Source: Sporosarcina sp. ANT_H38
GTDB taxonomy: Bacteria; Bacillota; Bacilli; Bacillales_A; Planococcaceae
DNA length: 64,000 nt
Assembly: GCF_008369195.1 (NCBI RefSeq)
Contig: NZ_VOBC01000007.1
Location: 26,197 to 90,196, forward strand
Direction of reading: 5' to 3'
The notes below the pieces were generated by a model. It had not been told where the DNA came from, made no database searches, and worked only from the letters and a program-made list of their open reading frames with translations. This document shows positions 1-64,000 of the stretch, piece after piece. Position numbers and translations under genes: made by a program. Each line of letters opens with the position of its first letter. The stretch's first letter is position 1.

Positions 1-110
1 TTGTTATTGATTCCGTCTAAAGGGCATGTTGCATATTTTGTCCATTCTTGATGCATACTACAAATGAAACGAAATTAACGTTCAATTTTGTGGAAAGTGA
101 GGCATCATGT

Positions 111-647
111 ATGAAGGCAACTGGAATCGTCCGTAGAATTGATGATCTAGGCAGGGTGGTTATCCCTAAGGAAATTCGGAGGACACTTAGGATCCGTGAA
201 GGTGATCCACTTGAAATTTTTACAGACCGAGACGGCGAAGTTATATTGAAGAAGTATTCCCCGATATCGGAACTTGGACAATTTGCAAAAGAGTACGCGG
301 ATACGCTGTACGAAACACTTGGTACACCTGCACTTATCAGTGACCGGGATGAAATGATTGCAGTATCCGGATTATCCAAAAAAGACTATTTGAATCGCCA
401 GCTGTCTCCTGATCTTGATGAGATTATTACAGGTCGTAAAATCGTCACAGAAAAACTTGAAAAGGCGATTGAATGGGTGCCAGGACAAGTGGAGCAAGTG
501 AAGTCATATTGTATTGCACCCATTATTGCAGCAGGTGATACGATTGGTGCTGTTTACTTGCTATCAAAAGTGCATTTCATTGGCGAAACTGAACAGAAAG
601 CGGCGGAAACAGCGGCACATTTCTTAGCGAAGCAAATGGAACCATGA
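111..647 (+). CDS. spoVT: Stage V sporulation transcriptional regulator SpoVT
   Basis: This is an AbrB-family regulator of forespore sigma-G genes. The product is 178 residues, the usual SpoVT length. The N-terminal swapped-hairpin DNA-binding domain (residues 1-50) contains GIVRRIDDLGRVVIPKEIRR, and the rest is the GAF-like domain. An in-frame ATG lies 63 bases upstream, but the ATG at 111 follows AAGTGAGG at the right distance and gives the family N-terminus MKATGIVRR, so it is chosen. In Bacillus subtilis spoVT lies directly before yabM; here yabM is about 41.6 kb away. A terminator follows immediately. Confidence 0.95.
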   Translation: MKATGIVRRIDDLGRVVIPKEIRRTLRIREGDPLEIFTDRDGEVILKKYSPISELGQFAKEYADTLYETLGTPALISDRDEMIAVSGLSKKDYLNRQLSPDLDEIITGRKIVTEKLEKAIEWVPGQVEQVKSYCIAPIIAAGDTIGAVYLLSKVHFIGETEQKAAETAAHFLAKQMEP

Positions 648-652
648 AAAAT

Positions 653-698
653 AGTCCACACGAACCGGATTTCAACGGTTTGTGTGGGCTGTTTTTTT
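653..698 (+). terminator. Intrinsic terminator of spoVT
   Basis: A GC-rich stem (arms 653-667 and 676-690, two G-U pairs) is followed by a run of seven T. A closely similar hairpin with nearly the same loop occurs at 9353-9394. Confidence 0.9.
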
Positions 699-874
699 CT
701 GAGGGGGAAAATGGGTTGGGTTGTTGTGTAGTTTGGGGATAAAATTGTTTGGTTTCGAGCTAACGTTGCCAAATTAGAGGGAAATAATGTTATAATGTTC
801 AACGGCTTGTCCGCGAACGTTTAGATTGTGATTTAGGTCATCTCGAAGAAGAGGCCAATGAGCTACCCCATCTG

Positions 875-1102
875 TTGCACGAGTCTCCTGAATTATACAA
901 CTACCAACAAGCACGAATGACTACCGTAACACGACTTGTCAATGATTTAAGCGAGATTGCCAAGTGCTACGGGGTTGCTTTAGACTACATCTCTACCTCT
1001 GTGTCATTTCACGCAAATCAGGCTATTTTTGAGGATGTAACACTTCGACAAACACCTAAAGTTGTCGACCGCTTCATGACTTTAGCCTATTCAGGCGATT
1101 GA
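875..1102 (+). CDS. Orphan reading-frame fragment, unknown
   Basis: The frame is open from 788 to a TGA at 1102, but the only start-like codon before the internal ATG is a TTG at 875 with no clear ribosome binding site. The protein reads like real coding sequence, with a mixed hydrophilic composition and residues such as LLHESPELYNYQQARMTTVT. I do not recognise the family. It is probably the 3' remnant of a gene cut at the left edge of the accessory block. Confidence 0.3.
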   Translation: MHESPELYNYQQARMTTVTRLVNDLSEIAKCYGVALDYISTSVSFHANQAIFEDVTLRQTPKVVDRFMTLAYSGD

Positions 1103-1404
1103 CTCTTCAGATATAGATGCAATTTATTATTATAATTTCGGTCTTTTAAACAGTTGATGGGGAGAAAAACGATCAGAAATCTAATTTTTGACGTATATTT
1201 ACTATCTTATTTTACTAAAGCAATCGTTAGTTGAAGAAAATTTTTATATTCAACTGAGTTCATGGTATTGACATTATCTTTAATTCGAGATATTATGGTT
1301 ACATAAAGTAACTTGAATCTTAAAAGTTACCTAGCGACTATCAAAAGGTATCTTAGTTTTTCAAGGTATATTTATAAATACTTATTTATAAAGGAGAAAT
1401 AATA
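1103..1404. other. AT-rich intergenic stretch upstream of the SDR gene
   Basis: This is non-coding and AT-rich. Around 1198-1226 it contains ACTAAAGCAATCGTTAGTTG, a fragment of the dispersed repeat seen at 24,800, 27,690 and 34,210. The last bases supply AAAGGAG for the SDR gene. No other signal is convincing. Confidence 0.4.
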
Positions 1405-2139
1405 ATGAAAAGACTAGATGGTAAAGTAGCAATTATTACGGGAGCAGCGCAAGGTATGGGTGCGGCACACGCAAAATTATTCATAGAGAACGGTGCAAAG
1501 GTTATTTTAACAGATTTAAATGAAGAAAAAGGCAATGCATTCGCAGCTGAATTAGGTGAAAATGCCCTTTTCATTAAACAAAACGTAGCATCTGAAGAAG
1601 ATTGGGCAACAGTTATTGCGAAAGCAGAAGAAGTTTTCGGTCCAGTAAACGTATTAGTAAACAACGCCGGTATTACTATGGCGAAAAATATGCTTGATAT
1701 TACGGTAGAAGAATACCGTCGCATCGTAGACATTAACCAAGTGTCTGTATTCTTAGGTATGAAAACTGTAGCAGCTTCAATGATGAAAGCTGGCGGCGGT
1801 TCAATCGTGAATATTTCTTCAATGAACGGATTAGTTGCTGGTGCTGTAGGATATACAGATACAAAATTCGCAGTACGTGGGATGACAAAAGCGGCTGCGA
1901 TCAACCTAGCACCCATGGGCATTCGCGTAAACTCTGTACACCCAGGCGTTATCGCAACACCAATGGTTGTACAAGAAGATACAAAAGCGGTTGTAGAAGC
2001 ATTCGCTCAACACATTCCATTAAAACGCGTAGCACAACCAGAAGAAGTTTCGAATATGATATTGTTCTTGGCTTCTGATGAGGCTAGCTACTCAACAGGT
2101 TCAGAATTCGTTATCGATGGCGGATTAACTGCACAGTAA
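1405..2139 (+). CDS. SDR-family oxidoreductase
   Basis: This is a classical short-chain dehydrogenase/reductase of 244 residues, probably cytoplasmic and NAD(P)-dependent. It has the glycine-rich cofactor motif TGAAQGMG (from residue 12), NNAG (86-89), the catalytic serine at 138 or 139, and YTDTK, giving Tyr150 and Lys154. The C-terminus IDGGLTAQ is typical. The family includes hydroxysteroid, glucose and 3-oxoacyl reductases, and the sequence does not fix the substrate. AAAGGAG precedes the ATG. The gene is monocistronic, with its own terminator. Confidence 0.88.
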   Translation: MKRLDGKVAIITGAAQGMGAAHAKLFIENGAKVILTDLNEEKGNAFAAELGENALFIKQNVASEEDWATVIAKAEEVFGPVNVLVNNAGITMAKNMLDITVEEYRRIVDINQVSVFLGMKTVAASMMKAGGGSIVNISSMNGLVAGAVGYTDTKFAVRGMTKAAAINLAPMGIRVNSVHPGVIATPMVVQEDTKAVVEAFAQHIPLKRVAQPEEVSNMILFLASDEASYSTGSEFVIDGGLTAQ

Positions 2140-2173
2140 TAAAAGTACATGAAAAAATATTTATATGATTTAT

Positions 2174-2218
2174 AAAGGCCGATTTTCTATTAGTATAGAA
2201 AATCGGCCTTATTTTTTT
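2174..2218 (+). terminator. Terminator after the SDR gene
   Basis: A perfect stem of about 15 bp (arms ending at 2190 and 2210) with a short loop is followed by seven T. Confidence 0.88.
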
Positions 2219-2645
2219 ATTTAAAAACCTCATTTACTTATGATATGGTTCACCGTAATAGCGCTAAGTGAGGTTATATCAATTTTCTTGATAAAATAAG
2301 GCTCAATCCTATATTGAAATCGATTCTTAACATGGAGGTATAATTCGTGTTTAACTACACACTTTTCTAGACTGGAATATAAAAATGTAACACAACTCTA
2401 TATTTAATTTTTCAATAATTAGTTTGTTAACGGGCGGTCTTCTTTATCTTTTATCGTAGCTATGATGTTTTTATAAACCGCTTGTACTATAGAAAGGCGC
2501 TCGTGTAGTTTCCATTGATCAATAAACGTAATACCCAAGCTTCTTTATCGGCAATTAAAATGATGGAAAATCCAATAATTTACCCCCTTTTTTTGAAATA
2601 CATACCTTACACCTTCTATGGCTGTTTAAATAATCAAGTTTTTCA
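2219..2645. other. Gene-free stretch with a possible decayed minus-strand fragment
   Basis: There is no intact gene. On the minus strand about 2426-2560 reads WKLHERLSIVQAVYKNIIAT and then KDKEDRPLTN without a start, which looks like eroded coding sequence of unknown family. Confidence 0.3.
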
Positions 2646-2699
2646 TTGACAAGTAGAAAACTAGTATATATCATTGATATTGATAATCATTATCAATTA
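2646..2699 (+). promoter_or_regulatory. Sigma-A promoter with Fur box
   Basis: TTGACA (2646-2651) and TATCAT (2669-2674) are 17 bp apart. The perfect 7-1-7 palindrome TGATAATCATTATCA at 2681-2695 sits at the expected transcription start. This is the textbook Bacillus Fur box, so the siderophore operon downstream should be repressed by iron-loaded Fur. Confidence 0.92.
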
Positions 2700-2715
2700 A
2701 AAGGGGCGCTTAACA

Positions 2716-3768
2716 ATGAAAGCAAAACGAAAAATCTCATTAAATATTTTATTTATTTCAGCTATTATGATGTTACTGCTAGTTGGCTGTTCAGCCGGGA
2801 AATCTAATTCCACTTCTACTGACAAAGTAGATACAAAAACGGAGGAAAAAACTTCTGAATATCCGCTAGTAATCAAGCATGTTTTTGGCGAAACGGCAAT
2901 TGAAGAGAAACCTGAACGTGTAGTTACGATTTCGTGGGGAAACCATGACGTTGCCCTCGCTCTCGGTGTTGTACCTGTAGGATTCTCAGCGGCGAATTAC
3001 GGCGTTCAAGATGACAGCGGACTATTACCTTGGACAACAGATAAGCTTAAGGAACTTGACGCGGATATCCCTACTATTTTCCAGGATACAGACGGACTTG
3101 ACTTTGAGGCAATTTCAGATGCAAACCCAGATGTAATTCTTGCAGCATACTCAGGTATTACACAAGAGGAATATGACACATTAAGTGAAATCGCTCCAGT
3201 TGTTGCCTACCAAACGAGCCCTTGGGTAGCTTCATGGCGTGAACAAGTTACATTCAATTCAATGGGTATGGGAATGGAAGCAGAAGGTAAACAACTGATT
3301 GCCGATACAGAGAAATTAATTCATGATAAAGCAAATGAATATCCTGTTCTTAAAGGAAAAAAAGCTGCATTTGTAAGCATATCGGCTACAGATTTATCTA
3401 AATTTTATATTTACACACCAACAGATCCTCGTGGTGAGTTCCTTACTGAGTTAGGAATGGAATACCCTGAAAGTATTACGAGTCAAATTACTGATCCAAA
3501 TAGTTTTTATTTAGAATTAAGTGCTGAAAATGCAGATATACTGAACGATGTTGATTTGTTCGTATCTTACGGTGATGACAATACATTAAAAGCACTGCAA
3601 GCTGATCCAATCCTCGGAAAAATTCCGGCAGTTCAAAGAGGATCGGTTGTAATTATTGGAGATAACACGCCACTTGCAGCGGCTGGAACTCCAAACCCGC
3701 TTGCAATTAACTATTCAATTGATAAATACTTAAATTTACTTTCAGAAGCTGCTAACAAGGTAAAATAA
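2716..3768 (+). CDS. Iron-siderophore ABC transporter substrate-binding lipoprotein
   Basis: This is the membrane-anchored receptor of a FecBCD-type siderophore importer, 350 residues. The N-terminus has a basic start, a hydrophobic segment and the lipobox LLVGC, so Cys25 is the predicted lipidated residue. The rest is the periplasmic-binding (TroA/FecB) fold, recognised from the KPERVVTISWGNHDVALALG motif and the ANPDVILA motif. AAGGGGCG precedes the ATG. It is the first gene of the Fur-boxed operon, followed at once by two permeases and an ATPase. It resembles the YfiY-type receptors, but the sequence does not fix the ligand. Confidence 0.9.
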   Translation: MKAKRKISLNILFISAIMMLLLVGCSAGKSNSTSTDKVDTKTEEKTSEYPLVIKHVFGETAIEEKPERVVTISWGNHDVALALGVVPVGFSAANYGVQDDSGLLPWTTDKLKELDADIPTIFQDTDGLDFEAISDANPDVILAAYSGITQEEYDTLSEIAPVVAYQTSPWVASWREQVTFNSMGMGMEAEGKQLIADTEKLIHDKANEYPVLKGKKAAFVSISATDLSKFYIYTPTDPRGEFLTELGMEYPESITSQITDPNSFYLELSAENADILNDVDLFVSYGDDNTLKALQADPILGKIPAVQRGSVVIIGDNTPLAAAGTPNPLAINYSIDKYLNLLSEAANKVK

Positions 3769-4803
3769 ATGATTAATACATCCGTTTCAGAAAATAAGCA
3801 GTTACTTATTCCGAAAAAATTTATAAGCGTCCTTGTACTCTCCATTATTTTACTCGGTATATGTGTATTGGCTTCTCTTGCCTTCGGCTCTCGTACAGTT
3901 GGATGGGATGAACTAATGGCTGGTTTATTCCAGCCTGATGTACAGTCCCACGGAGCAAATGTTGTGCGCCAAAGAATTGCTAGAACTGTATTTTGTTTAA
4001 TGTGTGGTGCCGCATTAGGTGTTTCCGGAGCCCTTATGCAATCGGTCACGCGTAATCCTATTGCAGATCCGAGTATATTAGGAGTAAACACAGGGGCTTC
4101 TCTCTTTGTAGTTTGTGGAATTTCCTTTTTAAATATTAGTACACCTAGTCAATATATTTGGTTTGCATTAGCGGGAGCAATTATAACTGCCATTTTTGTA
4201 TTCGGAATTGGTTCTATGGGGAGTGGCGGTGCCACGCCCCTTAAACTCGTTTTGGCGGGTGCTGCTACAAGTGCAGCATTATCATCCCTCGTAATGGCAA
4301 TTATGATTCCTCGTTCAAACGTTATGGATCAATTTAGATTTTGGCAGGTAGGTAGTGTGGGATCAGGAAACTGGAGCACTATCTCTACCTTGATTCCTTT
4401 TCTTCTTGTAGGAATACTAATAGCGTTATTCTCGGCTCCAGCTCTGAATGCATTAGCATTAGGCGATGAAGTTGCTAAAGGTTTAGGTGTACGAACTGGC
4501 ACGCTTAGACTTATTGCTGCTTTTGGTGGCGTCCTATTATGTGCTGCAGCAACAGCACTAGCAGGTCCTATTGGCTTTATCGGTTTATTGGCCACTCACG
4601 TGATTCGACTCATTATTGGACCCGATTTACGATATGTTATCCCGATGGCAGCCCTTTCAGGTGCAATTATTTTAATGATATCAGATGTATGCGGTAGGCT
4701 TATCGGCAGTCCGGGTGAGCTTGAAGTTGGTGTAGTGACTGCATTTGTTGGGGCTCCTATTTTAATCTTACTAACTATGAAATCGAAGATGCGTGCATTA
4801 TGA
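3769..4803 (+). CDS. FecCD-family siderophore ABC transporter permease 1
   Basis: This is an integral membrane subunit of 344 residues with roughly ten hydrophobic segments. It has the FecCD signatures GAALGVSGALMQSVTRNPIA and DPSILGVNTGA near residues 80-115, and GPIGFIGLLATHVIR near residue 265. The ATG follows the TAA of the lipoprotein gene directly. The 3' end overlaps the second permease by four bases (ATGA). It should pair with the next permease to form the import channel. Confidence 0.9.
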   Translation: MINTSVSENKQLLIPKKFISVLVLSIILLGICVLASLAFGSRTVGWDELMAGLFQPDVQSHGANVVRQRIARTVFCLMCGAALGVSGALMQSVTRNPIADPSILGVNTGASLFVVCGISFLNISTPSQYIWFALAGAIITAIFVFGIGSMGSGGATPLKLVLAGAATSAALSSLVMAIMIPRSNVMDQFRFWQVGSVGSGNWSTISTLIPFLLVGILIALFSAPALNALALGDEVAKGLGVRTGTLRLIAAFGGVLLCAAATALAGPIGFIGLLATHVIRLIIGPDLRYVIPMAALSGAIILMISDVCGRLIGSPGELEVGVVTAFVGAPILILLTMKSKMRAL

Positions 4804-5831
4804 TAAATGCAGCAATGAATCTTATTATAGTAGGCAGAACAAAGAGACGTCGTCGTTTTATACTCGTGACTTCCTTACTTGCCATCATTGCTTCCGCACT
4901 TTGCTGCGCTATGCTAATGCTTGGAAACACGATTTATCCCATTCAAGATGTCATACATGTCCTACTAGGTGAACAAGTAAAAGGGGCATCATTTGCGGTG
5001 GGGACAATCCGGTTTCCACGAATGGTTGCAGGCATTTTTGCTGGATTCGCTTTCGGGGTTGCCGGTACAGTATTCCAGACAATGTTGCGAAACCCTTTGG
5101 CAAACCCCAATGTCATCGGAATTACAACTGGTTCAAGTGCTGCCGCTGTTTTTTGCATCATTGTTCTTCATGCGAGCAATATGGTTGTTTCGATTGCTTC
5201 TGTTGTTGGTGGACTTACTACAGTGATGGTTATTTTTCTATTATCAAAAGGATCTTCTTTTTCAATAGGTAGATTAATATTAATTGGAATTGGCATTCAA
5301 GCAATATTTAACGCTATCATTTCCTATTTATTGCTTATTGGTCAGAAAAACGATATTCCTACTGCAATGAGATGGCTAAGTGGCAGTCTAAATGGAGCTA
5401 AAATGGAGAATCTTTACCCTCTGATTCTGACAGTTCTAATCTTCGCGCCTGTCATCATCTTACTTGGGAAACGATTGGATATGTTGGAACTGGGAGAACA
5501 GGCTGCCACTTCACTTGGAATCGATACGGACAAGACAAGACTTGTACTTATTATTAGTTCCGTACTTATCATTGCGTTAGCTACCGCTACAACAGGACCC
5601 ATTGCATTTGTCGCATTTCTTTCTGGACCTATCGCAAAAAGACTAGTTGGTGTAGGATTTTCAAACATTATTCCGTCGGGTCTTGTTGGCATCATTTTAG
5701 TATTAGCATCAGATCTTATTGGACAATTCGCATTTGTTGCAAGATACCCTGTAGGTGTAATCACAGGCATTCTAGGAGCTCCCTACTTGATCTACTTGTT
5801 AACCCGAATGAATCGAAAGGGAGATTTATAA
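4800..5831 (+). CDS. FecCD-family siderophore ABC transporter permease 2
   Basis: This 343-residue polytopic permease has the paired FecCD motifs GVAGTVFQTMLRNPLANPNV and GPIAFVAFLSGPIAKRLVG. It overlaps the previous gene by ATGA and the ATPase gene by one base (TAATG), so translation is probably coupled across the operon. An internal ATG at 4815 is an alternative start. It forms a heterodimer channel with the preceding permease. Confidence 0.9.
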   Translation: MINAAMNLIIVGRTKRRRRFILVTSLLAIIASALCCAMLMLGNTIYPIQDVIHVLLGEQVKGASFAVGTIRFPRMVAGIFAGFAFGVAGTVFQTMLRNPLANPNVIGITTGSSAAAVFCIIVLHASNMVVSIASVVGGLTTVMVIFLLSKGSSFSIGRLILIGIGIQAIFNAIISYLLLIGQKNDIPTAMRWLSGSLNGAKMENLYPLILTVLIFAPVIILLGKRLDMLELGEQAATSLGIDTDKTRLVLIISSVLIIALATATTGPIAFVAFLSGPIAKRLVGVGFSNIIPSGLVGIILVLASDLIGQFAFVARYPVGVITGILGAPYLIYLLTRMNRKGDL

Positions 5832-6646
5832 TGAAACCGGAACATATTTTTCAAGCTGAACAAGTCGTTTCGGGCTATGATAATAAAACCATTGTCCACG
5901 GCGTAAACCTTTTGATCCCGAGCAATAAAATCAGCGTCATTATTGGCGCAAACGGCTGCGGCAAGTCTACGCTTCTTAAAACATTGGCGAGACTTATCAA
6001 ACCGACATCCGGAGAAATTACACTGGACGGAAAACCGCTCAGCAAAATTCCGCCGAAACAATTGGCGCGGATTTTAGGGCTACTGCCGCAATCCCCCATT
6101 GTTCCAGAAGGCATATCGGTCTCGGATTTGGTTGGACGGGGAAGGTACCCTCACCAATCCATGTTCTCAGGTTGGACAAAAAAGGATTATGAAGCCGTTG
6201 CCGAAGCGATGGACATTATGAACATTACCGAATTTGCAAACCGGAACATTGACGAGCTATCCGGCGGACAAAGACAGCGTGTCTGGATTGCAATGGCGCT
6301 GGCGCAGCAAACCGACATTTTATTTCTCGATGAACCGACGACTTTTTTGGATATTACGTATCAAGTGGAAATTCTTGACCTGCTGACTGACCTTAACCGA
6401 AAACGCGGAACAACGATTGTAATGGTCCTTCATGATATCAACTTGGCCGCACGTTACGCGGACCATATATTTGCCCTTCGTCAAGGAAAGCTAATTGCGG
6501 AAGGTAATCCTTCAAAGGTCATTACTAGTGAATTGATTAAAGACGTTTTCGGGCTTCGTTGCTCTGTGATAAAAGACCCCATTTCGGGCTCCCCTTATGT
6601 AATACCAATAGGAAGATATCATGTTAATAGTGAATCTACTCTTTAA
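5831..6646 (+). CDS. Siderophore ABC transporter ATP-binding protein
   Basis: This is the cytoplasmic ATPase of the importer, 271 residues. Walker A is GANGCGKST (39-47), the Q-loop region reads LGLLPQSP, the signature is LSGGQRQRVWIAMALAQ, Walker B is ILFLDEPT, and the switch histidine is in VLHDINLAARY. It is a FepC/FhuC-type subunit and a paralogue of the protein encoded at 10080-10904. By eye its first 650 bases are clearly richer in G and C than the permease genes before it, although the operon is tightly overlapped. Confidence 0.93.
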   Translation: MKPEHIFQAEQVVSGYDNKTIVHGVNLLIPSNKISVIIGANGCGKSTLLKTLARLIKPTSGEITLDGKPLSKIPPKQLARILGLLPQSPIVPEGISVSDLVGRGRYPHQSMFSGWTKKDYEAVAEAMDIMNITEFANRNIDELSGGQRQRVWIAMALAQQTDILFLDEPTTFLDITYQVEILDLLTDLNRKRGTTIVMVLHDINLAARYADHIFALRQGKLIAEGNPSKVITSELIKDVFGLRCSVIKDPISGSPYVIPIGRYHVNSESTL

Positions 6647-6680
6647 ATAAAGACTAATACTTCTGCTCAGTAATGTTCCT

Positions 6681-6735
6681 CATAGGTCGCGGGAAGCTCT
6701 TCTCTTACGGGGAGGAGGGCTTTTTGCGACCTATG
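6681..6735 (+). terminator. Large hairpin terminator of the first siderophore operon
   Basis: An outer inverted repeat, CATAGGTCGC at 6681-6690 and GCGACCTATG at 6726-6735, encloses an inner stem (about 6693-6702 with 6711-6720) that is followed by five T. The inner part looks like a rho-independent terminator. Confidence 0.75.
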
Positions 6736-6842
6736 CGCGGTTAATGGCGAAAATTCCCTAATATTTTAATTTATTTTAACGTGAAATCTCCAAATTCGTT
6801 CAAAAATAGTTCGCTTTATAGTAAGCGAACTACCACACTTTT

Positions 6843-6960
6843 TCGGTGAACGTATGGAAGTCATTCAACCCAAAGCGATTCAAAATCGCAACCATACAGG
6901 TAGCAGCCAGGGGGTGATCAAGATATTTACTGGTTACTTGGTTAATCAACAGACGTGGGT
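6843..6960 (+). repeat. Dispersed repeat family R1, copy 1
   Basis: The stretch containing GTCATTCAACCCAAAGCG, then CAACCATACAGGTAGC, then TTAATCAACAGACGTGGG matches 17847-17935 nearly base for base with small gaps. Its tail also matches 35624-35660. The short open frame through it is not conserved between copies, so I do not treat it as a gene. Confidence 0.65.
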
Positions 6961-7023
6961 CCATATTATACAAGTTGTTTCAGCGAGCTATATTCTCATA
7001 GGAATTACTCTTTTATTATCAAC

Positions 7024-7569
7024 TTATTTCGGTATACCGATTGCAGTGAATGGGTAATAACGCAGCTTCACTTCACCAATGACAGCATCTTCATAAATGA
7101 ATCCAAAAAATCGACTATCATTACTCTTTAAGCGATGATCGCCTAATACGAAGAAAGCGCCTTCAGGGACTTCGGCTTGTCCTGTAATTTCCTTTAACGT
7201 GAAGTCCCCAGTTATCCGGTCCGTGATTGGATCGCCATCGATCCGTTTAACATAGGGCTCATCATACACTTTACCATTCACGTGCAATATGTCGTCGATC
7301 ATTTCAATACGATCTCCGGGTACTCCGATGACTCTTTTAATGTATTTCTCTGTTGCATTCGGCGCATCAAAAACAATCATATCAAACCTGTCGATGGTGC
7401 TTACTTTGCTGACGATGATGCGATTTTTATCTTCGAATGTCGGCAACATTGACTCACCTTGTACCTTTGTTGGTACAAATAAAAACTGGTAACTGATAAA
7501 GACAATCGCTAACGCAAATAATAATGATTGTATCCAAGAAAATAATTCGCTTTTTACGGTTTTCTCCAT
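7024..7569 (-). CDS. Type I signal peptidase
   Basis: This membrane protease removes signal peptides from exported proteins. It has 181 residues, in the size range of Bacillus SipS/SipT. There is one N-terminal membrane segment (about 12-31), the catalytic serine in GESMLPT (Ser40), and the catalytic lysine in EKYIKRVIGVPGD (Lys78). The conserved box GDHRLKSNDSRFFGF follows. AAGGGGAGAG precedes the ATG. It stands alone on the minus strand and is probably an accessory copy, because these organisms usually carry several. Confidence 0.93.
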   Translation of the reverse strand: MEKTVKSELFSWIQSLLFALAIVFISYQFLFVPTKVQGESMLPTFEDKNRIIVSKVSTIDRFDMIVFDAPNATEKYIKRVIGVPGDRIEMIDDILHVNGKVYDEPYVKRIDGDPITDRITGDFTLKEITGQAEVPEGAFFVLGDHRLKSNDSRFFGFIYEDAVIGEVKLRYYPFTAIGIPK

Positions 7570-7881
7570 TCATCTCTCCCCTTCCGAATAACTTCTTATC
7601 TAATAGTGTACAATATGGCCCCTGCTATTAGTACTTTTAGTATGCACCTTTCCATTATTGGTAAATAGATGACTAATCATTCTGGTGAACAAAGTAAAAT
7701 TCCGATTTAATAGAGAAGCGGTCTACATTTATTTATGGCAACCTTGCTTCCAAGAGACATGTTTGAAAAGTGTCTATTGATTTTTAGAGGCTTTGCCTTT
7801 GAAGTCGTAGAATAGTACTAATATAGTAAGAATACAAGAATGAGCACTTAGTATTGAAATTTAGTTAGAATAGGTGAATAA
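7570..7881. other. Intergenic stretch between divergent genes
   Basis: It carries the upstream regions of the signal peptidase gene and of the broken gene that follows. I see no repeat, RNA or clear operator in it. Confidence 0.3.
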
Positions 7882-8395
7882 ATGTATAAATACAGAATTA
7901 CAAAGTATAACCCCTTATTTAGAGATGATGAAAACAGATATATAAAAGATGACAATTAGTGATATCGGGAAAACTTTTGATGAAGAAAAGTTAACGATTG
8001 AAGATTACAAAAAAACTGAGGATAGCTATATTAACGCTATCCACCTGATCATTGATTACTTAAGTCTTCCTTATCTAAAAGTAGATGATGTAATACGAAG
8101 CTTCTCGCTAGAAATGTTTCAAGATTTGATAAAAGATTACCGGGAACTTTATAGCGAGGAAATGATGGAGCATTACTCGAATGTAAAAAACAAAGATAAC
8201 TTAAGTAAGAAAAAAGTTGATGTTTTTTGTAGGCTTTTAATTAGGGAGAACATTGGCGCAAAGGTTTATTATCCCAGGAGAATGAAAGTATTTATAGGAT
8301 ATGACTATTTAATGGGTGTTCATATGTCAAAGCCTTTAGACCCAATCATTCCTTTAATTGAAGAAACGGGATTGTTTATTGAAAAAATTTCATAA
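7882..8395 (+). pseudogene. Frameshifted hypothetical protein gene
   Basis: The ATG at 7882 opens MYKYRITKYNPLFRDD and runs to NRYIKDDN before a TAG at 7957-7959. The reading then continues in another frame from 7949 with TISDIGKTFDEEKLTIEDY to the TAA at 8395. The two parts look like one protein of about 170 residues disrupted near 7951 by a small deletion or a sequencing error. The C-terminal part includes YYPRRMKVFIGYDYLMGVH. I believe this is a conserved Bacillales protein of unknown function, but that is memory, not proof. If only the downstream frame is translated, the product is 148 residues from 7949. Confidence 0.55.
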
Positions 8396-8471
8396 GTAGA
8401 TGAAGTGGATAATATTAAATTTGGATTGGTTCCGGGGGGCAGGTCAAAGATTGAATCAAAGGGGGATTGTT

Positions 8472-9029
8472 ATGGATAAAAAGAACAAAGCTTTACTTAT
8501 AATAGATGTACAAAAAGCTTTTAATGATAAAAAGTGGGGAGAGCGAAATAATCTAAATGCAGAGGGGAATATTAGTAAGATACTAAACTTATGGAGGGAA
8601 AAGGGTTGGACAGTAATTCATATACAGCATAGGTCTGACAATCCTAGTTCGTTATTTCACCCGGAAAATGATGGGTTTGCTATAAAGGAATTGGTCGAAC
8701 CTATTGGGGGAGAAGTGGTGATAGAAAAGAAAGTAAACAGTAGTTTTATCGGTACAAAATTAGAGGCGTTTTTAAAACGAAATGGTCTGACAACAGTCAT
8801 ATTAACAGGACTGACTACTCCTCATTGTGTATCTACGACTGCAAGAATGAGTGGGAATTTAGGTTTCAATACATATCTTATTTCAGATGCAACAGCGGCT
8901 TTTGGAATGACGGATCAAAACAATACTCATTATGATGCAGTTACTGTACATAATACTTCTTTAGCGACATTGCATGAGGAGTTCGCAACCATACTTACAA
9001 CGGAGCAACTTATACAAAAGTTTTTCTAG
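8472..9029 (+). CDS. Isochorismatase-family cysteine hydrolase
   Basis: This 185-residue cytoplasmic hydrolase has the Asp-Lys-Cys triad of the family: Asp12 in LLIIDVQKAF, the lysine pair at 86-87 in EVVIEKKVNSSF, and Cys119 in GLTTPHCVSTTAR. The family includes nicotinamidase-like, isochorismatase and N-carbamoyl hydrolases, and the substrate is not determined. The start at 8472 is chosen because AAAGGGGGA precedes it by about five bases; the frame extends upstream to 8400 without a binding site. It may be co-transcribed with the broken gene before it. Confidence 0.85.
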   Translation: MDKKNKALLIIDVQKAFNDKKWGERNNLNAEGNISKILNLWREKGWTVIHIQHRSDNPSSLFHPENDGFAIKELVEPIGGEVVIEKKVNSSFIGTKLEAFLKRNGLTTVILTGLTTPHCVSTTARMSGNLGFNTYLISDATAAFGMTDQNNTHYDAVTVHNTSLATLHEEFATILTTEQLIQKFF

Positions 9030-9154
9030 TTTTTTTCTTTAACTCTAAAGAACATGAGGTTCAACTTTTTTGAAAAGGGACTTTAATATATAGTTTTTGA
9101 ATATTTGTGTTAAATATTACTATCATGATAAATTACGTTTGATGATTGCGCCAA

Positions 9155-9274
9155 GTACTAGAGAGCCTGAAATTGTATCTTCGGGCACTTACAATTTCTA
9201 TAGTAAGACATCTATTTTTTTCTTTCGAGACTACCGCATTTTTCACTTGAACATTGTAGGAACGCGACAGGCAA
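9155..9274 (+). repeat. Inverted repeat R2, left copy
   Basis: The last 30 bases (9245-9274) are the exact reverse complement of 17407-17436. Similarity continues through a GCCCGAA-containing block to about 9155, matching 17437-17525. The two copies face each other across the second siderophore system and the LuxR-type gene. I see no transposase attached to either. Confidence 0.75.
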
Positions 9275-9346
9275 ATTGTCTGATGCTTATCTAATAAAAC
9301 CAAGGATTTAAAGAAGGTGGAGTTAATTTTAATAAGATGGAGCTAC

Positions 9347-9396
9347 AAAAAAACAGCCCACATAAACCGGATTTTGACGGTTTATGTGGGCTGTTT
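9347..9396 (-). terminator. Terminator of the fhuF-like gene
   Basis: A perfect 17-bp stem (9353-9369 with 9378-9394) is followed on the minus strand by a run of T (plus-strand A at 9347-9353). It closely resembles the spoVT terminator at 653-698, including the loop. Confidence 0.88.
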
Positions 9397-9397
9397 C

Positions 9398-10087
9398 TTA
9401 TTTTACTAAAGGACAATAGGAACACTTTTCTGTATTAGGAAGTTCTTTATACAAACAACATGTCACCCGTTTGTAGTTTACCATTGCATCTAGTGCTTGT
9501 TGATTATTCAAATACTGCTTAAAAGGGGAACGACGCATCGCAGGTTTCCATGTTTCATCTGCCAATAAAATATCCAAGTCTGTTTGTGCAAATGATGAAT
9601 TTTCCTGAAGTAGCATCGAGTACATCCATAAGACATATCCCCATACGTTCTCCCACAATATTAGTTTCGCAATTTTCCCATGCTTACTTAAATAGTTAAC
9701 GACGGGGTGCCCGTATGCCTCGAGGATAAAGCGGATATCTTCTTCGCGATTTTGTACGAGTCTAAAGCCGGCAGATGGAACAGAAAAAAGGATGGTATCA
9801 TTTTCGATGAATAACGACACGTCTTTCAAATCGCCACCCCATAGTAAATTATGTTCGCATATTAAGTGCAGTTGTGCAGCTATGAAAAAACCATGTCTTT
9901 TCATATAAACGGATGTGGCAACGGTATTTGTCGGAGCGTCCGTTAAACGTTGAACTATTTCAAATAGCTTGTCGCTTCCTGATTCGCATAACACTTCTGC
10001 AGCTGTTAAAAATGTGTTTGGCTGTGCACCAATATGTACACTGAAACGTTCCAGTGCAGCTACTTGCTCGGCTTGTAAATTAGGCAC
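9398..10087 (-). CDS. FhuF-like siderophore-iron reductase
   Basis: The predicted protein (229 residues) ends with two adjacent cysteines, ten residues, then Cys-x2-Cys (TCCLYKELPNTEKCSYC). This is the C-C-x10-C-x2-C [2Fe-2S] ligand pattern of FhuF, which reduces ferric siderophores in the cytoplasm and so releases iron. The frame is open to 10192, but the GTG at 10087 is preferred: it follows GAGGAA at about seven bases and overlaps the stop of the upstream ATPase gene, giving coupled translation. Its place in a Fur-boxed siderophore cluster fits the role. ATG at 10132 is an alternative start. Confidence 0.82.
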   Translation of the reverse strand: MPNLQAEQVAALERFSVHIGAQPNTFLTAAEVLCESGSDKLFEIVQRLTDAPTNTVATSVYMKRHGFFIAAQLHLICEHNLLWGGDLKDVSLFIENDTILFSVPSAGFRLVQNREEDIRFILEAYGHPVVNYLSKHGKIAKLILWENVWGYVLWMYSMLLQENSSFAQTDLDILLADETWKPAMRRSPFKQYLNNQQALDAMVNYKRVTCCLYKELPNTEKCSYCPLVK

Positions 10088-10904
10088 CAGTATTTCCTCG
10101 AAGTTCTGACACGATGCAGCGGCCGCGACCATAAGGAACGCAGTGCGGTGTACCAAAAAGGGGATCTGTTGACACTTGGCATTCCATCCCAAACACAGCG
10201 CGGACTAAGTCGCAAGTAATAATATCTTCTGGTTTGCCTTGTTCATGGACACCACCGTCTTTAATAGCCACGATATTGTGGGCATAACGGGAGGCTAAAT
10301 TCAAATCATGAAGCACCATGACAATCGTACGGCCTTTTTGTTCGTTTAATTCAAACAGCAGATCAAGAATTTCAATCTGATGTGTCATGTCGAGGTATGT
10401 TGTTGGTTCGTCCAATAAAATGACGTCTGTATCTTGCGCTAGCGTCATTGCAATCCATGCACGCTGCCGCTGACCACCCGACAGTGTGTCAATCGATTGA
10501 TCTCGTAAATCACTTATTCCGGTAGCTGTCATTGCGGCTTCCGTTTTCTTCGTATCCTCGTCAGTCCATCTCGAGAGCCACGATTGGTGTGGATAGCGTC
10601 CTTGTTTTACAAGATCATGTACCGTCAACCCTTCAGGTGATACAGGACCTTGAGGAAGAATCCCCATTTTCTTTGCAACATTACGTGAAGACAGCGAGTG
10701 GATATCCTTGCCTTCAAGTAAAATAGAACCGTCAGAAGGTTTCAAAAGACGGGCAATTGAACGGAGTAACGTAGACTTACCACAGCCGTTACTACCGACG
10801 AAAACAGTGATTTCGCCTTTCGGGATCGATAGGTTCAAGTTTTCGAAGAGGAGATTATCTTGATAGCCAATCGATAGGTTTTCGGCTTTTATTGAGGTAT
10901 GCAT
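10080..10904 (-). CDS. Siderophore ABC transporter ATP-binding protein
   Basis: This is a FepC/FhuC-type ATPase of 274 residues. It has Walker A GSNGCGKST (38-46), LGILPQGP, the signature LSGGQRQRAWIAMTLAQ, Walker B VILLDEPT and the switch histidine in VLHDLNLASRY. GGAGG precedes the ATG. It is read divergently from the binding lipoprotein and double permease at 11.1-14.0 kb and probably energises that permease, since no other ATPase accompanies it. It is a paralogue of the protein at 5831-6646. Confidence 0.92.
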   Translation of the reverse strand: MHTSIKAENLSIGYQDNLLFENLNLSIPKGEITVFVGSNGCGKSTLLRSIARLLKPSDGSILLEGKDIHSLSSRNVAKKMGILPQGPVSPEGLTVHDLVKQGRYPHQSWLSRWTDEDTKKTEAAMTATGISDLRDQSIDTLSGGQRQRAWIAMTLAQDTDVILLDEPTTYLDMTHQIEILDLLFELNEQKGRTIVMVLHDLNLASRYAHNIVAIKDGGVHEQGKPEDIITCDLVRAVFGMECQVSTDPLFGTPHCVPYGRGRCIVSELRGNTGA

Positions 10905-10933
10905 TGGAATGCCTCCATATCTATAGGGAAACT

Positions 10934-11071
10934 AAATGATTTTCATTTTCAATTAGAGATAAGCATAGCATATTTAGCATCAATCAGAGAATGATAATCA
11001 ATTATTTCGTAAAAAACTTTACAAAACCGTACTACCAAGTTTAAACTACTAAATGAGAATGATAATCAATA
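10934..11071. promoter_or_regulatory. Divergent iron-regulated promoter region with three Fur-like boxes
   Basis: Three Fur-like sequences lie between the divergent genes: AAATGATTTTCATTTTCAA at about 10934-10954, GAGAATGATAATCAATT at 10987-11003, and TGAGAATGATAATCAATA at 11054-11071. A plausible plus-strand promoter, TTTACA at 11018-11023 with TAAACT at 11042-11047, lies between the second and third. Iron-dependent repression of both directions is the likely logic. Confidence 0.85.
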
Positions 11072-11097
11072 AGTAGATAATTGGAGGAATGTTTAAT

Positions 11098-12081
11098 ATG
11101 AAGAAGTCTTTGAAATCGCTGCTTTTTTTAGCGCTTTTTGCAGTGTTGTTAGTCGGTTGTTCTTCTAAGGGAGAAGACAAAGCTGAAGACAAGGGAAAAG
11201 CCGAAGAAAATATTACAATTACAGGTGTAAACGGTGAAGTGACACTTAAAGAGCCTGCGAAAAAAGTCGTTGTTTTGGAATGGACATATGCGGAAGATTT
11301 ATTGGCAGTAGGTGTTCAACCTATCGGAATGGCGGATATAGAAGAATATAATAATTGGGTGAATATTGATGCGGAATTAAGCAAAGACGTAGCTGATGTC
11401 GGAGGTCGCCAAGAACCGAATTTAGAGGCGATTGCTGCATTGGAGCCAGACTTGATCATCGGTACAAGCTTCCGTCACGACGGGATGATTGCAGATTTAG
11501 AGAAAATCGCACCTACGGTCATTTTTAATCCGTATCCTGAGGATGAAAAAATGGATCTATATCAAGAAATGATAACAACATTTAACGAAATTGCAAAAGT
11601 TGTTGATAAAAAGGATGAAGCGAAACAGGTATTAGCAGACTTGGATGAAAAATACGAAGAAGCAAAAACAACTATCGATAATGCTGGTTTGAAAACGAAA
11701 GATGTTGTCTTAACACTTGCTTACACGGGACCTCAAGCACCTGAAATTCGTGTGTTTACACCAAATTCGATGGCTTCAATCATGCTAGAGAAAATTGGTT
11801 TGAACAACATCCATATCCCCGATCAATTTGAACTTTACGGCTCGAGTACGTATAACGTGGAAGGGCTAGCGAAGTACGAGGATGCAAACTATTTGTATAT
11901 TGTACAGGACGAAGACAATATTTATGAAAAACAATTAAAAGATAATGCAGTTTGGAAGAACTTGAATTTCGTGAAAGAAGACCGACTGTATGATCTCGGT
12001 GGAGATACATGGTTATATGGAGGTCCTCTCTCAGCAGAAACATTACTCAACAAAATTACAAGCACGATGGTAAGTAAATAA
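11098..12081 (+). CDS. Iron-siderophore ABC transporter substrate-binding lipoprotein
   Basis: This FecB/TroA-fold receptor of 327 residues has a typical lipoprotein signal: MKKSLKS, a hydrophobic stretch and the lipobox LLVGC with Cys21 lipidated. The fold motifs PAKKVVVLEWTYAEDLLAVG and EPDLIIGTSF are present. An ATG at 11089 lies only one base from the GGAGG at 11083-11087, so the ATG at 11098 with ten-base spacing is chosen. It overlaps the double permease gene by one base. Confidence 0.9.
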   Translation: MKKSLKSLLFLALFAVLLVGCSSKGEDKAEDKGKAEENITITGVNGEVTLKEPAKKVVVLEWTYAEDLLAVGVQPIGMADIEEYNNWVNIDAELSKDVADVGGRQEPNLEAIAALEPDLIIGTSFRHDGMIADLEKIAPTVIFNPYPEDEKMDLYQEMITTFNEIAKVVDKKDEAKQVLADLDEKYEEAKTTIDNAGLKTKDVVLTLAYTGPQAPEIRVFTPNSMASIMLEKIGLNNIHIPDQFELYGSSTYNVEGLAKYEDANYLYIVQDEDNIYEKQLKDNAVWKNLNFVKEDRLYDLGGDTWLYGGPLSAETLLNKITSTMVSK

Positions 12082-14045
12082 TGGCAAGAAAGACTTCAGG
12101 AACACGATCCTTTGTTGTCATGATTATAGGATTGTTCCTGTTGGTTTTATTATCTTTTGTTCACTTAACACAAGGTCAAGCGGATTATACTGTAACCCAG
12201 TTAGTTAAAGAGGTGTGGACAGAGGGGCGCGTGCAAGACATCGTGCTCTCTCTTCGTCTTCCGCGTTTAATAATAGGGATACTTGCTGGTGGGGCCCTTG
12301 CGGTGGCAGGGGCTGTTTTACAGACGTTGACGAACAACCCATTAGCATCTGCAAGCACATTAGGAATTAATGCGGGCGCGTATTTTTTCGTCGTAGTTTC
12401 GATGATTTTCTTTCCATCGCTACTCGGGAATTTCCCGTTTATTGTTGCGTTAGTGGGTGCTGTACTGTCATCCGTTCTCGTTGTGATGCTAGCAGGCAAG
12501 CAAATGGAGCCAGTACGTGTCGCGCTGACAGGAATGATTATTTCGTTATTGTTCGCTTCGATGACAGGCTCATTGCAGTTATTATTCGAAAATCAAACGA
12601 ACGGACTCTTTTTATGGGGATCAGGAACACTTGTCCAATTAAATTGGGACGGTGTATCGTTTGCGGGGCCAGTTATCATTGTGTTCTTCATCCTCGCATT
12701 AGTATTGGCAAAACCATTGGATACGCTGTCGCTAGGTGAAGATATAGCGTCATCTCTTGGGCAAAATGTTAGGTTTGTTAAATTACTCGCGTGGGCTGTT
12801 GCAATTGTCCTTGCAGCTGCAACAGTAAGTGTTGTCGGACCAATTGGTTTTATTGGATTAATGGCTCCACATATTGTTCGGATGCTTGGCGTTCGGGGAC
12901 ATTTGAATATTCTCCTCCAATCATTTTTATGGGGAAGTGTCATGCTAATCGGAGCTGATGTGTTAGGGCGATTGATTCAACCCGGACAAGAAGTTCCGGT
13001 TGGTGCAATGACCGCGTTGATAGGTGGACCGTGGCTGTTGTACTTGGCATGGAAAACTGCGAAAACGCATAGTCGAGGCGATCGTCAAATGGGCGGTACA
13101 TTAAAGCCCGTGAAACTGTCGGTTGTCATCGCAATCGTTGTTGCACTCCTACTCGTTATTATTTCATTGGCTTTATCATTTAATGGCACTGCATGGACGA
13201 CTGAATGGTTGAAACCTGTTGTGTGGAATTTCCGAGTTCCACGTGTGTTAACGGCGTTCATCGTCGGGGTAATGCTCGCGATTGCAGGGGTATTATTGCA
13301 GGGGGTATTACGAAATCCATTGGCGGATGCAAGTATTTTGGGTGTCACATCAATGGGTGGTGCAGGGGCAATGATGCTACTCGTGTTATTTCCTGCAATT
13401 CCAGTTAACTATATGCCGCTTGGTGCAGTCGTGGGAGCTGCCATCGCACTTGGTATTATTTTAGGAACATCGTGGAAAAACAACTTCCAGCCGATGCTTG
13501 TTGCACTTATGGGAATTGCAATTTCTGCGTTTGGTTCGGCGGCCACACAAGTACTTGTCGTAAAAGCAAAACTTGCAGTTGCGGCAGCGCTCGTCTGGTT
13601 GTCGGGAAGTACGTACGCAAAAGGATGGGAAGATGTACAGCTTGCTGTTTTGCTATTTGCATTGTTTATAGGACCAGCCATTTATCTGACACGCAGTTTG
13701 GACACATTGACGTTTGGTGACGATGTGGCGGCAGGTCTTGGGCTTTCTGTTAAATCGACTCGTGTTTGGGCATTGATTGTCGGTGTTGCGATAAGTACAG
13801 CAGCTGTTTCGATTGTAGGGACGATCGGCTTTGTGGGGCTTGTCGCACCTCATATCGCACGTAGATTAGTTGGTTTTCGTCATCTACCTTTGATTGTCGT
13901 ATCTGGATTATTAGGCGGACTACTTCTTGTCACCGCCGACTTCGTTGGAAGAATTCTTATTGCGCCGAAAGATATTCCGAGTGGTCTGATTGTAGCGCTG
14001 ATTGGTACTCCGTATTTGCTGTATCTCCTTCGGAAAATGAAATGA
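12081..14045 (+). CDS. Fused double FecCD-family siderophore permease
   Basis: The protein has 654 residues, twice the usual FecCD length. Two complete permease halves follow one another. The first contains GGALAVAGAVLQTLTNNPLA and GPIGFIGLMAPHIVRML; the second contains GVMLAIAGVLLQGVLRNPLA, then ADASILG, and GTIGFVGLVAPHIARRLVG. About twenty membrane segments are expected, as in Escherichia coli FhuB, so one polypeptide forms the whole channel. It is coupled to the lipoprotein gene by a TAATG overlap, and the ATPase is supplied from the divergent operon. A terminator follows. Confidence 0.92.
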   Translation: MARKTSGTRSFVVMIIGLFLLVLLSFVHLTQGQADYTVTQLVKEVWTEGRVQDIVLSLRLPRLIIGILAGGALAVAGAVLQTLTNNPLASASTLGINAGAYFFVVVSMIFFPSLLGNFPFIVALVGAVLSSVLVVMLAGKQMEPVRVALTGMIISLLFASMTGSLQLLFENQTNGLFLWGSGTLVQLNWDGVSFAGPVIIVFFILALVLAKPLDTLSLGEDIASSLGQNVRFVKLLAWAVAIVLAAATVSVVGPIGFIGLMAPHIVRMLGVRGHLNILLQSFLWGSVMLIGADVLGRLIQPGQEVPVGAMTALIGGPWLLYLAWKTAKTHSRGDRQMGGTLKPVKLSVVIAIVVALLLVIISLALSFNGTAWTTEWLKPVVWNFRVPRVLTAFIVGVMLAIAGVLLQGVLRNPLADASILGVTSMGGAGAMMLLVLFPAIPVNYMPLGAVVGAAIALGIILGTSWKNNFQPMLVALMGIAISAFGSAATQVLVVKAKLAVAAALVWLSGSTYAKGWEDVQLAVLLFALFIGPAIYLTRSLDTLTFGDDVAAGLGLSVKSTRVWALIVGVAISTAAVSIVGTIGFVGLVAPHIARRLVGFRHLPLIVVSGLLGGLLLVTADFVGRILIAPKDIPSGLIVALIGTPYLLYLLRKMK

Positions 14046-14080
14046 AAAGAGAGCTGCCATTGGGTAGCTCTCTTTTCATT
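14045..14080 (+). terminator. Terminator of the second siderophore transport operon
   Basis: AAAAGAGAGCT and AGCTCTCTTTT form an 11-bp stem (14046-14076) followed by a T-rich tract. It may work in both directions. Confidence 0.85.
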
Positions 14081-14278
14081 TCATTTTCTTAAATCGGTAT
14101 TTCCGGTATTGTGATTTGAGGAGTAGGCAATGCTTATGCTTATGCTTACTAACGCTAGTGAAATTGGAATCACAATAATATCCCTTATGAAAAAGTTAAG
14201 ATTGTCTCCTCATAGGGGATACTCGACAGGTGAATAGAGCTGCCTAGTTATTTCTATATATTGTGGCGGTTTGCTCTT

Positions 14279-16834
14279 TTAATTCTCCCGGTTTTTCATC
14301 CACAAGACAGCTTTTGTACGTGAATTGACATCGAGTTTACTATAAATTTTTGACAAATAGACACGCACAGTCCCCTCTGAAAGCCCCAATTGTTTTGCAA
14401 TTTCACTATTTGAAGCACCGTTTGCCAGTAATTGAAGCACATCCTGTTCACGTGGTGTGAGTATGTCATTTACCGTATCTTGTTGGAGATTATCTTGAAT
14501 GCTCGCTATCAATTGTTCGACGTATGCGAGTGGTACAGAATCCCAATAAGCGCTTTTTCTATTGTTACGTATCTTCGAGTATTCTATTAGCAAAGGGATG
14601 GCATCTGCTTCATCAAGAAATGTCCTTAGGTATCCATAGGGAGCCCCGTGATCCAATGCTTCGTGAAATACAATTAGTGCTTCTTCTTCATGTGATAACT
14701 TCATTTGACAAATCGCTTCCAGCACTATTGCCTCTACGATTGTCGAGATTTGCCTTTCCTGTAACGCTTTTGTTTTTACACGGGTAATAATTAATAGTGC
14801 GTCTTCCGCTTGCTCTTTAGCCAATAAAACGCGTGCCTGCACTAGCAGCCAAAATTCCTGCCCTGACTCAGCTTTGGGGTTGTTCAAACCGGTCGATTGA
14901 TAGAGTTGTTGTTCTGCTTGCAAAACATTACCTTCTAGTAAATAACAATGGGCCTTCATGGTGCATAACAAACCAATCCAATGCCGGTTCTGCGTTGTTT
15001 CCATTGCGTAATCTAGCAGGTTATGTGCTGCTGTAAATTGTTTTTTCGTTGCATGGATACGCCCTTTAAGTATGTACATGGGTATGAACAATCCAGGATC
15101 TTTAAAGTGATGACCGTATTGTAGTGCGCCTTCCAATTCTATCGATGCTGCATCGATATAGTTTCCTTCATATAAGTTCTCGGCTGACACTCCGTAACTA
15201 AACCCCGTCATGTTTTGCTCTTTCAATTCACCTTCACGAAATAGCCCCGTTAAGGGAATTGCTGTTTCCTTCAGCAAGAGTTTGCCTCTCACCCCAATAC
15301 TCGTGCGTAAAAGTGTAGGTTCAAACCGATTGTATTGCATGGGAATGTTGTCCCATCTGGAACTCACAGGGCCTCTCTCCAGTTGTTTCTGCATGATTTT
15401 TATTACTTGTCCGAGATCTCCACCGCTTGCATATAGGACAAATGCTTTCGTAGAATCCAAAATACTCGCCATGCCCTGGTAGTCAATGTGATCCATCCAT
15501 TGATCAAGATCATGCCTGCTTTCTAACTCTTCGATTAGTTGATTTGCTTTTTCTAGTTCATGTATAGTGGCATATGTAATAACATTCATGACAAGTGTCT
15601 CTACATTCACTGGATAATTGTTATCACGCAATAGTTGTACCCACCGCGTAAATGTCGACGTTTCCCCTGATGTGAAAATCTCCACCAGATGCGCAGTGAT
15701 CCACGCGTCCGCTATGTCATGCAATTGGCCAAACAATGCAAGCTCAATCGCCGACATGAAATCTCCCTTACCGTGCAAAAAAATTGCCGTGTCTTTATAA
15801 ATCACCGAAATCGTTTCTTGTGAATAGCGATTTTTCATTTCAATTTGCAAAGCATCTGCAAACAAATGATGATAGCGGAAAATAGGTTCATATGAATGTA
15901 AACGGACAATGAATAATCCGCTTTTTTCGAGTTCTAACAAGATATGATAACTATCTGTACGTTTTGTAAGCGAATCACAAATCGCAGGTTCGAGTTGATT
16001 TAGTATCGAAGTGCAAACAAGAAATTCCTGTGTAGATGGCGGGAGCGACGTAAGAATCTCCTGTAACAAATATTCTGTTATGAAAGGATGGGCACCATCA
16101 AAGGAGTCGACATCCATCTCACCCATTGTAGACGTGCTTCCCGAAAGACCTGCCAATTGAATACCTGCCGCCCAACCTTCTGTCATGTTAAAAACATGTT
16201 GAAGTGATTCGGAGTTTTTATAGTTAAATCTTCGTTTGGTATAGAAACGCTCCATTTCGTCGTAAGTGAAGCGTAACTGTTCTACACCGATTTCTGTCAG
16301 CCACGCTTTGACTCGCCACTTAGCAATCGGAAGAGGTAACTCTGTTCGACTTGTCACATACATCCGCGCATTATTCGGTAAATAGTTGATGAAGCGAATC
16401 AACATTTCGTGAATCGATTGTTTTCCAATTAAATGATAGTCTTCAATGACAATATGTATCGTACATTGAAGCGAATTAATCTCGTTCAAAAGAGAGTCTA
16501 CCAACAGTTCATATGGTGATTGCTCATTGATCAGGGAAAGTAAACTCAAATCGATCTCGTCAGGAAGTGTATTTGATAAAGTATGTACGAAGTATTTCCA
16601 AAAACGTATTGGATCATTATCGATGACGTCGATTGACAGCCATGCAACAGGTTCATTGGATTGACTAAACCATTGGCTAAGTAGCGTAGTCTTTCCGTAA
16701 CCGGCGGGTGCGCGCACTACTGTTAATCTTTTTGGCCCGCTATATCGCAGTAAATCAACTAATCGTTGTCGTTCAATAGCTTCTAGCTCAGCACGAGGTA
16801 CCGTTGTTTTTGAATTTAATAATGTCAGCTGCAT
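14279..16834 (-). CDS. MalT-type STAND ATPase transcriptional regulator (LuxR family)
   Basis: This is a large activator of 851 residues. An N-terminal NTPase has Walker A APAGYGKTT (42-50) and a Walker B-like HIVIEDYHLI. A middle region of helical tetratricopeptide-like repeats follows (about 350-760). The C-terminal LuxR helix-turn-helix (about 790-851) contains LTPREQDVLQLLANGASNSE and GLSEGTVRVYLSKIYSKL. The family holds ATP and an inducer to become an active multimer, as MalT does. AAAGGAG precedes the ATG. The target is unknown; the divergent 16.8-17.4 kb region and the siderophore operon are neighbours. Confidence 0.9.
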   Translation of the reverse strand: MQLTLLNSKTTVPRAELEAIERQRLVDLLRYSGPKRLTVVRAPAGYGKTTLLSQWFSQSNEPVAWLSIDVIDNDPIRFWKYFVHTLSNTLPDEIDLSLLSLINEQSPYELLVDSLLNEINSLQCTIHIVIEDYHLIGKQSIHEMLIRFINYLPNNARMYVTSRTELPLPIAKWRVKAWLTEIGVEQLRFTYDEMERFYTKRRFNYKNSESLQHVFNMTEGWAAGIQLAGLSGSTSTMGEMDVDSFDGAHPFITEYLLQEILTSLPPSTQEFLVCTSILNQLEPAICDSLTKRTDSYHILLELEKSGLFIVRLHSYEPIFRYHHLFADALQIEMKNRYSQETISVIYKDTAIFLHGKGDFMSAIELALFGQLHDIADAWITAHLVEIFTSGETSTFTRWVQLLRDNNYPVNVETLVMNVITYATIHELEKANQLIEELESRHDLDQWMDHIDYQGMASILDSTKAFVLYASGGDLGQVIKIMQKQLERGPVSSRWDNIPMQYNRFEPTLLRTSIGVRGKLLLKETAIPLTGLFREGELKEQNMTGFSYGVSAENLYEGNYIDAASIELEGALQYGHHFKDPGLFIPMYILKGRIHATKKQFTAAHNLLDYAMETTQNRHWIGLLCTMKAHCYLLEGNVLQAEQQLYQSTGLNNPKAESGQEFWLLVQARVLLAKEQAEDALLIITRVKTKALQERQISTIVEAIVLEAICQMKLSHEEEALIVFHEALDHGAPYGYLRTFLDEADAIPLLIEYSKIRNNRKSAYWDSVPLAYVEQLIASIQDNLQQDTVNDILTPREQDVLQLLANGASNSEIAKQLGLSEGTVRVYLSKIYSKLDVNSRTKAVLWMKNREN

Positions 16835-16888
16835 TGATCAGGGCTCCTTTTTATTTGTATTGTTTTTCCAGAAGGGGGAGGTGAATGT

Positions 16889-17020
16889 ATGTTAGGGGAA
16901 AACCTAAAACTTATGCTACTTCAAGGCAGTGAATTTAGTCTAAATCATCCTAAAGGTTTTATATGTAGTTTTTTGGTGCTCTCGGTAAACATTAGAAGAA
17001 GAGATCTCAGAATCTATTAG
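16889..17020 (+). CDS. Possible small protein divergent from the MalT-type regulator
   Basis: A 43-residue frame, beginning MLGENLKLMLLQGSEFSLNH, starts at an ATG placed after a strong AAGGGGGAGG. It is transcribed away from the regulator gene. I see no family, and the strong binding site is the only support. Confidence 0.22.
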   Translation: MLGENLKLMLLQGSEFSLNHPKGFICSFLVLSVNIRRRDLRIY

Positions 17021-17406
17021 TAGCGTATCCTGGCTGCAATTTAGGACTTTAATGGAGTGCTAGGCGAAGTGGTACAGCAAACAAGTCATTCTAATGTCAA
17101 AATGTTTGCACTTGGCCATCTATGTTCTTGTTGGGGATAACAACACAGAGGGTGCGGGGGAGTTTAATCGTTTGAATTAGTACTTCTATGTCCGAAGTGG
17201 ATTCTCCTTTAATTCCAGGTAATGTAATATAAAGTGTTTTTTATCACGTCTATTTTTACCGTTTACTTGCGTAAAATACTAGTGAGAAGGGTTTGATAAC
17301 CTTCATTTTCACTGATCCATTTTCGGCCCGCTCACGACGAAATATTCATGACAGATTTAAGGAGGAATTGTAGTTCATTCCTCCTTAGTAATCCTGTTGT
17401 GAATAG
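17021..17406. other. Non-coding stretch with decayed sequence and hairpins
   Basis: No intact gene is present. Two hairpins are visible: GAAGGG/CCTTC around 17286-17306, and AAGGAGGAA/TTCCTCCTT around 17360-17387. The reading GVLGEVVQQTSHSNVKMFAL near 17076-17135 looks like eroded coding sequence. Confidence 0.3.
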
Positions 17407-17525
17407 TTGCCTGTCGCGTTCCTACAATGTTCAAGTGAATAATGCAGTTGTTTGGAAGAAAAGAATAGATGACATTCTATGGAGAGTGTAAGTGCCCGAA
17501 GATGTAATTTCGGGCACTCTTGCAC
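17407..17525 (-). repeat. Inverted repeat R2, right copy
   Basis: 17407-17436 is the exact reverse complement of 9245-9274, and the adjoining 90 bases are a diverged reverse complement of 9155-9244. It abuts repeat R1 copy 2. Confidence 0.75.
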
Positions 17526-17639
17526 GTTGCACAATGTGTTCCTTGCTTACTTTTAGCAAAGAGTATGCATCTAAGCTTGTGTTGCCTATTAGAAAGCGAC
17601 ACTTCTTTAAAATAAATAAGAAAAAACCATAGAGATAGC

Positions 17640-17940
17640 ATCAGCCGCCAAAATTGCATCTTTGGCGGCTTTTCTCCAGCTAAGAAGCCAGCTATTCTTT
17701 CGTCCCAAAAGGCTTCAACACACTCTGTACTAATGCATTTGGAGCGCGACGGATGAAGGACAAATATACGATTAACGAAAAAATATGTAGGGATACGACA
17801 AAATCGCATCCCTACACATCCAGACATCTCAGTAATCGTACTAGAAGTCATTCAATCCAAAAGCGCAGCCATACAAGTAGCGCCCAGGGGGGAGAAGTTT
17901 TTTATTGGTTATTTTTAATTAATCAACAGACGTTGTTTTT
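17640..17940 (+). repeat. Dispersed repeat family R1, copy 2 (longest)
   Basis: The left half (17650-17833) matches 35447-35618. This includes the conserved GCGACGGA block and a hairpin in which GGGATACGA and CGCATCCC flank CAAAAT. The right half (17847-17935) matches copy 1 at 6860-6955. The copies share structure rather than an open frame, so this looks like a non-coding mobile or decayed element. Confidence 0.65.
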
Positions 17941-17975
17941 GATATGTGAGTTTGACTAAAAAAACTACAAAATAA

Positions 17976-18020
17976 CAAAAAGTGTCTCCTACTATATATC
18001 AGTAGAAGACACTTTTATTT
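17976..18020 (-). terminator. Bidirectional terminator at the end of the acid-sugar operon
   Basis: AAAAGTGTCT (about 17978-17987) pairs with AGACACTTTT (about 18006-18015), enclosing an inner stem CTACT/AGTAG, with T-runs on both strands. It lies just downstream of the GntP gene on the minus strand. Confidence 0.85.
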
Positions 18021-18026
18021 TTACTA

Positions 18027-19358
18027 TTAGACAAACATATTAATTAGCAAGACACCTGCTAATCCTACTAACGAAAGAATCGTTACCATAACTGACCAAG
18101 TTGCAAGCGTTTTCCCAATGGAAAGATTAAAGTACTCTTTATAAATCCAGAACCCTGCATCATTTACATGGGAGAACGTAATACTACCAGCACCAGCCGC
18201 TAATACCATTAGTTCCGGGCTAACACCAGTTAACCCAACTAGAGGTGCTGCAATACCAGCAGCTGTCATACCCGCTACAGTAGCTGAACCGACTGCTACT
18301 CGTAAAATCGCAGCAATCAACCAAGTGAGAAGTAATGGGGAAAGTGTCGATCCTGCCATTATATCTGCAATGTATTGGTCGATGTGACTATCAATCAGTA
18401 CTTGTTTGAAAGCACCACCAGCAGCAATGATTAGTAAAATCATTGCAATTCCACTGACAGCTCCTGTAACGGATTGCATAACATCTTTCATTTCTTTACC
18501 GCGGTTTAGACCAAAAGTAAAGAATGCAAGAATCACAGAAATTAACAAAGCAATATTAGGATTACCGATAAAATCAAAGAACGGCATAATTGCTGACTCT
18601 GGCATTGTTATTTCTACAATTACTTGAGAAGCAATCAAAATGACTGGCATTAAGGATGTTAGGATACTCGTAACAAATCCTGGCATCTCTTCTTCTTTAA
18701 ATTCTTTCGGATTAAATAGCCCTTTTGGAATATCTACTTCCAAATATTCTTTTTTGAATAGCTTTGTAAATAATGGTCCGCCGATGATGATGGCGGGAAT
18801 AGCAATAACGATTCCGTATAATAACGTTTTCCCTATATTAGCATCAAATACACTAGCAATAGCTGTTGGTCCTGGGTGCGGAGGAACGAAGCCATGCATC
18901 GTGATAAGTGCTGCAATTACGGGCATCCCAATATACAATACGGGCACTCCAGCTGCAGTAGCAATCGTAAATACTAAAGGAATTAAGACGACAACTCCTG
19001 TTTCGAAAAACAGTGCAATCCCAACGACGGAAGCTGTCAAAACAGCTGCTAATTGAACTCTCTTTTTCCCAAATGACTTAATAAGCGTTGTAGCGATTCG
19101 TTGTGCGCCGCCTGAGTCTGTCATCAATTTACCAAGGATTGCTCCAAAAATGATAATCATCGTCAGACTGCCAAGTGTTCCACCTAAACCACTTTGAACG
19201 GATGCAACTGCATCAAGAGGAGACATTCCTTCTAACATTCCTACAGCTAGGGCAACAAGGATTAAAGAAATAAAAGCATTTAACTTAAATACAATCATCA
19301 ATACAAGTAATAGGGCGACTCCTATACAGACAGATACTATCGGCATCGTGGACCTCAT
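18027..19358 (-). CDS. GntP-family acid-sugar permease
   Basis: This 443-residue integral membrane transporter has about twelve hydrophobic segments. It carries GntP-family motifs such as HGFVPPHPGPTAIA near residue 155 and SHVNDAGFWIYKEYF near residue 400. The family takes up gluconate and related aldonates by proton symport. It is the last gene of an operon with a DUF1537 kinase, an aldolase and a dehydrogenase, like the GntP protein beside the threonate/erythronate genes of enterobacteria, so a four-carbon acid sugar is the most likely substrate. Confidence 0.92.
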   Translation of the reverse strand: MRSTMPIVSVCIGVALLLVLMIVFKLNAFISLILVALAVGMLEGMSPLDAVASVQSGLGGTLGSLTMIIIFGAILGKLMTDSGGAQRIATTLIKSFGKKRVQLAAVLTASVVGIALFFETGVVVLIPLVFTIATAAGVPVLYIGMPVIAALITMHGFVPPHPGPTAIASVFDANIGKTLLYGIVIAIPAIIIGGPLFTKLFKKEYLEVDIPKGLFNPKEFKEEEMPGFVTSILTSLMPVILIASQVIVEITMPESAIMPFFDFIGNPNIALLISVILAFFTFGLNRGKEMKDVMQSVTGAVSGIAMILLIIAAGGAFKQVLIDSHIDQYIADIMAGSTLSPLLLTWLIAAILRVAVGSATVAGMTAAGIAAPLVGLTGVSPELMVLAAGAGSITFSHVNDAGFWIYKEYFNLSIGKTLATWSVMVTILSLVGLAGVLLINMFV

Positions 19359-19421
19359 TTCCTTTAGTTAGATTCTCGAAATATTGAAATATAACCCGTA
19401 GAATAAATCACATGAATGTTG

Positions 19422-20258
19422 TTATTTATTTGCAAATAGCCGAACGAATTTAGTCATGACGGGCTCCATGGATTTCTGCATTTCTGCCATAACAGTGGAA
19501 AGGTGGGCCATTTGTTTATCCTCAAAATAGTTTTGTAAATAGGATACGGCAGCCATGGATACTTCTGTATTCACATTGACTTTACATATTCCAAGTTGTA
19601 TCGCTTGTTTAATAATTAAATCTGGAGTTCCTGACCCTCCATGAAGTACCAAGGGAACATCAACAGCCTGTTGAATTCTTTCCAAAAGAGGTAAATCTAT
19701 TTTTGGTTCTCCCTTATACATTCCATGAACAGTGCCGATAGCAGCTGCTAAAAAGTCTACTCCTGTTGCGTCAACAAAGTCTTTTGCAGACTTTGGATTA
19801 GTCAATGTACCGTCTCCTTCTTCTTCATCGGAGAAGTCGCCTTTCGCTAATGAACCAATCTCAGCCTCTACGGACACTCCTACCATATGCGCAATTTCTA
19901 CAATCTCTTTTGTACGGCGAATATTTTCTTCTAAGTCATAGGAAGACCCGTCGAACATAACAGATGTGAATCCACAACGGATAGCACGAATAATTGATTC
20001 CTTTTCATATGCATGATCCAAATGGAGCGCAACAGGAACTGAAGACTTTTCAGCCAATGTTTTAACAAAGGCTGAAAACCCTTCAACATCAACTGTTGGG
20101 AAATAACGTTCTCCCAGTGCAATAATGACTGGTTGATTTTCCTGTTCGGCAACGCGTATCGCTGCTTGAACAGTTTCTAAATTGTATACATTAAATGCAG
20201 CAACAGCATATTTTTTTTGCTGTGCATGCTGCAATATCGCTTTCGTATTTACCAACAC
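19422..20258 (-). CDS. Class II fructose-bisphosphate aldolase-family protein
   Basis: This is a zinc-dependent class II aldolase of the GatY/KbaY/IolJ type, 278 residues. Likely metal and phosphate ligands appear in HLDHA, VEAEIGS, GTVHGMYKG and VLHGGSGTPD. The frame opens at an ATG at 20279, but GTG at 20258 follows AAGGGGG at nine bases and gives the family N-terminus MLVNTKAILQ, so it is preferred. In known tetronate pathways the last step is an OtnC decarboxylase of the class II aldolase/adducin (FucA-like) fold, which is unrelated. Here an FBP-type aldolase takes that position, so the cleaved substrate may be longer than four carbons. Confidence 0.88.
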   Translation of the reverse strand: MLVNTKAILQHAQQKKYAVAAFNVYNLETVQAAIRVAEQENQPVIIALGERYFPTVDVEGFSAFVKTLAEKSSVPVALHLDHAYEKESIIRAIRCGFTSVMFDGSSYDLEENIRRTKEIVEIAHMVGVSVEAEIGSLAKGDFSDEEEGDGTLTNPKSAKDFVDATGVDFLAAAIGTVHGMYKGEPKIDLPLLERIQQAVDVPLVLHGGSGTPDLIIKQAIQLGICKVNVNTEVSMAAVSYLQNYFEDKQMAHLSTVMAEMQKSMEPVMTKFVRLFANK

Positions 20259-20357
20259 GTGAAATGGCCCCCTTATCATACGTAAAGAACAATTGACTAG
20301 TTAATCCGCTTTGGAACTAGGGAAGGATGGAACTATATCCTACCTAGAGGATGTCTT

Positions 20358-20395
20358 CCGCGATAAGGCAGAAACACTTGTCAGCCTTATCGCGG
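20358..20395. other. 12-bp perfect hairpin inside the acid-sugar operon
   Basis: CCGCGATAAGGC (20358-20369) and GCCTTATCGCGG (20384-20395) form a perfect GC-rich stem with a 14-base loop between the kinase and aldolase genes. There is no T-run on either side, so RNA processing or stabilisation is more likely than termination. Confidence 0.7.
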
Positions 20396-20422
20396 GAGGC
20401 TACCCTTAGAAGGCGCCTTCGC

Positions 20423-21877
20423 TCAGTTTATATGGTTATTTAAAATCTCAACTGTTTCTTTAAGTGTTGTAACTGCTCCAACATTACCTGGGAAAATAAT
20501 ATACGCCATTCCCGGAAACTTACTTTCTTCTCCTGTAATCCATACAGGAATCCCTGGTTTTATTTGACCGGCTACTGTTGCTCTTTTAACTTCAAGGCCT
20601 TTCGTTCCAATATCACTAGACGTAATTCCGCCTTTTGCGACAATGAAATTTGGTCGTACGTTTAGGCGCTGCACGATACTTGTAACTGCATCTGAGATTT
20701 TTACTGAGAGTTTTAACTCTTCTTCTTTTTTTCCTTCACCAAGATCTAATCGTTCACGTCTCGTATACACAGTGACTGTTTTGCCAGAGCGAATAAAATT
20801 CTCGGTTGTTTCAATTACTCGATCAATTTCTTCTTTGAACTGTGCAGGGTGTAGCACAAGATGACAATCAAATTCAATGAATTCGATGAAATTAGTTGTT
20901 TTCAGTGATTCTAGTTGCTCCGTTGTCTTTTTAACGTGAGATCCAACAAGAATTAAACCGCCATGAGTTGTTTCTGTTTGAATCAATTCTGACCTCGTTA
21001 GAAGTGCTTTATCACTTACTCCGCCAATAACCTTCGTAAGAGCGGCTGCACTTCTGAACATGAATTGTTTCCCGGATTTCATTGCTTTGATAAGGGCAAT
21101 AACAAAAATTTCTACATCTACGTAATCTACTGCATTCACGACTACTTTATTGAAATCAGTCACTTGAAGTAATTGTTCCGTGATCGTTTCAATTTCCAAC
21201 GCTCTTAAGCTTTCGAGTGTAATGTACGTAGTATTCACAGCTTTGAATTCACCATTTGTTTTTTCCTCAACCCACTCACCTAAATGAGACTTGGAATAAC
21301 CAAACGTTCTATCCTTCGCAAATTCCGTTTCACCAGCAGGCACCAAATAGTCTTCAGATTGCACATAGTGGATATTGTCTACTGTGTAGCGACCGCCTTC
21401 TTTGAAAAATGGCAAAATTACTTCTCCGTCATACTGGATGCCTAAAGTGGTTTCAATCGTATCTTTTAACACTTCTGTTTCAAGAGGGTAGTGACCTCTT
21501 AAAGTAGAATCTCCACGACTAATGACAATAAAATCCTTATTCTGTTGTTTCGCTACTTCTACAATGTTCGCAGCAATTTCTGAATGTGCTTTTTCAGTTT
21601 CAGCTGCAGTAAATCCTCTAGAATTTGTTAGTATGAAAAACATAGCGTTTTTTTCTTCAAATCCTTGTTCCAAACTTTCGACTGTCCAATCTGTATATAC
21701 AGAAATACCATGAACCGTTTGAACGCCTGTTGGATCATCGTCTAGCACAATGATCTTTTTATTTAAATCCACTAATTCATTCACAAGCATGTCTTTTACG
21801 GCTTGTGTATCAACTGCTTGGATATTTCCCAAAACATCTTGAACTAATCTCTGTTCTGTACTTCCAATGGTGGTCAT
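20423..21877 (-). CDS. Four-carbon acid sugar kinase family protein (DUF1537)
   Basis: This 484-residue kinase belongs to the family shown to phosphorylate acid sugars such as 3-oxo-tetronate and D-threonate (OtnK, DtnK). The N-terminal sugar-binding domain opens with KKIIVLDDDPTGVQTVHGIS. The C-terminal nucleotide-binding domain has FIVAKGGITSSDIGTKGLEV and IIFPGNVGAVTTL. GGGAGAG precedes the ATG, and only three bases separate it from the dehydrogenase stop codon, so the genes are co-transcribed. The precise acid sugar is not determined. Confidence 0.92.
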   Translation of the reverse strand: MTTIGSTEQRLVQDVLGNIQAVDTQAVKDMLVNELVDLNKKIIVLDDDPTGVQTVHGISVYTDWTVESLEQGFEEKNAMFFILTNSRGFTAAETEKAHSEIAANIVEVAKQQNKDFIVISRGDSTLRGHYPLETEVLKDTIETTLGIQYDGEVILPFFKEGGRYTVDNIHYVQSEDYLVPAGETEFAKDRTFGYSKSHLGEWVEEKTNGEFKAVNTTYITLESLRALEIETITEQLLQVTDFNKVVVNAVDYVDVEIFVIALIKAMKSGKQFMFRSAAALTKVIGGVSDKALLTRSELIQTETTHGGLILVGSHVKKTTEQLESLKTTNFIEFIEFDCHLVLHPAQFKEEIDRVIETTENFIRSGKTVTVYTRRERLDLGEGKKEEELKLSVKISDAVTSIVQRLNVRPNFIVAKGGITSSDIGTKGLEVKRATVAGQIKPGIPVWITGEESKFPGMAYIIFPGNVGAVTTLKETVEILNNHIN

Positions 21878-21880
21878 TAA

Positions 21881-22774
21881 TTATTCTCTCCCAACTGTAA
21901 CGTTCGCAAGTTTTTCATAATATTGAACAATTCCGCTGTGGTCATCTGCTGCTTTTCCATCCACTTTTAAAGCGTGGAAAATTTCTAGTAATTGGCTAGA
22001 TAACGGCATTGGTACACCAATGCTATGTGCTGTTTCCATTACGTTGGTCATATCTTTTAAGTTAATATCAATCCTTCCGCCAGCTACGAAATTACGATCA
22101 AGGATTAACGGTACTTTGGCATCTAGAACTGCACTGCCTGCTAATCCACCTCTGATAGCTTGGTACATTTTTTCCACATCAATCCCTGCTTTTGCGGCTA
22201 GAACTAATGCTTCAGACATGGCGGCAATATTTAAGTTTACAATTACTTGGTTGGCTAATTTTGCAGTGGTTCCACTGCCATTACCTCCAACTAATGTTAT
22301 CTCTGAACCCATTGCGAATAAAACATCCTTCACTTTTTCAAATACTTCTTCTTTACCTCCAACCATAATCGCGAGAGTACCGTCTTTCGCTTTTGGTTCT
22401 CCACCACTAACGGGAGCATCTAACATTTCTACCCCTTTTTTTTCTGCTATTGCAGCAATTTCTTTTGAAATGACAGGTGAAATGGAACTCATATCGATAA
22501 TAACCGCGCCTTTTTTGGCACCACTAAGTACACCATTTTCACCCGAAACAACTTGTTGTACATGATGAGAAGCAGGTAGCATTGTAATGATAACGTCACT
22601 ATTTTCACCGATAACTTTTGCAGAATCGGCTGCTTTTGCACCAGCATTTATCAAAGTTTGTACCGTTTCTTTATTCAAATCGTTCACCATTACTTCGTAT
22701 CCTTTAGAAACTAAATTCAACGCCATAGGTTTCCCCATAATACCTAAACCAATAAAACCAATCTTTTTTAACAT
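21881..22774 (-). CDS. 3-hydroxyisobutyrate dehydrogenase-family oxidoreductase (GarR/LtnD-like)
   Basis: This 297-residue NAD(P)-dependent beta-hydroxyacid dehydrogenase has the Rossmann motif IGFIGLGIMGKPMA (5-18), DAPVSGGEPKA, and the catalytic-lysine region GSGTTAKLANQVIVN near residue 165. The family includes tartronate semialdehyde reductase GarR and L-threonate dehydrogenase LtnD. Either fits: oxidation of the imported acid sugar, or reduction of a tartronate semialdehyde released by the aldolase. An ATG at 22780 lies one base from AGGAGG, so the ATG at 22774 is chosen. It is the first gene of the operon. Confidence 0.9.
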   Translation of the reverse strand: MLKKIGFIGLGIMGKPMALNLVSKGYEVMVNDLNKETVQTLINAGAKAADSAKVIGENSDVIITMLPASHHVQQVVSGENGVLSGAKKGAVIIDMSSISPVISKEIAAIAEKKGVEMLDAPVSGGEPKAKDGTLAIMVGGKEEVFEKVKDVLFAMGSEITLVGGNGSGTTAKLANQVIVNLNIAAMSEALVLAAKAGIDVEKMYQAIRGGLAGSAVLDAKVPLILDRNFVAGGRIDINLKDMTNVMETAHSIGVPMPLSSQLLEIFHALKVDGKAADDHSGIVQYYEKLANVTVGRE

Positions 22775-22842
22775 AACCATTCCTCCTAATTTAACTTAGT
22801 GTTCCTTACTTAAGTGTTAAAATACGTTCATTTAATTCGGAA

Positions 22843-22856
22843 TGTAACCGTTTGCA
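22843..22856 (-). promoter_or_regulatory. Candidate cre (CcpA) site
   Basis: TGTAACCGTTTGCA matches the cre consensus TGWAANCGNTNWCA with one mismatch. It lies in front of the acid-sugar operon, at the position of a possible minus-strand -35 element (TTGCAA). Confidence 0.6.
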
Positions 22857-22874
22857 ATTATCTTATCGTTCTAA

Positions 22875-22926
22875 TTGTATACGGTTTTTTAAATTTTGTA
22901 TACACTCACGTTTATTTTGTATACAA
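22875..22926. promoter_or_regulatory. Three phased GTATAC operators
   Basis: TTGTATAC occurs at 22875-22882, 22896-22903 and 22917-22924, so the GTATAC palindromes repeat at exactly 21-bp spacing, two helical turns. They lie between the divergent acid-sugar operon and its GntR regulator and are the natural candidate binding sites for that regulator. Confidence 0.75.
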
Positions 22927-23014
22927 AAGTAAGTCATATCAATTTAAGCTTTCTTTCTCCTTCTCTTTTTGATAAGTTAGTGGTAATTAGGTTGAAGGAA
23001 AAAGGTGGGAAGAA

Positions 23015-23650
23015 ATGACTCAAAACTATAAAAAATCTCGTTCTGCCTACCATCAAGCATATGAAGTGATTCGAGATAGAATCTTAAATGGGGATATGCC
23101 AGGTGGTACAAAAATTGTTGAAGAAAAATTAGCAGCAGAATTAGGATTTAGCCGTACTCCAATTAGAGAATCTCTACGCCAACTAGGTCATGAAGGACTT
23201 ATCATTAATAAAAAAGTTGTACAGCCTACAGAAGAAGATCTGCGCAACTTATTTCAAGTAAGGATTCTTCTAGAAGGATTTTCAGCGAAATCAGCAGCAA
23301 TCTATTTGCCCGAGGAAGATTTAAAATCGCTGTCCAATTGCATTATAATGGGAAGAGAAGGCGCAATTGAAGAGATAATGGATGCTAATGAACGTTTTCA
23401 TGCTATTATCGTTCAAGCCAGTGGTAACGCTCTAATGATTGATACAATAGATCGCATGAAGTCCATAATCTATCTTTTTCGTAAGACCGTGGTGCTTTAC
23501 AGTCGACCGCGTTTAATAGATGAGCATGAGGAAATTTATGAAGCGATTAAAGCAAGAGATGGTGAAAAGGCGAAACAACTAATGGAAACACATCTTCAAG
23601 AGGATTTAGATTTTTGCCTTCATATTTTAAGAAGTTCAAGTCAAATATGA
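23015..23650 (+). CDS. GntR-family regulator with FCD domain
   Basis: This 211-residue regulator has a winged helix (about 10-75) containing GDMPGGTKIVEEKLAAELGF and SRTPIRESLRQL. An all-helical FCD ligand domain (about 85-205) follows, with probable metal ligands in NERFHAIIVQASGN and the terminal METHLQEDLD. The family usually senses organic or sugar acids. AAAGGTGGG precedes the ATG. It is divergent from the acid-sugar operon, with the three GTATAC sites between, so it is very likely the local regulator. Confidence 0.93.
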   Translation: MTQNYKKSRSAYHQAYEVIRDRILNGDMPGGTKIVEEKLAAELGFSRTPIRESLRQLGHEGLIINKKVVQPTEEDLRNLFQVRILLEGFSAKSAAIYLPEEDLKSLSNCIIMGREGAIEEIMDANERFHAIIVQASGNALMIDTIDRMKSIIYLFRKTVVLYSRPRLIDEHEEIYEAIKARDGEKAKQLMETHLQEDLDFCLHILRSSSQI

Positions 23651-23676
23651 ATTCGAATACAATTGAGCAAACAAAC

Positions 23677-23716
23677 ACATCCCCGAATTCCGGTAAGGAA
23701 GGTCGGGGATGTTTTT
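23677..23716 (+). terminator. Terminator of the gntR gene
   Basis: ACATCCCCGA and the G-rich right arm ending in GGGGATGT (to 23711) form a stem followed by five T. Confidence 0.88.
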
Positions 23717-23732
23717 AGTTGTTAATCGATAT

Positions 23733-23880
23733 TCATTTTAAACCATCAAGTGAATTCACAAGTATTTTTGCTGCGCGTGCACGACTCGTGGGGTTGCTCG
23801 GATAGAATTTACCTTTAGATCCGTTTGAGATGCCTAGTCCGTGAAGCATCGAAATGGCGTTGATTGTTTTTCTTTCGGAA
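23733..23880 (-). pseudogene. S-layer homology domain remnant
   Basis: On the minus strand this reads AISMLHGLGISNGSKGKFYP and then SNPTSRARAAKILVNSLDGL before a stop codon. This is the second half of an SLH cell-wall anchoring domain (the G-I-x-N-G-x-x-x-G-x-F pattern, then R-A-x-x-A-K-x-L). No start or upstream domain remains, so it is the C-terminal scrap of a deleted surface-protein gene. Confidence 0.65.
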
Positions 23881-23936
23881 GAAAGTAATAGTTTAATAAT
23901 AAAAGTCATGTCAAATACCTATTAGGTGGAGATGAA

Positions 23937-24481
23937 ATGAGTTTTATAAAGTCAAAGAAGTTCCTTGTAATTGTTTTGTTAGTAGTAGTTGGTGTGGGGA
24001 TTATGTTTTTAAAAGATGATAATGCATCTGTGTTAACTGAAGTTGGGAAGAGTTAGGGTATAACTAATTTGTATCATATCGAGTTTTTTGATGATGATAC
24101 AAAAGCCGTAGTTTTTTTGAAACTATTCAAGGGGAAGAAAGGGAAGTGTATCTGGAAAAGTCATTTTTTAAGTGGAACGAGAGACGAAGTTATTGGCATG
24201 AGCCGGAGGGGATAGATAAACCTCTATATATATCATTTGCAGAATCCCCATTTAAAAACGAGGAAGATTTAGAACTTGTTGTAATAAGGGTATACAATCC
24301 AGCAATCAATAATGTTGAAATTAGAACGACTAAAGGTTTACTGAAAAATATTAAAATACAGCCCAAGCGTATAGGAAAGGCAACGGGTTTTGGACTGGTT
24401 CGAACAGGCGATGAGGCTATTTTTGAAGCTGAATTTATTTCTTACAATGTACAAGGGGAAGTTTTATATTCAGTTAAATAA
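23937..24481 (+). pseudogene. Broken gene for a small membrane-anchored protein
   Basis: The ATG at 23937 follows AGGTGGAGA and encodes MSFIKSKKFL plus one membrane segment, ending at TAG 24054-24056. In the same frame the sequence continues with GITNLYHIEFFDDDTKAVVF. The frame then shifts at a seven-T run (24112-24118), after which an open frame ETIQGEEREVYLEKSFFKWN runs to 24481. One nonsense change and one frameshift thus split what looks like a single anchored extracytoplasmic protein of about 180 residues. The family is not recognised. Confidence 0.6.
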
Positions 24482-24597
24482 GATGGCTGAACAGAGTTAT
24501 GTGACCCGCCAATACTACGGAATCTCTCATGGAAATTAAGCTCTGAAAAAGGATTAAGATTATTCGTGTTCGACGCCTGTAAAACTACACTTTCAAA

Positions 24598-24700
24598 ATA
24601 AAAAAGAGACTTTTGGTAAATCTAACATATTTCTATCATGTTAGATTTACAAGTTTTTTGAGTACACTTTAATACATCTACTGCTCTAATTCTGGTTTGG
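24598..24700 (+). repeat. Direct repeat R3, copy 1
   Basis: The stretch with GTAAATCTAACATATTT, then TTTTGAGTACAC, then TTAATACATCTACTGCT recurs with few changes at 30,770-30,870. It contains a small inverted repeat (AATCTAACAT/ATGTTAGATT). Confidence 0.7.
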
Positions 24701-24714
24701 ATAATGTATGCACC

Positions 24715-24840
24715 CACCCCTAATAGACATAACGTTCGTCCACGGAAGTATTTAACTTTATGACTCAATAAGAAATGGTTGCCATGTAAGACAGCAAATA
24801 CTTAACTAAAGCATCCGTCAGTTGAATAAGCCAAGTAAAA
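24715..24840 (+). repeat. Degenerate repeat R4, copy 1
   Basis: It contains CACGGAAGTATTTAAC, ACTCAATAAGAAATGG, and TACTTAACTAAAGCATCCGT followed by CAGTTGAATAAG. Related blocks in the same order occur at 27,530-27,715 and 34,060-34,240. Confidence 0.5.
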
Positions 24841-24907
24841 TGTGTTAATTATTCATAGTTCAACAAAACTAACGAAGATCTAACCATTACATTGCTATAT
24901 TAGGGGG

Positions 24908-24917
24908 GTAACGTTAC
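24908..24917. promoter_or_regulatory. Palindrome GTAACGTTAC upstream of the repeat protein gene
   Basis: A perfect 10-bp palindrome lies just before the AGGAGG of the repeat-protein gene. Its position fits an operator, but no binding protein is indicated. Confidence 0.35.
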
Positions 24918-24941
24918 AAAACAATTTTAGGAGGATTATTT

Positions 24942-25397
24942 ATGAAATTTAAACATTTAGGAATTAGCGCACTTGCATTAGGATTAGTAGTCGGTGGAGG
25001 TGCAACCATTTCAGCATTCGCATCAGCTAATATTGAAGAAAATCCGAATGAAGCGATGGCAATACTAAAAAGCAATGCAGATGAATTACCAGAAGGCACT
25101 ATCTATAAGGATGAGGTTCAAGGAGAAACTAATTCTGATGCTGAGTACTATGAGTTTAATGGAACAGATGAATTACCAGAAGGTACTGTCTATAAGGAAG
25201 AGATTAAAGGAGAAGCTAATTCTGGAGCTGAGTCCTATGAATTTAATGGAACAGATAAATTACCAGAAGGTACTATCTATAAGGATGAGATTAAAGGAGA
25301 GACTAATCCTGGTGCTGAGTTCTATGAGTTTAATGGAACAGATGAATTACCAGAAGGTACTGTCTATATGGATGAGATTAAAGGTAACCAAAAATAA
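24942..25397 (+). CDS. Secreted protein with 29-residue tandem repeats
   Basis: The product is 151 residues, with a signal peptide (about 1-29, ending AFASA). A short spacer is followed by three complete and one partial copy of a 29-residue unit beginning DELPEGT and containing an IYKDEIKGE core and YEFNGT at its end. The units start near 25080, 25167, 25254 and 25341. The repeats are acidic and tyrosine-rich and nearly identical at DNA level, which suggests recent expansion. There are no cysteines and no wall-sorting signal. AGGAGG precedes the ATG. A two-component system begins 145 bases downstream and may sense or control it. The function is unknown. Confidence 0.85.
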   Translation: MKFKHLGISALALGLVVGGGATISAFASANIEENPNEAMAILKSNADELPEGTIYKDEVQGETNSDAEYYEFNGTDELPEGTVYKEEIKGEANSGAESYEFNGTDKLPEGTIYKDEIKGETNPGAEFYEFNGTDELPEGTVYMDEIKGNQK

Positions 25398-25444
25398 ATA
25401 GTGCATTTTGTGAAATTTATCCTTCACGAAAGCATCGATAAGTA

Positions 25445-25495
25445 CTAACTTCTAAAAGCTTGCTTTGATTACCAAAGCAAGCTTTTAGAAGTTAG
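25445..25495. other. 23-bp perfect inverted repeat
   Basis: Arms 25445-25467 and 25473-25495 are perfectly complementary around a five-base loop. There is no T-run of note. It separates the repeat-protein gene from the response-regulator gene and could be a terminator, an RNA stabiliser or an attenuator. Confidence 0.7.
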
Positions 25496-25542
25496 TCATA
25501 GTTGTTACTATAACATTTTATGAAAGTTAGGAGTTAGAGCGA

Positions 25543-26232
25543 ATGAAGCTATTATTAATTGAAGACGAAAGAACACTCTCAAGACTCATTGTAAAAGGTC
25601 TTCAAAAAAGTGGATATGCCATTGATACAGCATTTGATGGTGAAGAAGCATTAGAGCTCTTTGATATTAATATATATGACTTAATTATTCTCGATTTAAA
25701 CATACCTAAAATTGATGGAATAGATGTATTAAAACATATTCGTCAAGTAGATGAAAACATGTGTGTTCTTATTTTATCTGCTCGCTCCGATATAGACGAT
25801 GTCGTTGTTGGTCTTGATAATGGCGCAAACGACTATGTAACAAAACCATTCGACTTTCAAGTATTAGAAGCACGCATTCGCTCATTATTACGCCGATCAT
25901 TTACACAAAAAAATACTGTTATGTCAGCTGCAGATCTAAAGATTAATACAGCACAAAAAATCGGATTTGTTCATAACAAACCTATTGACTTAACAAAAAA
26001 AGAATATGCAATTTTAGAGTATTTTCTTTTCAATAAAAACAGGGTCATCAGTGCTGAAGAATTAATGGAGCATGTTTGGAATAGTGATGTGGATTTATTA
26101 TCGAACACGTTAAAGTTCCATATTCATTCGTTAAGAAAAAAAATCGCCAAAGAACTGGGAGAAGTCGAGGCCATTAAAACCGTTAGAGGACAAGGCTACA
26201 TTATACAAGATCATGAGGTGAATCAGGTATGA
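25543..26232 (+). CDS. OmpR-family response regulator
   Basis: The protein has 229 residues. The receiver domain (1-118) has acidic residues in LIEDE, the phosphorylated Asp51 in LIILDLNIPKIDG, and Lys102 in VTKPFDF. A winged-helix output domain (about 128-225) contains LTKKEYAILEYFLFNKNRVI and ends VRGQGYII. Its 3' end overlaps the sensor kinase gene by ATGA. Confidence 0.95.
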   Translation: MKLLLIEDERTLSRLIVKGLQKSGYAIDTAFDGEEALELFDINIYDLIILDLNIPKIDGIDVLKHIRQVDENMCVLILSARSDIDDVVVGLDNGANDYVTKPFDFQVLEARIRSLLRRSFTQKNTVMSAADLKINTAQKIGFVHNKPIDLTKKEYAILEYFLFNKNRVISAEELMEHVWNSDVDLLSNTLKFHIHSLRKKIAKELGEVEAIKTVRGQGYIIQDHEVNQV

Positions 26233-27416
26233 ACTATATATCGTTAAGAATGCGACTAACAGTTTTAACTGGCATGATTCTAATCATTACAACCATATTA
26301 TTAACCGTTATTTCTATTAGCATTGCAAACAACAAATTTGTCCAACCATTAACAGGTTCGATAGGTAAAGATGTGAATTTTAGCGAACTTCAATTAGATG
26401 AAAAACAAGAGATTGATTTAAAAACTCCTTCATCACTGCCCCCAGACATCTTCTTTTCAGAAGAAATTAATACGGTAAACAAGCAATTCCAATTCCAAAG
26501 TCTAATTTGGATGATTGTAATTATGGTTGGAGGTGTTGGAGCCATTTATTTCGTAGCTGGAAAAGCATTGGAGCCGGTTAAAAAATTACGTAAAAGTATA
26601 GAGGATATTAATGAACATAATTTGTCGGATCGTATCAATCATATACCTTCAAAAGATGAAATTGGTAACCTAGCCTCAGAATTTAATAAGATGCTCCAAC
26701 GATTAGAAAACTCGTTTACTTATCAAAAAAACTTTGCTGCAAATGCTGCTCATGAATTAAAAACGCCACTTACGATCATGAAAACAGGTATACAAATACT
26801 AAAGCTCGAATCATTACCATCCATTGATGACTACAAGGAGAATTTGGAGATTACAGAAGAAAGCACACAAAGACTCATTAATATTGTTGAAGATTTATTA
26901 ATGCTTGCAAATAATCATGCTGTAAAATTTTCAGACAAAATTGGCCTTCAACAAATGTTCGAAACGATTGCGCATGAAGTCGCTCCACTTTGTGCTGAAA
27001 AAAATATTACACTTACACTCAACAACTGTATAAAGAGCATAGTTGGCAACAAAGTTCTTATATACAGGGTCTTTTTTAATCTAATTGAAAATGCTGTAAA
27101 ATATAATACAATGAACGGCAAGATTGAGATAACCTGTCATGTTCAACGTGACCACATTCGTATTAGTATCGCTGACACAGGTATCGGTATCGCAAAGGAA
27201 GAACTTCCATTTATTTTCGAACCGTTTTACAGAGTGGATCAATCACGCACAAGAAGCTTAGGTGGCTCCGGGTTAGGTCTTTCAATCGTTAGGTCGATAA
27301 TCGAGAAGCATAAAGGACGAATACATGTTAAAAGTGCCAATAATATCGGTACTACTTTTGAAATAGAATTACTAAAAAACTGGTCGAACGCAAATATCGA
27401 AACACATACTAAGTGA
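26229..27416 (+). CDS. Sensor histidine kinase
   Basis: The protein has 395 residues. Two membrane segments (about 10-32 and 91-112) enclose a short extracytoplasmic loop of about 58 residues. A HAMP segment follows, then the H-box AANAAHELKTPLTIMKTG (His175), an N-box with NLIENAVKYN, and G-boxes DTGIGIAKEELP and GGSGLGLSIV. It is the partner of the preceding regulator. The small external loop suggests sensing at the membrane surface or of a peptide; the secreted repeat protein next door is a candidate partner. Confidence 0.95.
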   Translation: MNYISLRMRLTVLTGMILIITTILLTVISISIANNKFVQPLTGSIGKDVNFSELQLDEKQEIDLKTPSSLPPDIFFSEEINTVNKQFQFQSLIWMIVIMVGGVGAIYFVAGKALEPVKKLRKSIEDINEHNLSDRINHIPSKDEIGNLASEFNKMLQRLENSFTYQKNFAANAAHELKTPLTIMKTGIQILKLESLPSIDDYKENLEITEESTQRLINIVEDLLMLANNHAVKFSDKIGLQQMFETIAHEVAPLCAEKNITLTLNNCIKSIVGNKVLIYRVFFNLIENAVKYNTMNGKIEITCHVQRDHIRISIADTGIGIAKEELPFIFEPFYRVDQSRTRSLGGSGLGLSIVRSIIEKHKGRIHVKSANNIGTTFEIELLKNWSNANIETHTK

Positions 27417-27489
27417 AAATTTTTCTTTCTAATAACTAAATATGAATATAAATTATTAAATGCAGGGAAGTATTTTCAATAGAAAATTC

Positions 27490-27715
27490 AACAATAGTAT
27501 TTATGAATCTGAAAAATGCACCCATTAGTTGAACAAGGATACAGATTAGCCACATGAGTTCAATCCGTAAAAACATTAATTCAATCGTTGAACGATCTTG
27601 TATCTCCCATACACGCCAGTTCACGGAAGTAGTTAACCCTGTTACTCAATAAAAAAAAGCTACCTTTTATGGCAGCTTTTTCTTAAATTAAAGTATCCGT
27701 TATTTGACGCTTACT
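27490..27715 (+). repeat. Degenerate repeat R4, copy 2
   Basis: It contains TTAGTTGAACAAGGATACAG, CACGGAAGTAGTTAAC, ACTCAATAAAAAA and AAAGTATCCGTTATTTGACG. The order and spacing resemble 24,715-24,840 and 34,060-34,240. Confidence 0.5.
27650..27686 (-). terminator. Terminator of the cyanate operon
   Basis: On the minus strand AAGCTGCC pairs with GGTAGCTT and is followed by eight T. It lies just beyond the deaminase stop codon. Confidence 0.82.
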
Positions 27716-27731
27716 TTTATATGTCATGTAT

Positions 27732-28199
27732 TTATTTGTTATTTAACTCGCTCCAACGCTCATATACTTTAAGACCTTCTTTGTCTTCTTGATGAACCAT
27801 AGGCAATCTACGTTGGTCCATTGGTTTACAATACTCATCATAAAAAGTATCGAACTCAAAGTATTTACGGTTGTCTATATAATGAGGAGCGTAATCTTTG
27901 CGTGTCGTGATGAATACAACTTTTTGGGGGCTACAATAGTATAGTGCACCCAAACACATTGGACATGGACTTGCAAGGATGTAAATTTCACAGTCCGTTA
28001 AGTGTTCTGTTCCTAACTTTTCACATGCTTTTCTAATAGCTAGTACTTCAGCGTGTGCAGTTGGGTCGTTAGTCTGTGCTACGAGATTTGGACTTTCAGC
28101 AATAATTTCTCCATCTCTTGTTACTACACAAGCAAATGGACGTCCGCCTTCTTCAACATTTTTAAGTGCCAAATCTATTGTGCGTTTAACAAAATCCAT
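27732..28199 (-). CDS. Nucleoside deaminase, guanine-deaminase-like
   Basis: This cytidine-deaminase-fold zinc enzyme has 155 residues. It has the catalytic pair TAHAEVLAIR (His49, Glu51) and the zinc-binding PCPMC (Cys79, Cys82). Length and sequence resemble Bacillus guanine deaminase GuaD. It is the third gene of an operon with carbonic anhydrase and cyanase, which suggests a nitrogen-scavenging role, but the sequence does not decide the substrate. Confidence 0.85.
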   Translation of the reverse strand: MDFVKRTIDLALKNVEEGGRPFACVVTRDGEIIAESPNLVAQTNDPTAHAEVLAIRKACEKLGTEHLTDCEIYILASPCPMCLGALYYCSPQKVVFITTRKDYAPHYIDNRKYFEFDTFYDEYCKPMDQRRLPMVHQEDKEGLKVYERWSELNNK

Positions 28200-28229
28200 A
28201 ATGAAGCCCTCCTACGTTAGAGTAATTAA

Positions 28230-28673
28230 TCACCATTTTCTATAAGGCAAGAATTTTCCATTCAAAGTAAGGATTATACGATCGCCTCTAGGATCTTCTT
28301 TTTTCTGAACATCCATTTCAAAATCAATCGCACTCATGATTCCTTCGCCAAGTTTCTCTTGAATCAATTCTTTAATTGTTGGGCCGTATACTAATAACAT
28401 TTCGTATAAACGGTATAGACCCGGATCAGTAGGAGGCATTTTTACTACATCTCCCCGGAATGGAATTTGTGTTAAAGCTTGCACTACTTCTTCATCCAAA
28501 TCTAACAGTTTACCCATTTTTTCCGCTTCAGGCCGAGTCATTGTGGCTTGTCCTAATAAAGCTGTTACAATCCAGCTTTCAGCGTTTTCGCTTTCCATTG
28601 CGATTTCGTTCCATGTTAAACCTTTTGCAAATTTTGCATCAAGAATTTTTTGAGTCGCTTCTTTTCTATTCAT
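28230..28673 (-). CDS. cynS: Cyanase (cyanate hydratase)
   Basis: This decameric enzyme converts cyanate and bicarbonate to carbamate and CO2, and carbamate then gives ammonia. The product is 147 residues. The catalytic residues known from E. coli (Arg96, Glu99, Ser122) are present as Arg88 and Glu91 in YRLYEMLLVYGP and Ser114 in GIMSAIDFEMD, with a constant offset of eight. The N-terminal helical domain is complete. It lies 21 bases downstream of the carbonic anhydrase gene, as in cynTS operons. Confidence 0.96.
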   Translation of the reverse strand: MNRKEATQKILDAKFAKGLTWNEIAMESENAESWIVTALLGQATMTRPEAEKMGKLLDLDEEVVQALTQIPFRGDVVKMPPTDPGLYRLYEMLLVYGPTIKELIQEKLGEGIMSAIDFEMDVQKKEDPRGDRIILTLNGKFLPYRKW

Positions 28674-28694
28674 TTATAAAAACTCCCTTTTAAT

Positions 28695-29276
28695 TTATTT
28701 TTTTTTGTTAGCTAATTCTTTATATCCATCAACAATTAAATCCAACTTCCCTGTGTGAGGGTCAATTGCAAGACCATGTACAGGGACATCTTTTGGAATG
28801 AGTGGATGGTTTCGTACTAATTCGATATTCGAATTAATGGAATCGACGACATCATTAAATCCAAACAACCATTTGTGTAGATCAATCCCAGCATATTCTA
28901 GAGCAGAAAGAATATTTGGAGATGTTACACCTCGATCTACCATCTTTTGCAGCGTTCCTTCTGGATTACTTTGGCTCATCCCGCACCCATGATGTCCAAT
29001 AATATAAATTTCTTCAGCGTTCAGTTCGTATACAGAAGTAACAATACTGCGCATAATACTACCGAACGCATGGCTAATTATTCCACCTGCATTTTTAATG
29101 ATTTTCGCATCACCATTGTGTATATCTAAAGCTTTTGGAAGTAGCTCAATTAAACGAGCATCCATGCATGAAACGACAACCATACGCTTTTGTGGCATTT
29201 TAGTTGCCTCGTACGGTACATATTCTTTTTTTGCTACAAACTGGTCGTTGTACTTCAAAATTTCTTGTAGTAACAT
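28695..29276 (-). CDS. Beta-class carbonic anhydrase
   Basis: The protein has 193 residues. Zinc ligands are Cys37 and the Asp39 partner in VVSCMDARL, His95 or His96, and Cys98 in IIGHHGCGM. It interconverts CO2 and bicarbonate. With cyanase directly downstream it should recycle the CO2 released by cyanate breakdown, the role of CynT. GGAGG precedes the ATG. It is the first gene of the operon and diverges from an Lrp-family regulator. Confidence 0.93.
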   Translation of the reverse strand: MLLQEILKYNDQFVAKKEYVPYEATKMPQKRMVVVSCMDARLIELLPKALDIHNGDAKIIKNAGGIISHAFGSIMRSIVTSVYELNAEEIYIIGHHGCGMSQSNPEGTLQKMVDRGVTSPNILSALEYAGIDLHKWLFGFNDVVDSINSNIELVRNHPLIPKDVPVHGLAIDPHTGKLDLIVDGYKELANKKK

Positions 29277-29407
29277 TCGGTTAACCTCCTCTGAATTTAT
29301 ATCCCATTTCTATATAAATTAACTAAATGTATATGGCTAAACAATTAGTGAAATAGGATATAAACTAAGTATAGAGATACGTATACAAAAGCAGAATAAG
29401 TTGGCGA

Positions 29408-29866
29408 ATGGCTTTTTGGTCTACTACTTTCATGGTGAAAGGATTGAGGATTATCGTTGATCATATAGATCTAGAAATACTGACATTATTAAAAGAAAAC
29501 TCAAGAATACAATGGAAAGAAATTGGTCAAAAAGTACATATGACCGGGCAAGCTGTAGGAAATCGTATTCGAAGATTAGAGGATATGGGGGTCATTGAAC
29601 AGTACACAATCACGATAAATAGAGCGCAATTAGTACAACCTATAACCGCGTTTATTACTTTTTTTGTTGAAACGACTTATCATAAAACATTTCATGATTT
29701 TTTCCGAACAGAAGAGGTAATTTCTGAAGTACACCGCACTAGCGGAGACGGATGCTACTTATTGACTGGACACTTTGGTTCAAATGAAGAGCTGCAGTTG
29801 TTTCTTGAACGTCTTTTAAAGTATGGAAATTATCGTGTTAACCTTTCGATAGGAAAGATTAAGTAA
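29408..29866 (+). CDS. Lrp/AsnC-family transcriptional regulator
   Basis: The helix-turn-helix (about 18-65) reads DHIDLEILTLLKENSRIQWK and TGQAVGNRIRRLEDMGVI. A ligand-binding domain follows, ending SIGKIK. The total is 152 residues. The start is uncertain: ATG 29408 and ATG 29432 both lack a strong binding site. It is divergent from the carbonic anhydrase/cyanase/deaminase operon and is the likely regulator of it, whereas E. coli uses the LysR-type CynR. Confidence 0.85.
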   Translation: MAFWSTTFMVKGLRIIVDHIDLEILTLLKENSRIQWKEIGQKVHMTGQAVGNRIRRLEDMGVIEQYTITINRAQLVQPITAFITFFVETTYHKTFHDFFRTEEVISEVHRTSGDGCYLLTGHFGSNEELQLFLERLLKYGNYRVNLSIGKIK

Positions 29867-30054
29867 CTTCATTAAATGTTTCCTGTATTCCCTAGGTGTC
29901 TCTTAACAGCATTTTCATATCAGAATCAAAATCCAAACAACCGGACATCCAAAAATAAGACCAAATTTTTATAACCCATATTAATTACTTCTTATTTTCT
30001 AGAATCATTATATTTTATTAATGCATTTCCGGATTTTATCCGAGGATGTATTTA

Positions 30055-30630
30055 TTAAAAACCTATTATATATCCACAAAAAAGGACATAGAAGCCACGT
30101 AAAGGCATCCGATACTTAAACAAAGGCACCCCTTTACTTAGTTCTCTTTTGGCACGGATTAGTATGCTTTTAGAAATCCCTGTAATTACTTGCACTTGCG
30201 TGTAAGAATTTGTTTTCAATAGTTGTAAAGCGTGTGCTACTTGCTTTTTAGTGAATTTCTTTGGCCAACCTTCACGGAAATTAGGATTCTGCTTCGCAAT
30301 GGCTGATAATGTTCTTAAAATTAATCTGCCAATTGATTTATCTTCTGCAAGTCCCATATTTAGTATGTGAACCTTGAATCTTTTTGAAAGTAATTCTTTG
30401 ATTAGATTTACTCCATCTTCTGTCGAACTTGCGAAACGCTCTAGCTTTGTAACTACCAATGTATCGCCTTTTTTCAGCAATGGAAGTAACTCTACAAATT
30501 GGGGACGACCAGCCTTAGTTCCAGTGGATTTCTCGGAATAGATTTTGTCACAACCTTCACTGTCCAGTGTAGGCAGCTGTAAATCTAAATCTTGTGAAGC
30601 TGTACTCACGCGGCAATAAACATATTTCAT
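30055..30630 (-). pseudogene. Serine recombinase (resolvase) with internal deletion
   Basis: The N-terminus [20 protein letters not shown] carries the nucleophile Ser9, and [14 protein letters not shown] is the conserved active-site block, with Ser where Arg is usual in DRFARS. After [10 protein letters not shown] the sequence jumps straight to [15 protein letters not shown]. In related resolvases about 20 residues (the FAEFERD...ERT segment at the start of the long E helix) lie between these parts, so an in-frame deletion has removed part of the dimer and strand-exchange helix. The C-terminal helix-turn-helix remains. It is probably inactive. Confidence 0.75.
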
Positions 30631-30655
30631 ATGTATTTTTTTTTTGCGGTCCATT

Positions 30656-30750
30656 TATGACACTTAGTTGCGCCACCGCTTGTAGTCTCGATATTACTGC
30701 AGCCACAAATCAGTGTCGATACTTTAAAGTTATGACACATGCAATAGTAA
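30656..30750. other. Possible resolution site upstream of the recombinase
   Basis: TTATGACAC occurs twice (near 30655 and 30724), with AGTGTCGATA between. Spaced repeats just upstream of a resolvase gene can be res subsites, but the arrangement is incomplete. Confidence 0.25.
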
Positions 30751-30769
30751 AAAAAGTCTCCCTTTCTAA

Positions 30770-30870
30770 ATGAAAGAGAGGCTTTTCGTAAATCTAACAT
30801 ATTTACATTGTGTTAGGTTCAGAAGTATTTTGAGTACACCTTAATACATCTACTGCTTTAATTCAAGCTT
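30770..30870 (+). repeat. Direct repeat R3, copy 2
   Basis: It matches 24,598-24,700 in the same orientation: GTAAATCTAACATATTT, TTTTGAGTACACCTTAATAC and ATCTACTGCTTTAATTC. Confidence 0.7.
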
Positions 30871-30903
30871 TGGAAGCTGCATGCATCTAAATTGAATTTA
30901 ATG

Positions 30904-31092
30904 TATAATGGTAATATATGGTTCATTCTTACTACCCCTCTAAACTTTTTTATTCCAAGTGTTCAGTGATTTAATTGTTAGTATTCTTGAATTTTGCAAA
31001 GAAGAATAGTGGATTTTAGGAGGTATAAGACGAATGTGAAAACTACCCTGTACTAATCAGAATTAAATTTTGATTGTAAAGGGGTAGTAAGA
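30904..31092 (+). promoter_or_regulatory. Translational attenuator leader of the MFS exporter
   Basis: TATAAT at 30904-30909 is a good -10 element, although no clear -35 is seen. About 15 bases further, 30924-30939 is the perfect complement of 31080-31095, which contains the Shine-Dalgarno sequence and ATG of the exporter gene. A second anti-SD arm, ACTACCC at 31042-31048, extended by AATCA at 31055-31059, pairs with 31071-31075 and 31082-31088. That arm lies inside a tiny leader ORF (31036-31056) with its own AGGAGGT. Ribosome stalling on the leader ORF would open this hairpin and free the exporter SD. Confidence 0.72.
31036..31056 (+). CDS. Leader peptide MKTTLY
   Basis: GTG at 31036 starts six codons and a TAA, preceded by AGGAGGT about 11 bases upstream. 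An overlapping ATG at 31034 is followed at once by TGA. The codons ACT ACC CTG TAC overlap the anti-SD arm for the exporter. Only context supports it. Confidence 0.5.
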   Translation: MKTTLY

Positions 31093-32316
31093 ATGAAGAG
31101 TGCATCTTTCCGTTTTCTTTGGATTGGTCAATCAATGGCCAATTTGGGTGATATTTTTTATATTGTAGGGCTTATTTCAATTTTATATGCTTCGACAGAT
31201 TCACCATTTACATTGGCGTTGGTACCATTTCTCAGTATGTTTGGTCGTTTTATAAGCGGGATGATTTCCCCGCTACTGTTGAATAGATATCCTCTAAAAA
31301 AACTGCTTGTTTACTCGCAAGTAAGTAAGACACTATTGTTGTATTTGCTAGCGCTTATCTTAGTATTTCATATGACGTCCAGCGTGCTCGTACTATTAAG
31401 TTTCGTATTTACAATTGCGTTTTTAGATGGATGGGCAGCGCCAGCAAGCCAAGCAATGTTGCCGCGTTTGGTTCCCAAAAATGAACTTGTGAAAGCTAAT
31501 AGCTTCTTTTCCGTTATTTATGAAACCGTAAATTTAGGTGGATGGGCGATTGGTGGTTTAATTGTTGCATTTTTAAGCGGTCAAACTGTTATTTTAATTA
31601 CGGTTGTTTTGTATCTGATGGCTACTTTACTCATGACTAAAATTATAGATCCAACCGAATTTCAAAGAAAAATTTCCAAAGGTCGTCAGATTGGTGAGTT
31701 AAAAGAAGGTTGGCAAATCGTCTGGAGAAATCCGCTGTATAAGAGTCTTTATGTGATCATCGTATTTGAGGCCGTTGCAAATGTTGTATGGATTGCTTCT
31801 ATACTTTACGTCTTCGTGACTGAAATTCTTGGTGAGACTGAGGCTTGGTGGGGATATATTAATACCTCATTTTTTATTGGAATGGTCGTTGGTGGGATTA
31901 TATGCTCACGTTTCACCTTAATATTCGAGAAAAAGCTAAAGTGTGTTTTGATTATTTTTTCCTTTGGAATCAGTATCATGACATTTCTTTTCGGTTTAAC
32001 GGAGATGGCTTGGTTGTCCCTTATCTTTGCAGGACTCAATGGGGTATTTCAACAACTAAAAGCAATTGCTTCGAACACATTTCTTCAAAAATCAGCCAGC
32101 ACTGAAGAACTTCCTAAAATCTATGCCGCACAAAGTGCGTTGGTGTCGTTATTATTTGCAGTTTCCTCTTTACTGTTTGGTGCTCTTGCTGAGATAGGGA
32201 ATGTAAGAATTACATTTATTATTTCAGCAGCATTGTTAGGAATTGCAGCAATTTATACTGTGATTCGCCATCGTCGTTTTGCTATAGAGGAATCAAATTT
32301 CCCGTTTGAAAGATAA
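31093..32316 (+). CDS. MFS drug-efflux-type transporter
   Basis: This 407-residue membrane protein has about twelve hydrophobic segments. It shows the pattern of macrolide-efflux-like MFS proteins: FRFLWIGQSMANLGDIFY at the N-terminus, FLDGWAAPASQAMLPRLVP in the first half, and the central cytoplasmic GELKEGWQIVWRNPLYKSL. AGGGGTAG is its binding site. The long leader with an anti-SD and a leader peptide is the arrangement found before ribosome-antibiotic resistance genes, so a ribosome-targeting drug is a reasonable guess for the substrate. Confidence 0.85.
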   Translation: MKSASFRFLWIGQSMANLGDIFYIVGLISILYASTDSPFTLALVPFLSMFGRFISGMISPLLLNRYPLKKLLVYSQVSKTLLLYLLALILVFHMTSSVLVLLSFVFTIAFLDGWAAPASQAMLPRLVPKNELVKANSFFSVIYETVNLGGWAIGGLIVAFLSGQTVILITVVLYLMATLLMTKIIDPTEFQRKISKGRQIGELKEGWQIVWRNPLYKSLYVIIVFEAVANVVWIASILYVFVTEILGETEAWWGYINTSFFIGMVVGGIICSRFTLIFEKKLKCVLIIFSFGISIMTFLFGLTEMAWLSLIFAGLNGVFQQLKAIASNTFLQKSASTEELPKIYAAQSALVSLLFAVSSLLFGALAEIGNVRITFIISAALLGIAAIYTVIRHRRFAIEESNFPFER

Positions 32317-32324
32317 TCAGCACG

Positions 32325-32378
32325 AAAAGGTAAACTACCCTAGCTACGTAGGCTTAGGGATGGTTTACCTTTTATTTT
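32325..32378 (+). terminator. Terminator of the MFS exporter
   Basis: AAAAGGTAAACTACCCTA pairs with the complementary arm ending at 32372, with a T-rich tail. Confidence 0.85.
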
Positions 32379-32411
32379 TATACTTTTATTCATATCTAAT
32401 GCATTAATCGC

Positions 32412-32458
32412 CCTTTATATCTTATAATACGATACAATCGTATTATAAGATATAAAGG
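32412..32458. promoter_or_regulatory. 22-bp perfect palindrome before the MarR gene
   Basis: Arms 32412-32433 and 32437-32458 are fully complementary around ACA. The core TACGAT-ACA-ATCGTA looks like a MarR operator. The right arm runs into the Shine-Dalgarno sequence, so the transcript could also form a hairpin hiding it. Confidence 0.85.
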
Positions 32459-32468
32459 AGTGGTATTT

Positions 32469-32885
32469 GTGAATAGTAAAATCACGCTATTAAATCAATA
32501 TTGGACGGATATATATTTTCATTTACATTATCCCCATAAAGAAAAGATTTCTCATCAAGTGGTTCGTATTCTGCAACTCGTAGATAAACAGGAAGAAACA
32601 GGAATCAATGAAATTGCCGCACATATACAAGTTTCCCACAATACGGCTTCGGAACATGCTAAAAGAATGATTGAAAAGGGGTATATAGTAAAGGGGAGAG
32701 ATCCTCTAGATGAAAGAAAAGTAATTCTTAATCTAACGAACTTAGGTGACGAAGTTTTACATAAAAACACAAGTCTAGATGTAGATAAATTAGAACAAGT
32801 GTTGAATCAGTTGGATGAAGATGAAAAAAAATTAGTAGAACAAGCTCTAAAAATCTTAAGTGAGCGAGCTAAACAATGTATTTGA
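32469..32885 (+). CDS. MarR-family transcriptional regulator
   Basis: This 138-residue winged-helix regulator has the recognition segment IQVSHNTASEHAKRMIEKGY and the wing DPLDERKVILNLT. GTG at 32469 is chosen because AAGGAGTGG precedes it. A GTG at 32460 lies inside that site. A perfect palindrome just upstream suggests autoregulation. It overlaps the next gene by ten bases. Confidence 0.88.
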   Translation: MNSKITLLNQYWTDIYFHLHYPHKEKISHQVVRILQLVDKQEETGINEIAAHIQVSHNTASEHAKRMIEKGYIVKGRDPLDERKVILNLTNLGDEVLHKNTSLDVDKLEQVLNQLDEDEKKLVEQALKILSERAKQCI

Positions 32886-33229
32886 TAATGAAAATAATTG
32901 CTTCAGCTATCGTTATTGGTATTGTGACGGAGATTTCGAGAAGATTTCCTTCGTATGGAGGGGTAATAGCTGCCCTTCCTTTAGTCAGTTTGCTCAGCAT
33001 TGTATGGCTGTATGTCCAGGGAGAACAAACAGCGACATTAAGTAAGTTTGCATTAGGAGTACTTTGGGGATTTCCAGCAACCGCATTTTTGTTGATAATC
33101 GTTTATGTAGCCTTACAAAGTTCCGTTCATTTATTTATCTCCATCGGTTTAGGAATAAGTGGCTGGATACTCTTTTTATTGGTTCAAGATTTCGTCTTAA
33201 AATACATAAAAATTCTTTTCTTAACTTAA
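32876..33229 (+). CDS. DUF3147-like small membrane protein
   Basis: The product is 117 residues with four hydrophobic segments and the motif VTEISRRFPSYGGVIAALPL, which I recall from the DUF3147 family. Its function is unknown. It overlaps the MarR gene, so it is the probable target of that regulator. ATG 32876 is used; ATG 32888 (MKIIAS) is an alternative. Confidence 0.75.
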   Translation: MYLIMKIIASAIVIGIVTEISRRFPSYGGVIAALPLVSLLSIVWLYVQGEQTATLSKFALGVLWGFPATAFLLIIVYVALQSSVHLFISIGLGISGWILFLLVQDFVLKYIKILFLT

Positions 33230-33339
33230 CTGGGGAGGGGGTAAATAAAGAATCGAAGTTCTTGTGCTTCAGTGAGAATCATCAACATTTACTAATTAAC
33301 TCTAACTATATATATTGAACCCCTAGCGTTGCTTTAACT

Positions 33340-33770
33340 AACACTAAAAGTTAAGGATTCTTAATATATTCGGAAACGTAAAGAACCTAAAAGAAAAAGG
33401 ACTCACGAATAGTCAAGAAAGTCTTTATGTCATGGAGGCTGCTCTTGGAGACGGGGACTTACAAACCAAACTGGGTTTCTTTTCAATTAATGTATATCAA
33501 TTGTCTTAGAAAAATATTGACGTGGATCAAGCCATTCTTTCGAGTCTGTTTTTGGGTCTTGTCGATCAATTGAATGCAAGTTATTAAATGGCAAAGACAA
33601 AGATGACTTTGAAAGTTATCGTAAGCCGAGGAAAAGAAATGTAACTAATCACGAATCGATTTGATCTTTCATAGGACGATATTAACAAGATCTATCGTTC
33701 ACGTTGGGCAATTGAACTGTTTTTCAAGTGGATTAAGTATGCCGTAAAAATAAGAGTTATCTTGCACTCA
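33340..33770 (+). mobile_element. Remnant of an IS4-family transposase
   Basis: Scattered frames match an IS4-type transposase. The N-terminal part reads LQTKLGFFSINVYQLS, a stop, then KNIDVDQAILSSLFLGLVDQ (33465-33575). The C-terminal part reads DDINKIYRSRWAIELFFKWI (33681-33740), including the conserved Y-(2)-R-x-x-W-x-I-E-x-x-F-K pattern with the catalytic glutamate. The middle is missing, and several stops and frameshifts occur. No terminal inverted repeats are clear. Confidence 0.8.
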
Positions 33771-33794
33771 TTAGATTAATAATTTCATTAATAA

Positions 33795-34022
33795 TTAATT
33801 TTTCTTTTTTAAAATAAATATTTCTCTAATAAATGCCCCGATTGCTCCAGATACAAAGATTGTAGAAAGTAAGTTCACGACTCTTACAAATGTATGGGGC
33901 GTATAAATAACTTGAACGCTTTGAATAATTACAATTAAGCCGAAAATAATGGATACCACTACTATGAATTTTGACGTAGCTTCCCTTCGATTATTTATTA
34001 TAATCACCCTCTCATATTCCAA
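33795..34022 (-). CDS. Small two-segment membrane protein
   Basis: This frame of up to 75 residues has two hydrophobic helices (about 18-38 and 48-68) and the lysine-rich end FILKKKN. The start is doubtful: TTG at 34022 has no binding site, while GTG near 34007 is inside GAGAGGGTG. The family is not recognised. Confidence 0.5.
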   Translation of the reverse strand: MEYERVIIINNRREATSKFIVVVSIIFGLIVIIQSVQVIYTPHTFVRVVNLLSTIFVSGAIGAFIREIFILKKKN

Positions 34023-34059
34023 TTATATACCAGATAACTTTATATGACGTTTCTTGTTA

Positions 34060-34240
34060 TTCGGCCAGTTAATTTAACAAAGAATTGGATTAGCTACATG
34101 AAATCCAACCCGATTTGATAACTGAAAGGGTTTGTATACGCTATTTTATGAAATAATTTAGCTTTAATACTCAATAAAAAATGCCATGAAAGGCAGCCAA
34201 TACTTAACAAAAGCACCCGTTAGTTTAATAAGACAACTTA
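34060..34240 (+). repeat. Degenerate repeat R4, copy 3
   Basis: It contains ATTGGATTAGCTACATGAAA, CGATTTGATAACTGAA, TTGTATACG, ACTCAATAAAAAATGCCATG and AACAAAAGCACCCGTTAGTT. Blocks recur at 24,715, 27,490 and 34,735. Confidence 0.5.
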
Positions 34241-34317
34241 GTTAGATATTCCAAAAAAAGGATTTTAATTAATGTGTGTCGAATATTCACACTAATACTA
34301 AAAAAAGGTGGGATAAA

Positions 34318-34686
34318 ATGATGAATCAGGTTTGTGTTATAAGCGTTTACGTGCCAAATTTAAACAAAGCAATTGACTTTTATACTAATACTTTAGGTTT
34401 TGAATTAGACGAGCAGTATGGTCCCAATATTGCATCACTTGTACACGGAGAGATACCAATTATTTTAGAGGAGAACGATAATGCAAACTATAATCAAGAT
34501 AATAAAATTACTGGAGTTGTATTAGGATTACGAACTGAAGATATTTATGAAACGGTAAAATTCTTAAAAGAGAAAGAAGTGAATTTTATTGTAGATGAAC
34601 CAACTAATTGTCCTCCTGGAAAATATATTAGTTTCAAAGACCCCTTCGGAAACGTTTTAGAATACCTCCAATTTGAAAATATGTAA
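34318..34686 (+). CDS. VOC-superfamily (glyoxalase-fold) protein
   Basis: This 122-residue protein consists of two beta-alpha-beta-beta-beta modules: VCVISVYVPNLNKAIDFYTN, then TLGFELDE, and later KYISFKDPFGNVLEYLQF. The C-terminal glutamate ligand is present; the usual first histidine is replaced. The family covers glyoxalases, dioxygenases and antibiotic-binding proteins, and the role is unknown. ATG at 34318 follows AAAGGTGGG; the frame extends upstream without a binding site. Confidence 0.82.
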   Translation: MMNQVCVISVYVPNLNKAIDFYTNTLGFELDEQYGPNIASLVHGEIPIILEENDNANYNQDNKITGVVLGLRTEDIYETVKFLKEKEVNFIVDEPTNCPPGKYISFKDPFGNVLEYLQFENM

Positions 34687-34734
34687 CAAGCATGATGAGT
34701 TCCACATAATTGTTGAACTTTTTTTATCTTCTTA

Positions 34735-34870
34735 TAGAACTATCCCCGTTAATTGAACGAGAAACTCGAATAGTTCCATCCGAAAACCATCGATTTGATT
34801 GCTGAATAGGCTTGTATACGTGATACACCCATGGTGAACATAACGTCTGTTCAGGACAGTTGATCATGTT
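34735..34870 (+). repeat. Degenerate repeat R4, partial copy 4
   Basis: It contains CCCGTTAATTGAACGAGAAA, CGATTTGATTGCTGAA, TTGTATACGTGAT and CATAACGTCTGTTC, each matching blocks of the other R4 copies. Confidence 0.4.
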
Positions 34871-35172
34871 TCGCGACCTCTTAAAAACTCTTAGTTCATC
34901 TCCTATGGTTCTTCATTTTCGTTGTACATGAAATTATATATCGTTGAGTTTACGGGGTTTCTGGTGAAGGTCAGGCCTATCTAAACGAATAAATATGCAG
35001 GTTTATCTAAACTCCTGCAACGGTTGGAGGTCATTCTCGAAAAGAACAGTCCTGGCACATTATTCAAAAGGCCACCCCAAAAACCCCCTTCGCTTTGCTC
35101 CAGTTAGACATTTACTGTTGACCCTACCAGATAATCTTCCTTTTAAAATAAAAAAACAACAAAAACACTCCA
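34871..35172. other. Gene-free stretch
   Basis: I see no convincing gene, RNA or operator. The short open frame at 34995-35207 has no binding site and low-complexity composition. Confidence 0.3.
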
Positions 35173-35343
35173 TCATTCTTGAAATTCACTTTTTAACTTT
35201 TCTTTAATATGTTCTATTTGTTTAACTTCATATTGGTATTTCTTAAGATTTAATTCATTAACTAGTAATTTGAAAAATGACTCTGACCTTGATAATAGCA
35301 GACCCAATAATAATTATTCTGACGCTTTTAATAAAGCCTTCAT
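35173..35343 (-). pseudogene. Small broken gene, unknown
   Basis: On the minus strand an ATG at 35343 gives MKALLKASE, one in-frame TAA, then LLLGLLLSRSESFFKLLVNE and LNLKKYQYEVKQIEHIKEKL before a stop at 35173. It reads like a real helical protein interrupted by a nonsense codon. The family is unknown. Confidence 0.4.
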
Positions 35344-35446
35344 TGCTAATTTTAGAAATGACCATACAAGTTACAGTGTAATGCCATATAGAAAGTGACT
35401 CTTAATTTAAATAGAAAAGGAAATGCTATAAAAATGGATTCAGGAG

Positions 35447-35660
35447 CTAAAATACCATCTTTGGCTGCTTCTTGCTAGATCGAGAAGTGGTGATTCACTC
35501 GTTCTCAGGGGCTTTAGAACTTAGTGTACCTGTATGGGTGGAGAGCGACGGACGAAAGTTCACCATACGATTATCGGAAAAACTGCGAAGTGATGCGACA
35601 AAGTCGCATCACTAAAGTAAGTGGTATTTTATTGGTTAATTTTGATTGATCAACACACGT
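35447..35660 (+). repeat. Dispersed repeat family R1, copy 3
   Basis: It matches the left half of the 17,640 copy, including GCGACGGACGAAAG and the hairpin AGTGATGCGA-CAAAGT-CGCATCACT. It ends with TTATTGGTTAATTTTGATTG and ATCAACACACGTG, like the other copies. Confidence 0.65.
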
Positions 35661-35753
35661 GCTAATTCATGAATCTATCGCGAATTATAAAAAGGCAAAA
35701 GGTTCTAACATGATTGTGGAAATGGTGGAAATCGATATCCTTAAACTATTTAA

Positions 35754-38156
35754 TTACTCGACCACAAGGATACGGGGTGAAGTTTTGGCGATAATTCTTG
35801 AAGAAAGCCAGGAACCAAAACCTGCTGAAACGATACTTATACTCGCCATTAGTAGGATGCCAACCCAATTGAAAATCAGTGGTAGTTCAACAATTCCATA
35901 ACTAGATAGGGCTGATTCCATAAAAATTGGTAATATTGAGACACCAACAACTATTCCGAGTAATGCGCCGATTGTAGATAGAACGACAACACCGGAAGTA
36001 ACGGATCGTCTTATTTTAGTTGAAGTCATTCCGACAGACTTATAAATTCCGTACGTTTTACTTTCTTTTCGGATGCTCATACGGCAAGTGCTGTATATAA
36101 TGATGAATGTAACCAGCACAAACATCAGTCCCATGATGCTCATTGGCACTATTAAAATAGCTACTACCTCATTAAATACTGAATCTGCTAAAGTCTCCGC
36201 CGCTAAAGAATTAACAGAATTTTTAAACATTGAATTTAATTCATCTGCAATGTCGCCCGCATCCGCCGGGTTTTTAAGGATAATATACCCAAGAGCTGTA
36301 GCAGTGTAGTCGGGATTATTTATCTTTAACACATCGGCTGTAATTCTTGCTGATTGAGACAAATCCAAGAGTGCTTGGTAGATTCCCGTAATGGTAAGCG
36401 TATACTTATTTCCTCCTATATACACTTCCGTCACGTCTCCTATGTCTTTGTTGAGATACTTTGCAACGCCGACACCCAATGCAATTTCATTTTTGTTTGT
36501 GGGGTTACGACCTTTTATCGTAACAATTCCAAGTTCATCATAGTTCCCATCGAGGACAGCTAGTGCAATACTCTTTGATCCAATCATTTGACCTTCTGCT
36601 GGAAATGTTGCATTTAACTCATCCCCAGCCCAACCGACTGCTTCAACTCGTTCATCTGACAATACTTCTTTTTCAAATTCAGCTTTAGAAAAAGTCGTCT
36701 GATTAAATACAACCACCGCTATGTCAGCAGAGTCATATCCCCATAATGGCAATGTTTTTTCAATAAAAAAAACACTGTTCAGTAAGACAAACCCGAAAAC
36801 AAGCACAGCCGATGTAACAGTGGTTAACAACATCATTAAAAGTGAGCCCTTCCTATTTTTCAATAAGTTTCTCAGCCCGATGACAAAAGGTACCGGATAG
36901 GACGCAAATCCGAATTTATTTACCCCTGATGAACTTAACCGCCGTGTCATTTTACTGTTTTCTACTTCAGACATTCCATATCGAATCGCTTGTGCAGGTT
37001 GTATCGACCGAGTTTTGTTGGAATATATCAATGAACAAAGGAAAATAAGGAGAAAAACAAACAATCCAACAGCAATTGAAACCATCCCACTCTGTATACT
37101 TGAGATTGTGTTCTCCATTTCTAAGTTAGAAAGTGAACTTTCTACGATAAGTTTTGATGAAAAGTGACTGAGTATTACCCCGGGGATAATGGAAATTATA
37201 GCAAGGAAAGAATATTGACTGACATATGTCAAGATTATTTTATTTGCCGATAAACCTAAAGATTTTAAAACCCCGATTGTTTTATAGTTCGACAAAATAG
37301 CGTCAGAAATCGTAAATCCAATCGTTATAATGGCGATAGACATCATAACGACTCCCAGAAAAATCATTACAAATGCGATAATTTTGTTCATAATTAGATA
37401 GAGCGAAGAAACGGACTCTAACTCGGCTTTCGATTCAAGAAAAGGCGTACCCATAAAATCCTCAAAACGATCCCAATAGTGTGCGCTTTGACTATAATTA
37501 TCATTATCATATCTAAGCCCCATCATGTACTTATCATTTACTTGCATAGAACTTAGCTTCTCTTGATAATCTTTAGTATTCATCCAAACACGTACACCAT
37601 TTGAAAAAGGTGTACCATAAGGAACATCAATCACAATGGCTGAAATTTCTAACTCGAACTTTTCTACACCAGTTGTAAATCCAATAGATTCCCCTATTTC
37701 CATCCCGTGGTTATATGCTGTCGCAGTGGATATCCATATTTTGCCTATTTCGGGATTTGAACGCACATCTCCTTTTACAAATGTAAGTTCATCAACCCCT
37801 AAAGGTAGCTCAGGCGTATTCATCATATATAAATATAAGTTTGAAATTTCTTTCCCTTCATACATGATCGTCGTTAAGTTCTTAAAAGGTAATAATTTCG
37901 ACGCCTTAACCCCATCCTGCTTACTCCACCATTCTTTTGCCAACTGAGGGTCGTGAAAACCATTATTAAACGTCAAAATCTGGTGTGAACCATTCGTTTT
38001 TTCGTGAGTAGCCTCAAATAAATTGTCTGTATTCAAAATAACATTAACCGACGTTGCAAGTAGTAATGTGGAAAGCAAAATAAGCAAGGCAGTTAATCCG
38101 TTTTGAATCTTTTTTTCCCTTAAGTTAGCAATACAAAGTGTCCAAATAGCATTCAT
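35754..38156 (-). CDS. FtsX-type ABC transporter permease
   Basis: This 800-residue membrane protein has an N-terminal membrane segment (about 15-38), a large extracytoplasmic domain (about 40-260), and three helices (about 265-390). Then come a second anchor (about 437-460), a second extracytoplasmic domain, and three C-terminal helices. The FtsX core motifs are SDAILSNYKTIGVLKSLGLS and RKESKTYGIYKSVGMTS. The layout matches MacB-like and bacitracin/lantibiotic-type exporters rather than importers. It is paired with the ATPase gene five bases upstream and next to a two-component system. Confidence 0.9.
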   Translation of the reverse strand: MNAIWTLCIANLREKKIQNGLTALLILLSTLLLATSVNVILNTDNLFEATHEKTNGSHQILTFNNGFHDPQLAKEWWSKQDGVKASKLLPFKNLTTIMYEGKEISNLYLYMMNTPELPLGVDELTFVKGDVRSNPEIGKIWISTATAYNHGMEIGESIGFTTGVEKFELEISAIVIDVPYGTPFSNGVRVWMNTKDYQEKLSSMQVNDKYMMGLRYDNDNYSQSAHYWDRFEDFMGTPFLESKAELESVSSLYLIMNKIIAFVMIFLGVVMMSIAIITIGFTISDAILSNYKTIGVLKSLGLSANKIILTYVSQYSFLAIISIIPGVILSHFSSKLIVESSLSNLEMENTISSIQSGMVSIAVGLFVFLLIFLCSLIYSNKTRSIQPAQAIRYGMSEVENSKMTRRLSSSGVNKFGFASYPVPFVIGLRNLLKNRKGSLLMMLLTTVTSAVLVFGFVLLNSVFFIEKTLPLWGYDSADIAVVVFNQTTFSKAEFEKEVLSDERVEAVGWAGDELNATFPAEGQMIGSKSIALAVLDGNYDELGIVTIKGRNPTNKNEIALGVGVAKYLNKDIGDVTEVYIGGNKYTLTITGIYQALLDLSQSARITADVLKINNPDYTATALGYIILKNPADAGDIADELNSMFKNSVNSLAAETLADSVFNEVVAILIVPMSIMGLMFVLVTFIIIYSTCRMSIRKESKTYGIYKSVGMTSTKIRRSVTSGVVVLSTIGALLGIVVGVSILPIFMESALSSYGIVELPLIFNWVGILLMASISIVSAGFGSWLSSRIIAKTSPRILVVE

Positions 38157-38161
38157 AGTGC

Positions 38162-38920
38162 TTACTCCTTTCCAGAAACGTATGAAAAGATTACGTTTTC
38201 TCTGCCTTGGATTGTAGTAGCATCATATTTTTCGAATTCTAGCACTCCACCAATTTTCCCATCCCGAATATAGATAAGACGATCCGCTCTACAAGCGGCC
38301 TTTATGTCGTGGGTCACCATCACGATGGATTGTCGTTTACGGTTCATTTCCGTTAAGATATCCAATACGGCAACACCTTGATCATAATTTAAACTACCTG
38401 TCGGTTCATCTGCAAATAGGATATCTGGAGAATTAATAAGTGCTCTGGCAATGGCTGCTCTCTGTTGCTGGCCACCTGAAGTTTGGGAGGGTAACCGATT
38501 TTGCTGTTCTTCAATATTCATCGCGTTCATCAGCGAAAGGGCCTTTTTCTTGACTTCTTTTTTAGGATTTCCAGCTATATAACTAGGCAAAGAAATATTT
38601 TCAACTAATGTAAGATCAGGCACTAAATTTATGCTTTGATAAATATAGCCGATTTTTTTGGCCCTGAAATCCGCCAGTTCCCTTTCGTTGTATGCATCTA
38701 TTCGCTGATCTTGAAAATACACTTCACCCGCCGTTATGCTATCAAGTCCACTCAGAAGATAAAGAAGCGTAGACTTTCCTGAACCTGAATTCCCCATAAT
38801 TACGGTGAAATCTCCTTCGTAAATGGCTAAGTCGATGTTTCGAATGGCATGAAATTGTTCGCTACCCGTTGAATAAGTTTTGCAGAGGTTTGTTGCATGG
38901 ATAATAGCTCTCTTTGACAA
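38162..38920 (-). CDS. ABC transporter ATP-binding protein (LolD/MacB type)
   Basis: The protein has 252 residues: Walker [10 protein letters not shown] (43-51), [15 protein letters not shown], the signature [19 protein letters not shown], Walker [13 protein letters not shown] and the switch histidine in VTHDIKAAC. The TTG at 38920 is chosen because AAAGGAG lies nine bases before it; the frame extends to 38965 with no site. It energises the FtsX-type permease encoded next. Confidence 0.92.
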
Positions 38921-39014
38921 AATTGCACACTCCTTTTTTGTTCTTACTTTCAGTGTAGCGTGCAATTATTTAACAATACTTATCAAGTTATTAATGAATT
39001 ATTACAAAGCGAAA

Positions 39015-40436
39015 TTAACACAACGGAATCGTAAAAATAAAAACAGTGCCTTCACCTTTTTTGCTCTTAAAAGAAATTGACCCATTATGAGCTTCAATAA
39101 TATGTTTGCAAATTGAAAGCCCCAAACCATTGCCTTCATTTTTAGCGTTAACTTGCCCTTTAAAATAACGGCCGAATATAAAAGGCATGTCCTGTGGGAG
39201 AATCCCCACGCCTGTATCCGCTATTGTAATTTTTAACTGCTCTAACTCTTGCACAATTTGAATGCGAATAGAATCTCCAGGGGACGTATGTTTTAACGCA
39301 TTTGTTATGAGGTTCGAAATAACTTGCTCCAATCTATTTGCATCGGCAGCTATAAGTACATCCGGAATTTCCGTCGGCTCTATGAATACCACGCCCGTTG
39401 TGCGAACGTAATGACCTATTGGTTTTATCATATCTAAAAGCATGCTTTTACTGTACTGCTCAATAGGATTTACTGATATCTGTCCTAATTCTTGAAGGGC
39501 ATGCAGTAATAAATCTTCCAAAAGTCTCGTCATTTTATCCGTATTTGAACGCATCACTTCAATATAGTCCATAACGGATTCCATGTCTGGACAGACTCCA
39601 TCTCTTATAGCATCGAGGTATGCTTTCACCGTCGTCAGCGGCGTTTTTATTTCGTGAGAAATCGTTGTAATCAGTTCTTTTTGGGCTTTCTCCTGTGCAT
39701 CTCTTCGCTTGCTAAGATTCATAATTTCCATCCGCATTTGATCGAATACTGCATACACTTCACCCATCTCGTCTGTCCTACCATACTCCGCTTTTTGCTC
39801 ATAATCGCCTTTTAAAATTGCTTCTGAATAGTAGGATAATTTTTTGATAGGTTGGATTATATTTTTCTTCATTTTTTGCCTAAGAATATAGAGTAAGCTG
39901 CAGAAAAGAATTGAAAAGAGTATTATCAAATAGATTGGGATTAGAGGAATTACCTTGGTATTTCCCATACCTACTGCGCTTTTCGGCAATAAGAAAATCG
40001 CATTGCCAATTTGGATTTGTGTTTGATCATCAACTACCGGAAAAGTAATCTTGAAAAATTTTTTTTCGGTTTTAGCAGTATACAAATCATAGTGGAGCGA
40101 CTTTTTCACATCGACTTTTTGAATCGACTTATCAGCCGAAGAGTTAAATAATACGTTGCCATCCAATTGGATTAAGAGTAAATTCAAATCGTTTTTTGCA
40201 CATATTTCCTGAAGAGCAGTAACGTCGATGTCATCATGATATTGCTCAAGATATGCCAGGCTATCACTTACAAGTATGCGGGCTTGATTTATCACATAAG
40301 CGGGATTAGCTTCATTGTCGTTTAAGAACTGATCGGCAAATAAGTATAGAATACATGCCAAAAATGCCAACAGACAGATTAAAGCTGCTGCAACCCATTT
40401 TTTCGTCCACTCGTTTAAAGTCATCGTGTTCTCCAA
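39015..40436 (-). CDS. Sensor histidine kinase of the ABC-exporter cluster
   Basis: The protein has 473 residues. Membrane segments at about 14-35 and 163-186 enclose an extracytoplasmic domain of about 125 residues, followed by HAMP, the H-box ITTISHEIKTPLTTVKAYL (His261), an N-box with NLITNALKHT, and G-boxes DTGVGILPQDMP and GNGLGLSIC. The large external domain differs from the short-loop BceS type. It is the partner of the response regulator eight bases upstream. Confidence 0.94.
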   Translation of the reverse strand: MENTMTLNEWTKKWVAAALICLLAFLACILYLFADQFLNDNEANPAYVINQARILVSDSLAYLEQYHDDIDVTALQEICAKNDLNLLLIQLDGNVLFNSSADKSIQKVDVKKSLHYDLYTAKTEKKFFKITFPVVDDQTQIQIGNAIFLLPKSAVGMGNTKVIPLIPIYLIILFSILFCSLLYILRQKMKKNIIQPIKKLSYYSEAILKGDYEQKAEYGRTDEMGEVYAVFDQMRMEIMNLSKRRDAQEKAQKELITTISHEIKTPLTTVKAYLDAIRDGVCPDMESVMDYIEVMRSNTDKMTRLLEDLLLHALQELGQISVNPIEQYSKSMLLDMIKPIGHYVRTTGVVFIEPTEIPDVLIAADANRLEQVISNLITNALKHTSPGDSIRIQIVQELEQLKITIADTGVGILPQDMPFIFGRYFKGQVNAKNEGNGLGLSICKHIIEAHNGSISFKSKKGEGTVFIFTIPLC

Positions 40437-40444
40437 TCCGGAGC

Positions 40445-41143
40445 TTAATCTAAGCTTAGTTTATAGCCAACGCCCCAAACCGTTTTAATATACGTCGGGT
40501 TTGAAGGATCAATCTCAAATTTCTCTCGTATTCTACGAATATAAACAGTGATTGTATTTTCATCTCCGTACGCGGCGTGCCCCCAAACGGCATCCAACAA
40601 CTGACTTTTCGAAAAAACTTGATTCTTATTTTGGGATAAAAAGTAGAGAAGCTCGAATTCTTTGGAAGATAGTGCAATCTCATTGCCGCCTACTGTTAAA
40701 CGGTAGGCTTTTTTATCAATGACGACATTTCCGAAGTGCAGAACATCATCATTCCTTTGTGTACTAGCAGTTCCTTCATAGCGACGTAAATGGGCATTTA
40801 TTCTGGCGGCTAACTCACTTAATGAAAATGGTTTCGTCATATAATCATCTGCACCAAAACCAAGTCCAAGAACCTTATCCGTATCACTTGTCCTAGCGCT
40901 TAAAATAAGAATGGGTGTATTAAATTTTTCTCTGATTTTACGACAAAGTTCAATCCCATCAGTGTCGGGAAGCATTAGATCCAGAATGATAAAATCCGGA
41001 ACCAAGGTCTCAATAAATCTCATACCATCTTTCCCGTTTTCAGCGATAAAAACTTCATAGCTGTATCTGTTGAGATAATCTCTTACAATACGCGATATAT
41101 CTTTTTCATCTTCAATAATAAGTATTTTCTTTCGTTTATTCAC
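40445..41143 (-). CDS. OmpR-family response regulator of the ABC-exporter cluster
   Basis: The protein has 232 residues: a receiver domain with LIIEDE, phosphorylated Asp55 in FIILDLMLPDTDG, and TKPFSLSE, then a winged helix with LSSKEFELLYFLSQNKNQVF and VWGVGYKLS. GTG at 41143 follows GGAGATG; the frame extends to 41194 without a site. It probably controls the ABC exporter downstream. Confidence 0.94.
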   Translation of the reverse strand: MNKRKKILIIEDEKDISRIVRDYLNRYSYEVFIAENGKDGMRFIETLVPDFIILDLMLPDTDGIELCRKIREKFNTPILILSARTSDTDKVLGLGFGADDYMTKPFSLSELAARINAHLRRYEGTASTQRNDDVLHFGNVVIDKKAYRLTVGGNEIALSSKEFELLYFLSQNKNQVFSKSQLLDAVWGHAAYGDENTITVYIRRIREKFEIDPSNPTYIKTVWGVGYKLSLD

Positions 41144-41365
41144 TAGTTCATCTCCAATGAAAGTAAATTTTTCGTAATGTATGTATGATTGCAACTATTA
41201 TTATGTTTATAGTTATGGGGAATCTGAAGTGTTTCCATTATTATGTAATTAACTTTTAATATATGATAAGTTGCTAATGAAAGTACAGTTATATTAATTT
41301 GATTATTTAGATTGCATAAGGCGGACGCGTGAATCATGAATAATTAGGTATTCAAGAATGCCAAA
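41144..41365. other. Upstream region of the response-regulator operon
   Basis: AT-rich promoter region read leftward. No clear operator is visible. Confidence 0.3.
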
Positions 41366-41427
41366 AAGGAATGCCTCTTCATGTAAATTGTAAGTGTGAG
41401 CAAACAATTTACATGAAGAGGCATTCC
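41366..41427. other. 25-bp perfect inverted repeat
   Basis: Arms 41366-41390 and 41403-41427 are perfectly complementary around a 12-base loop. It is not followed by a T-run and lies between divergent or unrelated units. It may be a small mobile element, an RNA hairpin or a bidirectional terminator. Confidence 0.75.
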
Positions 41428-41789
41428 TAATCAAACAGTATTTAGTGAGGACTCAATAAAAATAAGCACCAGACTGCATGATTTTGTTCGTCGGCTGAGG
41501 CTCGGATACTTGTCGCTTTTATAATCGGTGGGACATTGTTTTGTGATTTGTAGAGTTGGTTGATTTCTCGTCAAGGGAACATAGAGGGACCAAAAGGTTT
41601 GATAGTGTTTAATTTCGTCATTTCGGATTTTGAGGATTCTTATTGTGTTTTAGCATTTGGAGCTTGATAGGCTAATATTTCATAACAATCAATGGTGTGG
41701 TACTCATCATTGATGATTTCTATGTTTGGAGCAGCGTGCATGGAATTAAAATTCACTATGTCTTACACAGGCACTTTTTTAACCTGAAT
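41428..41789. other. Mostly gene-free stretch with a small possible fragment
   Basis: A minus-strand frame (41640-41756) starts at GTG with NFNSMHAAPNIEIINDEYHT and then IDCYEILAYQAPNAKTQ. Upstream of it the DNA again encodes KVPV, as in the N-terminus of the Spo0E-like gene. I do not call it a gene. Confidence 0.25.
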
Positions 41790-41984
41790 TTAGGACATTA
41801 CTTTGCGAGCTTGTTGAACGGATCGGATATTTTCATATCTATTTAGTAAGGTGTCGAGCTCTTGACTGCATGCGATGACAATTGGGTGACTTAGACCGAA
41901 ATGTGTTGCGTTCATATACATATCTTCTCTTTTTGAATTTATCTTTACGGACAGTATGTGTTTTACAGGCACTTTTTTTATCAT
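41790..41984 (-). CDS. Spo0E-like aspartyl-phosphate phosphatase
   Basis: The product is 64 residues and contains the Spo0E-family signature SQELDTLLNRYE inside GLSHPIVIACSQELD. Such proteins remove phosphate from Spo0A and so delay sporulation. ATG at 41984 follows GGAGG at about seven bases; the frame is open further upstream. An ATG in MNATHFGL would give the minimal family form. It lies at the right edge of the accessory block. Confidence 0.8.
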   Translation of the reverse strand: MIKKVPVKHILSVKINSKREDMYMNATHFGLSHPIVIACSQELDTLLNRYENIRSVQQARKVMS

Positions 41985-42336
41985 CCTTTTTCCTCCAATT
42001 AACCTTTTGGTATTAGTATTTTTAATGTGTTTTACAGTCAATAATTCACAAAAATTATAACCATTTTTCGTTCTGGAAAGGTCAAATGTGGAATTGGTGA
42101 ACTGGATGTGGTGTGACTATATTTGAATGAACTACTATATGGTTGTGACTTTCAGGTCGTTTATAAGTAGGGGAGAACCTTTTGAACTTACATTATATCT
42201 ATGTCATTCCCATAATTCTGGAATAGTAAACCTGTTTGTGATTATTTATAAATTATCCATGTCTTTATGGATAATTTTCGCTCCTATGATTCGTGATATA
42301 ATAGGGGCATTATGTATAAAAGAAAGAGGCACGGTT
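41985..42336. other. Intergenic region before yabM with a -10-like element
   Basis: This is the right border of the accessory block. TATAAT at 42297-42302 is followed by AAAGAAAGAGG for yabM. No coding sequence is convincing. Confidence 0.35.
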
Positions 42337-43929
42337 ATGGCGCAACAATGGAATATGAAAACATTCATGAAAGGCGCATCCGTTCTTACGATTTCTGCAA
42401 TTATTGTGAAATTGCTCGGTGCGGTTTATCGAGTTCCGTTTCAAAATCTGGTCGGTGACAAGGGGTTTTACATTTATCAACAAGTCTATCCGTTCATCGG
42501 TATTTTTATCGTCTGGACGTCGTACGGTTTTGCGGTAGCGGTGTCGAAGCTTCTTGCGAGTAGCACAAGTCGCGGTGAGGCAAAGGCGATGATGCGTATT
42601 GCATTTACATATCTGCTACTATTATCGTTAACCTTTTTTATTATTTTAACCGTATTTGCCCCGTTTTTTGCCCGTTCGATGGGTGATTCTGGGCTCGTAC
42701 CACTGCTGCGTGCGGGTGCCTATATTGTGTTAGTCATGCCGGCGTTAGCCGTTTTGAAAGGTTCATTCCAATCGGAAGGGCGGATGATGCCGGTTGCCGT
42801 ATCTGGTGTAGGTGAGCAGGCATTCCGTGTGATGGTTATTCTGATTGGAACCTGGATTGCTATGCGGGCGGGCGCTTCGCTCTATACGGCGGGGGAGGTG
42901 GCCATGTGGGGTGCGGTTGTTGGAGAAAGTGCAGGGGTTATCATTCTTGCCCTCTATTACCGCAATAAATTCCAAGGCCCCTTAGAGAAAGTAGATACAT
43001 GGCAAGTTGTGAAAGAATTGACAATCGTAAGTCTTAGTGTCAGTGCAAGCTCACTCATCCTGTTGTTGTTTCAGCTCGTCGATTCCTTTACGGTATACAA
43101 TATCCTTCTAGCTAACGGTTTCGCTCAGGATACGGCCATGGTAATGAAGGGTGTCTACGACCGCGGACAGCCGCTTGTGCAAATGGGGATTCTAATTGCC
43201 TCGACATTAGCGCTTGCTATCGTTCCGCTTATCGCTCATCACTCGTCAAAAAAGTCGAAGCGGGGAGCGTTGCCATTCATCCGACTGACATTCCGCACAG
43301 CGTTTCTATTTGGGTGGGCAGCTGCGGTTGGGCTAGCGCTTGTTATGCCATATGTGAATGAAATGCTGTTCGAAACACGTGACAGTTCTGTCACGCTTAT
43401 TATTTTCTCGCTACAAGTTTTTTGGTTGTCGCTGATTTTACCGCTGACAGCCATTCTGCAAGGTGCAGGAAGAGTGAAGGTCCCGACGCTCCTGCTTATC
43501 GGTGGGTTGGTTATAAAAATCTTTGCCAATCAACTCCTGGTTCCTTTGTGGGACGTCACTGGAGCTGCAATTGCAGGTAATATCGGTTTAGCGGCAATTA
43601 CATTTGGACTGCTGTTGTACTTTAAAAAGGTTTGGCCAACCCGTCTTGCACCAGCCCGTTTTTACGGATGGGTAATAGGGGCGACAACCCTCATGATAGC
43701 GGTTGTTTACCCGTGGATGATTGTGGCAGACGGGTCTTTATTTGACGAGTTACCTGGGCGAATAGAGGCGACACTTATCGCATTAACATCCGTTTTGGCT
43801 GGGGCTATTGTTTTCCTTTTCGTCATTATGAAAACACGTATAATGGCAGAGAAGGAATGGTTTCTTCTTCCATTCGGTAAACGTTTAGCTACATTGCAAT
43901 TACGACTTAATAAAAGAAAAGGTGAATGA
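42337..43929 (+). CDS. yabM: Polysaccharide biosynthesis/flippase protein (SpoVB/MurJ-like)
   Basis: This is a polytopic MOP-superfamily protein of 530 residues with about fourteen helices, near the size of B. subtilis YabM. The N-terminus MKTFMKGASVLTISAIIVKL and GAVYRVPFQNLVG is typical. ATG 42337 follows AAAGAGG at seven bases; the frame extends to 42127 but that part resembles nothing in the family. The stop codon is followed directly by yabN. It probably moves lipid-linked wall precursors. Confidence 0.92.
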   Translation: MAQQWNMKTFMKGASVLTISAIIVKLLGAVYRVPFQNLVGDKGFYIYQQVYPFIGIFIVWTSYGFAVAVSKLLASSTSRGEAKAMMRIAFTYLLLLSLTFFIILTVFAPFFARSMGDSGLVPLLRAGAYIVLVMPALAVLKGSFQSEGRMMPVAVSGVGEQAFRVMVILIGTWIAMRAGASLYTAGEVAMWGAVVGESAGVIILALYYRNKFQGPLEKVDTWQVVKELTIVSLSVSASSLILLLFQLVDSFTVYNILLANGFAQDTAMVMKGVYDRGQPLVQMGILIASTLALAIVPLIAHHSSKKSKRGALPFIRLTFRTAFLFGWAAAVGLALVMPYVNEMLFETRDSSVTLIIFSLQVFWLSLILPLTAILQGAGRVKVPTLLLIGGLVIKIFANQLLVPLWDVTGAAIAGNIGLAAITFGLLLYFKKVWPTRLAPARFYGWVIGATTLMIAVVYPWMIVADGSLFDELPGRIEATLIALTSVLAGAIVFLFVIMKTRIMAEKEWFLLPFGKRLATLQLRLNKRKGE

Positions 43930-43930
43930 C

Positions 43931-45400
43931 ATGCATCAGTTAACAATTATCGGTCTTGGCGCAGGTGACCTTGACCAGTTAGCACTCGGAACATACCGGA
44001 AATTAAAAGTGGCAAACTGTATCGTGGCGCGTACGGACCAGCACCCTGCTGTAGCCGAGTTAAGGTCGGAAGGTATTGTTCTGACAAGCTTCGATGAAAT
44101 TTATGAAAAACACGACTCGTTCGAGAATGTATATGATGAAATTGTAGAACGACTGCTCATAATGTGTGCAGAACAACCGGTAACCTATGTTGTCCCAGGG
44201 CATCCGCTCGTTGCAGAACGGACGGTACAATTATTAGTTGGGAAAGAACGTGAAGGTTTAATCCAAATGGAAATCGCAGGTGGAAATAGTTTTCTCGATC
44301 CAATTTTTGCAGCGCTGCGTATCGATCCGATTGAAGGATTCCAGTTGCTAGATGGGACGGATATGAAACGAGATGATGCCCATATGACGCAGCATATTCT
44401 GATTGGACAAGTGTACGATGCGTTCGTGGCGTCCGAAGTGAAACTATCACTAATGGAAAAATACGCCTACGATCATCCGGTGACGGTTGTAACGGCGGCG
44501 GGCTCTACCGGTGAGCAATTGATTACAGTTCCACTATTTGAACTAGACCGTGTCACTGAAATAAATAATTTGACTACCGTTTATGTACCGCCTGTTGTCG
44601 AAAGAGAAGCGCGGCTGAAAGATTGGTCGACGTTCAGGGAAATCATCGCTGCGCTGCGCGCTCCGGACGGTTGCCCGTGGGATCGTGAACAGACGAATGC
44701 ATCGCTGAAACGGTATTTGATTGAAGAAACACATGAGTTACTAGAGGCGATTGATAAAGAAGATGACGAAGCTATCATCGAAGAACTTGGTGATGTGCTG
44801 CTGCAAGTATTCCTTCATACTCAAATTGGCGAAGACGACGGCTATTTTGCGATGGAAGATGTACTTCAGGTGGTTGGTTCTAAAATGATCCGTCGTCATC
44901 CACATGTTTTTGGAGATAGAAATGTGGAAAATTCCGAAGAAGTCCTACAAAATTGGCAGGAAATCAAGCGGGAAGAAAAGCCACAAGTTGAATCGTTATT
45001 AGAAGGGCAAGAGCGTCCTTCCTCGTCACTTTTAACGTCACTTAATTATCAAAAAGAGGCGGCAAAGGTTGGTTTTGATTGGCCGACGATTGAAGGTGCT
45101 TTTGAAAAGTTTGATGAAGAGTGGATGGAATTCCGCAAAGAACTAGAGAGTGGAACGAAATACAGCCAAATGGACGAACTGGGTGACGTCTTGTTCACAA
45201 TCGTCAATATTTCGCGCTTCCTTAAACTATCCCCGGAAGAAGCTATTGTGCACGCGAATCAAAAGTTTCACCGACGATTCTCTTTCGTCGAAAAGAGTGT
45301 AAAAGATGGACAGGGCAATTTTACTGCCTATACACTTGATGAGTTGGAAGGGTTTTGGAAGAAAGCGAAAGAAGGGGAAGATAATTATGAGACTCGATAA
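43931..45400 (+). CDS. yabN: Bifunctional tetrapyrrole-methylase-like/MazG nucleotide pyrophosphohydrolase
   Basis: The protein has 489 residues. The N-terminal SAM-dependent tetrapyrrole methylase domain (about 1-220) has TIIGLGAGDLDQLALG and VVPGHPLVAERTV. Then come two MazG domains, the first with PDGCPWDREQTNASLKRYLI and EELGDVLLQVFLH, the second with MDELGDVLFTIVNI. MazG cleaves (d)NTPs to monophosphates. AAAGGTGA precedes ATG 43931; GTG 43922 is an alternative. It overlaps rqcP by 14 bases. Confidence 0.94.
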   Translation: MHQLTIIGLGAGDLDQLALGTYRKLKVANCIVARTDQHPAVAELRSEGIVLTSFDEIYEKHDSFENVYDEIVERLLIMCAEQPVTYVVPGHPLVAERTVQLLVGKEREGLIQMEIAGGNSFLDPIFAALRIDPIEGFQLLDGTDMKRDDAHMTQHILIGQVYDAFVASEVKLSLMEKYAYDHPVTVVTAAGSTGEQLITVPLFELDRVTEINNLTTVYVPPVVEREARLKDWSTFREIIAALRAPDGCPWDREQTNASLKRYLIEETHELLEAIDKEDDEAIIEELGDVLLQVFLHTQIGEDDGYFAMEDVLQVVGSKMIRRHPHVFGDRNVENSEEVLQNWQEIKREEKPQVESLLEGQERPSSSLLTSLNYQKEAAKVGFDWPTIEGAFEKFDEEWMEFRKELESGTKYSQMDELGDVLFTIVNISRFLKLSPEEAIVHANQKFHRRFSFVEKSVKDGQGNFTAYTLDELEGFWKKAKEGEDNYETR

Positions 45401-45677
45401 ATTTTTGAAAGTATCCCGCCTAATTAAAAGACGGACACTTGCAAAACAAGTAGCTGATCAAGGACGTATAACGATCAATGGAAAGATTGCAAAAGCGTCA
45501 TCGGTTGTAAAAGAAAGCGATGAATTGGCTATCCGTTTCGGTCAGAAAATTGTAACGGTAAAAATCAACGTGCTGAAAGATACGACTAAAAAAGACGATG
45601 CAGCCTCAATGTACACAATTTTGAAAGAAGAGAAGCTTGAAAAAGTGGAACCGGAATTCGTGGATGACGAAGACTGA
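45387..45677 (+). CDS. rqcP: S4-domain RNA-binding protein RqcP
   Basis: The product is 96 residues. The S4 RNA-binding domain MRLDKFLKVSRLIKRRTLAK and GRITINGKIAKASSVVKESD acts with RqcH in ribosome-associated quality control (formerly YabO). ATG 45387 follows AAGGGGAAG and lies inside the yabN end. The acidic tail is slightly longer than in B. subtilis. Confidence 0.92.
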   Translation: MRLDKFLKVSRLIKRRTLAKQVADQGRITINGKIAKASSVVKESDELAIRFGQKIVTVKINVLKDTTKKDDAASMYTILKEEKLEKVEPEFVDDED

Positions 45678-45713
45678 AAAACATGACAGGGAATATTCCT
45701 GTCATGTTTTTTT
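45677..45713 (+). terminator. Terminator after rqcP
   Basis: AACATGACAGG and CCTGTCATGTT form an 11-bp stem followed by seven T. Confidence 0.9.
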
Positions 45714-45766
45714 ATACCTAGGCATAAGCTAACAGTGAACGTACAAGCCAAAGGGGGAAGCATATA

Positions 45767-46063
45767 ATGCAATTTCAAACTGACAGTCCTACGTACGCAA
45801 TTCCATCAGGAGACCACGTCGTTACTATGCGCAATAGAAAACGGATGGACTTGACGTCGGTAAAATCAATTGACCGTTTCGATCAGGAAGAATTTCTCGT
45901 TAGGACATCACAAGGATTGTTACAAATCCGTGGAGAGGAACTACGTATCGTCCATCTAGATGTCGATAAAGGACTTCTAACATTGGAGGGAACGGTCAGT
46001 ACGATTCAATATGATGAAGAAGAATCAGGCTCAAAAGGTTTTCTCCATAAATTGTTTGGATGA
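45767..46063 (+). CDS. yabP: Sporulation protein YabP
   Basis: This 98-residue member of the YabP/YqfC family is needed for spore formation. It contains HVVTMRNRKRMDLTSVKSID and LRIVHLDVDKGLLTLEGTV. AAGGGGGAAG precedes the ATG. It overlaps yabQ by ATGA. Confidence 0.93.
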   Translation: MQFQTDSPTYAIPSGDHVVTMRNRKRMDLTSVKSIDRFDQEEFLVRTSQGLLQIRGEELRIVHLDVDKGLLTLEGTVSTIQYDEEESGSKGFLHKLFG

Positions 46064-46527
46064 GTCTATCCGTTCAATTTCTTAGCCTACTCGCTATGAT
46101 TGGGACAGGCATTGTTGCTGGGGCATTCATGGATATGATCGGAACAAGCACGGCGCACGCTGGGAAGAAATCGATTATTCGCAAGCGTGCAGTCTGGCTT
46201 GAAGTTATTGGTTGGGTACTTATCGGATGCGGAACATTCTATATCCTTTATCTTGTCAGGGATGGTGCCTGGAGGATATATGATCCATTTGCACAAATCA
46301 GTGGAATGTTGCTATATGTAACTATTTTTTATAAGCCATTTCGACTTTTAGGGAGAGTCTTGTTAGTTCTGTTTATAAAGCCGCTCTGGTTTTTTGTTCG
46401 TCTGATCGTATTGATTGTCCGTAAAATCATTCTTTTTATCGCGAGAATCATTGTAGTCCTTTGCACACCATTTGTTAAATTATACCGTATCATTTCCAGA
46501 AAACTCTTTAAAAGAAGGGTGAAATGA
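46060..46527 (+). CDS. yabQ: Spore cortex biosynthesis protein YabQ
   Basis: The product is 155 residues with about three to four membrane helices and a basic C-terminus (ISRKLFKRRVK). YabQ localises around the forespore and is required for cortex formation. Translation is coupled to yabP. Confidence 0.9.
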   Translation: MSLSVQFLSLLAMIGTGIVAGAFMDMIGTSTAHAGKKSIIRKRAVWLEVIGWVLIGCGTFYILYLVRDGAWRIYDPFAQISGMLLYVTIFYKPFRLLGRVLLVLFIKPLWFFVRLIVLIVRKIILFIARIIVVLCTPFVKLYRIISRKLFKRRVK

Positions 46528-46581
46528 TATATAATTTGTGGACTAACAAATTGTATTGTGTGTAGAGAGGGAGTGCGGAAC

Positions 46582-47001
46582 GTGGAACAGAAGCAGCAGA
46601 GGAAATCGTCCGATAGGGTCGCATCGATTCAAACTGAATATGTCCGCTCACTTCAAAAGAAAGAGACTAGGAAGAATGCGCGGAAAGTCCGTTTGTATCG
46701 AAGATTAGCTGTGTTTACTATTGCCGCAGCCATTATTCTTGGTGGCCTGACGAATATGTTCGTCAACCAGAAACAGGCGTTAGCTAAGAAAGAACTGCAA
46801 AAAGTAGAAGTTCTTGCCCAGCTTGAAGGGGTGCAGGAAGAACAAGAAATGCTAAAAAGACAAATCGTGAAATTGAATGATGACGAGTATATTGCAAAAC
46901 TTGCACGCAAAGAATACTTCCTGTCTGAAAAGAGTGAAATTATTTTCTCAATACCCGAAAATAAGAAAAAAACAGATGAACAAGACGACGGAAAAGAGTA
47001 G
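46582..47001 (+). CDS. divIC: Septum formation initiator DivIC
   Basis: This bitopic protein of 139 residues has a basic cytoplasmic tail, one membrane helix (about 40-60) and an extracytoplasmic coiled coil, ending in the DivIC/FtsB motif IAKLARKEYFLSEKSEIIF. GTG 46582 follows GAGAGGGAG at eight bases; the frame runs upstream to 46558. It acts with FtsL and DivIB at the division septum. Confidence 0.92.
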   Translation: MEQKQQRKSSDRVASIQTEYVRSLQKKETRKNARKVRLYRRLAVFTIAAAIILGGLTNMFVNQKQALAKKELQKVEVLAQLEGVQEEQEMLKRQIVKLNDDEYIAKLARKEYFLSEKSEIIFSIPENKKKTDEQDDGKE

Positions 47002-47006
47002 TCTTA

Positions 47007-47034
47007 TTGACACTCTTTTTTTATTGGCTATAAT
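47007..47034 (+). promoter_or_regulatory. Sigma-A promoter of yabR
   Basis: TTGACA (47007-47012) and TATAAT (47029-47034), both perfect, are 16 bp apart. The roughly 90-base leader that follows contains two GC-rich hairpins (around 47043-47060 and 47080-47102). Confidence 0.88.
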
Positions 47035-47130
47035 GGAAGTAAGGATCCTGCAATTTGCAGGGCTCATTAATACGGTTGCAAGGCTCCCAGCGTGGGGCCC
47101 GCTTAAATTTTAAGGAGGAGCATTTTTTTT

Positions 47131-47556
47131 ATGTCAATTGAAGTAGGCAGCAAGCTAGAGGGTAAAGTAACAGGAATCACAAACTTCGGGGCGTTTGTCG
47201 AGCTACCGAGTGGCTCAACAGGCCTGGTCCATATTAGTGAAGTGGCGGACAATTATGTCAAAGACATCAATGATCATTTTAAAGTTGGTGACATGGTTGA
47301 AGTGAAAGTGATGAACGTCGGTGCAGATGGTAAAATTGGGTTATCAATTAGAAAAGCGAAACCTGAATCTGAACAGCGTCCAGAACGTCCTCAGCGCCCG
47401 CAACGTCCGCGTCAAGGTGGTCGTCCCGCTATGGAACGCCCTGAGAACTTTGAACAGAAGATGGCGAAGTTCATGAAAGACAGCGAAGAGCGTCTCTCTA
47501 CTTTGAAGAGAGCGACAGAATCGAAACGCGGTGGCCGTGGCGCAAGCAGAGGGTAA
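47131..47556 (+). CDS. yabR: S1-domain RNA-binding protein YabR
   Basis: The product is 141 residues. The S1 domain (about 1-75) contains GSKLEGKVTGITNFGAFVEL and GLVHISEVADNYV. A proline/arginine-rich linker (RPERPQRPQRPRQGGRP) and an RGG-like tail follow. AAGGAGGAG precedes the ATG. It has its own promoter and terminator. Confidence 0.92.
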   Translation: MSIEVGSKLEGKVTGITNFGAFVELPSGSTGLVHISEVADNYVKDINDHFKVGDMVEVKVMNVGADGKIGLSIRKAKPESEQRPERPQRPQRPRQGGRPAMERPENFEQKMAKFMKDSEERLSTLKRATESKRGGRGASRG

Positions 47557-47603
47557 CTTGCTAGCTGTTTCAATTCATGAAAAAATGTAAGAATAGTATA
47601 AAG

Positions 47604-47646
47604 AAAAGCAGCGGACATAGGGTCATTACCCTTGTTCGCTGCTTTT
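47604..47646 (+). terminator. Terminator of yabR
   Basis: AAAGCAGCG pairs with CGCTGCTTT, with an inner AGGGT/ACCCT stem, followed by five T. Confidence 0.88.
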
Positions 47647-47673
47647 TGATTGTGTTCGGGGAGGTGAACTGTA

Positions 47674-47898
47674 ATGACTTTGGCACAAACTGTCATGGTA
47701 ACTGGTGAAACTATCATGGCATTTGCACAAACTGTCATGACATCTGCAAGAACTATCACGACAAATTGCATAAACCGCCACACGTCACCAAACAATCGTC
47801 CGTTTTTCATTTTAAAAAAACACTCCCTACGTCGTAGGGAGTGTTTTTTTTATAACTTATTGTCCAACTATTGGACGGTTGTACCTGTATTTCATTAA
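47674..47898 (+). CDS. Possible small ORF with four 21-bp tandem repeats
   Basis: ATG 47674 follows GGGGAGGTGA. Four 21-bp units (47680-47763) encode the heptads LAQTVMV, TGETIMA, FAQTVMT and SARTITT. The frame then runs through an intrinsic terminator (47814-47852), which makes the full-length product unlikely. The strong Shine-Dalgarno sequence and the repeats are real; a protein is not proven. Confidence 0.25.
   Translation: MTLAQTVMVTGETIMAFAQTVMTSARTITTNCINRHTSPNNRPFFILKKHSLRRRECFFYNLLSNYWTVVPVFH
47814..47852. terminator. Bidirectional terminator
   Basis: ACACTCCCTAC and GTAGGGAGTGT are perfectly complementary, flanked by A-run and T-run, so it serves the minus-strand tRNA and plus-strand transcripts. 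Confidence 0.9.
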
Positions 47899-47972
47899 TG
47901 GCGGCAGAGGGGATCGAACCCCCGACCTCACGGGTATGAACCGTACGCTCTAGCCAGCTGAGCTACGCCGCC
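47899..47972 (-). tRNA. tRNA-Met (CAU), elongator type
   Basis: Read on the minus strand, the 74 bases form a full cloverleaf: acceptor GGCGGCG with TGCCGCC and discriminator A, D-arm TAGCTCAGCTGGCTAGAGC, anticodon CAT at 47936-47938, and T-arm GGGTTCGATCCC. A paired G1-C72 rules out the initiator. It strongly resembles the B. subtilis elongator tRNA-Met located near spoIIE. tRNA-Ile2 with a CAU anticodon is less likely. CCA is not encoded. Confidence 0.95.
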
Positions 47973-48082
47973 TGCATATGTCCTGGAAGCATTTATGTCT
48001 GCTAATTAGAAGAACAATATTTATAATACAAGTGAATCGATGAAGTGTCAACCCTCTTAGGAAAAAAGAAAAAACAGTTCGG

Positions 48083-48152
48083 AATGAGTCGAAACATTTC
48101 GTTGACTCTTTGTCAGAAACAGACAATTTCTTTCCGTCTACCTATGTATACT
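48083..48152 (+). promoter_or_regulatory. spoIIE promoter with Spo0A-box-like sequences
   Basis: GAGTCGAAAC (about 48086), TTTGTCAGAA (about 48110) and the reverse-strand GAAATTGTCTG (about 48120-48130) resemble the Spo0A box TGTCGAA. The -10 is TATACT at 48147-48152, with a poor -35 (AGACAA) about 20 bp upstream. B. subtilis spoIIE has the same unusual wide spacing and Spo0A control. Confidence 0.55.
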
Positions 48153-48183
48153 CAAAGCATAGTAGACATAGGAGGAATGAGAA

Positions 48184-50601
48184 ATGAAACTAATTGATCA
48201 TTTAGTGCGTCCGGTAGGCCATCCGATTGGTATGTATATCGAGATAATTGGAAAACGGAAAATGCATATTTTAGTTGCGACCTTATTCTTATTTGGATCT
48301 TTTTTCTTGTCGCAAGCTGTATTGTTCGATGCAGCGGTTCCTTTTTTCTTGCCTGTTTGGGCACTTGCGCGGGCCCGCTTCAAAAAACACCTCATATGGG
48401 TGTTCATTGGCGGGATGTTCGGGAGTGCATTTCTTGGCCTTGGACAGGCTGTTATCCATCTATTGATGCTTGCTCTATTCAATGCGGTTATTAAATATCC
48501 GCTGATGCGAAAATCGGTACCGCTCACGGTAGCGGGATGTATTATCGTTGTTCAAGTGTTGTGGCAGTTCATTATGCATCTCGGACAACCACCAGTAAAT
48601 GTTCAATTATATATAGGTTTTGAAGCGGTCCTTGCTTTGATCATGACTTTTTTCCTCTTTGTCGCATTTCCTGCCGCAGATCGGATCTTTTTCGGTAAAT
48701 GGACACCCGAACGGCTTGGCGCGGCTTGCCTTGTCGGCGCACTAGCTACTACTGGTATGAGTGGAATAATGTTAGGTCCCGTTTCGGTTTCAGGAACACT
48801 TATTCATCTGACAATCCTGCTTGCGGCACTTGTAGGGGGTCTTCCATTTGCGACAACAATCGCGATGATCATTGCTGCGATTGTGGGGTTGGCAGAATTG
48901 TCGTTCACTGGAATGATGGCTGTGTATGGTATGACAGGCTTTTTTGCAGGCACACTCCGCCGGTTTGGGAAAATCGGCATCGCGTTAGGTGGGGTCTCTG
49001 TATCTGTATTTTTCCTTATGTATGATTTGACCTTGCCGCTTGATAAATCGCACTTTATAACAATTGCTACTGCAACTCTTGTTTTTTTGATAATCCCTTC
49101 GAAAAGATTAGAGCCGATTCGACGAGTATTTTATCCTGAGAATACGGAAACCTCTGAAAAACGACAAAAGTGGCTGGCAGACAGGCTTGATGAGCAGTTA
49201 TCTGATTTCAAACAGTTTTCAGAATTTATGTCTACGCTTGTCGGTGATCGGTTTCCCACCCGCGATAATCCAGATGTATTGCCTCAGCAGGATATACCAA
49301 AGATTTGCCAGTCTTGTTTCCGTCATTCCAAGTGTTGGGAAGGCGCAGATAATGATATGGGGGGGCTTCTTAGTGAATGGGAAGCAACCTATTCTATGAC
49401 GAAAAAAGCTAAGCGTCACAGGGTTGAGGAAAAGATTAAATATAAGTGCATTCGATTCAATGGGTTGGTGACAGAACTGGAAGAACAAGCTGCCAATCGC
49501 TTATTGACAGGACAACTTCAGCATGGGCGAAAAATGCTTGCTCTTCAATTGCGGGATATGAGCACTCATCTGGATAAAATTATGAATGAAGTAAAAGAGG
49601 ATTTGACTGTCTATAAGCCAGCTGAGGAAGAGCTCGCGAAACGTCTTCAAGAGAAAAATATTGAATACTTCCAGATTGACGTTTTGTCGGGAGAGAGGGG
49701 AGCGCGTCGCATTATCTGTTGTATTCCTGAGAAAAGATCTGATTTTGAAACGGACACGACAGTAGCAGAAAGATTTATCCTACCAATTCTAGAAGAAATG
49801 TACGATGAACCGTTCCGGGTCGCCAAATCAGCCGTTTTGCAAGACCCTTTTCCACATATTCAATTAACGTTTGGCTCGGCGGTTCGCTTTTCACTTGATT
49901 ACGGTATTGTCACAACGGCAGGCGGTGAAACATTCCATGCAGGAGATGCATATGAAGTTTTTCCAATCCATGAAGGACTAACGGCGGTCTTGTTGTCGGA
50001 TGGAATGGGCCAGGATTTAAATGCATATCGTGAGAGTCGAAAGGTAATTCGTTTAATGCGGGAATGTTTGGATCGAAAAATGGATCCTGAAACAGCTATG
50101 CATACGCTGCACTATATGATGTCTTTGAACGGGCTAGATGATATGTACGCCACACTTGACCTGGCTCTCGTTGATTTGCAGGACGGACGTATTTGGTCTT
50201 GGAAAGCTGGGTCGATGAGTACGTATATTAAACGCGGTGACGATTTTTTAAGATTGGATAGCAAATCTGTTCCTGTCGGTTTTCTACCGTCCTTTTCTGT
50301 AGAGGCAAAAAATGAAGAGTTAAAGTCAGGAGACATTATACTCATGGTAACTGACGGGATTTTCAATGGCGATATTACATTGGAGAAACAAGAAAAATCG
50401 TTGTACAGTACACTTGAAAAGTACGGGGGGTTAGAGTGCGACAAAATTGCGGATCGTATTATGCATGAAATGGAACGAAAGTTTGGTTTGATAGGAGACG
50501 ATCGCACCGTGTTGGTTATGAAAATCGACCATGTACTGCCGAAGTGGTCGAGTTTTACACCATATTCACAAACTATTTCCCGGGAAAAGGCTATCGGATG
50601 A
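48184..50601 (+). CDS. spoIIE: Stage II sporulation protein E (PP2C phosphatase)
   Basis: The product is 805 residues. About ten membrane helices (about 28-310) are followed by a cytoplasmic middle region with a CQSCFRHSKCW cysteine cluster and a C-terminal PP2C phosphatase (about 585-795) with metal ligands in VLLSDGMGQD and LMVTDGIFNGD. It dephosphorylates SpoIIAA to activate sigma-F in the forespore and helps polar division. AGGAGG precedes the ATG. Confidence 0.96.
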   Translation: MKLIDHLVRPVGHPIGMYIEIIGKRKMHILVATLFLFGSFFLSQAVLFDAAVPFFLPVWALARARFKKHLIWVFIGGMFGSAFLGLGQAVIHLLMLALFNAVIKYPLMRKSVPLTVAGCIIVVQVLWQFIMHLGQPPVNVQLYIGFEAVLALIMTFFLFVAFPAADRIFFGKWTPERLGAACLVGALATTGMSGIMLGPVSVSGTLIHLTILLAALVGGLPFATTIAMIIAAIVGLAELSFTGMMAVYGMTGFFAGTLRRFGKIGIALGGVSVSVFFLMYDLTLPLDKSHFITIATATLVFLIIPSKRLEPIRRVFYPENTETSEKRQKWLADRLDEQLSDFKQFSEFMSTLVGDRFPTRDNPDVLPQQDIPKICQSCFRHSKCWEGADNDMGGLLSEWEATYSMTKKAKRHRVEEKIKYKCIRFNGLVTELEEQAANRLLTGQLQHGRKMLALQLRDMSTHLDKIMNEVKEDLTVYKPAEEELAKRLQEKNIEYFQIDVLSGERGARRIICCIPEKRSDFETDTTVAERFILPILEEMYDEPFRVAKSAVLQDPFPHIQLTFGSAVRFSLDYGIVTTAGGETFHAGDAYEVFPIHEGLTAVLLSDGMGQDLNAYRESRKVIRLMRECLDRKMDPETAMHTLHYMMSLNGLDDMYATLDLALVDLQDGRIWSWKAGSMSTYIKRGDDFLRLDSKSVPVGFLPSFSVEAKNEELKSGDIILMVTDGIFNGDITLEKQEKSLYSTLEKYGGLECDKIADRIMHEMERKFGLIGDDRTVLVMKIDHVLPKWSSFTPYSQTISREKAIG

Positions 50602-50688
50602 GTGCATAAGTGAATGGAACCCCTCCTCTAGGTATTCTATGGTAAAATTTGAACAACAGTAGAATTGAAGAGAGGAGGGAGCCGGGCA

Positions 50689-52095
50689 GTGGATAAATTT
50701 AAGCAGACGATATTTCAATTCATCAAGGAATGGTCACTCATTGCTTCAGGAAACCGTGTTTTAATCGCCTGTTCCGGTGGGGTGGATTCGGTGGCACTTT
50801 TACATTTTATGGCCACGAATCGAGATAGAATGGGAATCGAAGTTGCCGCAATTCACGTCGATCATATGTTGCGTGGAAAAGAGTCTGCAGCAGACGGTAC
50901 ATTTGTAGCTGGGTTATGTAAAGTACATGGAATTCCGTTTTTCGGTGGAAGTGTTCAAGTTCCAGATATTATCGAAAAACAAGGCGGCAATGTGCAAGCT
51001 GTTTGTCGGGAAGGACGATATGCATTTTTCGAGAATATCATGAAAACACACGGTTATGATGTCTTGGCAACGGCGCATCATGCAGAAGATCAGTTGGAAA
51101 CGGTCTTGATGCAAGTAACGAAAGGTAGTCGACCTTCAGGTATGCCAGTGAAGCGAGAAGTTGAAGGCGGGATTCTTATTCGACCTTTCCTTCCGGCTAT
51201 GAAAGCAGACCTCTTTTCATATGTTGAAGAAAACCAATTAAATTATCGTGAAGACCCAAGCAATGAAAGTGATACCTATCTGCGCAATCGTTATCGTCAC
51301 AAAATTATCCCGTTTATCCTTGATGAAAACCCGGGAGCTGCTGAAAACGCAGTGAAAATGTCTGGGTATTTACAGGAAGATGAAGAATTGCTTGAAATGT
51401 TGGCACAGGAACGTTTTAATAATATTACCAAATTTACAGAAGCGGGCCTGCCTGTCGTTGACGGAAATGCTTTTTCCGCTATGCACCAAACTTTACAAAG
51501 ACGGATGATTACAATATTATTGAGGTATCTTTACAATGGGGAAATTATGCCCGTAAAATATAATTCTGCGCTTATAAGTCAACTATTGCATCATCTATCT
51601 TCGCAAAACGGGAATGTATCTATTCACCTTCCACGCGGTTACCGATTCATTCGGGAATATGGCGTGCTGACGTTCGTTCGTGATACACCAACTGTAGAAT
51701 TGGATATGCAAAAAATGTTGCCTAAAGGCGTTTGGACCCGCTGGGGAAAAGATTTTCAGCTTTATTGGAATGAAGTGAGTAATTTTGATACAGAGTTATT
51801 CATGGACACAGATGACATCATGTATTTTGACTTGCCTCACTCTAAACTTCCTCTGTCCATCAGGAGAAGAGAGGATGGGGATCGAATCTTGTTACCGGGT
51901 ATGACACATCCGAAACGTTTATCTAGGTTGTTTATCGATGAAAAGGTTGGCATGACAGAACGCGACCGATTACCGGTAATCATTACAGCGCAAGGTGAAA
52001 TTTGTGCAGTTCCAGGAGTGCGGTATGGAGTGGCATTTTCACGAAACAAGACAGATCAGAGTAAGTACATAGTTAGTACGAGAAAATCATTATAG
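50689..52095 (+). CDS. tilS: tRNA(Ile)-lysidine synthetase
   Basis: The product is 468 residues. The PP-loop is CSGGVDSVALL (28-38) and the N-terminal N-type ATP pyrophosphatase domain includes HVDHMLRG and ATAHHAEDQLET. A C-terminal tRNA-binding region (LRNRYRHKIIP onward, ending near KTDQSKYIV) follows. It converts C34 of the CAU-anticodon tRNA-Ile to lysidine. GTG 50689 follows GAGGAGGG; the frame begins at 50665 without better support. Confidence 0.94.
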   Translation: MDKFKQTIFQFIKEWSLIASGNRVLIACSGGVDSVALLHFMATNRDRMGIEVAAIHVDHMLRGKESAADGTFVAGLCKVHGIPFFGGSVQVPDIIEKQGGNVQAVCREGRYAFFENIMKTHGYDVLATAHHAEDQLETVLMQVTKGSRPSGMPVKREVEGGILIRPFLPAMKADLFSYVEENQLNYREDPSNESDTYLRNRYRHKIIPFILDENPGAAENAVKMSGYLQEDEELLEMLAQERFNNITKFTEAGLPVVDGNAFSAMHQTLQRRMITILLRYLYNGEIMPVKYNSALISQLLHHLSSQNGNVSIHLPRGYRFIREYGVLTFVRDTPTVELDMQKMLPKGVWTRWGKDFQLYWNEVSNFDTELFMDTDDIMYFDLPHSKLPLSIRRREDGDRILLPGMTHPKRLSRLFIDEKVGMTERDRLPVIITAQGEICAVPGVRYGVAFSRNKTDQSKYIVSTRKSL

Positions 52096-52122
52096 ATCTA
52101 CATGCAAAGAGGAGGAATTTCG

Positions 52123-52665
52123 ATGTTGAAAAAAGATATCGAAGAAATACTGGTTACAGAAGAAGAAATACAAGAGAAAATTCTTGAGCTTGGTGCAGTA
52201 TTGACAGAAGAGTACAAAGATAAGTACGTCCTCGCGATTGGTATACTGAAAGGCGGGTTGCCTTTCATGAGTGATCTCATTAAGCGTATCGATACTTACA
52301 TGGAACTAGACTTCATGGACGTTTCTAGTTACGGAAATGCAACAGTGTCATCAGGCGAAGTGAAAATCGTCAAAGACTTAAACACAAGTGTTGAAGGCCG
52401 AGATGTGCTGATTATTGAAGATATTATCGATAGCGGGAAGACATTAAGTTACCTTGTCGAACTGATGAAATACCGAAAAGCAAATTCGATTAAAATCGTT
52501 ACTCTTCTTGATAAGCCAACAGGTCGGAAGGTAGATTTGAAAGCGGATTACGTTGGTTTTAACGTACCGGATGCATTTGTTGTTGGGTACGGGCTTGATT
52601 ACATGGAGAAATACAGAAACTTACCTTATATTGGCGTATTGAAAAAGGAAATCTATTCTTTTTAA
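52123..52665 (+). CDS. hpt: Hypoxanthine phosphoribosyltransferase
   Basis: This purine-salvage enzyme has 180 residues. The PRPP-binding loop is [20 protein letters not shown], and [20 protein letters not shown] and [20 protein letters not shown] are typical. ATG 52123 follows AGGAGG. It sits between tilS and ftsH as in other Bacillales. Confidence 0.95.
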
Positions 52666-52794
52666 CTATTTGTAGAAAAGTCTTTTTAAAGGTCAGATGA
52701 AAAAATTCTACTAAGGCATTTCCTTTGTAGGATGAATCAGACCTGTGATAAGATTTACACTAGTTTTCTGTCTAATGAAATGAGGAGGCTTGGG

Positions 52795-54825
52795 ATGAAT
52801 CGAATACTTCGATACTTTCTATTATACGGACTGATATTTCTTGCAATCATGGGGATATTCAGTTCACTAAACAATACAAACCCGAAACAGAAAGAGATTC
52901 GCTACGATGAATTTATCACTGCGTTGGAAGATGGAAAAGTTTCAACAGTAAGTTTACAGCCAGTTCAGCTTGTCCTTGAAGTGAAGGGTACAATGAAAGG
53001 CTATAAAGAAGGCGAAGAGTTCGTCACGAATATTATGAACGATACCAAGACGCAGGAAGATATCCGTACACTTGCTACGCAAACTAACACGGAAATCGAC
53101 ATCTTGCCGACTCCTGTTGCGAGCGCGTGGGTATCCTTCTTTACGGGTCTTCTACCGTTCATCATTATCTTCATCTTGTTCTTCTTCCTGTTAAATCAGG
53201 CGCAAGGCGGAGGCGGCGGCGGTGGTCGTGTTATGAACTTCGGTAAGAGTAAGGCGAAGCTTCATACGGATGATCGTAAAAAGGTACGTTTCACAGATGT
53301 TGCGGGTGCTGACGAAGAGAAAGCGGAACTTGTAGAAGTTGTTGACTTCCTAAAAGATTCACGTAAATTCGTTGAAGTCGGCGCACGTATTCCTAGAGGG
53401 ATTCTGTTAGTTGGACCTCCTGGTACTGGTAAAACGTTGTTGGCACGTGCGGTTGCAGGTGAAGCGGGTGTTCCGTTCTTCTCAATCTCGGGTTCTGATT
53501 TCGTAGAAATGTTCGTTGGGGTCGGGGCATCACGTGTACGTGACCTTTTCGAAAATGCTAAAAAGAACGCACCATGTATTATTTTCATCGATGAAATCGA
53601 TGCGGTCGGTCGCCAACGTGGCGCGGGCCTCGGCGGTGGACACGATGAACGCGAACAAACATTGAACCAACTCCTTGTTGAAATGGATGGTTTCGGTGAG
53701 AACGAAGGGGTTATCATTGTTGCGGCAACAAACCGCCCTGATATTCTTGACCCTGCACTTCTACGTCCTGGACGTTTTGACCGTCAGATTACAGTTGGTC
53801 GTCCGGATGTAAAAGGAAGAGAAGCTGTTCTTCAAGTCCATGCGCGCAACAAGCCACTTGACGATACTGTCAACTTGAAGGCACTTGCACAACGTACACC
53901 TGGATTCTCGGGTGCAGATCTTGAAAACTTATTGAACGAGGCAGCACTTGTTGCCGCAAGACGCGATAAGGTGAAAATCGATATGTCAGACATCGACGAA
54001 GCAACGGACCGCGTTATTGCGGGACCTGCGAAGACGAGTCGTGTCGTTTCGAAAAAAGAACGTGATATTGTATCGTTCCATGAAGCAGGTCACGTAGTTG
54101 TAGGGCTAATGCTCGATGACGCCGAAATCGTTCATAAAGTAACAATTGTCCCTCGTGGTCAGGCAGGCGGTTATGCCGTCATGCTTCCAAAAGAGGACCG
54201 TTACTTCATGACGAAACCTGAACTTCTTGATAAAATCGCAGGACTTCTTGGTGGTCGTGTTGCAGAAGAAATCGTCCTTGGTGAAGTTTCTACTGGGGCA
54301 CACAATGACTTCCAACGCGCAACTGCTATCGCACGTTCAATGGTAACGGAATACGGAATGAGTGATAAACTCGGACCGATGCAGTTCGGACAGTCTCAAG
54401 GGCAAGTATTCCTTGGTAGAGACTTCAACTCCGAACAGAACTATTCCGAATCAATTGCGTATGAAATCGATCAAGAGATGCAACGTATTATTAAAGAACA
54501 ATATGCTCGTACAAAAGAAATCCTTTTGAGTAAACGCGAATTGCTTGATTTGATTGCAACAACACTTCTTGAAGTGGAAACTCTCGATGCAGAGCAAATT
54601 AATCATCTGAAAGATCACGGTACATTGCCTGATCGTCCATATGGCCGTTACGGTTTAGATAATAAAGATGAAGACGTTAAGAGTGTAGATCTGTTGAAAG
54701 AAGGAGATGACACAGTCATTTCTGATTCAACTGGAGCACCTACGGACCCTTCTATCGGTGATTTACCGAAAGAGTCGAATCCAGACCAAACTCTTAAATC
54801 AATCGACGAAGAACGCAGAGATTAA
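52795..54825 (+). CDS. ftsH: ATP-dependent zinc metalloprotease FtsH
   Basis: The product is 676 residues. Two membrane helices (about 6-25 and 112-132) flank an external domain. A glycine-rich linker leads to the AAA+ domain with [20 protein letters not shown], Walker [16 protein letters not shown] and the SRH arginine finger [12 protein letters not shown]. The peptidase motif is [11 protein letters not shown]. It degrades membrane and regulatory proteins. ATG 52795 follows GAGGAGG. The C-terminal tail is acidic and variable. Confidence 0.97.
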
Positions 54826-54836
54826 ACATATTATGA

Positions 54837-54876
54837 GAGCTGACTGTTTCTTTTGAAGCAGTCAGCTTTTTTCTGT
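54837..54876 (+). terminator. Terminator of ftsH
   Basis: AGCTGACTG and CAGTCAGCT form a perfect stem followed by six T. Confidence 0.9.
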
Positions 54877-54932
54877 ACACTAGTATGTGGTATGATGTGT
54901 TGGAAAATGATGAAGTTAGCGAGGAAACCATT

Positions 54933-55697
54933 ATGATTTTAGTGCTGGATACAGGAAACACGAATATTGTTCTTGGCGTTTATGAACACGGACAACTTAA
55001 ACATCATTGGCGCATGGAAACTTACAGACATAAGACGGAAGATGAATATGCGATGCAAGTGAAGTCGTTGTTTTCACACGTCGGACTCTCTTTCGGTGAT
55101 GTAACTGGCATTATCATTTCGTCGGTTGTTCCACCGGTCATGTTCCCTCTTGAACAAATGTGCAGAAAATATTTCAATCAAAAACCGCTTATTGTTGGCC
55201 CTGGCCTTAAAACGGGATTGAACATCAAGTACGAAAATCCTCGTGAAGTCGGTGCAGACCGGATCGTTAATGCAGTCGCAGCAATCCATGAATATGGGAA
55301 TCCACTTATCATTGTCGATTTTGGCACAGCAACAACGTACTGTTATGTTAATGAAAAGTGCGAGTATATGGGCGGAGCAATTGCGCCGGGTATTGGAATT
55401 TCAATGGAGGCTCTATTCGATAGGGCGTCGAAATTACCACGTATCGAATTGACGAAACCGGATCATGTTGTAGGAAAAAGTACGGTAGCTGCTATGCAGT
55501 CGGGGATTGTCTATGGATATGTTGGGCAGGTCGACGGAATTGTTACGCGTATGAAAGCGCAAAGTAAGGTAGAACCAACTGTTATCGCTACTGGGGGACT
55601 CGCTGGCTTAATCGCAAGCGAAACTTCTGTAATTGATGTCGTTGATAATTTCTTGACACTAAAAGGGCTTCATCTCATCTATGAACGTAATATGTAA
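54933..55697 (+). CDS. coaX: Type III pantothenate kinase
   Basis: The product is 254 residues, the first enzyme of coenzyme A synthesis. ASKHA-fold motifs are [15 protein letters not shown] (Asp6), [15 protein letters not shown] and [17 protein letters not shown] 54933 follows GCGAGGAAA; the frame is open from 54885. Order coaX-hslO is conserved. Confidence 0.94.
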
Positions 55698-55715
55698 AAG
55701 GGGTAGAGAAAATAA

Positions 55716-56603
55716 ATGAATGATTACTTAGTAAAAGCTCTCGCATTCGATGGAACAATCCGGGCATATGCAGCTCGCTCGACAGAAACTGTAGCAGAAG
55801 TACAACGCCGTCATGCTATGTGGCCGACTGCAACAGCGGCTTTAGGACGCTCGATGACAGCGGCTGTCATGATGGGTGCCATGTCAAAAGGCGATGACAA
55901 ACTGACAATAAAAGTTGACGGAAATGGACCTATTGGTTCGATGGTCATCGATGCAAATGCGCATGGTGAAGTTCGAGGTTATGCTTCGAATCCGCAAACA
56001 CATTTTGAGTTAAATGAGCAGGGTAAACTTGACGTAAGGCGTGCCGTCGGAACAGAAGGAATGCTGTCGGTTGTCAAAGATCTTGGCCTGCGTGATTTCT
56101 TTACAGGACAAGTACCTATTGTGTCGGGTGAAATTGCCGAAGACTTCACACAGTACTTTGTCGTTTCAGAACAGGTACCTTCTGCTGTGGGGCTTGGTGT
56201 CCTTGTTAACCCGGACAATACTGTTCAAGCTGCCGGAGGTTTCATTATTCAAGTTATGCCTGGTGCGACGGAAGAGACAATTGGAACGCTGGAAGAGCGC
56301 ATTGCCAACGTTGAACCAATTTCAACGTTAATTGCCCGTGGTCTTACTCCTGAGGAAATACTTGGAGAAGTTCTCGGTGCAGAAAACGTGGAAATCCTTG
56401 ATCGGATGGCTATTTCATTCGCATGTAATTGCTCGAGGGAACGATTTGGAAATGCAATCATTGGTCTTGGGGAGCGCGAAATTCGAGACATGATTGAAGA
56501 GGATGGACAGGCGGAAGCGCATTGTCACTTCTGTATGGAAACGTATTTATATCCGAAAGAAGAGCTGGAAGGTTTTATCCATGAAATACAATCGGAAGCC
56601 TGA
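55716..56603 (+). CDS. hslO: Redox-regulated chaperone Hsp33
   Basis: The product is 295 residues. An N-terminal substrate-binding domain starts [20 protein letters not shown]. The C-terminal zinc switch has Cys-x-Cys in [10 protein letters not shown] and Cys-x2-Cys in CHFCMETY. Oxidation of these cysteines activates the chaperone. The end overlaps the next gene by 23 bases. Confidence 0.95.
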
Positions 56604-57504
56604 GCTGGAATCGATAAATGGTCAGAAACGTAAACTGAAGACGAAACCACTCATTCTTTTAATTGGAATCCTTTTAGCGTTCAATATCTTCTGGTTCATT
56701 GGATGGCTCATACCGGACAAATCGAAACAAACAGATGAAGAGGTGGCATCGGTTGCCGGTAAGCCTATAACGAGGGAACAGTGGATGTCGGCAATGGAAA
56801 AGGAAGTAGGACGCGAAACTCTTCTTGAGCTTGTGAATGAAAAAGTAATGGCGGTAGCTGCAGAACAATACGGGATTAAGGTATCCGACAAGGAAATCGA
56901 TCTTGAAATTGCGCTTATTCGTTCCGTAGACGGCCGCTCTCATTCTGGTCAAGATGAGGATGAAATGCGTCAGAAAATCCGTTCTAATCTCATTCTTGAA
57001 AAGGTATTAACGAAAGATGTTGTCGTTAAAGATAAAGCGATAAAGAAGCAGTTTGATGAAAATACTGCACTTTACAATGTACTAACCGCTTACCGAACCG
57101 CTATTATCGTTGTCCCTACGAAAACAGATGCGGAACAAACAATTGATGAGCTTTCAAAAGGTTCAAGTTTTGATGTTCTTGCGAAAGAGCGATCGACGGA
57201 TCTTGCTTCCGCTAGTCTAGGTGGAGATATCGGTTACATCAATGATTCGACGGATTCAATCGACAAGAAAATTATAGAAACTGTGTCCGATGCGAATGAA
57301 GGGTCGACGAGTGGAGTGATAGCCTTGAGTGACGGTACTTATGCGGTGATTCGCGTAAGTGAAGTGGTGAAAGGGCAGTCGTTTAAATTTAACGAAGTAA
57401 AGGATCACATCAAGCGTGAACTTGCGCTTGAGCAGTTGCCACAGACGGTCAGCCCAGAAGCGTTTTGGAAAGAATTTGATGCGAAGTGGTTTTACGGTAA
57501 TTAA
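56581..57504 (+). CDS. yacD: Membrane-anchored PrsA-like peptidyl-prolyl isomerase
   Basis: The product is 307 residues: a basic N-terminus, one membrane anchor (about 23-44), a SurA-like helical region and a degenerate parvulin domain (about 180-275) with [20 protein letters not shown] and DIGYIND. There is no lipobox, so it is a bitopic protein like B. subtilis YacD. ATG 56581 is inside hslO, with GGAAGG before it; the frame upstream to 56494 is only the hslO shadow. Confidence 0.85.
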
Positions 57505-57517
57505 TAGATAGCTGTTC

Positions 57518-57558
57518 GGAAGCTGATATAAATCAGCGCCTCCGGACAGCTTTTCTAA
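57518..57558 (+). terminator. Terminator of the ftsH-distal genes
   Basis: AGCTGTTCGGA pairs with TCCGGACAGCT around an inner GCTGAT/ATCAGC stem, with TTTT after. Confidence 0.88.
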
Positions 57559-57621
57559 TTTAAGTGGTTTAAGTCTAAAAGTATAAGTGAAAGAATACAT
57601 ACATATTGTGGCATTCAATTG

Positions 57622-57651
57622 TTGACAATGTTCACATAATGGTAGTAATAT
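57622..57651 (+). promoter_or_regulatory. cysK promoter
   Basis: TTGACA (57622-57627) and TAATAT (57646-57651) are 18 bp apart. CymR control is known for such genes, but I cannot point to a clear box. Confidence 0.6.
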
Positions 57652-57699
57652 TAATAGTATAAAGCATATCAAAATAGTAGGAATTGGGAGTGAGTATAA

Positions 57700-58626
57700 A
57701 TGACGTTAGTTGGAAACTCTGTTGCGGATCTTGTTGGGAAGACGCCTCTTGTTAAAATGAATAGAATGACCGGGGTGGATGATGCAGATGTTTACTTGAA
57801 ACTGGAATATATGAATCCAGGTTCTAGTGTCAAAGACCGTATTGCGCTTGCGATGATTGAAGCGGCTGAAAAGTCAGGGGATTTGAAAGAAGGAAGCACG
57901 ATTATCGAGCCGACAAGTGGAAATACAGGAATCGGCCTTGCAATGATTGCGGCTGCAAAAGGGTATAAGGCTGTTTTGGTTATGCCGGATACGATGAGTA
58001 CAGAGCGACGTAATCTACTTCGAGCTTATGGTGCCGATCTTGTGTTGACACCAGGTGCTGAAGGAATGAAAGGTGCCATTGGAAAAGCGGAAGAACTATC
58101 AAAGGAAAATGGTTGGTTCATGCCGCAACAATTTAACAATGATGCAAATCCTGAAATTCATCGCTTAACAACTGGCCCTGAAATCGCAGATGCACTAGAT
58201 CGCGTGGATGCGTTCATTTCTGGAATTGGAACGGGTGGTACGATTACGGGAGTGGGTAGCGTTTTGAAAGAACGTTTTCCTGAAGTGAGTATCATTGCTG
58301 TTGAACCGACAGATTCACCTGTGCTTTCAGGCGGTAAGCCGGGCCCGCATAAAATTCAGGGCATCGGTGCCGGTTTCGTCCCTAAGGTACTAAATACGGA
58401 TATATATGATGAAATCATCCAAGTAACGAATGACGAAGCGTATGATACAGCAAGGCGTGCCGCTCGCGAAGAGGGTATTCTTGGTGGTGTTTCATCCGGA
58501 GCGGCAATCTTTGCAGCGCTACAAGTGGCGAAAAAGCTTGGTAAAGGGAAGAAAGTAGTTGCAATTTTACCATCTAATGGTGAACGATACTTGAGTACGC
58601 CACTCTATCAATTTGACGAAGAGTAA
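57700..58626 (+). CDS. cysK: Cysteine synthase A
   Basis: This O-acetylserine sulfhydrylase has 308 residues. The PLP lysine is Lys45 in [13 protein letters not shown], the phosphate/substrate loop is [13 protein letters not shown], and the cofactor-binding glycine loop is [21 protein letters not shown] precedes the ATG. The order yacD-cysK-pab is conserved in Bacillus. Confidence 0.96.
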
Positions 58627-58769
58627 TACCGTGGGGAGGGAAGGGGCAGAGATGCTTCTTCTTTTTTATTTGATTGAAATATGTTTGTTGCGGTTGGATA
58701 TGATTACTCCCTAAATAAAAAGACACCGCCTTTTCTTCTTTTAATAGCGTAAAACGACTTTTACACGGT
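58627..58769. other. Short gene-free stretch after cysK
   Basis: It holds T-rich tracts near 58655-58672 and 58730-58740 that could end cysK transcription, but no good stem is seen. Confidence 0.3.
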
Positions 58770-58901
58770 AAGATAAAGATATTAATCAATATTGGACGGA
58801 CACAAGGAAGCGAAGAGGTTTATTTACAGGATCTATTGGTTGGTTCGGTGTCGGAAGTAAAATATGTGGAATCATTGAATAAGGCAAAAGCGCTTTGGTA
58901 A
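58770..58901 (+). pseudogene. pabB: C-terminal remnant of para-aminobenzoate synthase component I
   Basis: A frame without a start ends INIGRTQGSEEVYLQDLLVG and SVSEVKYVESLNKAKALW before TAA 58899-58901. This resembles the end of PabB/TrpE proteins (the E-x-x-Y-x-E-x-x-N-K-A-x-A-L pattern). B. subtilis has pabB and pabA exactly here, between cysK and pabC. Nearly all of pabB and all of pabA are gone. Confidence 0.5.
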
Positions 58902-58941
58902 GTGAAGGCAATGGCTGAAAAGTAAGATTGGGGGATTTGGC

Positions 58942-59796
58942 ATGTGGTGTTGGATGAATGGTGAATTCTTGCGTGCGGAGGAGTTAAAGATATCCCCGTT
59001 TGATCATGGATTTCTATACGGTGCTGGCTTTTTTGAAACCTTCAGGACATACAGCGGCAAGGTGCTCTTGTATGATGAACATATGGACAGATTGCACAGG
59101 GCACTTACGGAGTACCGCATTGCGATGCCTTATGAAGAAACCGAAATTCTTGCAGTTGTGCGTAAATTGAATCACTTAAATGGCGGACAGGATGGCTATT
59201 TTCGGTTAAATGTCTCTGCGGGGGTCCATGATATCGGTCTTGCACCTTCCTCGTATGCATCGCCGAACGTTATTTTATTCAGAAAAGAATTGGCTTCAAC
59301 TGTTCGAGGGACGGAAAAGAAAGCTGTCTGGCTGGGCACTACGCGAAATAAACCGGAAAGCGTTGTGCGCCATAAATCGCATAACTTCCTTAATAACGTA
59401 CGGGGAAGGCTGGAGCTGTCTTCGTTGAAAGAATTGGAAGGTCTTTTCGTAACAGATGAAGGTTTTGTTGCGGAGGGTGTTACGTCAAATGTCTTTTGGG
59501 TGAAGGATGGCGCGCTGTTTACACCGGCTATAGAAACAGGGATTCTTCCAGGGACGACACGAGCTTTTATCATTCAATGCGCTAGATCTGCTGGAATTAC
59601 TGTGAATGAAGGGTTTTACGGCAAAGAACAAGTAGAGGATGCGGACGAGTTATTCGTCACGAATGCTGTACAGGAACTCGTGCCGCTATCTATGATTGAA
59701 GAAACTTCGCTTCCGGGAGCGACAGGTGCATATTATAAAAAACTGCATGAAATGTATATGCAGGCAATAGATAAGATGGAAGAAGGTTGCTGTTGA
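58942..59796 (+). CDS. pabC: Aminodeoxychorismate lyase
   Basis: This PLP-dependent fold-type IV enzyme has 284 residues. The PLP lysine is Lys145 in VVRHKSHNFLNNV, with GFLYGAGFFETFRTY near the N-terminus and EGVTSNVFWV. It releases 4-aminobenzoate and pyruvate. The stop overlaps the folP ATG (TGATG). The upstream pabB and pabA are missing, so aminodeoxychorismate must come from genes elsewhere, perhaps trpE/trpG-type enzymes. A D-amino-acid transaminase role is possible for this fold. Confidence 0.85.
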   Translation: MWCWMNGEFLRAEELKISPFDHGFLYGAGFFETFRTYSGKVLLYDEHMDRLHRALTEYRIAMPYEETEILAVVRKLNHLNGGQDGYFRLNVSAGVHDIGLAPSSYASPNVILFRKELASTVRGTEKKAVWLGTTRNKPESVVRHKSHNFLNNVRGRLELSSLKELEGLFVTDEGFVAEGVTSNVFWVKDGALFTPAIETGILPGTTRAFIIQCARSAGITVNEGFYGKEQVEDADELFVTNAVQELVPLSMIEETSLPGATGAYYKKLHEMYMQAIDKMEEGCC

Positions 59797-60647
59797 TGGA
59801 ATTGGCTCGTGCACGTGATACATACCAGTTTAGAAATACGGATATGGATTTCAAAAAAGAAACAGTCATTATGGGTATTTTGAATGTAACTCCGGATTCA
59901 TTTTCGGATGGTGGGAAATACGGCCGCATTGATGCCGCGCTTAGGCGTGCGGAAGAGATGCTTCGCGATGGAGCTAAGATTATCGATGTGGGTGGAGAAT
60001 CAACACGTCCAGGGCATGTCCCGATTTCATTGGAAGAAGAGCTCGAACGAACAGTTCCGGTTATCAAGGCTTTGACAAGGGAGCTTGGGTGTACGGTGTC
60101 CATTGATACATATAAGGCGGGTGTCGCGGAAGAAGCGATTCTTGCGGGTGCACAGATTATAAACGATATATGGGGAGCGAAACGTGAACCGTATATTGCG
60201 GACGTTGCAGCAAAGCATAATGTCCCGATTATATTGATGCATAATCGGGAGAAGGCGGAGTATGAAGGTAACTTTATGGATGAAGTCATCGCTGATTTGG
60301 AAGAAAACGTCGAGATTGCGGTTGCGGCAGGTGTAGCGCACGAAAATATTTGGTTGGATCCAGGCATTGGCTTCGCGCGGAATGCTAGTCAAAACATATG
60401 GACGATGCAAGGGTTAGATCGGATTTCTGAAATGGGCTATCCGGTACTCCTCGGAACTTCACGGAAGTCGCTAATCGGCAATGTGCTGGGCTTACCTGTT
60501 GAGGAACGATTGGAAGGGACGGGCGCAACGGTTTGTTACGGAATCGAACACGGCTGCCACATTATGCGGGTTCATGACGTTAAGGAGATTGCGCGAATGG
60601 CGAAAATGATGGATGTCCTGACAGGAAAAACGAATTTTGAACAATAG
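59796..60647 (+). CDS. folP: Dihydropteroate synthase
   Basis: This TIM-barrel enzyme of 283 residues, the sulfonamide target, has MGILNVTPDSFSDGGKYG, IIDVGGESTRPGHVPI and WLDPGIGFARN. It joins 4-aminobenzoate to the pterin diphosphate. ATG 59796 overlaps the pabC stop; a TTG at 59787 in the same frame is less likely. Confidence 0.95.
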   Translation: MELARARDTYQFRNTDMDFKKETVIMGILNVTPDSFSDGGKYGRIDAALRRAEEMLRDGAKIIDVGGESTRPGHVPISLEEELERTVPVIKALTRELGCTVSIDTYKAGVAEEAILAGAQIINDIWGAKREPYIADVAAKHNVPIILMHNREKAEYEGNFMDEVIADLEENVEIAVAAGVAHENIWLDPGIGFARNASQNIWTMQGLDRISEMGYPVLLGTSRKSLIGNVLGLPVEERLEGTGATVCYGIEHGCHIMRVHDVKEIARMAKMMDVLTGKTNFEQ

Positions 60648-60658
60648 GAGGATGCGCT

Positions 60659-61027
60659 ATGGATTATATTCATTTGAATGAATTGGAGTTTTACGGTTAT
60701 CACGGGGCACTGCCTGAGGAGACGAAGCTCGGCCAGCGCTTCCGTGTAACAATTTCTCTTGCGACGGATCTTTCTGAAGCGGGAAAAACGGATAATCTGG
60801 ATAAAACGGTGAATTACGCGGAAGTATACAGTGTTTGTCAATCGATTGTTGAGGGCGAACCTGTAAAATTGATTGAGACAGTTGCGGAAAAAATTGCAAC
60901 TGCTGTACTAGCTGCGTTTGCGGATAAGGTGACTGGCGTTCGAGTAGTACTCGTGAAACCAGATCCGCCGATTCCAGGTCATTACGCTTCAGTGTCCGTT
61001 GATATTACGAGGGGGAGCTTTGTGTGA
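60659..61027 (+). CDS. folB: Dihydroneopterin aldolase
   Basis: The product is 122 residues, with MDYIHLNELEFYGYHGALPE at the N-terminus and the conserved lysine in VRVVLVKPDPPIPGHY. It cleaves dihydroneopterin in folate synthesis. TAGGAGG precedes the ATG, and the stop overlaps the folK GTG. Confidence 0.94.
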   Translation: MDYIHLNELEFYGYHGALPEETKLGQRFRVTISLATDLSEAGKTDNLDKTVNYAEVYSVCQSIVEGEPVKLIETVAEKIATAVLAAFADKVTGVRVVLVKPDPPIPGHYASVSVDITRGSFV

Positions 61028-61509
61028 ATGTAGCGTACATCTCGATTGGGTCAAACATCGGAGATAGGCTGAATCATTTGAAAGAGGCGGTGCGGGCACT
61101 TCATTCGCACGAAGGTACAACAGTTGCAGCGGTATCGTCGATTTATGAAACGGAACCTGTCGGCTTTACAGATCAAGCGGATTTTCTCAACATGGTAGTT
61201 TGTGTGGAAACGAGCCTTGAAGCACAGGAACTTTTGGGATTTTGTCAAAAGATTGAACAGGAATTGGGCAGGATCCGTGATATAAGATGGGGTCCGCGGA
61301 CTGTAGACCTAGACATCTTGCTGTATAATAACGACAATATTGAAACAGAGAACTTGATTGTGCCGCATCCAAGAATGCGTGAGCGGGCCTTTGTTCTTAT
61401 TCCGCTTCTTGAAATTGCTCCTTTAATGGCCAGTCCGATGGTAGACGCAGGCGTTATGCTATGGAGGAAGGTTAATGGAGTCGTTGATCTGTTACAACAA
61501 GGTGAGTGA
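61024..61509 (+). CDS. folK: Hydroxymethyl-dihydropterin pyrophosphokinase
   Basis: The product is 161 residues, with VAYISIGSNIGDRLNHLKEA, YETEPVGFTDQADFLNMV and the signature WGPRTVDLDILLYN. GTG start at 61024, coupled to folB. It is the last intact gene of the folate operon. Confidence 0.94.
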   Translation: MNVAYISIGSNIGDRLNHLKEAVRALHSHEGTTVAAVSSIYETEPVGFTDQADFLNMVVCVETSLEAQELLGFCQKIEQELGRIRDIRWGPRTVDLDILLYNNDNIETENLIVPHPRMRERAFVLIPLLEIAPLMASPMVDAGVMLWRKVNGVVDLLQQGE

Positions 61510-61565
61510 GATGTCTCTAGCCGTCTAGTTGATGAAAACAGGTAATCCGCTTGTGATGGTAAGAA

Positions 61566-61896
61566 ATTTTTGAAATGGTTTCGGCCGTTGTCGCTAAAGC
61601 CTATAAACCGGTAAGTGTGAAAATGCGAATTGGTTGGGACGATGAACATATTTTTGCGGTTGAAAATGCTAAAGCGGTCAAGGCCGCGAGCGTACGCGTA
61701 TTCAAAGCGTAACTGGAATATCACTCGCGAGATGAAAGAAGCGGTTACAATCCCTTTAATTAGGAAAGTTAATGGCGTTATGATTGTACAGGTGGCGCTT
61801 GGGGATTCGTGAATGATCTATCGTAGTGTTCAATCCCTTGAAATAGGTGAATTTATGGAACGTGAACAAGTAGCGTTTGGTGTAAGTGCTGTTTGA
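61566..61896 (+). pseudogene. dusB: tRNA-dihydrouridine synthase DusB, decayed
   Basis: The frames read EMVSAVVAKAYKPVSVKMRI, then GWDDEHIFAVENAKAVKAA (61572-61690). After a gap and frame change they read NWNITREMKEAVTIPLI and NGVMIVQVALGDS, a TGA where Trp is expected, then MIYRSVQSLEIGEFMERE. These are ordered pieces of DusB with internal deletions and a nonsense codon. B. subtilis has an intact copy (yacF) in this position between folK and lysS. Confidence 0.82.
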
Positions 61897-61907
61897 ATCA
61901 GGTAATC

Positions 61908-61938
61908 GAGGCCGCCACAAATTGTGGTGGCTCTTTTT
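61908..61938 (+). terminator. Terminator before lysS
   Basis: GAGGCCGCCACAA pairs with TTGTGGTGGCTC (with small distortions), followed by five T. Confidence 0.85.
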
Positions 61939-61952
61939 ATGAGTTAATTTGA

Positions 61953-63539
<1,587 letters not shown>

Positions 63540-63549
63540 AGAAAATAAT

Positions 63550-63595
63550 CGCTATGCAATGCCTTTGAAAGTGCGTTGCATAGCGGTTTTTGTTT
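63550..63595 (+). terminator. Terminator of lysS
   Basis: CGCTATGCAA and TTGCATAGCG form a perfect 10-bp stem, followed by a T-rich tract. Confidence 0.9.
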
Positions 63596-63633
63596 TATTT
63601 TAAAAGAAATTGAAACTAAATTTGAAATTAGTG

Positions 63634-63662
63634 TTGCATTTAAAATGACCAGGTGTTATATT
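63634..63662 (+). promoter_or_regulatory. rRNA operon promoter P1
   Basis: TTGCAT (63634-63639) and TATATT (63657-63662) are 17 bp apart, with an A-rich stretch upstream. The GAAATTAGT just before it is repeated before P2. Confidence 0.6.
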
Positions 63663-63729
63663 AGATAACGTTGCCAGTCCGACATATCGAAAACAGTCAA
63701 ACAACGAAAAAAGAAATTGAAATTAGTTG

Positions 63730-63758
63730 TTGACACGGACGGAACGAAATGTTATGAT
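63730..63758 (+). promoter_or_regulatory. rRNA operon promoter P2
   Basis: TTGACA (63730-63735) and TATGAT (63753-63758) are 17 bp apart, preceded by an A-rich UP-like element. Confidence 0.85.
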
Positions 63759-63769
63759 ATAAAAGTTGT

Positions 63770-64000
63770 CACCGAAACAACGACAACTACTAAAAGTGAA
63801 GAATGCAAGTTGATTCTTCCTACATGAACCTTGAAAACTGAACAGCAAAACATCAATGAAATATAGCGAGAGTGCTAACGCACTTGAGCAAAACGTTTCT
63901 AGTAAGTCGGCTTCGGTCGGACGAAAAAAACACACACTAGAATCTTCGGATTCGGGGGAGGAATTTGATTCCTCCTTAGTCAGCAAGAAATGAGCTATTC
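63770..64000 (+). other. rRNA operon leader (pre-16S)
   Basis: The transcript contains ACCTTGAAAACTGAACAGC, usual in Bacillales rRNA leaders, and several small hairpins ending with GGAGGAATTTGATTCCTCC near 63957-63975. The mature 16S sequence is not reached before the window ends. B. subtilis also has an rRNA operon after lysS. Confidence 0.8.

Follow-up and report, generated by a model that had tools for sequence, protein, structure and literature searches.

A start-stop leader upstream of an MFS exporter gene in Sporosarcina: a probable translational attenuator with a one-codon ORF

The exporter gene and its leader

The window, i.e. the whole 64,000-nucleotide stretch of DNA analysed here, belongs to the genome of Sporosarcina sp. 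ANT_H38 (4.63 Mb, 19 contigs) and contains an MFS exporter gene with an unusual leader. The best NCBIfam model for the exporter was ‘ryptide export MFS’ (NF041056), but membership in this family was rejected, as the score was 220.6 bits against a curated cut-off of 575. Some metagenome sources call relatives of the exporter DHA3 macrolide-efflux-like, and no solved structure was related to it by sequence at E 1e-3. A serine recombinase frame with a resolvase domain (30055-30654, - strand) adjoins the gene. On the other side, an apparently perfect 22-bp palindrome with a 3-nt loop (32412-32458, found by eye) stands directly 5' of a MarR-type gene (32460-32885); extending to the Shine-Dalgarno (SD) sequence of that gene, it is likely an operator and/or an SD hairpin.

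The leader and the gene are made up of the following features:

30904-30909, + strand: -10 box, a perfect TATAAT, 11 nt 5' of arm 1; the -35 is poor
30922-30942, + strand: arm 1, the 5'-terminal anti-SD/anti-start arm, with an exact 18-base complement of 31080-31097 and covariation
31018-31024, + strand: leader SD, AGGAGGT, 9 nt 5' of the start-stop pair
31034-31039, + strand: start-stop pair ATG-TGA, a one-codon leader ORF; SD plus start-stop occur in 60 of 90 MFS homologues
31036-31056, + strand: GTG frame MKTTLY (GTGAAAACTACCCTGTACTAA), an unconserved by-product of overlap with ATGTGA
31043-31049, + strand: arm 2, the local anti-SD arm CTACCCT, complementary to GGGGTAG at 31081-31087 and within the footprint of a start-stop ribosome (to its 16th base)
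31055-31075, + strand: inner AT-rich hairpin (AATCA..TGATT), part of the local lock according to folds
31077-31097, + strand: arm 3, comprising the exporter SD (GGGG, 31081-31084), spacer and start codon; complement of arm 1, with covariation
31093-32316, + strand: MFS exporter gene, 407 aa (PF07690, 4.4e-25; PF05977, 5.6e-17)

A preliminary description of this DNA had reported a 16-base complement of the exporter SD and start region, together with a leader ORF, its AGGAGGT, an overlapping ATG-TGA and a second anti-SD arm. All of these are found in the window sequence, and the complement is actually longer: the core of arm 1 (TTCATTCTTACTACCCCT, 30922-30939) agrees with the reverse complement of 31080-31097 at all 18 bases, and the match extends to 21 nt at 95%. 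When the upstream region was dinucleotide-shuffled 150 times, no shuffle paired equally well with the exporter start (z -7.6). The leader fold (30910-31110) reached a z of -3.1, with 1 of 200 shuffles equally good, and the predicted openness of the exporter SD in the full leader was 0.04.

From the TATAAT, transcription is expected to start at about 30916, just 5' of arm 1. The box makes it less likely that transcription starts downstream of 31040, a case which the preliminary description had set against its own proposal. A perfect TATAAT lies 5' of arm 1 in 19 of the 37 arm-1 leaders examined, a raw count without a control, and no good -35 was noticed in them. Between 31039 and 31093 there is no terminator-like site. 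One weak terminator-like hairpin with a T-run, holding just three G-C pairs, is located at 31118-31148, within the first codons of the exporter. At gathering score, Rfam gave no family in the leader, and its sole match in the window was a tRNA elsewhere. On inspection by eye, some Sporosarcina leaders have an ORF across arm 1; it was discarded, as no SD was noticed and this frame was not seen in the group of the window.

Conservation of the start-stop pair and a second kind of leader

We read the DNA upstream of 90 homologues: all 67 family matches (66 of 261 genomes, E 1e-70), 10 new of 12 matching from 398 genomes drawn from the class (E 1e-85), and 13 new of 16 matching from 80 genomes of another family (E 1e-80). 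An order-level search gave the same tally as the family-level one. In 60 of the 90 homologues (39 + 8 + 13), an SD of at least four exact bases was followed by a start codon directly abutting a stop codon, at -44 to -70 nt relative to the exporter start. L114, with the SD AGGGGG, does not satisfy the exact SD rule and was counted as start-stop on visual inspection. The ATG-TGA pair, which the preliminary description had offered as an additional ‘possible minimal stalling site’, thereby proved to be the conserved element. The remaining homologues either have a leader ORF of five to six codons (27 of 90) or neither kind (L029, L074 and L080); in L029, a two-codon frame, TTG-ATA-TAA, replaces the start-stop. 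By eye, no start-stop leader was seen in the 130 nt upstream of each of the MFS paralogues of the exporter in the same genome (L002-L006).

The codons themselves are variable. Among the 59 distinct start-stop leaders we counted GTGTAA 29 times, ATGTAA 13, ATGTAG 8, ATGTGA 4, TTGTAA 3, and GTGTGA and GTGTAG once each, which makes 31 GTG, 25 ATG and 3 TTG starts, and 45 TAA, 9 TAG and 5 TGA stops. As all three starts and all three stops are used while the start-stop property is kept, selection appears to act on the start-stop itself. A stricter rule (SD of at least five bases) is passed by 55 of the 90 homologues, against a background of 51 occurrences among 563,812 positions, which corresponds to an expectation of 0.0024 for each 27-nt span, bearing in mind that the homologues are related and their counts are not independent trials. 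This background was the flanking DNA of 53 loci plus the window, coding DNA included.

Genome-wide motif searches point to the same association. GGAGG-N4-8-ACGAGTGTAA matched in 21 of 261 genomes (reversed control 1). Twenty of these matches lie directly 5' of MFS genes of the family set and the last one (L154) lies 5' of a broken MFS frame, where a start-stop leader stands before an exporter frame that stops after 65 codons. In the 80 genomes of the G310 family, AAGGAG-N3-8-TCCRRTGTAA gave eight matches (reversed control 2), five of them at MFS leaders and the other three with no exporter start downstream. A start-stop with a strong SD is not a general feature of the window's genome: AGGAGG-N5-10-RTGTRR was not enriched there, with 15 matches (8 true start-stops and 7 TGG) versus 23 in the reversed control, the latter left unsplit.

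Outside the 90, a start-stop was present in both non-Sporosarcina loci looked at, from Halobacillus (L037) and Alkalihalobacillus (L038). Four plasmid loci were examined out of 106 matching records; L047 and L048 have a start-stop by rule, L049 has one by eye with a weak SD, and L050 has no start-stop leader. On the Staphylococcus aureus plasmid (L047:1058-4209), the exporter homologue with its ATG-TAA leader is located 3' of two annotated HEXXH peptide-modification genes, a gene set that is possibly a peptide (RiPP) export operon. A recombinase annotation is found near the homologues on the Cytobacillus (L048) and Lacticaseibacillus (L049) plasmids. Tandem start-stops, about 50 nt apart, occur in L113, L116, L118 and L119.

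The MKTTLY frame did not hold up as a functional leader peptide. The nearest relatives (L007-L009, exporter 85-86% identical) carry GTG-TAA at the site of the window's ATG-TGA and have no MKTTLY-like ORF. The frame exists in the window because a GTG sits inside ATGTGA; such an overlapping GTG frame appears only where the stop is TGA, in five leaders, and the five peptides share nothing (MKTTLY, MSLLFSSKSPS, MSLFFSSNNQFD, MILPFVN and MMENPL). With no conservation in relatives, the peptide was ruled out as a functional part.

The 27 homologues with short peptide leaders are distant, with exporters of 34-39% identity, and encode peptides such as MNSPI*, MTISPI*, MNCPI* and MNRPV*. In 22 of the 23 distinct peptide leaders, the ORF ends in GTCCA, one RTN codon and the stop codon, with GTCCAAT in 21 and GTCCAGT in 1; the odd one is AGCCAGTA. 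Proline is encoded by CCA in all 23, and the codon before it is AGT in 14, TGT in 5, CGT in 3 and AAG in 1. In the ORFs of the window, which are only a proxy for other genera, AGT makes up 17% of serine codons and CCA 32% of proline codons. Because the residue before proline varies (Ser, Cys, Arg) in the 22 GTCCA leaders, while its codon always ends in GT and CCA stays fixed, the pattern suggests a constraint on the RNA rather than on the peptide, to which shared descent could contribute. Two peptide leaders in series were seen in L083, L089 (about -145 and -73) and L096 (-144 and -73). In single folds, the first hairpin extends to the SD region of the second, and a two-step cascade is possible in these three.

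Pairing arms and ribosome masking

The preliminary description had proposed two arms competing for the exporter SD in an attenuator-like layout, and had suggested a search for compensatory changes in homologous leaders. The layout is supported, and the pairing of arm 1 with arm 3 is conserved and covaries in Sporosarcina. Across 23 Sporosarcina leaders, 96.4% of the cells were paired, versus 93.9 in shuffles (0/500). Changes on both sides were found in four pairs (2/500 shuffles) and in 11 cells, versus 3.2 in shuffles (0/500), and there were 12 further pair types (43/500). The covariation sets are partial (A1 without L018, A2 without L051 and L054), and A2, with nine sequences, held no covariation information. 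The arm-1 pairing was matched by no more than 2 of 150 shuffles in 40 of the 52 leaders, namely in 36 of the 39 start-stop leaders of the family, all three of L037-L039, and 1 of 10 others. When arm 1 was swapped between groups, the mean energy was -18.0 kcal/mol, compared with -24.9 for native arms. Per leader, every swap was beaten in just 6 of 21, the weak cases including L038 (21 of 40 swaps as good) and L022 (16 of 38). A pairing of arm 1 with the leader SD is at best a weaker alternative, with -4.7 to -15.5 kcal/mol versus -19.4 to -30.5 for arm 3 in 22 leaders, and was rejected.

Arm 2, which forms a local hairpin with arm 3 behind the stop codon, is weakly supported. A pairing better than 95% of shuffles was seen in only 21 of 52 leaders, and swaps (native -12.6, swapped -10.4 kcal/mol) gave no clear separation per leader. 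Its pairing percentage was above shuffles (0/500), but its double changes were not (346/500). An anti-SD arm close behind the stop is common to both kinds of leader. In single folds, several distant relatives have a local hairpin of different sequence over the SD, and L047, L048 and L073 have no clear one.

The geometry fits a ribosome resting on the start-stop. With the stop codon in the A site, its edge, placed at the 16-nt distance of the vmlR toeprint (PMC9226507), reaches 31049, the end of arm 2. We masked each leader from 16 nt 5' of the start codon through its 16th base and folded the rest for SD openness. The start-stop figures refer to the leaders listed, 45 of 64 tabulated (28 + 17). 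Among these, mean openness rose from 0.12 to 0.42 in 28 leaders with arm 1 left out (up by about 0.1 or more in 21 of 28), and from 0.17 to 0.33 in 17 leaders without an arm 1 (11 of 17). No gain was predicted with arm 1 left out in L009, L010, L013, L021 (a drop from 0.40 to 0.19), L022, L026 and L038, nor in L071 (a drop), L072, L075, L115, L118 and L048. For the 27 peptide leaders, openness went from 0.08 to 0.34 with the ribosome at the stop codon, and was 0.08 with the ribosome at the start codon. These folds suggest that, in both kinds of leader, a ribosome with the leader's stop codon in its A site raises the openness of the exporter SD on average, not in every leader; the local switch is supported by anatomy.

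Arm 1 complicates this picture. When it is present, the masked SD is predicted to stay closed (mean 0.10 to 0.18), including in the window (0.04 to 0.06), while with arm 1 left out the window's SD openness rises from 0.20 to 0.48. The simple model therefore seems incomplete for the window's own switch.

Proposed mechanism, alternatives and precedents

The reading that we consider probable is a translational attenuator whose leader ORF is a single codon, allowing initiation and termination only. The transcript would begin just 5' of arm 1, as the TATAAT indicates. At rest, sequence and folding suggest that the local hairpin of arms 2 and 3 closes off the SD and start codon of the exporter; in the relatives of the window, sequence, covariation and folding indicate a stronger, long-range helix of arms 1 and 3 as a further lock. 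Ribosomes would load via AGGAGGT onto ATG-TGA. As only initiation and termination are possible there, their dwell time would be set by the speed of initiation-complex maturation, release and recycling. A compound slowing any such step would park the ribosome, its P site occupied by AUG and its A site by the stop codon. In this position the leading edge of the ribosome would cover arm 2, consistent with the geometry above, and the local lock would open. Arm 1 must leave too, perhaps through trimming of the transcript from its 5' end as far as the parked ribosome. We favour this guess because, in Bacilli, stalled ribosomes and strong SDs are described as blocking decay from the 5' end (PMC3997798). 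The exporter would then be made and pump the compound out. Two hallmarks of translational attenuators are present, namely an SD-preceded leader ORF upstream (a start-stop in 60 and a short peptide ORF in 27 of the 90 homologues) and, by prediction and covariation, sequestration of the gene's SD by the leader RNA. Another, arrest specified by leader-peptide codons, is absent, since the ORF is one codon and MKTTLY is unconserved.

More tentatively, the element may be a peptide-free sensor of one ribosome state, namely P-site NUG together with an A-site stop. Besides GTCCA in the peptide leaders, TCCA or TCCG stands directly 5' of the start codon in 13 of the 59 distinct start-stop leaders; therefore both kinds of leader may be one RNA-level element, which could detect a block in termination or in the steps from initiation to release. 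The antibiotic expelled by the exporter may be one that acts on termination or the E site.

Several alternatives would do without drug sensing or without the start-stop. A strong SD with a start-stop could simply park ribosomes as a roadblock to 5' decay, in the manner of a STAB-SD. In Bacilli, a strong SD in the 5' leader is reported to stabilise mRNA even when no start codon goes with it (PMC3997798); a two-codon minigene increased txe expression, possibly by mRNA protection (PMC8708949). However, such parking would require no stop codon, and it leaves unexplained both the anti-SD arm close behind the stop in the two kinds of leader and the short peptide ORFs that 27 relatives have at the same place, so that we regard it as unlikely. 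It is less likely still that ribosomes terminating at the start-stop proceed to the exporter start in constitutive, coupled translation. Termination-reinitiation has been reported at AUGUGA and GUGUGA, overlaps, with narQ (GUGUGA) as the natural case (PMC9841429), but here the two sites lie 44-70 nt apart, the SD in between is locked, and the arms would be counterproductive.

A non-ribosomal RNA switch (a thermometer, or one binding a protein or small molecule), with the start-stop as a bystander, would make use of the strong lock that arms 1 and 3 form by themselves. We consider it quite improbable, given that the start-stop is retained although both of its codons vary, and that the leader has no Rfam family at gathering score. 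Least credible of all is the MKTTLY hexapeptide as an arrest peptide: its ORF and SD exist in the window, but the nearest relatives lack the ORF and the peptide is not conserved.

The attenuator reading has partial precedents. In the ermC and cat attenuators, a leader ORF has an SD, and a ribosome held on it uncovers the SD-sequestering arm; they rely on the peptide and on an internal stall codon. The exporter leader shares with them the SD-preceded ORF and the sequestering arm, but has no peptide. For ermC, stabilisation of the mRNA is also described (PMC3997798). Start-stop sites were reportedly described by Meydan et al. in 2019 from ribosome profiling of E. coli. They have also been described in C. 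jejuni, with reference to E. coli; there too, the stop comes immediately after the start codon and the site is apparently translated. Unlike our leaders, these sites do not figure in that account as a conserved switch before one gene family (PMC11955535). The axe-txe minigene is likewise a minimal leader ORF that raises expression of the next gene in cis, but it has two codons, belongs to a toxin-antitoxin operon and is proposed to protect mRNA (PMC8708949).

The closest precedents are vmlR uORF(MIN) of B. subtilis and toiL-topAI of E. coli. The former is also a uORF of very few codons with an SD before it. Lincomycin induction requires both this SD and the start codon, and the leader has a predicted SD-sequestering hairpin; tripeptide variants MDN and MDK function, and MRK less well (PMC9226507). 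This uORF differs in encoding a tripeptide, in acting mainly through transcription attenuation at a terminator, whereas we found none between leader and exporter, and in controlling an ABC-F protein instead of an MFS exporter (PMC9226507). In toiL-topAI, antibiotic-stalled uORF ribosomes (at the start codon in the case of tetracycline) similarly open a closed ribosome-binding site, but the uORF has several stall positions, the target is a toxin-antitoxin system and Rho-dependent termination is involved (PMC12121999). Together these two systems show that a gene can be switched by drugs which hold ribosomes at the start codon or close to it (PMC9226507, PMC12121999). Kasugamycin arrest at start codons is reported to depend on the base 5' of the start codon (PMC8794815). 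In a literature search mostly at the level of titles and beginnings of abstracts, we recognised no paper that describes an exporter family under the control of a conserved start-stop leader.

If the proposed mechanism is true, this leader would contain the smallest possible attenuator ORF, which many Bacilli have kept, free of any peptide code, before a single exporter family. Sensing would here take place, in a natural system, at an A-site stop codon. The leader would make testable the question of which antibiotics hold a ribosome limited to initiation and termination, and would provide a readout for inhibitors of initiation and release. Its natural inducer could be a lead to an antibiotic that is still uncharacterised.
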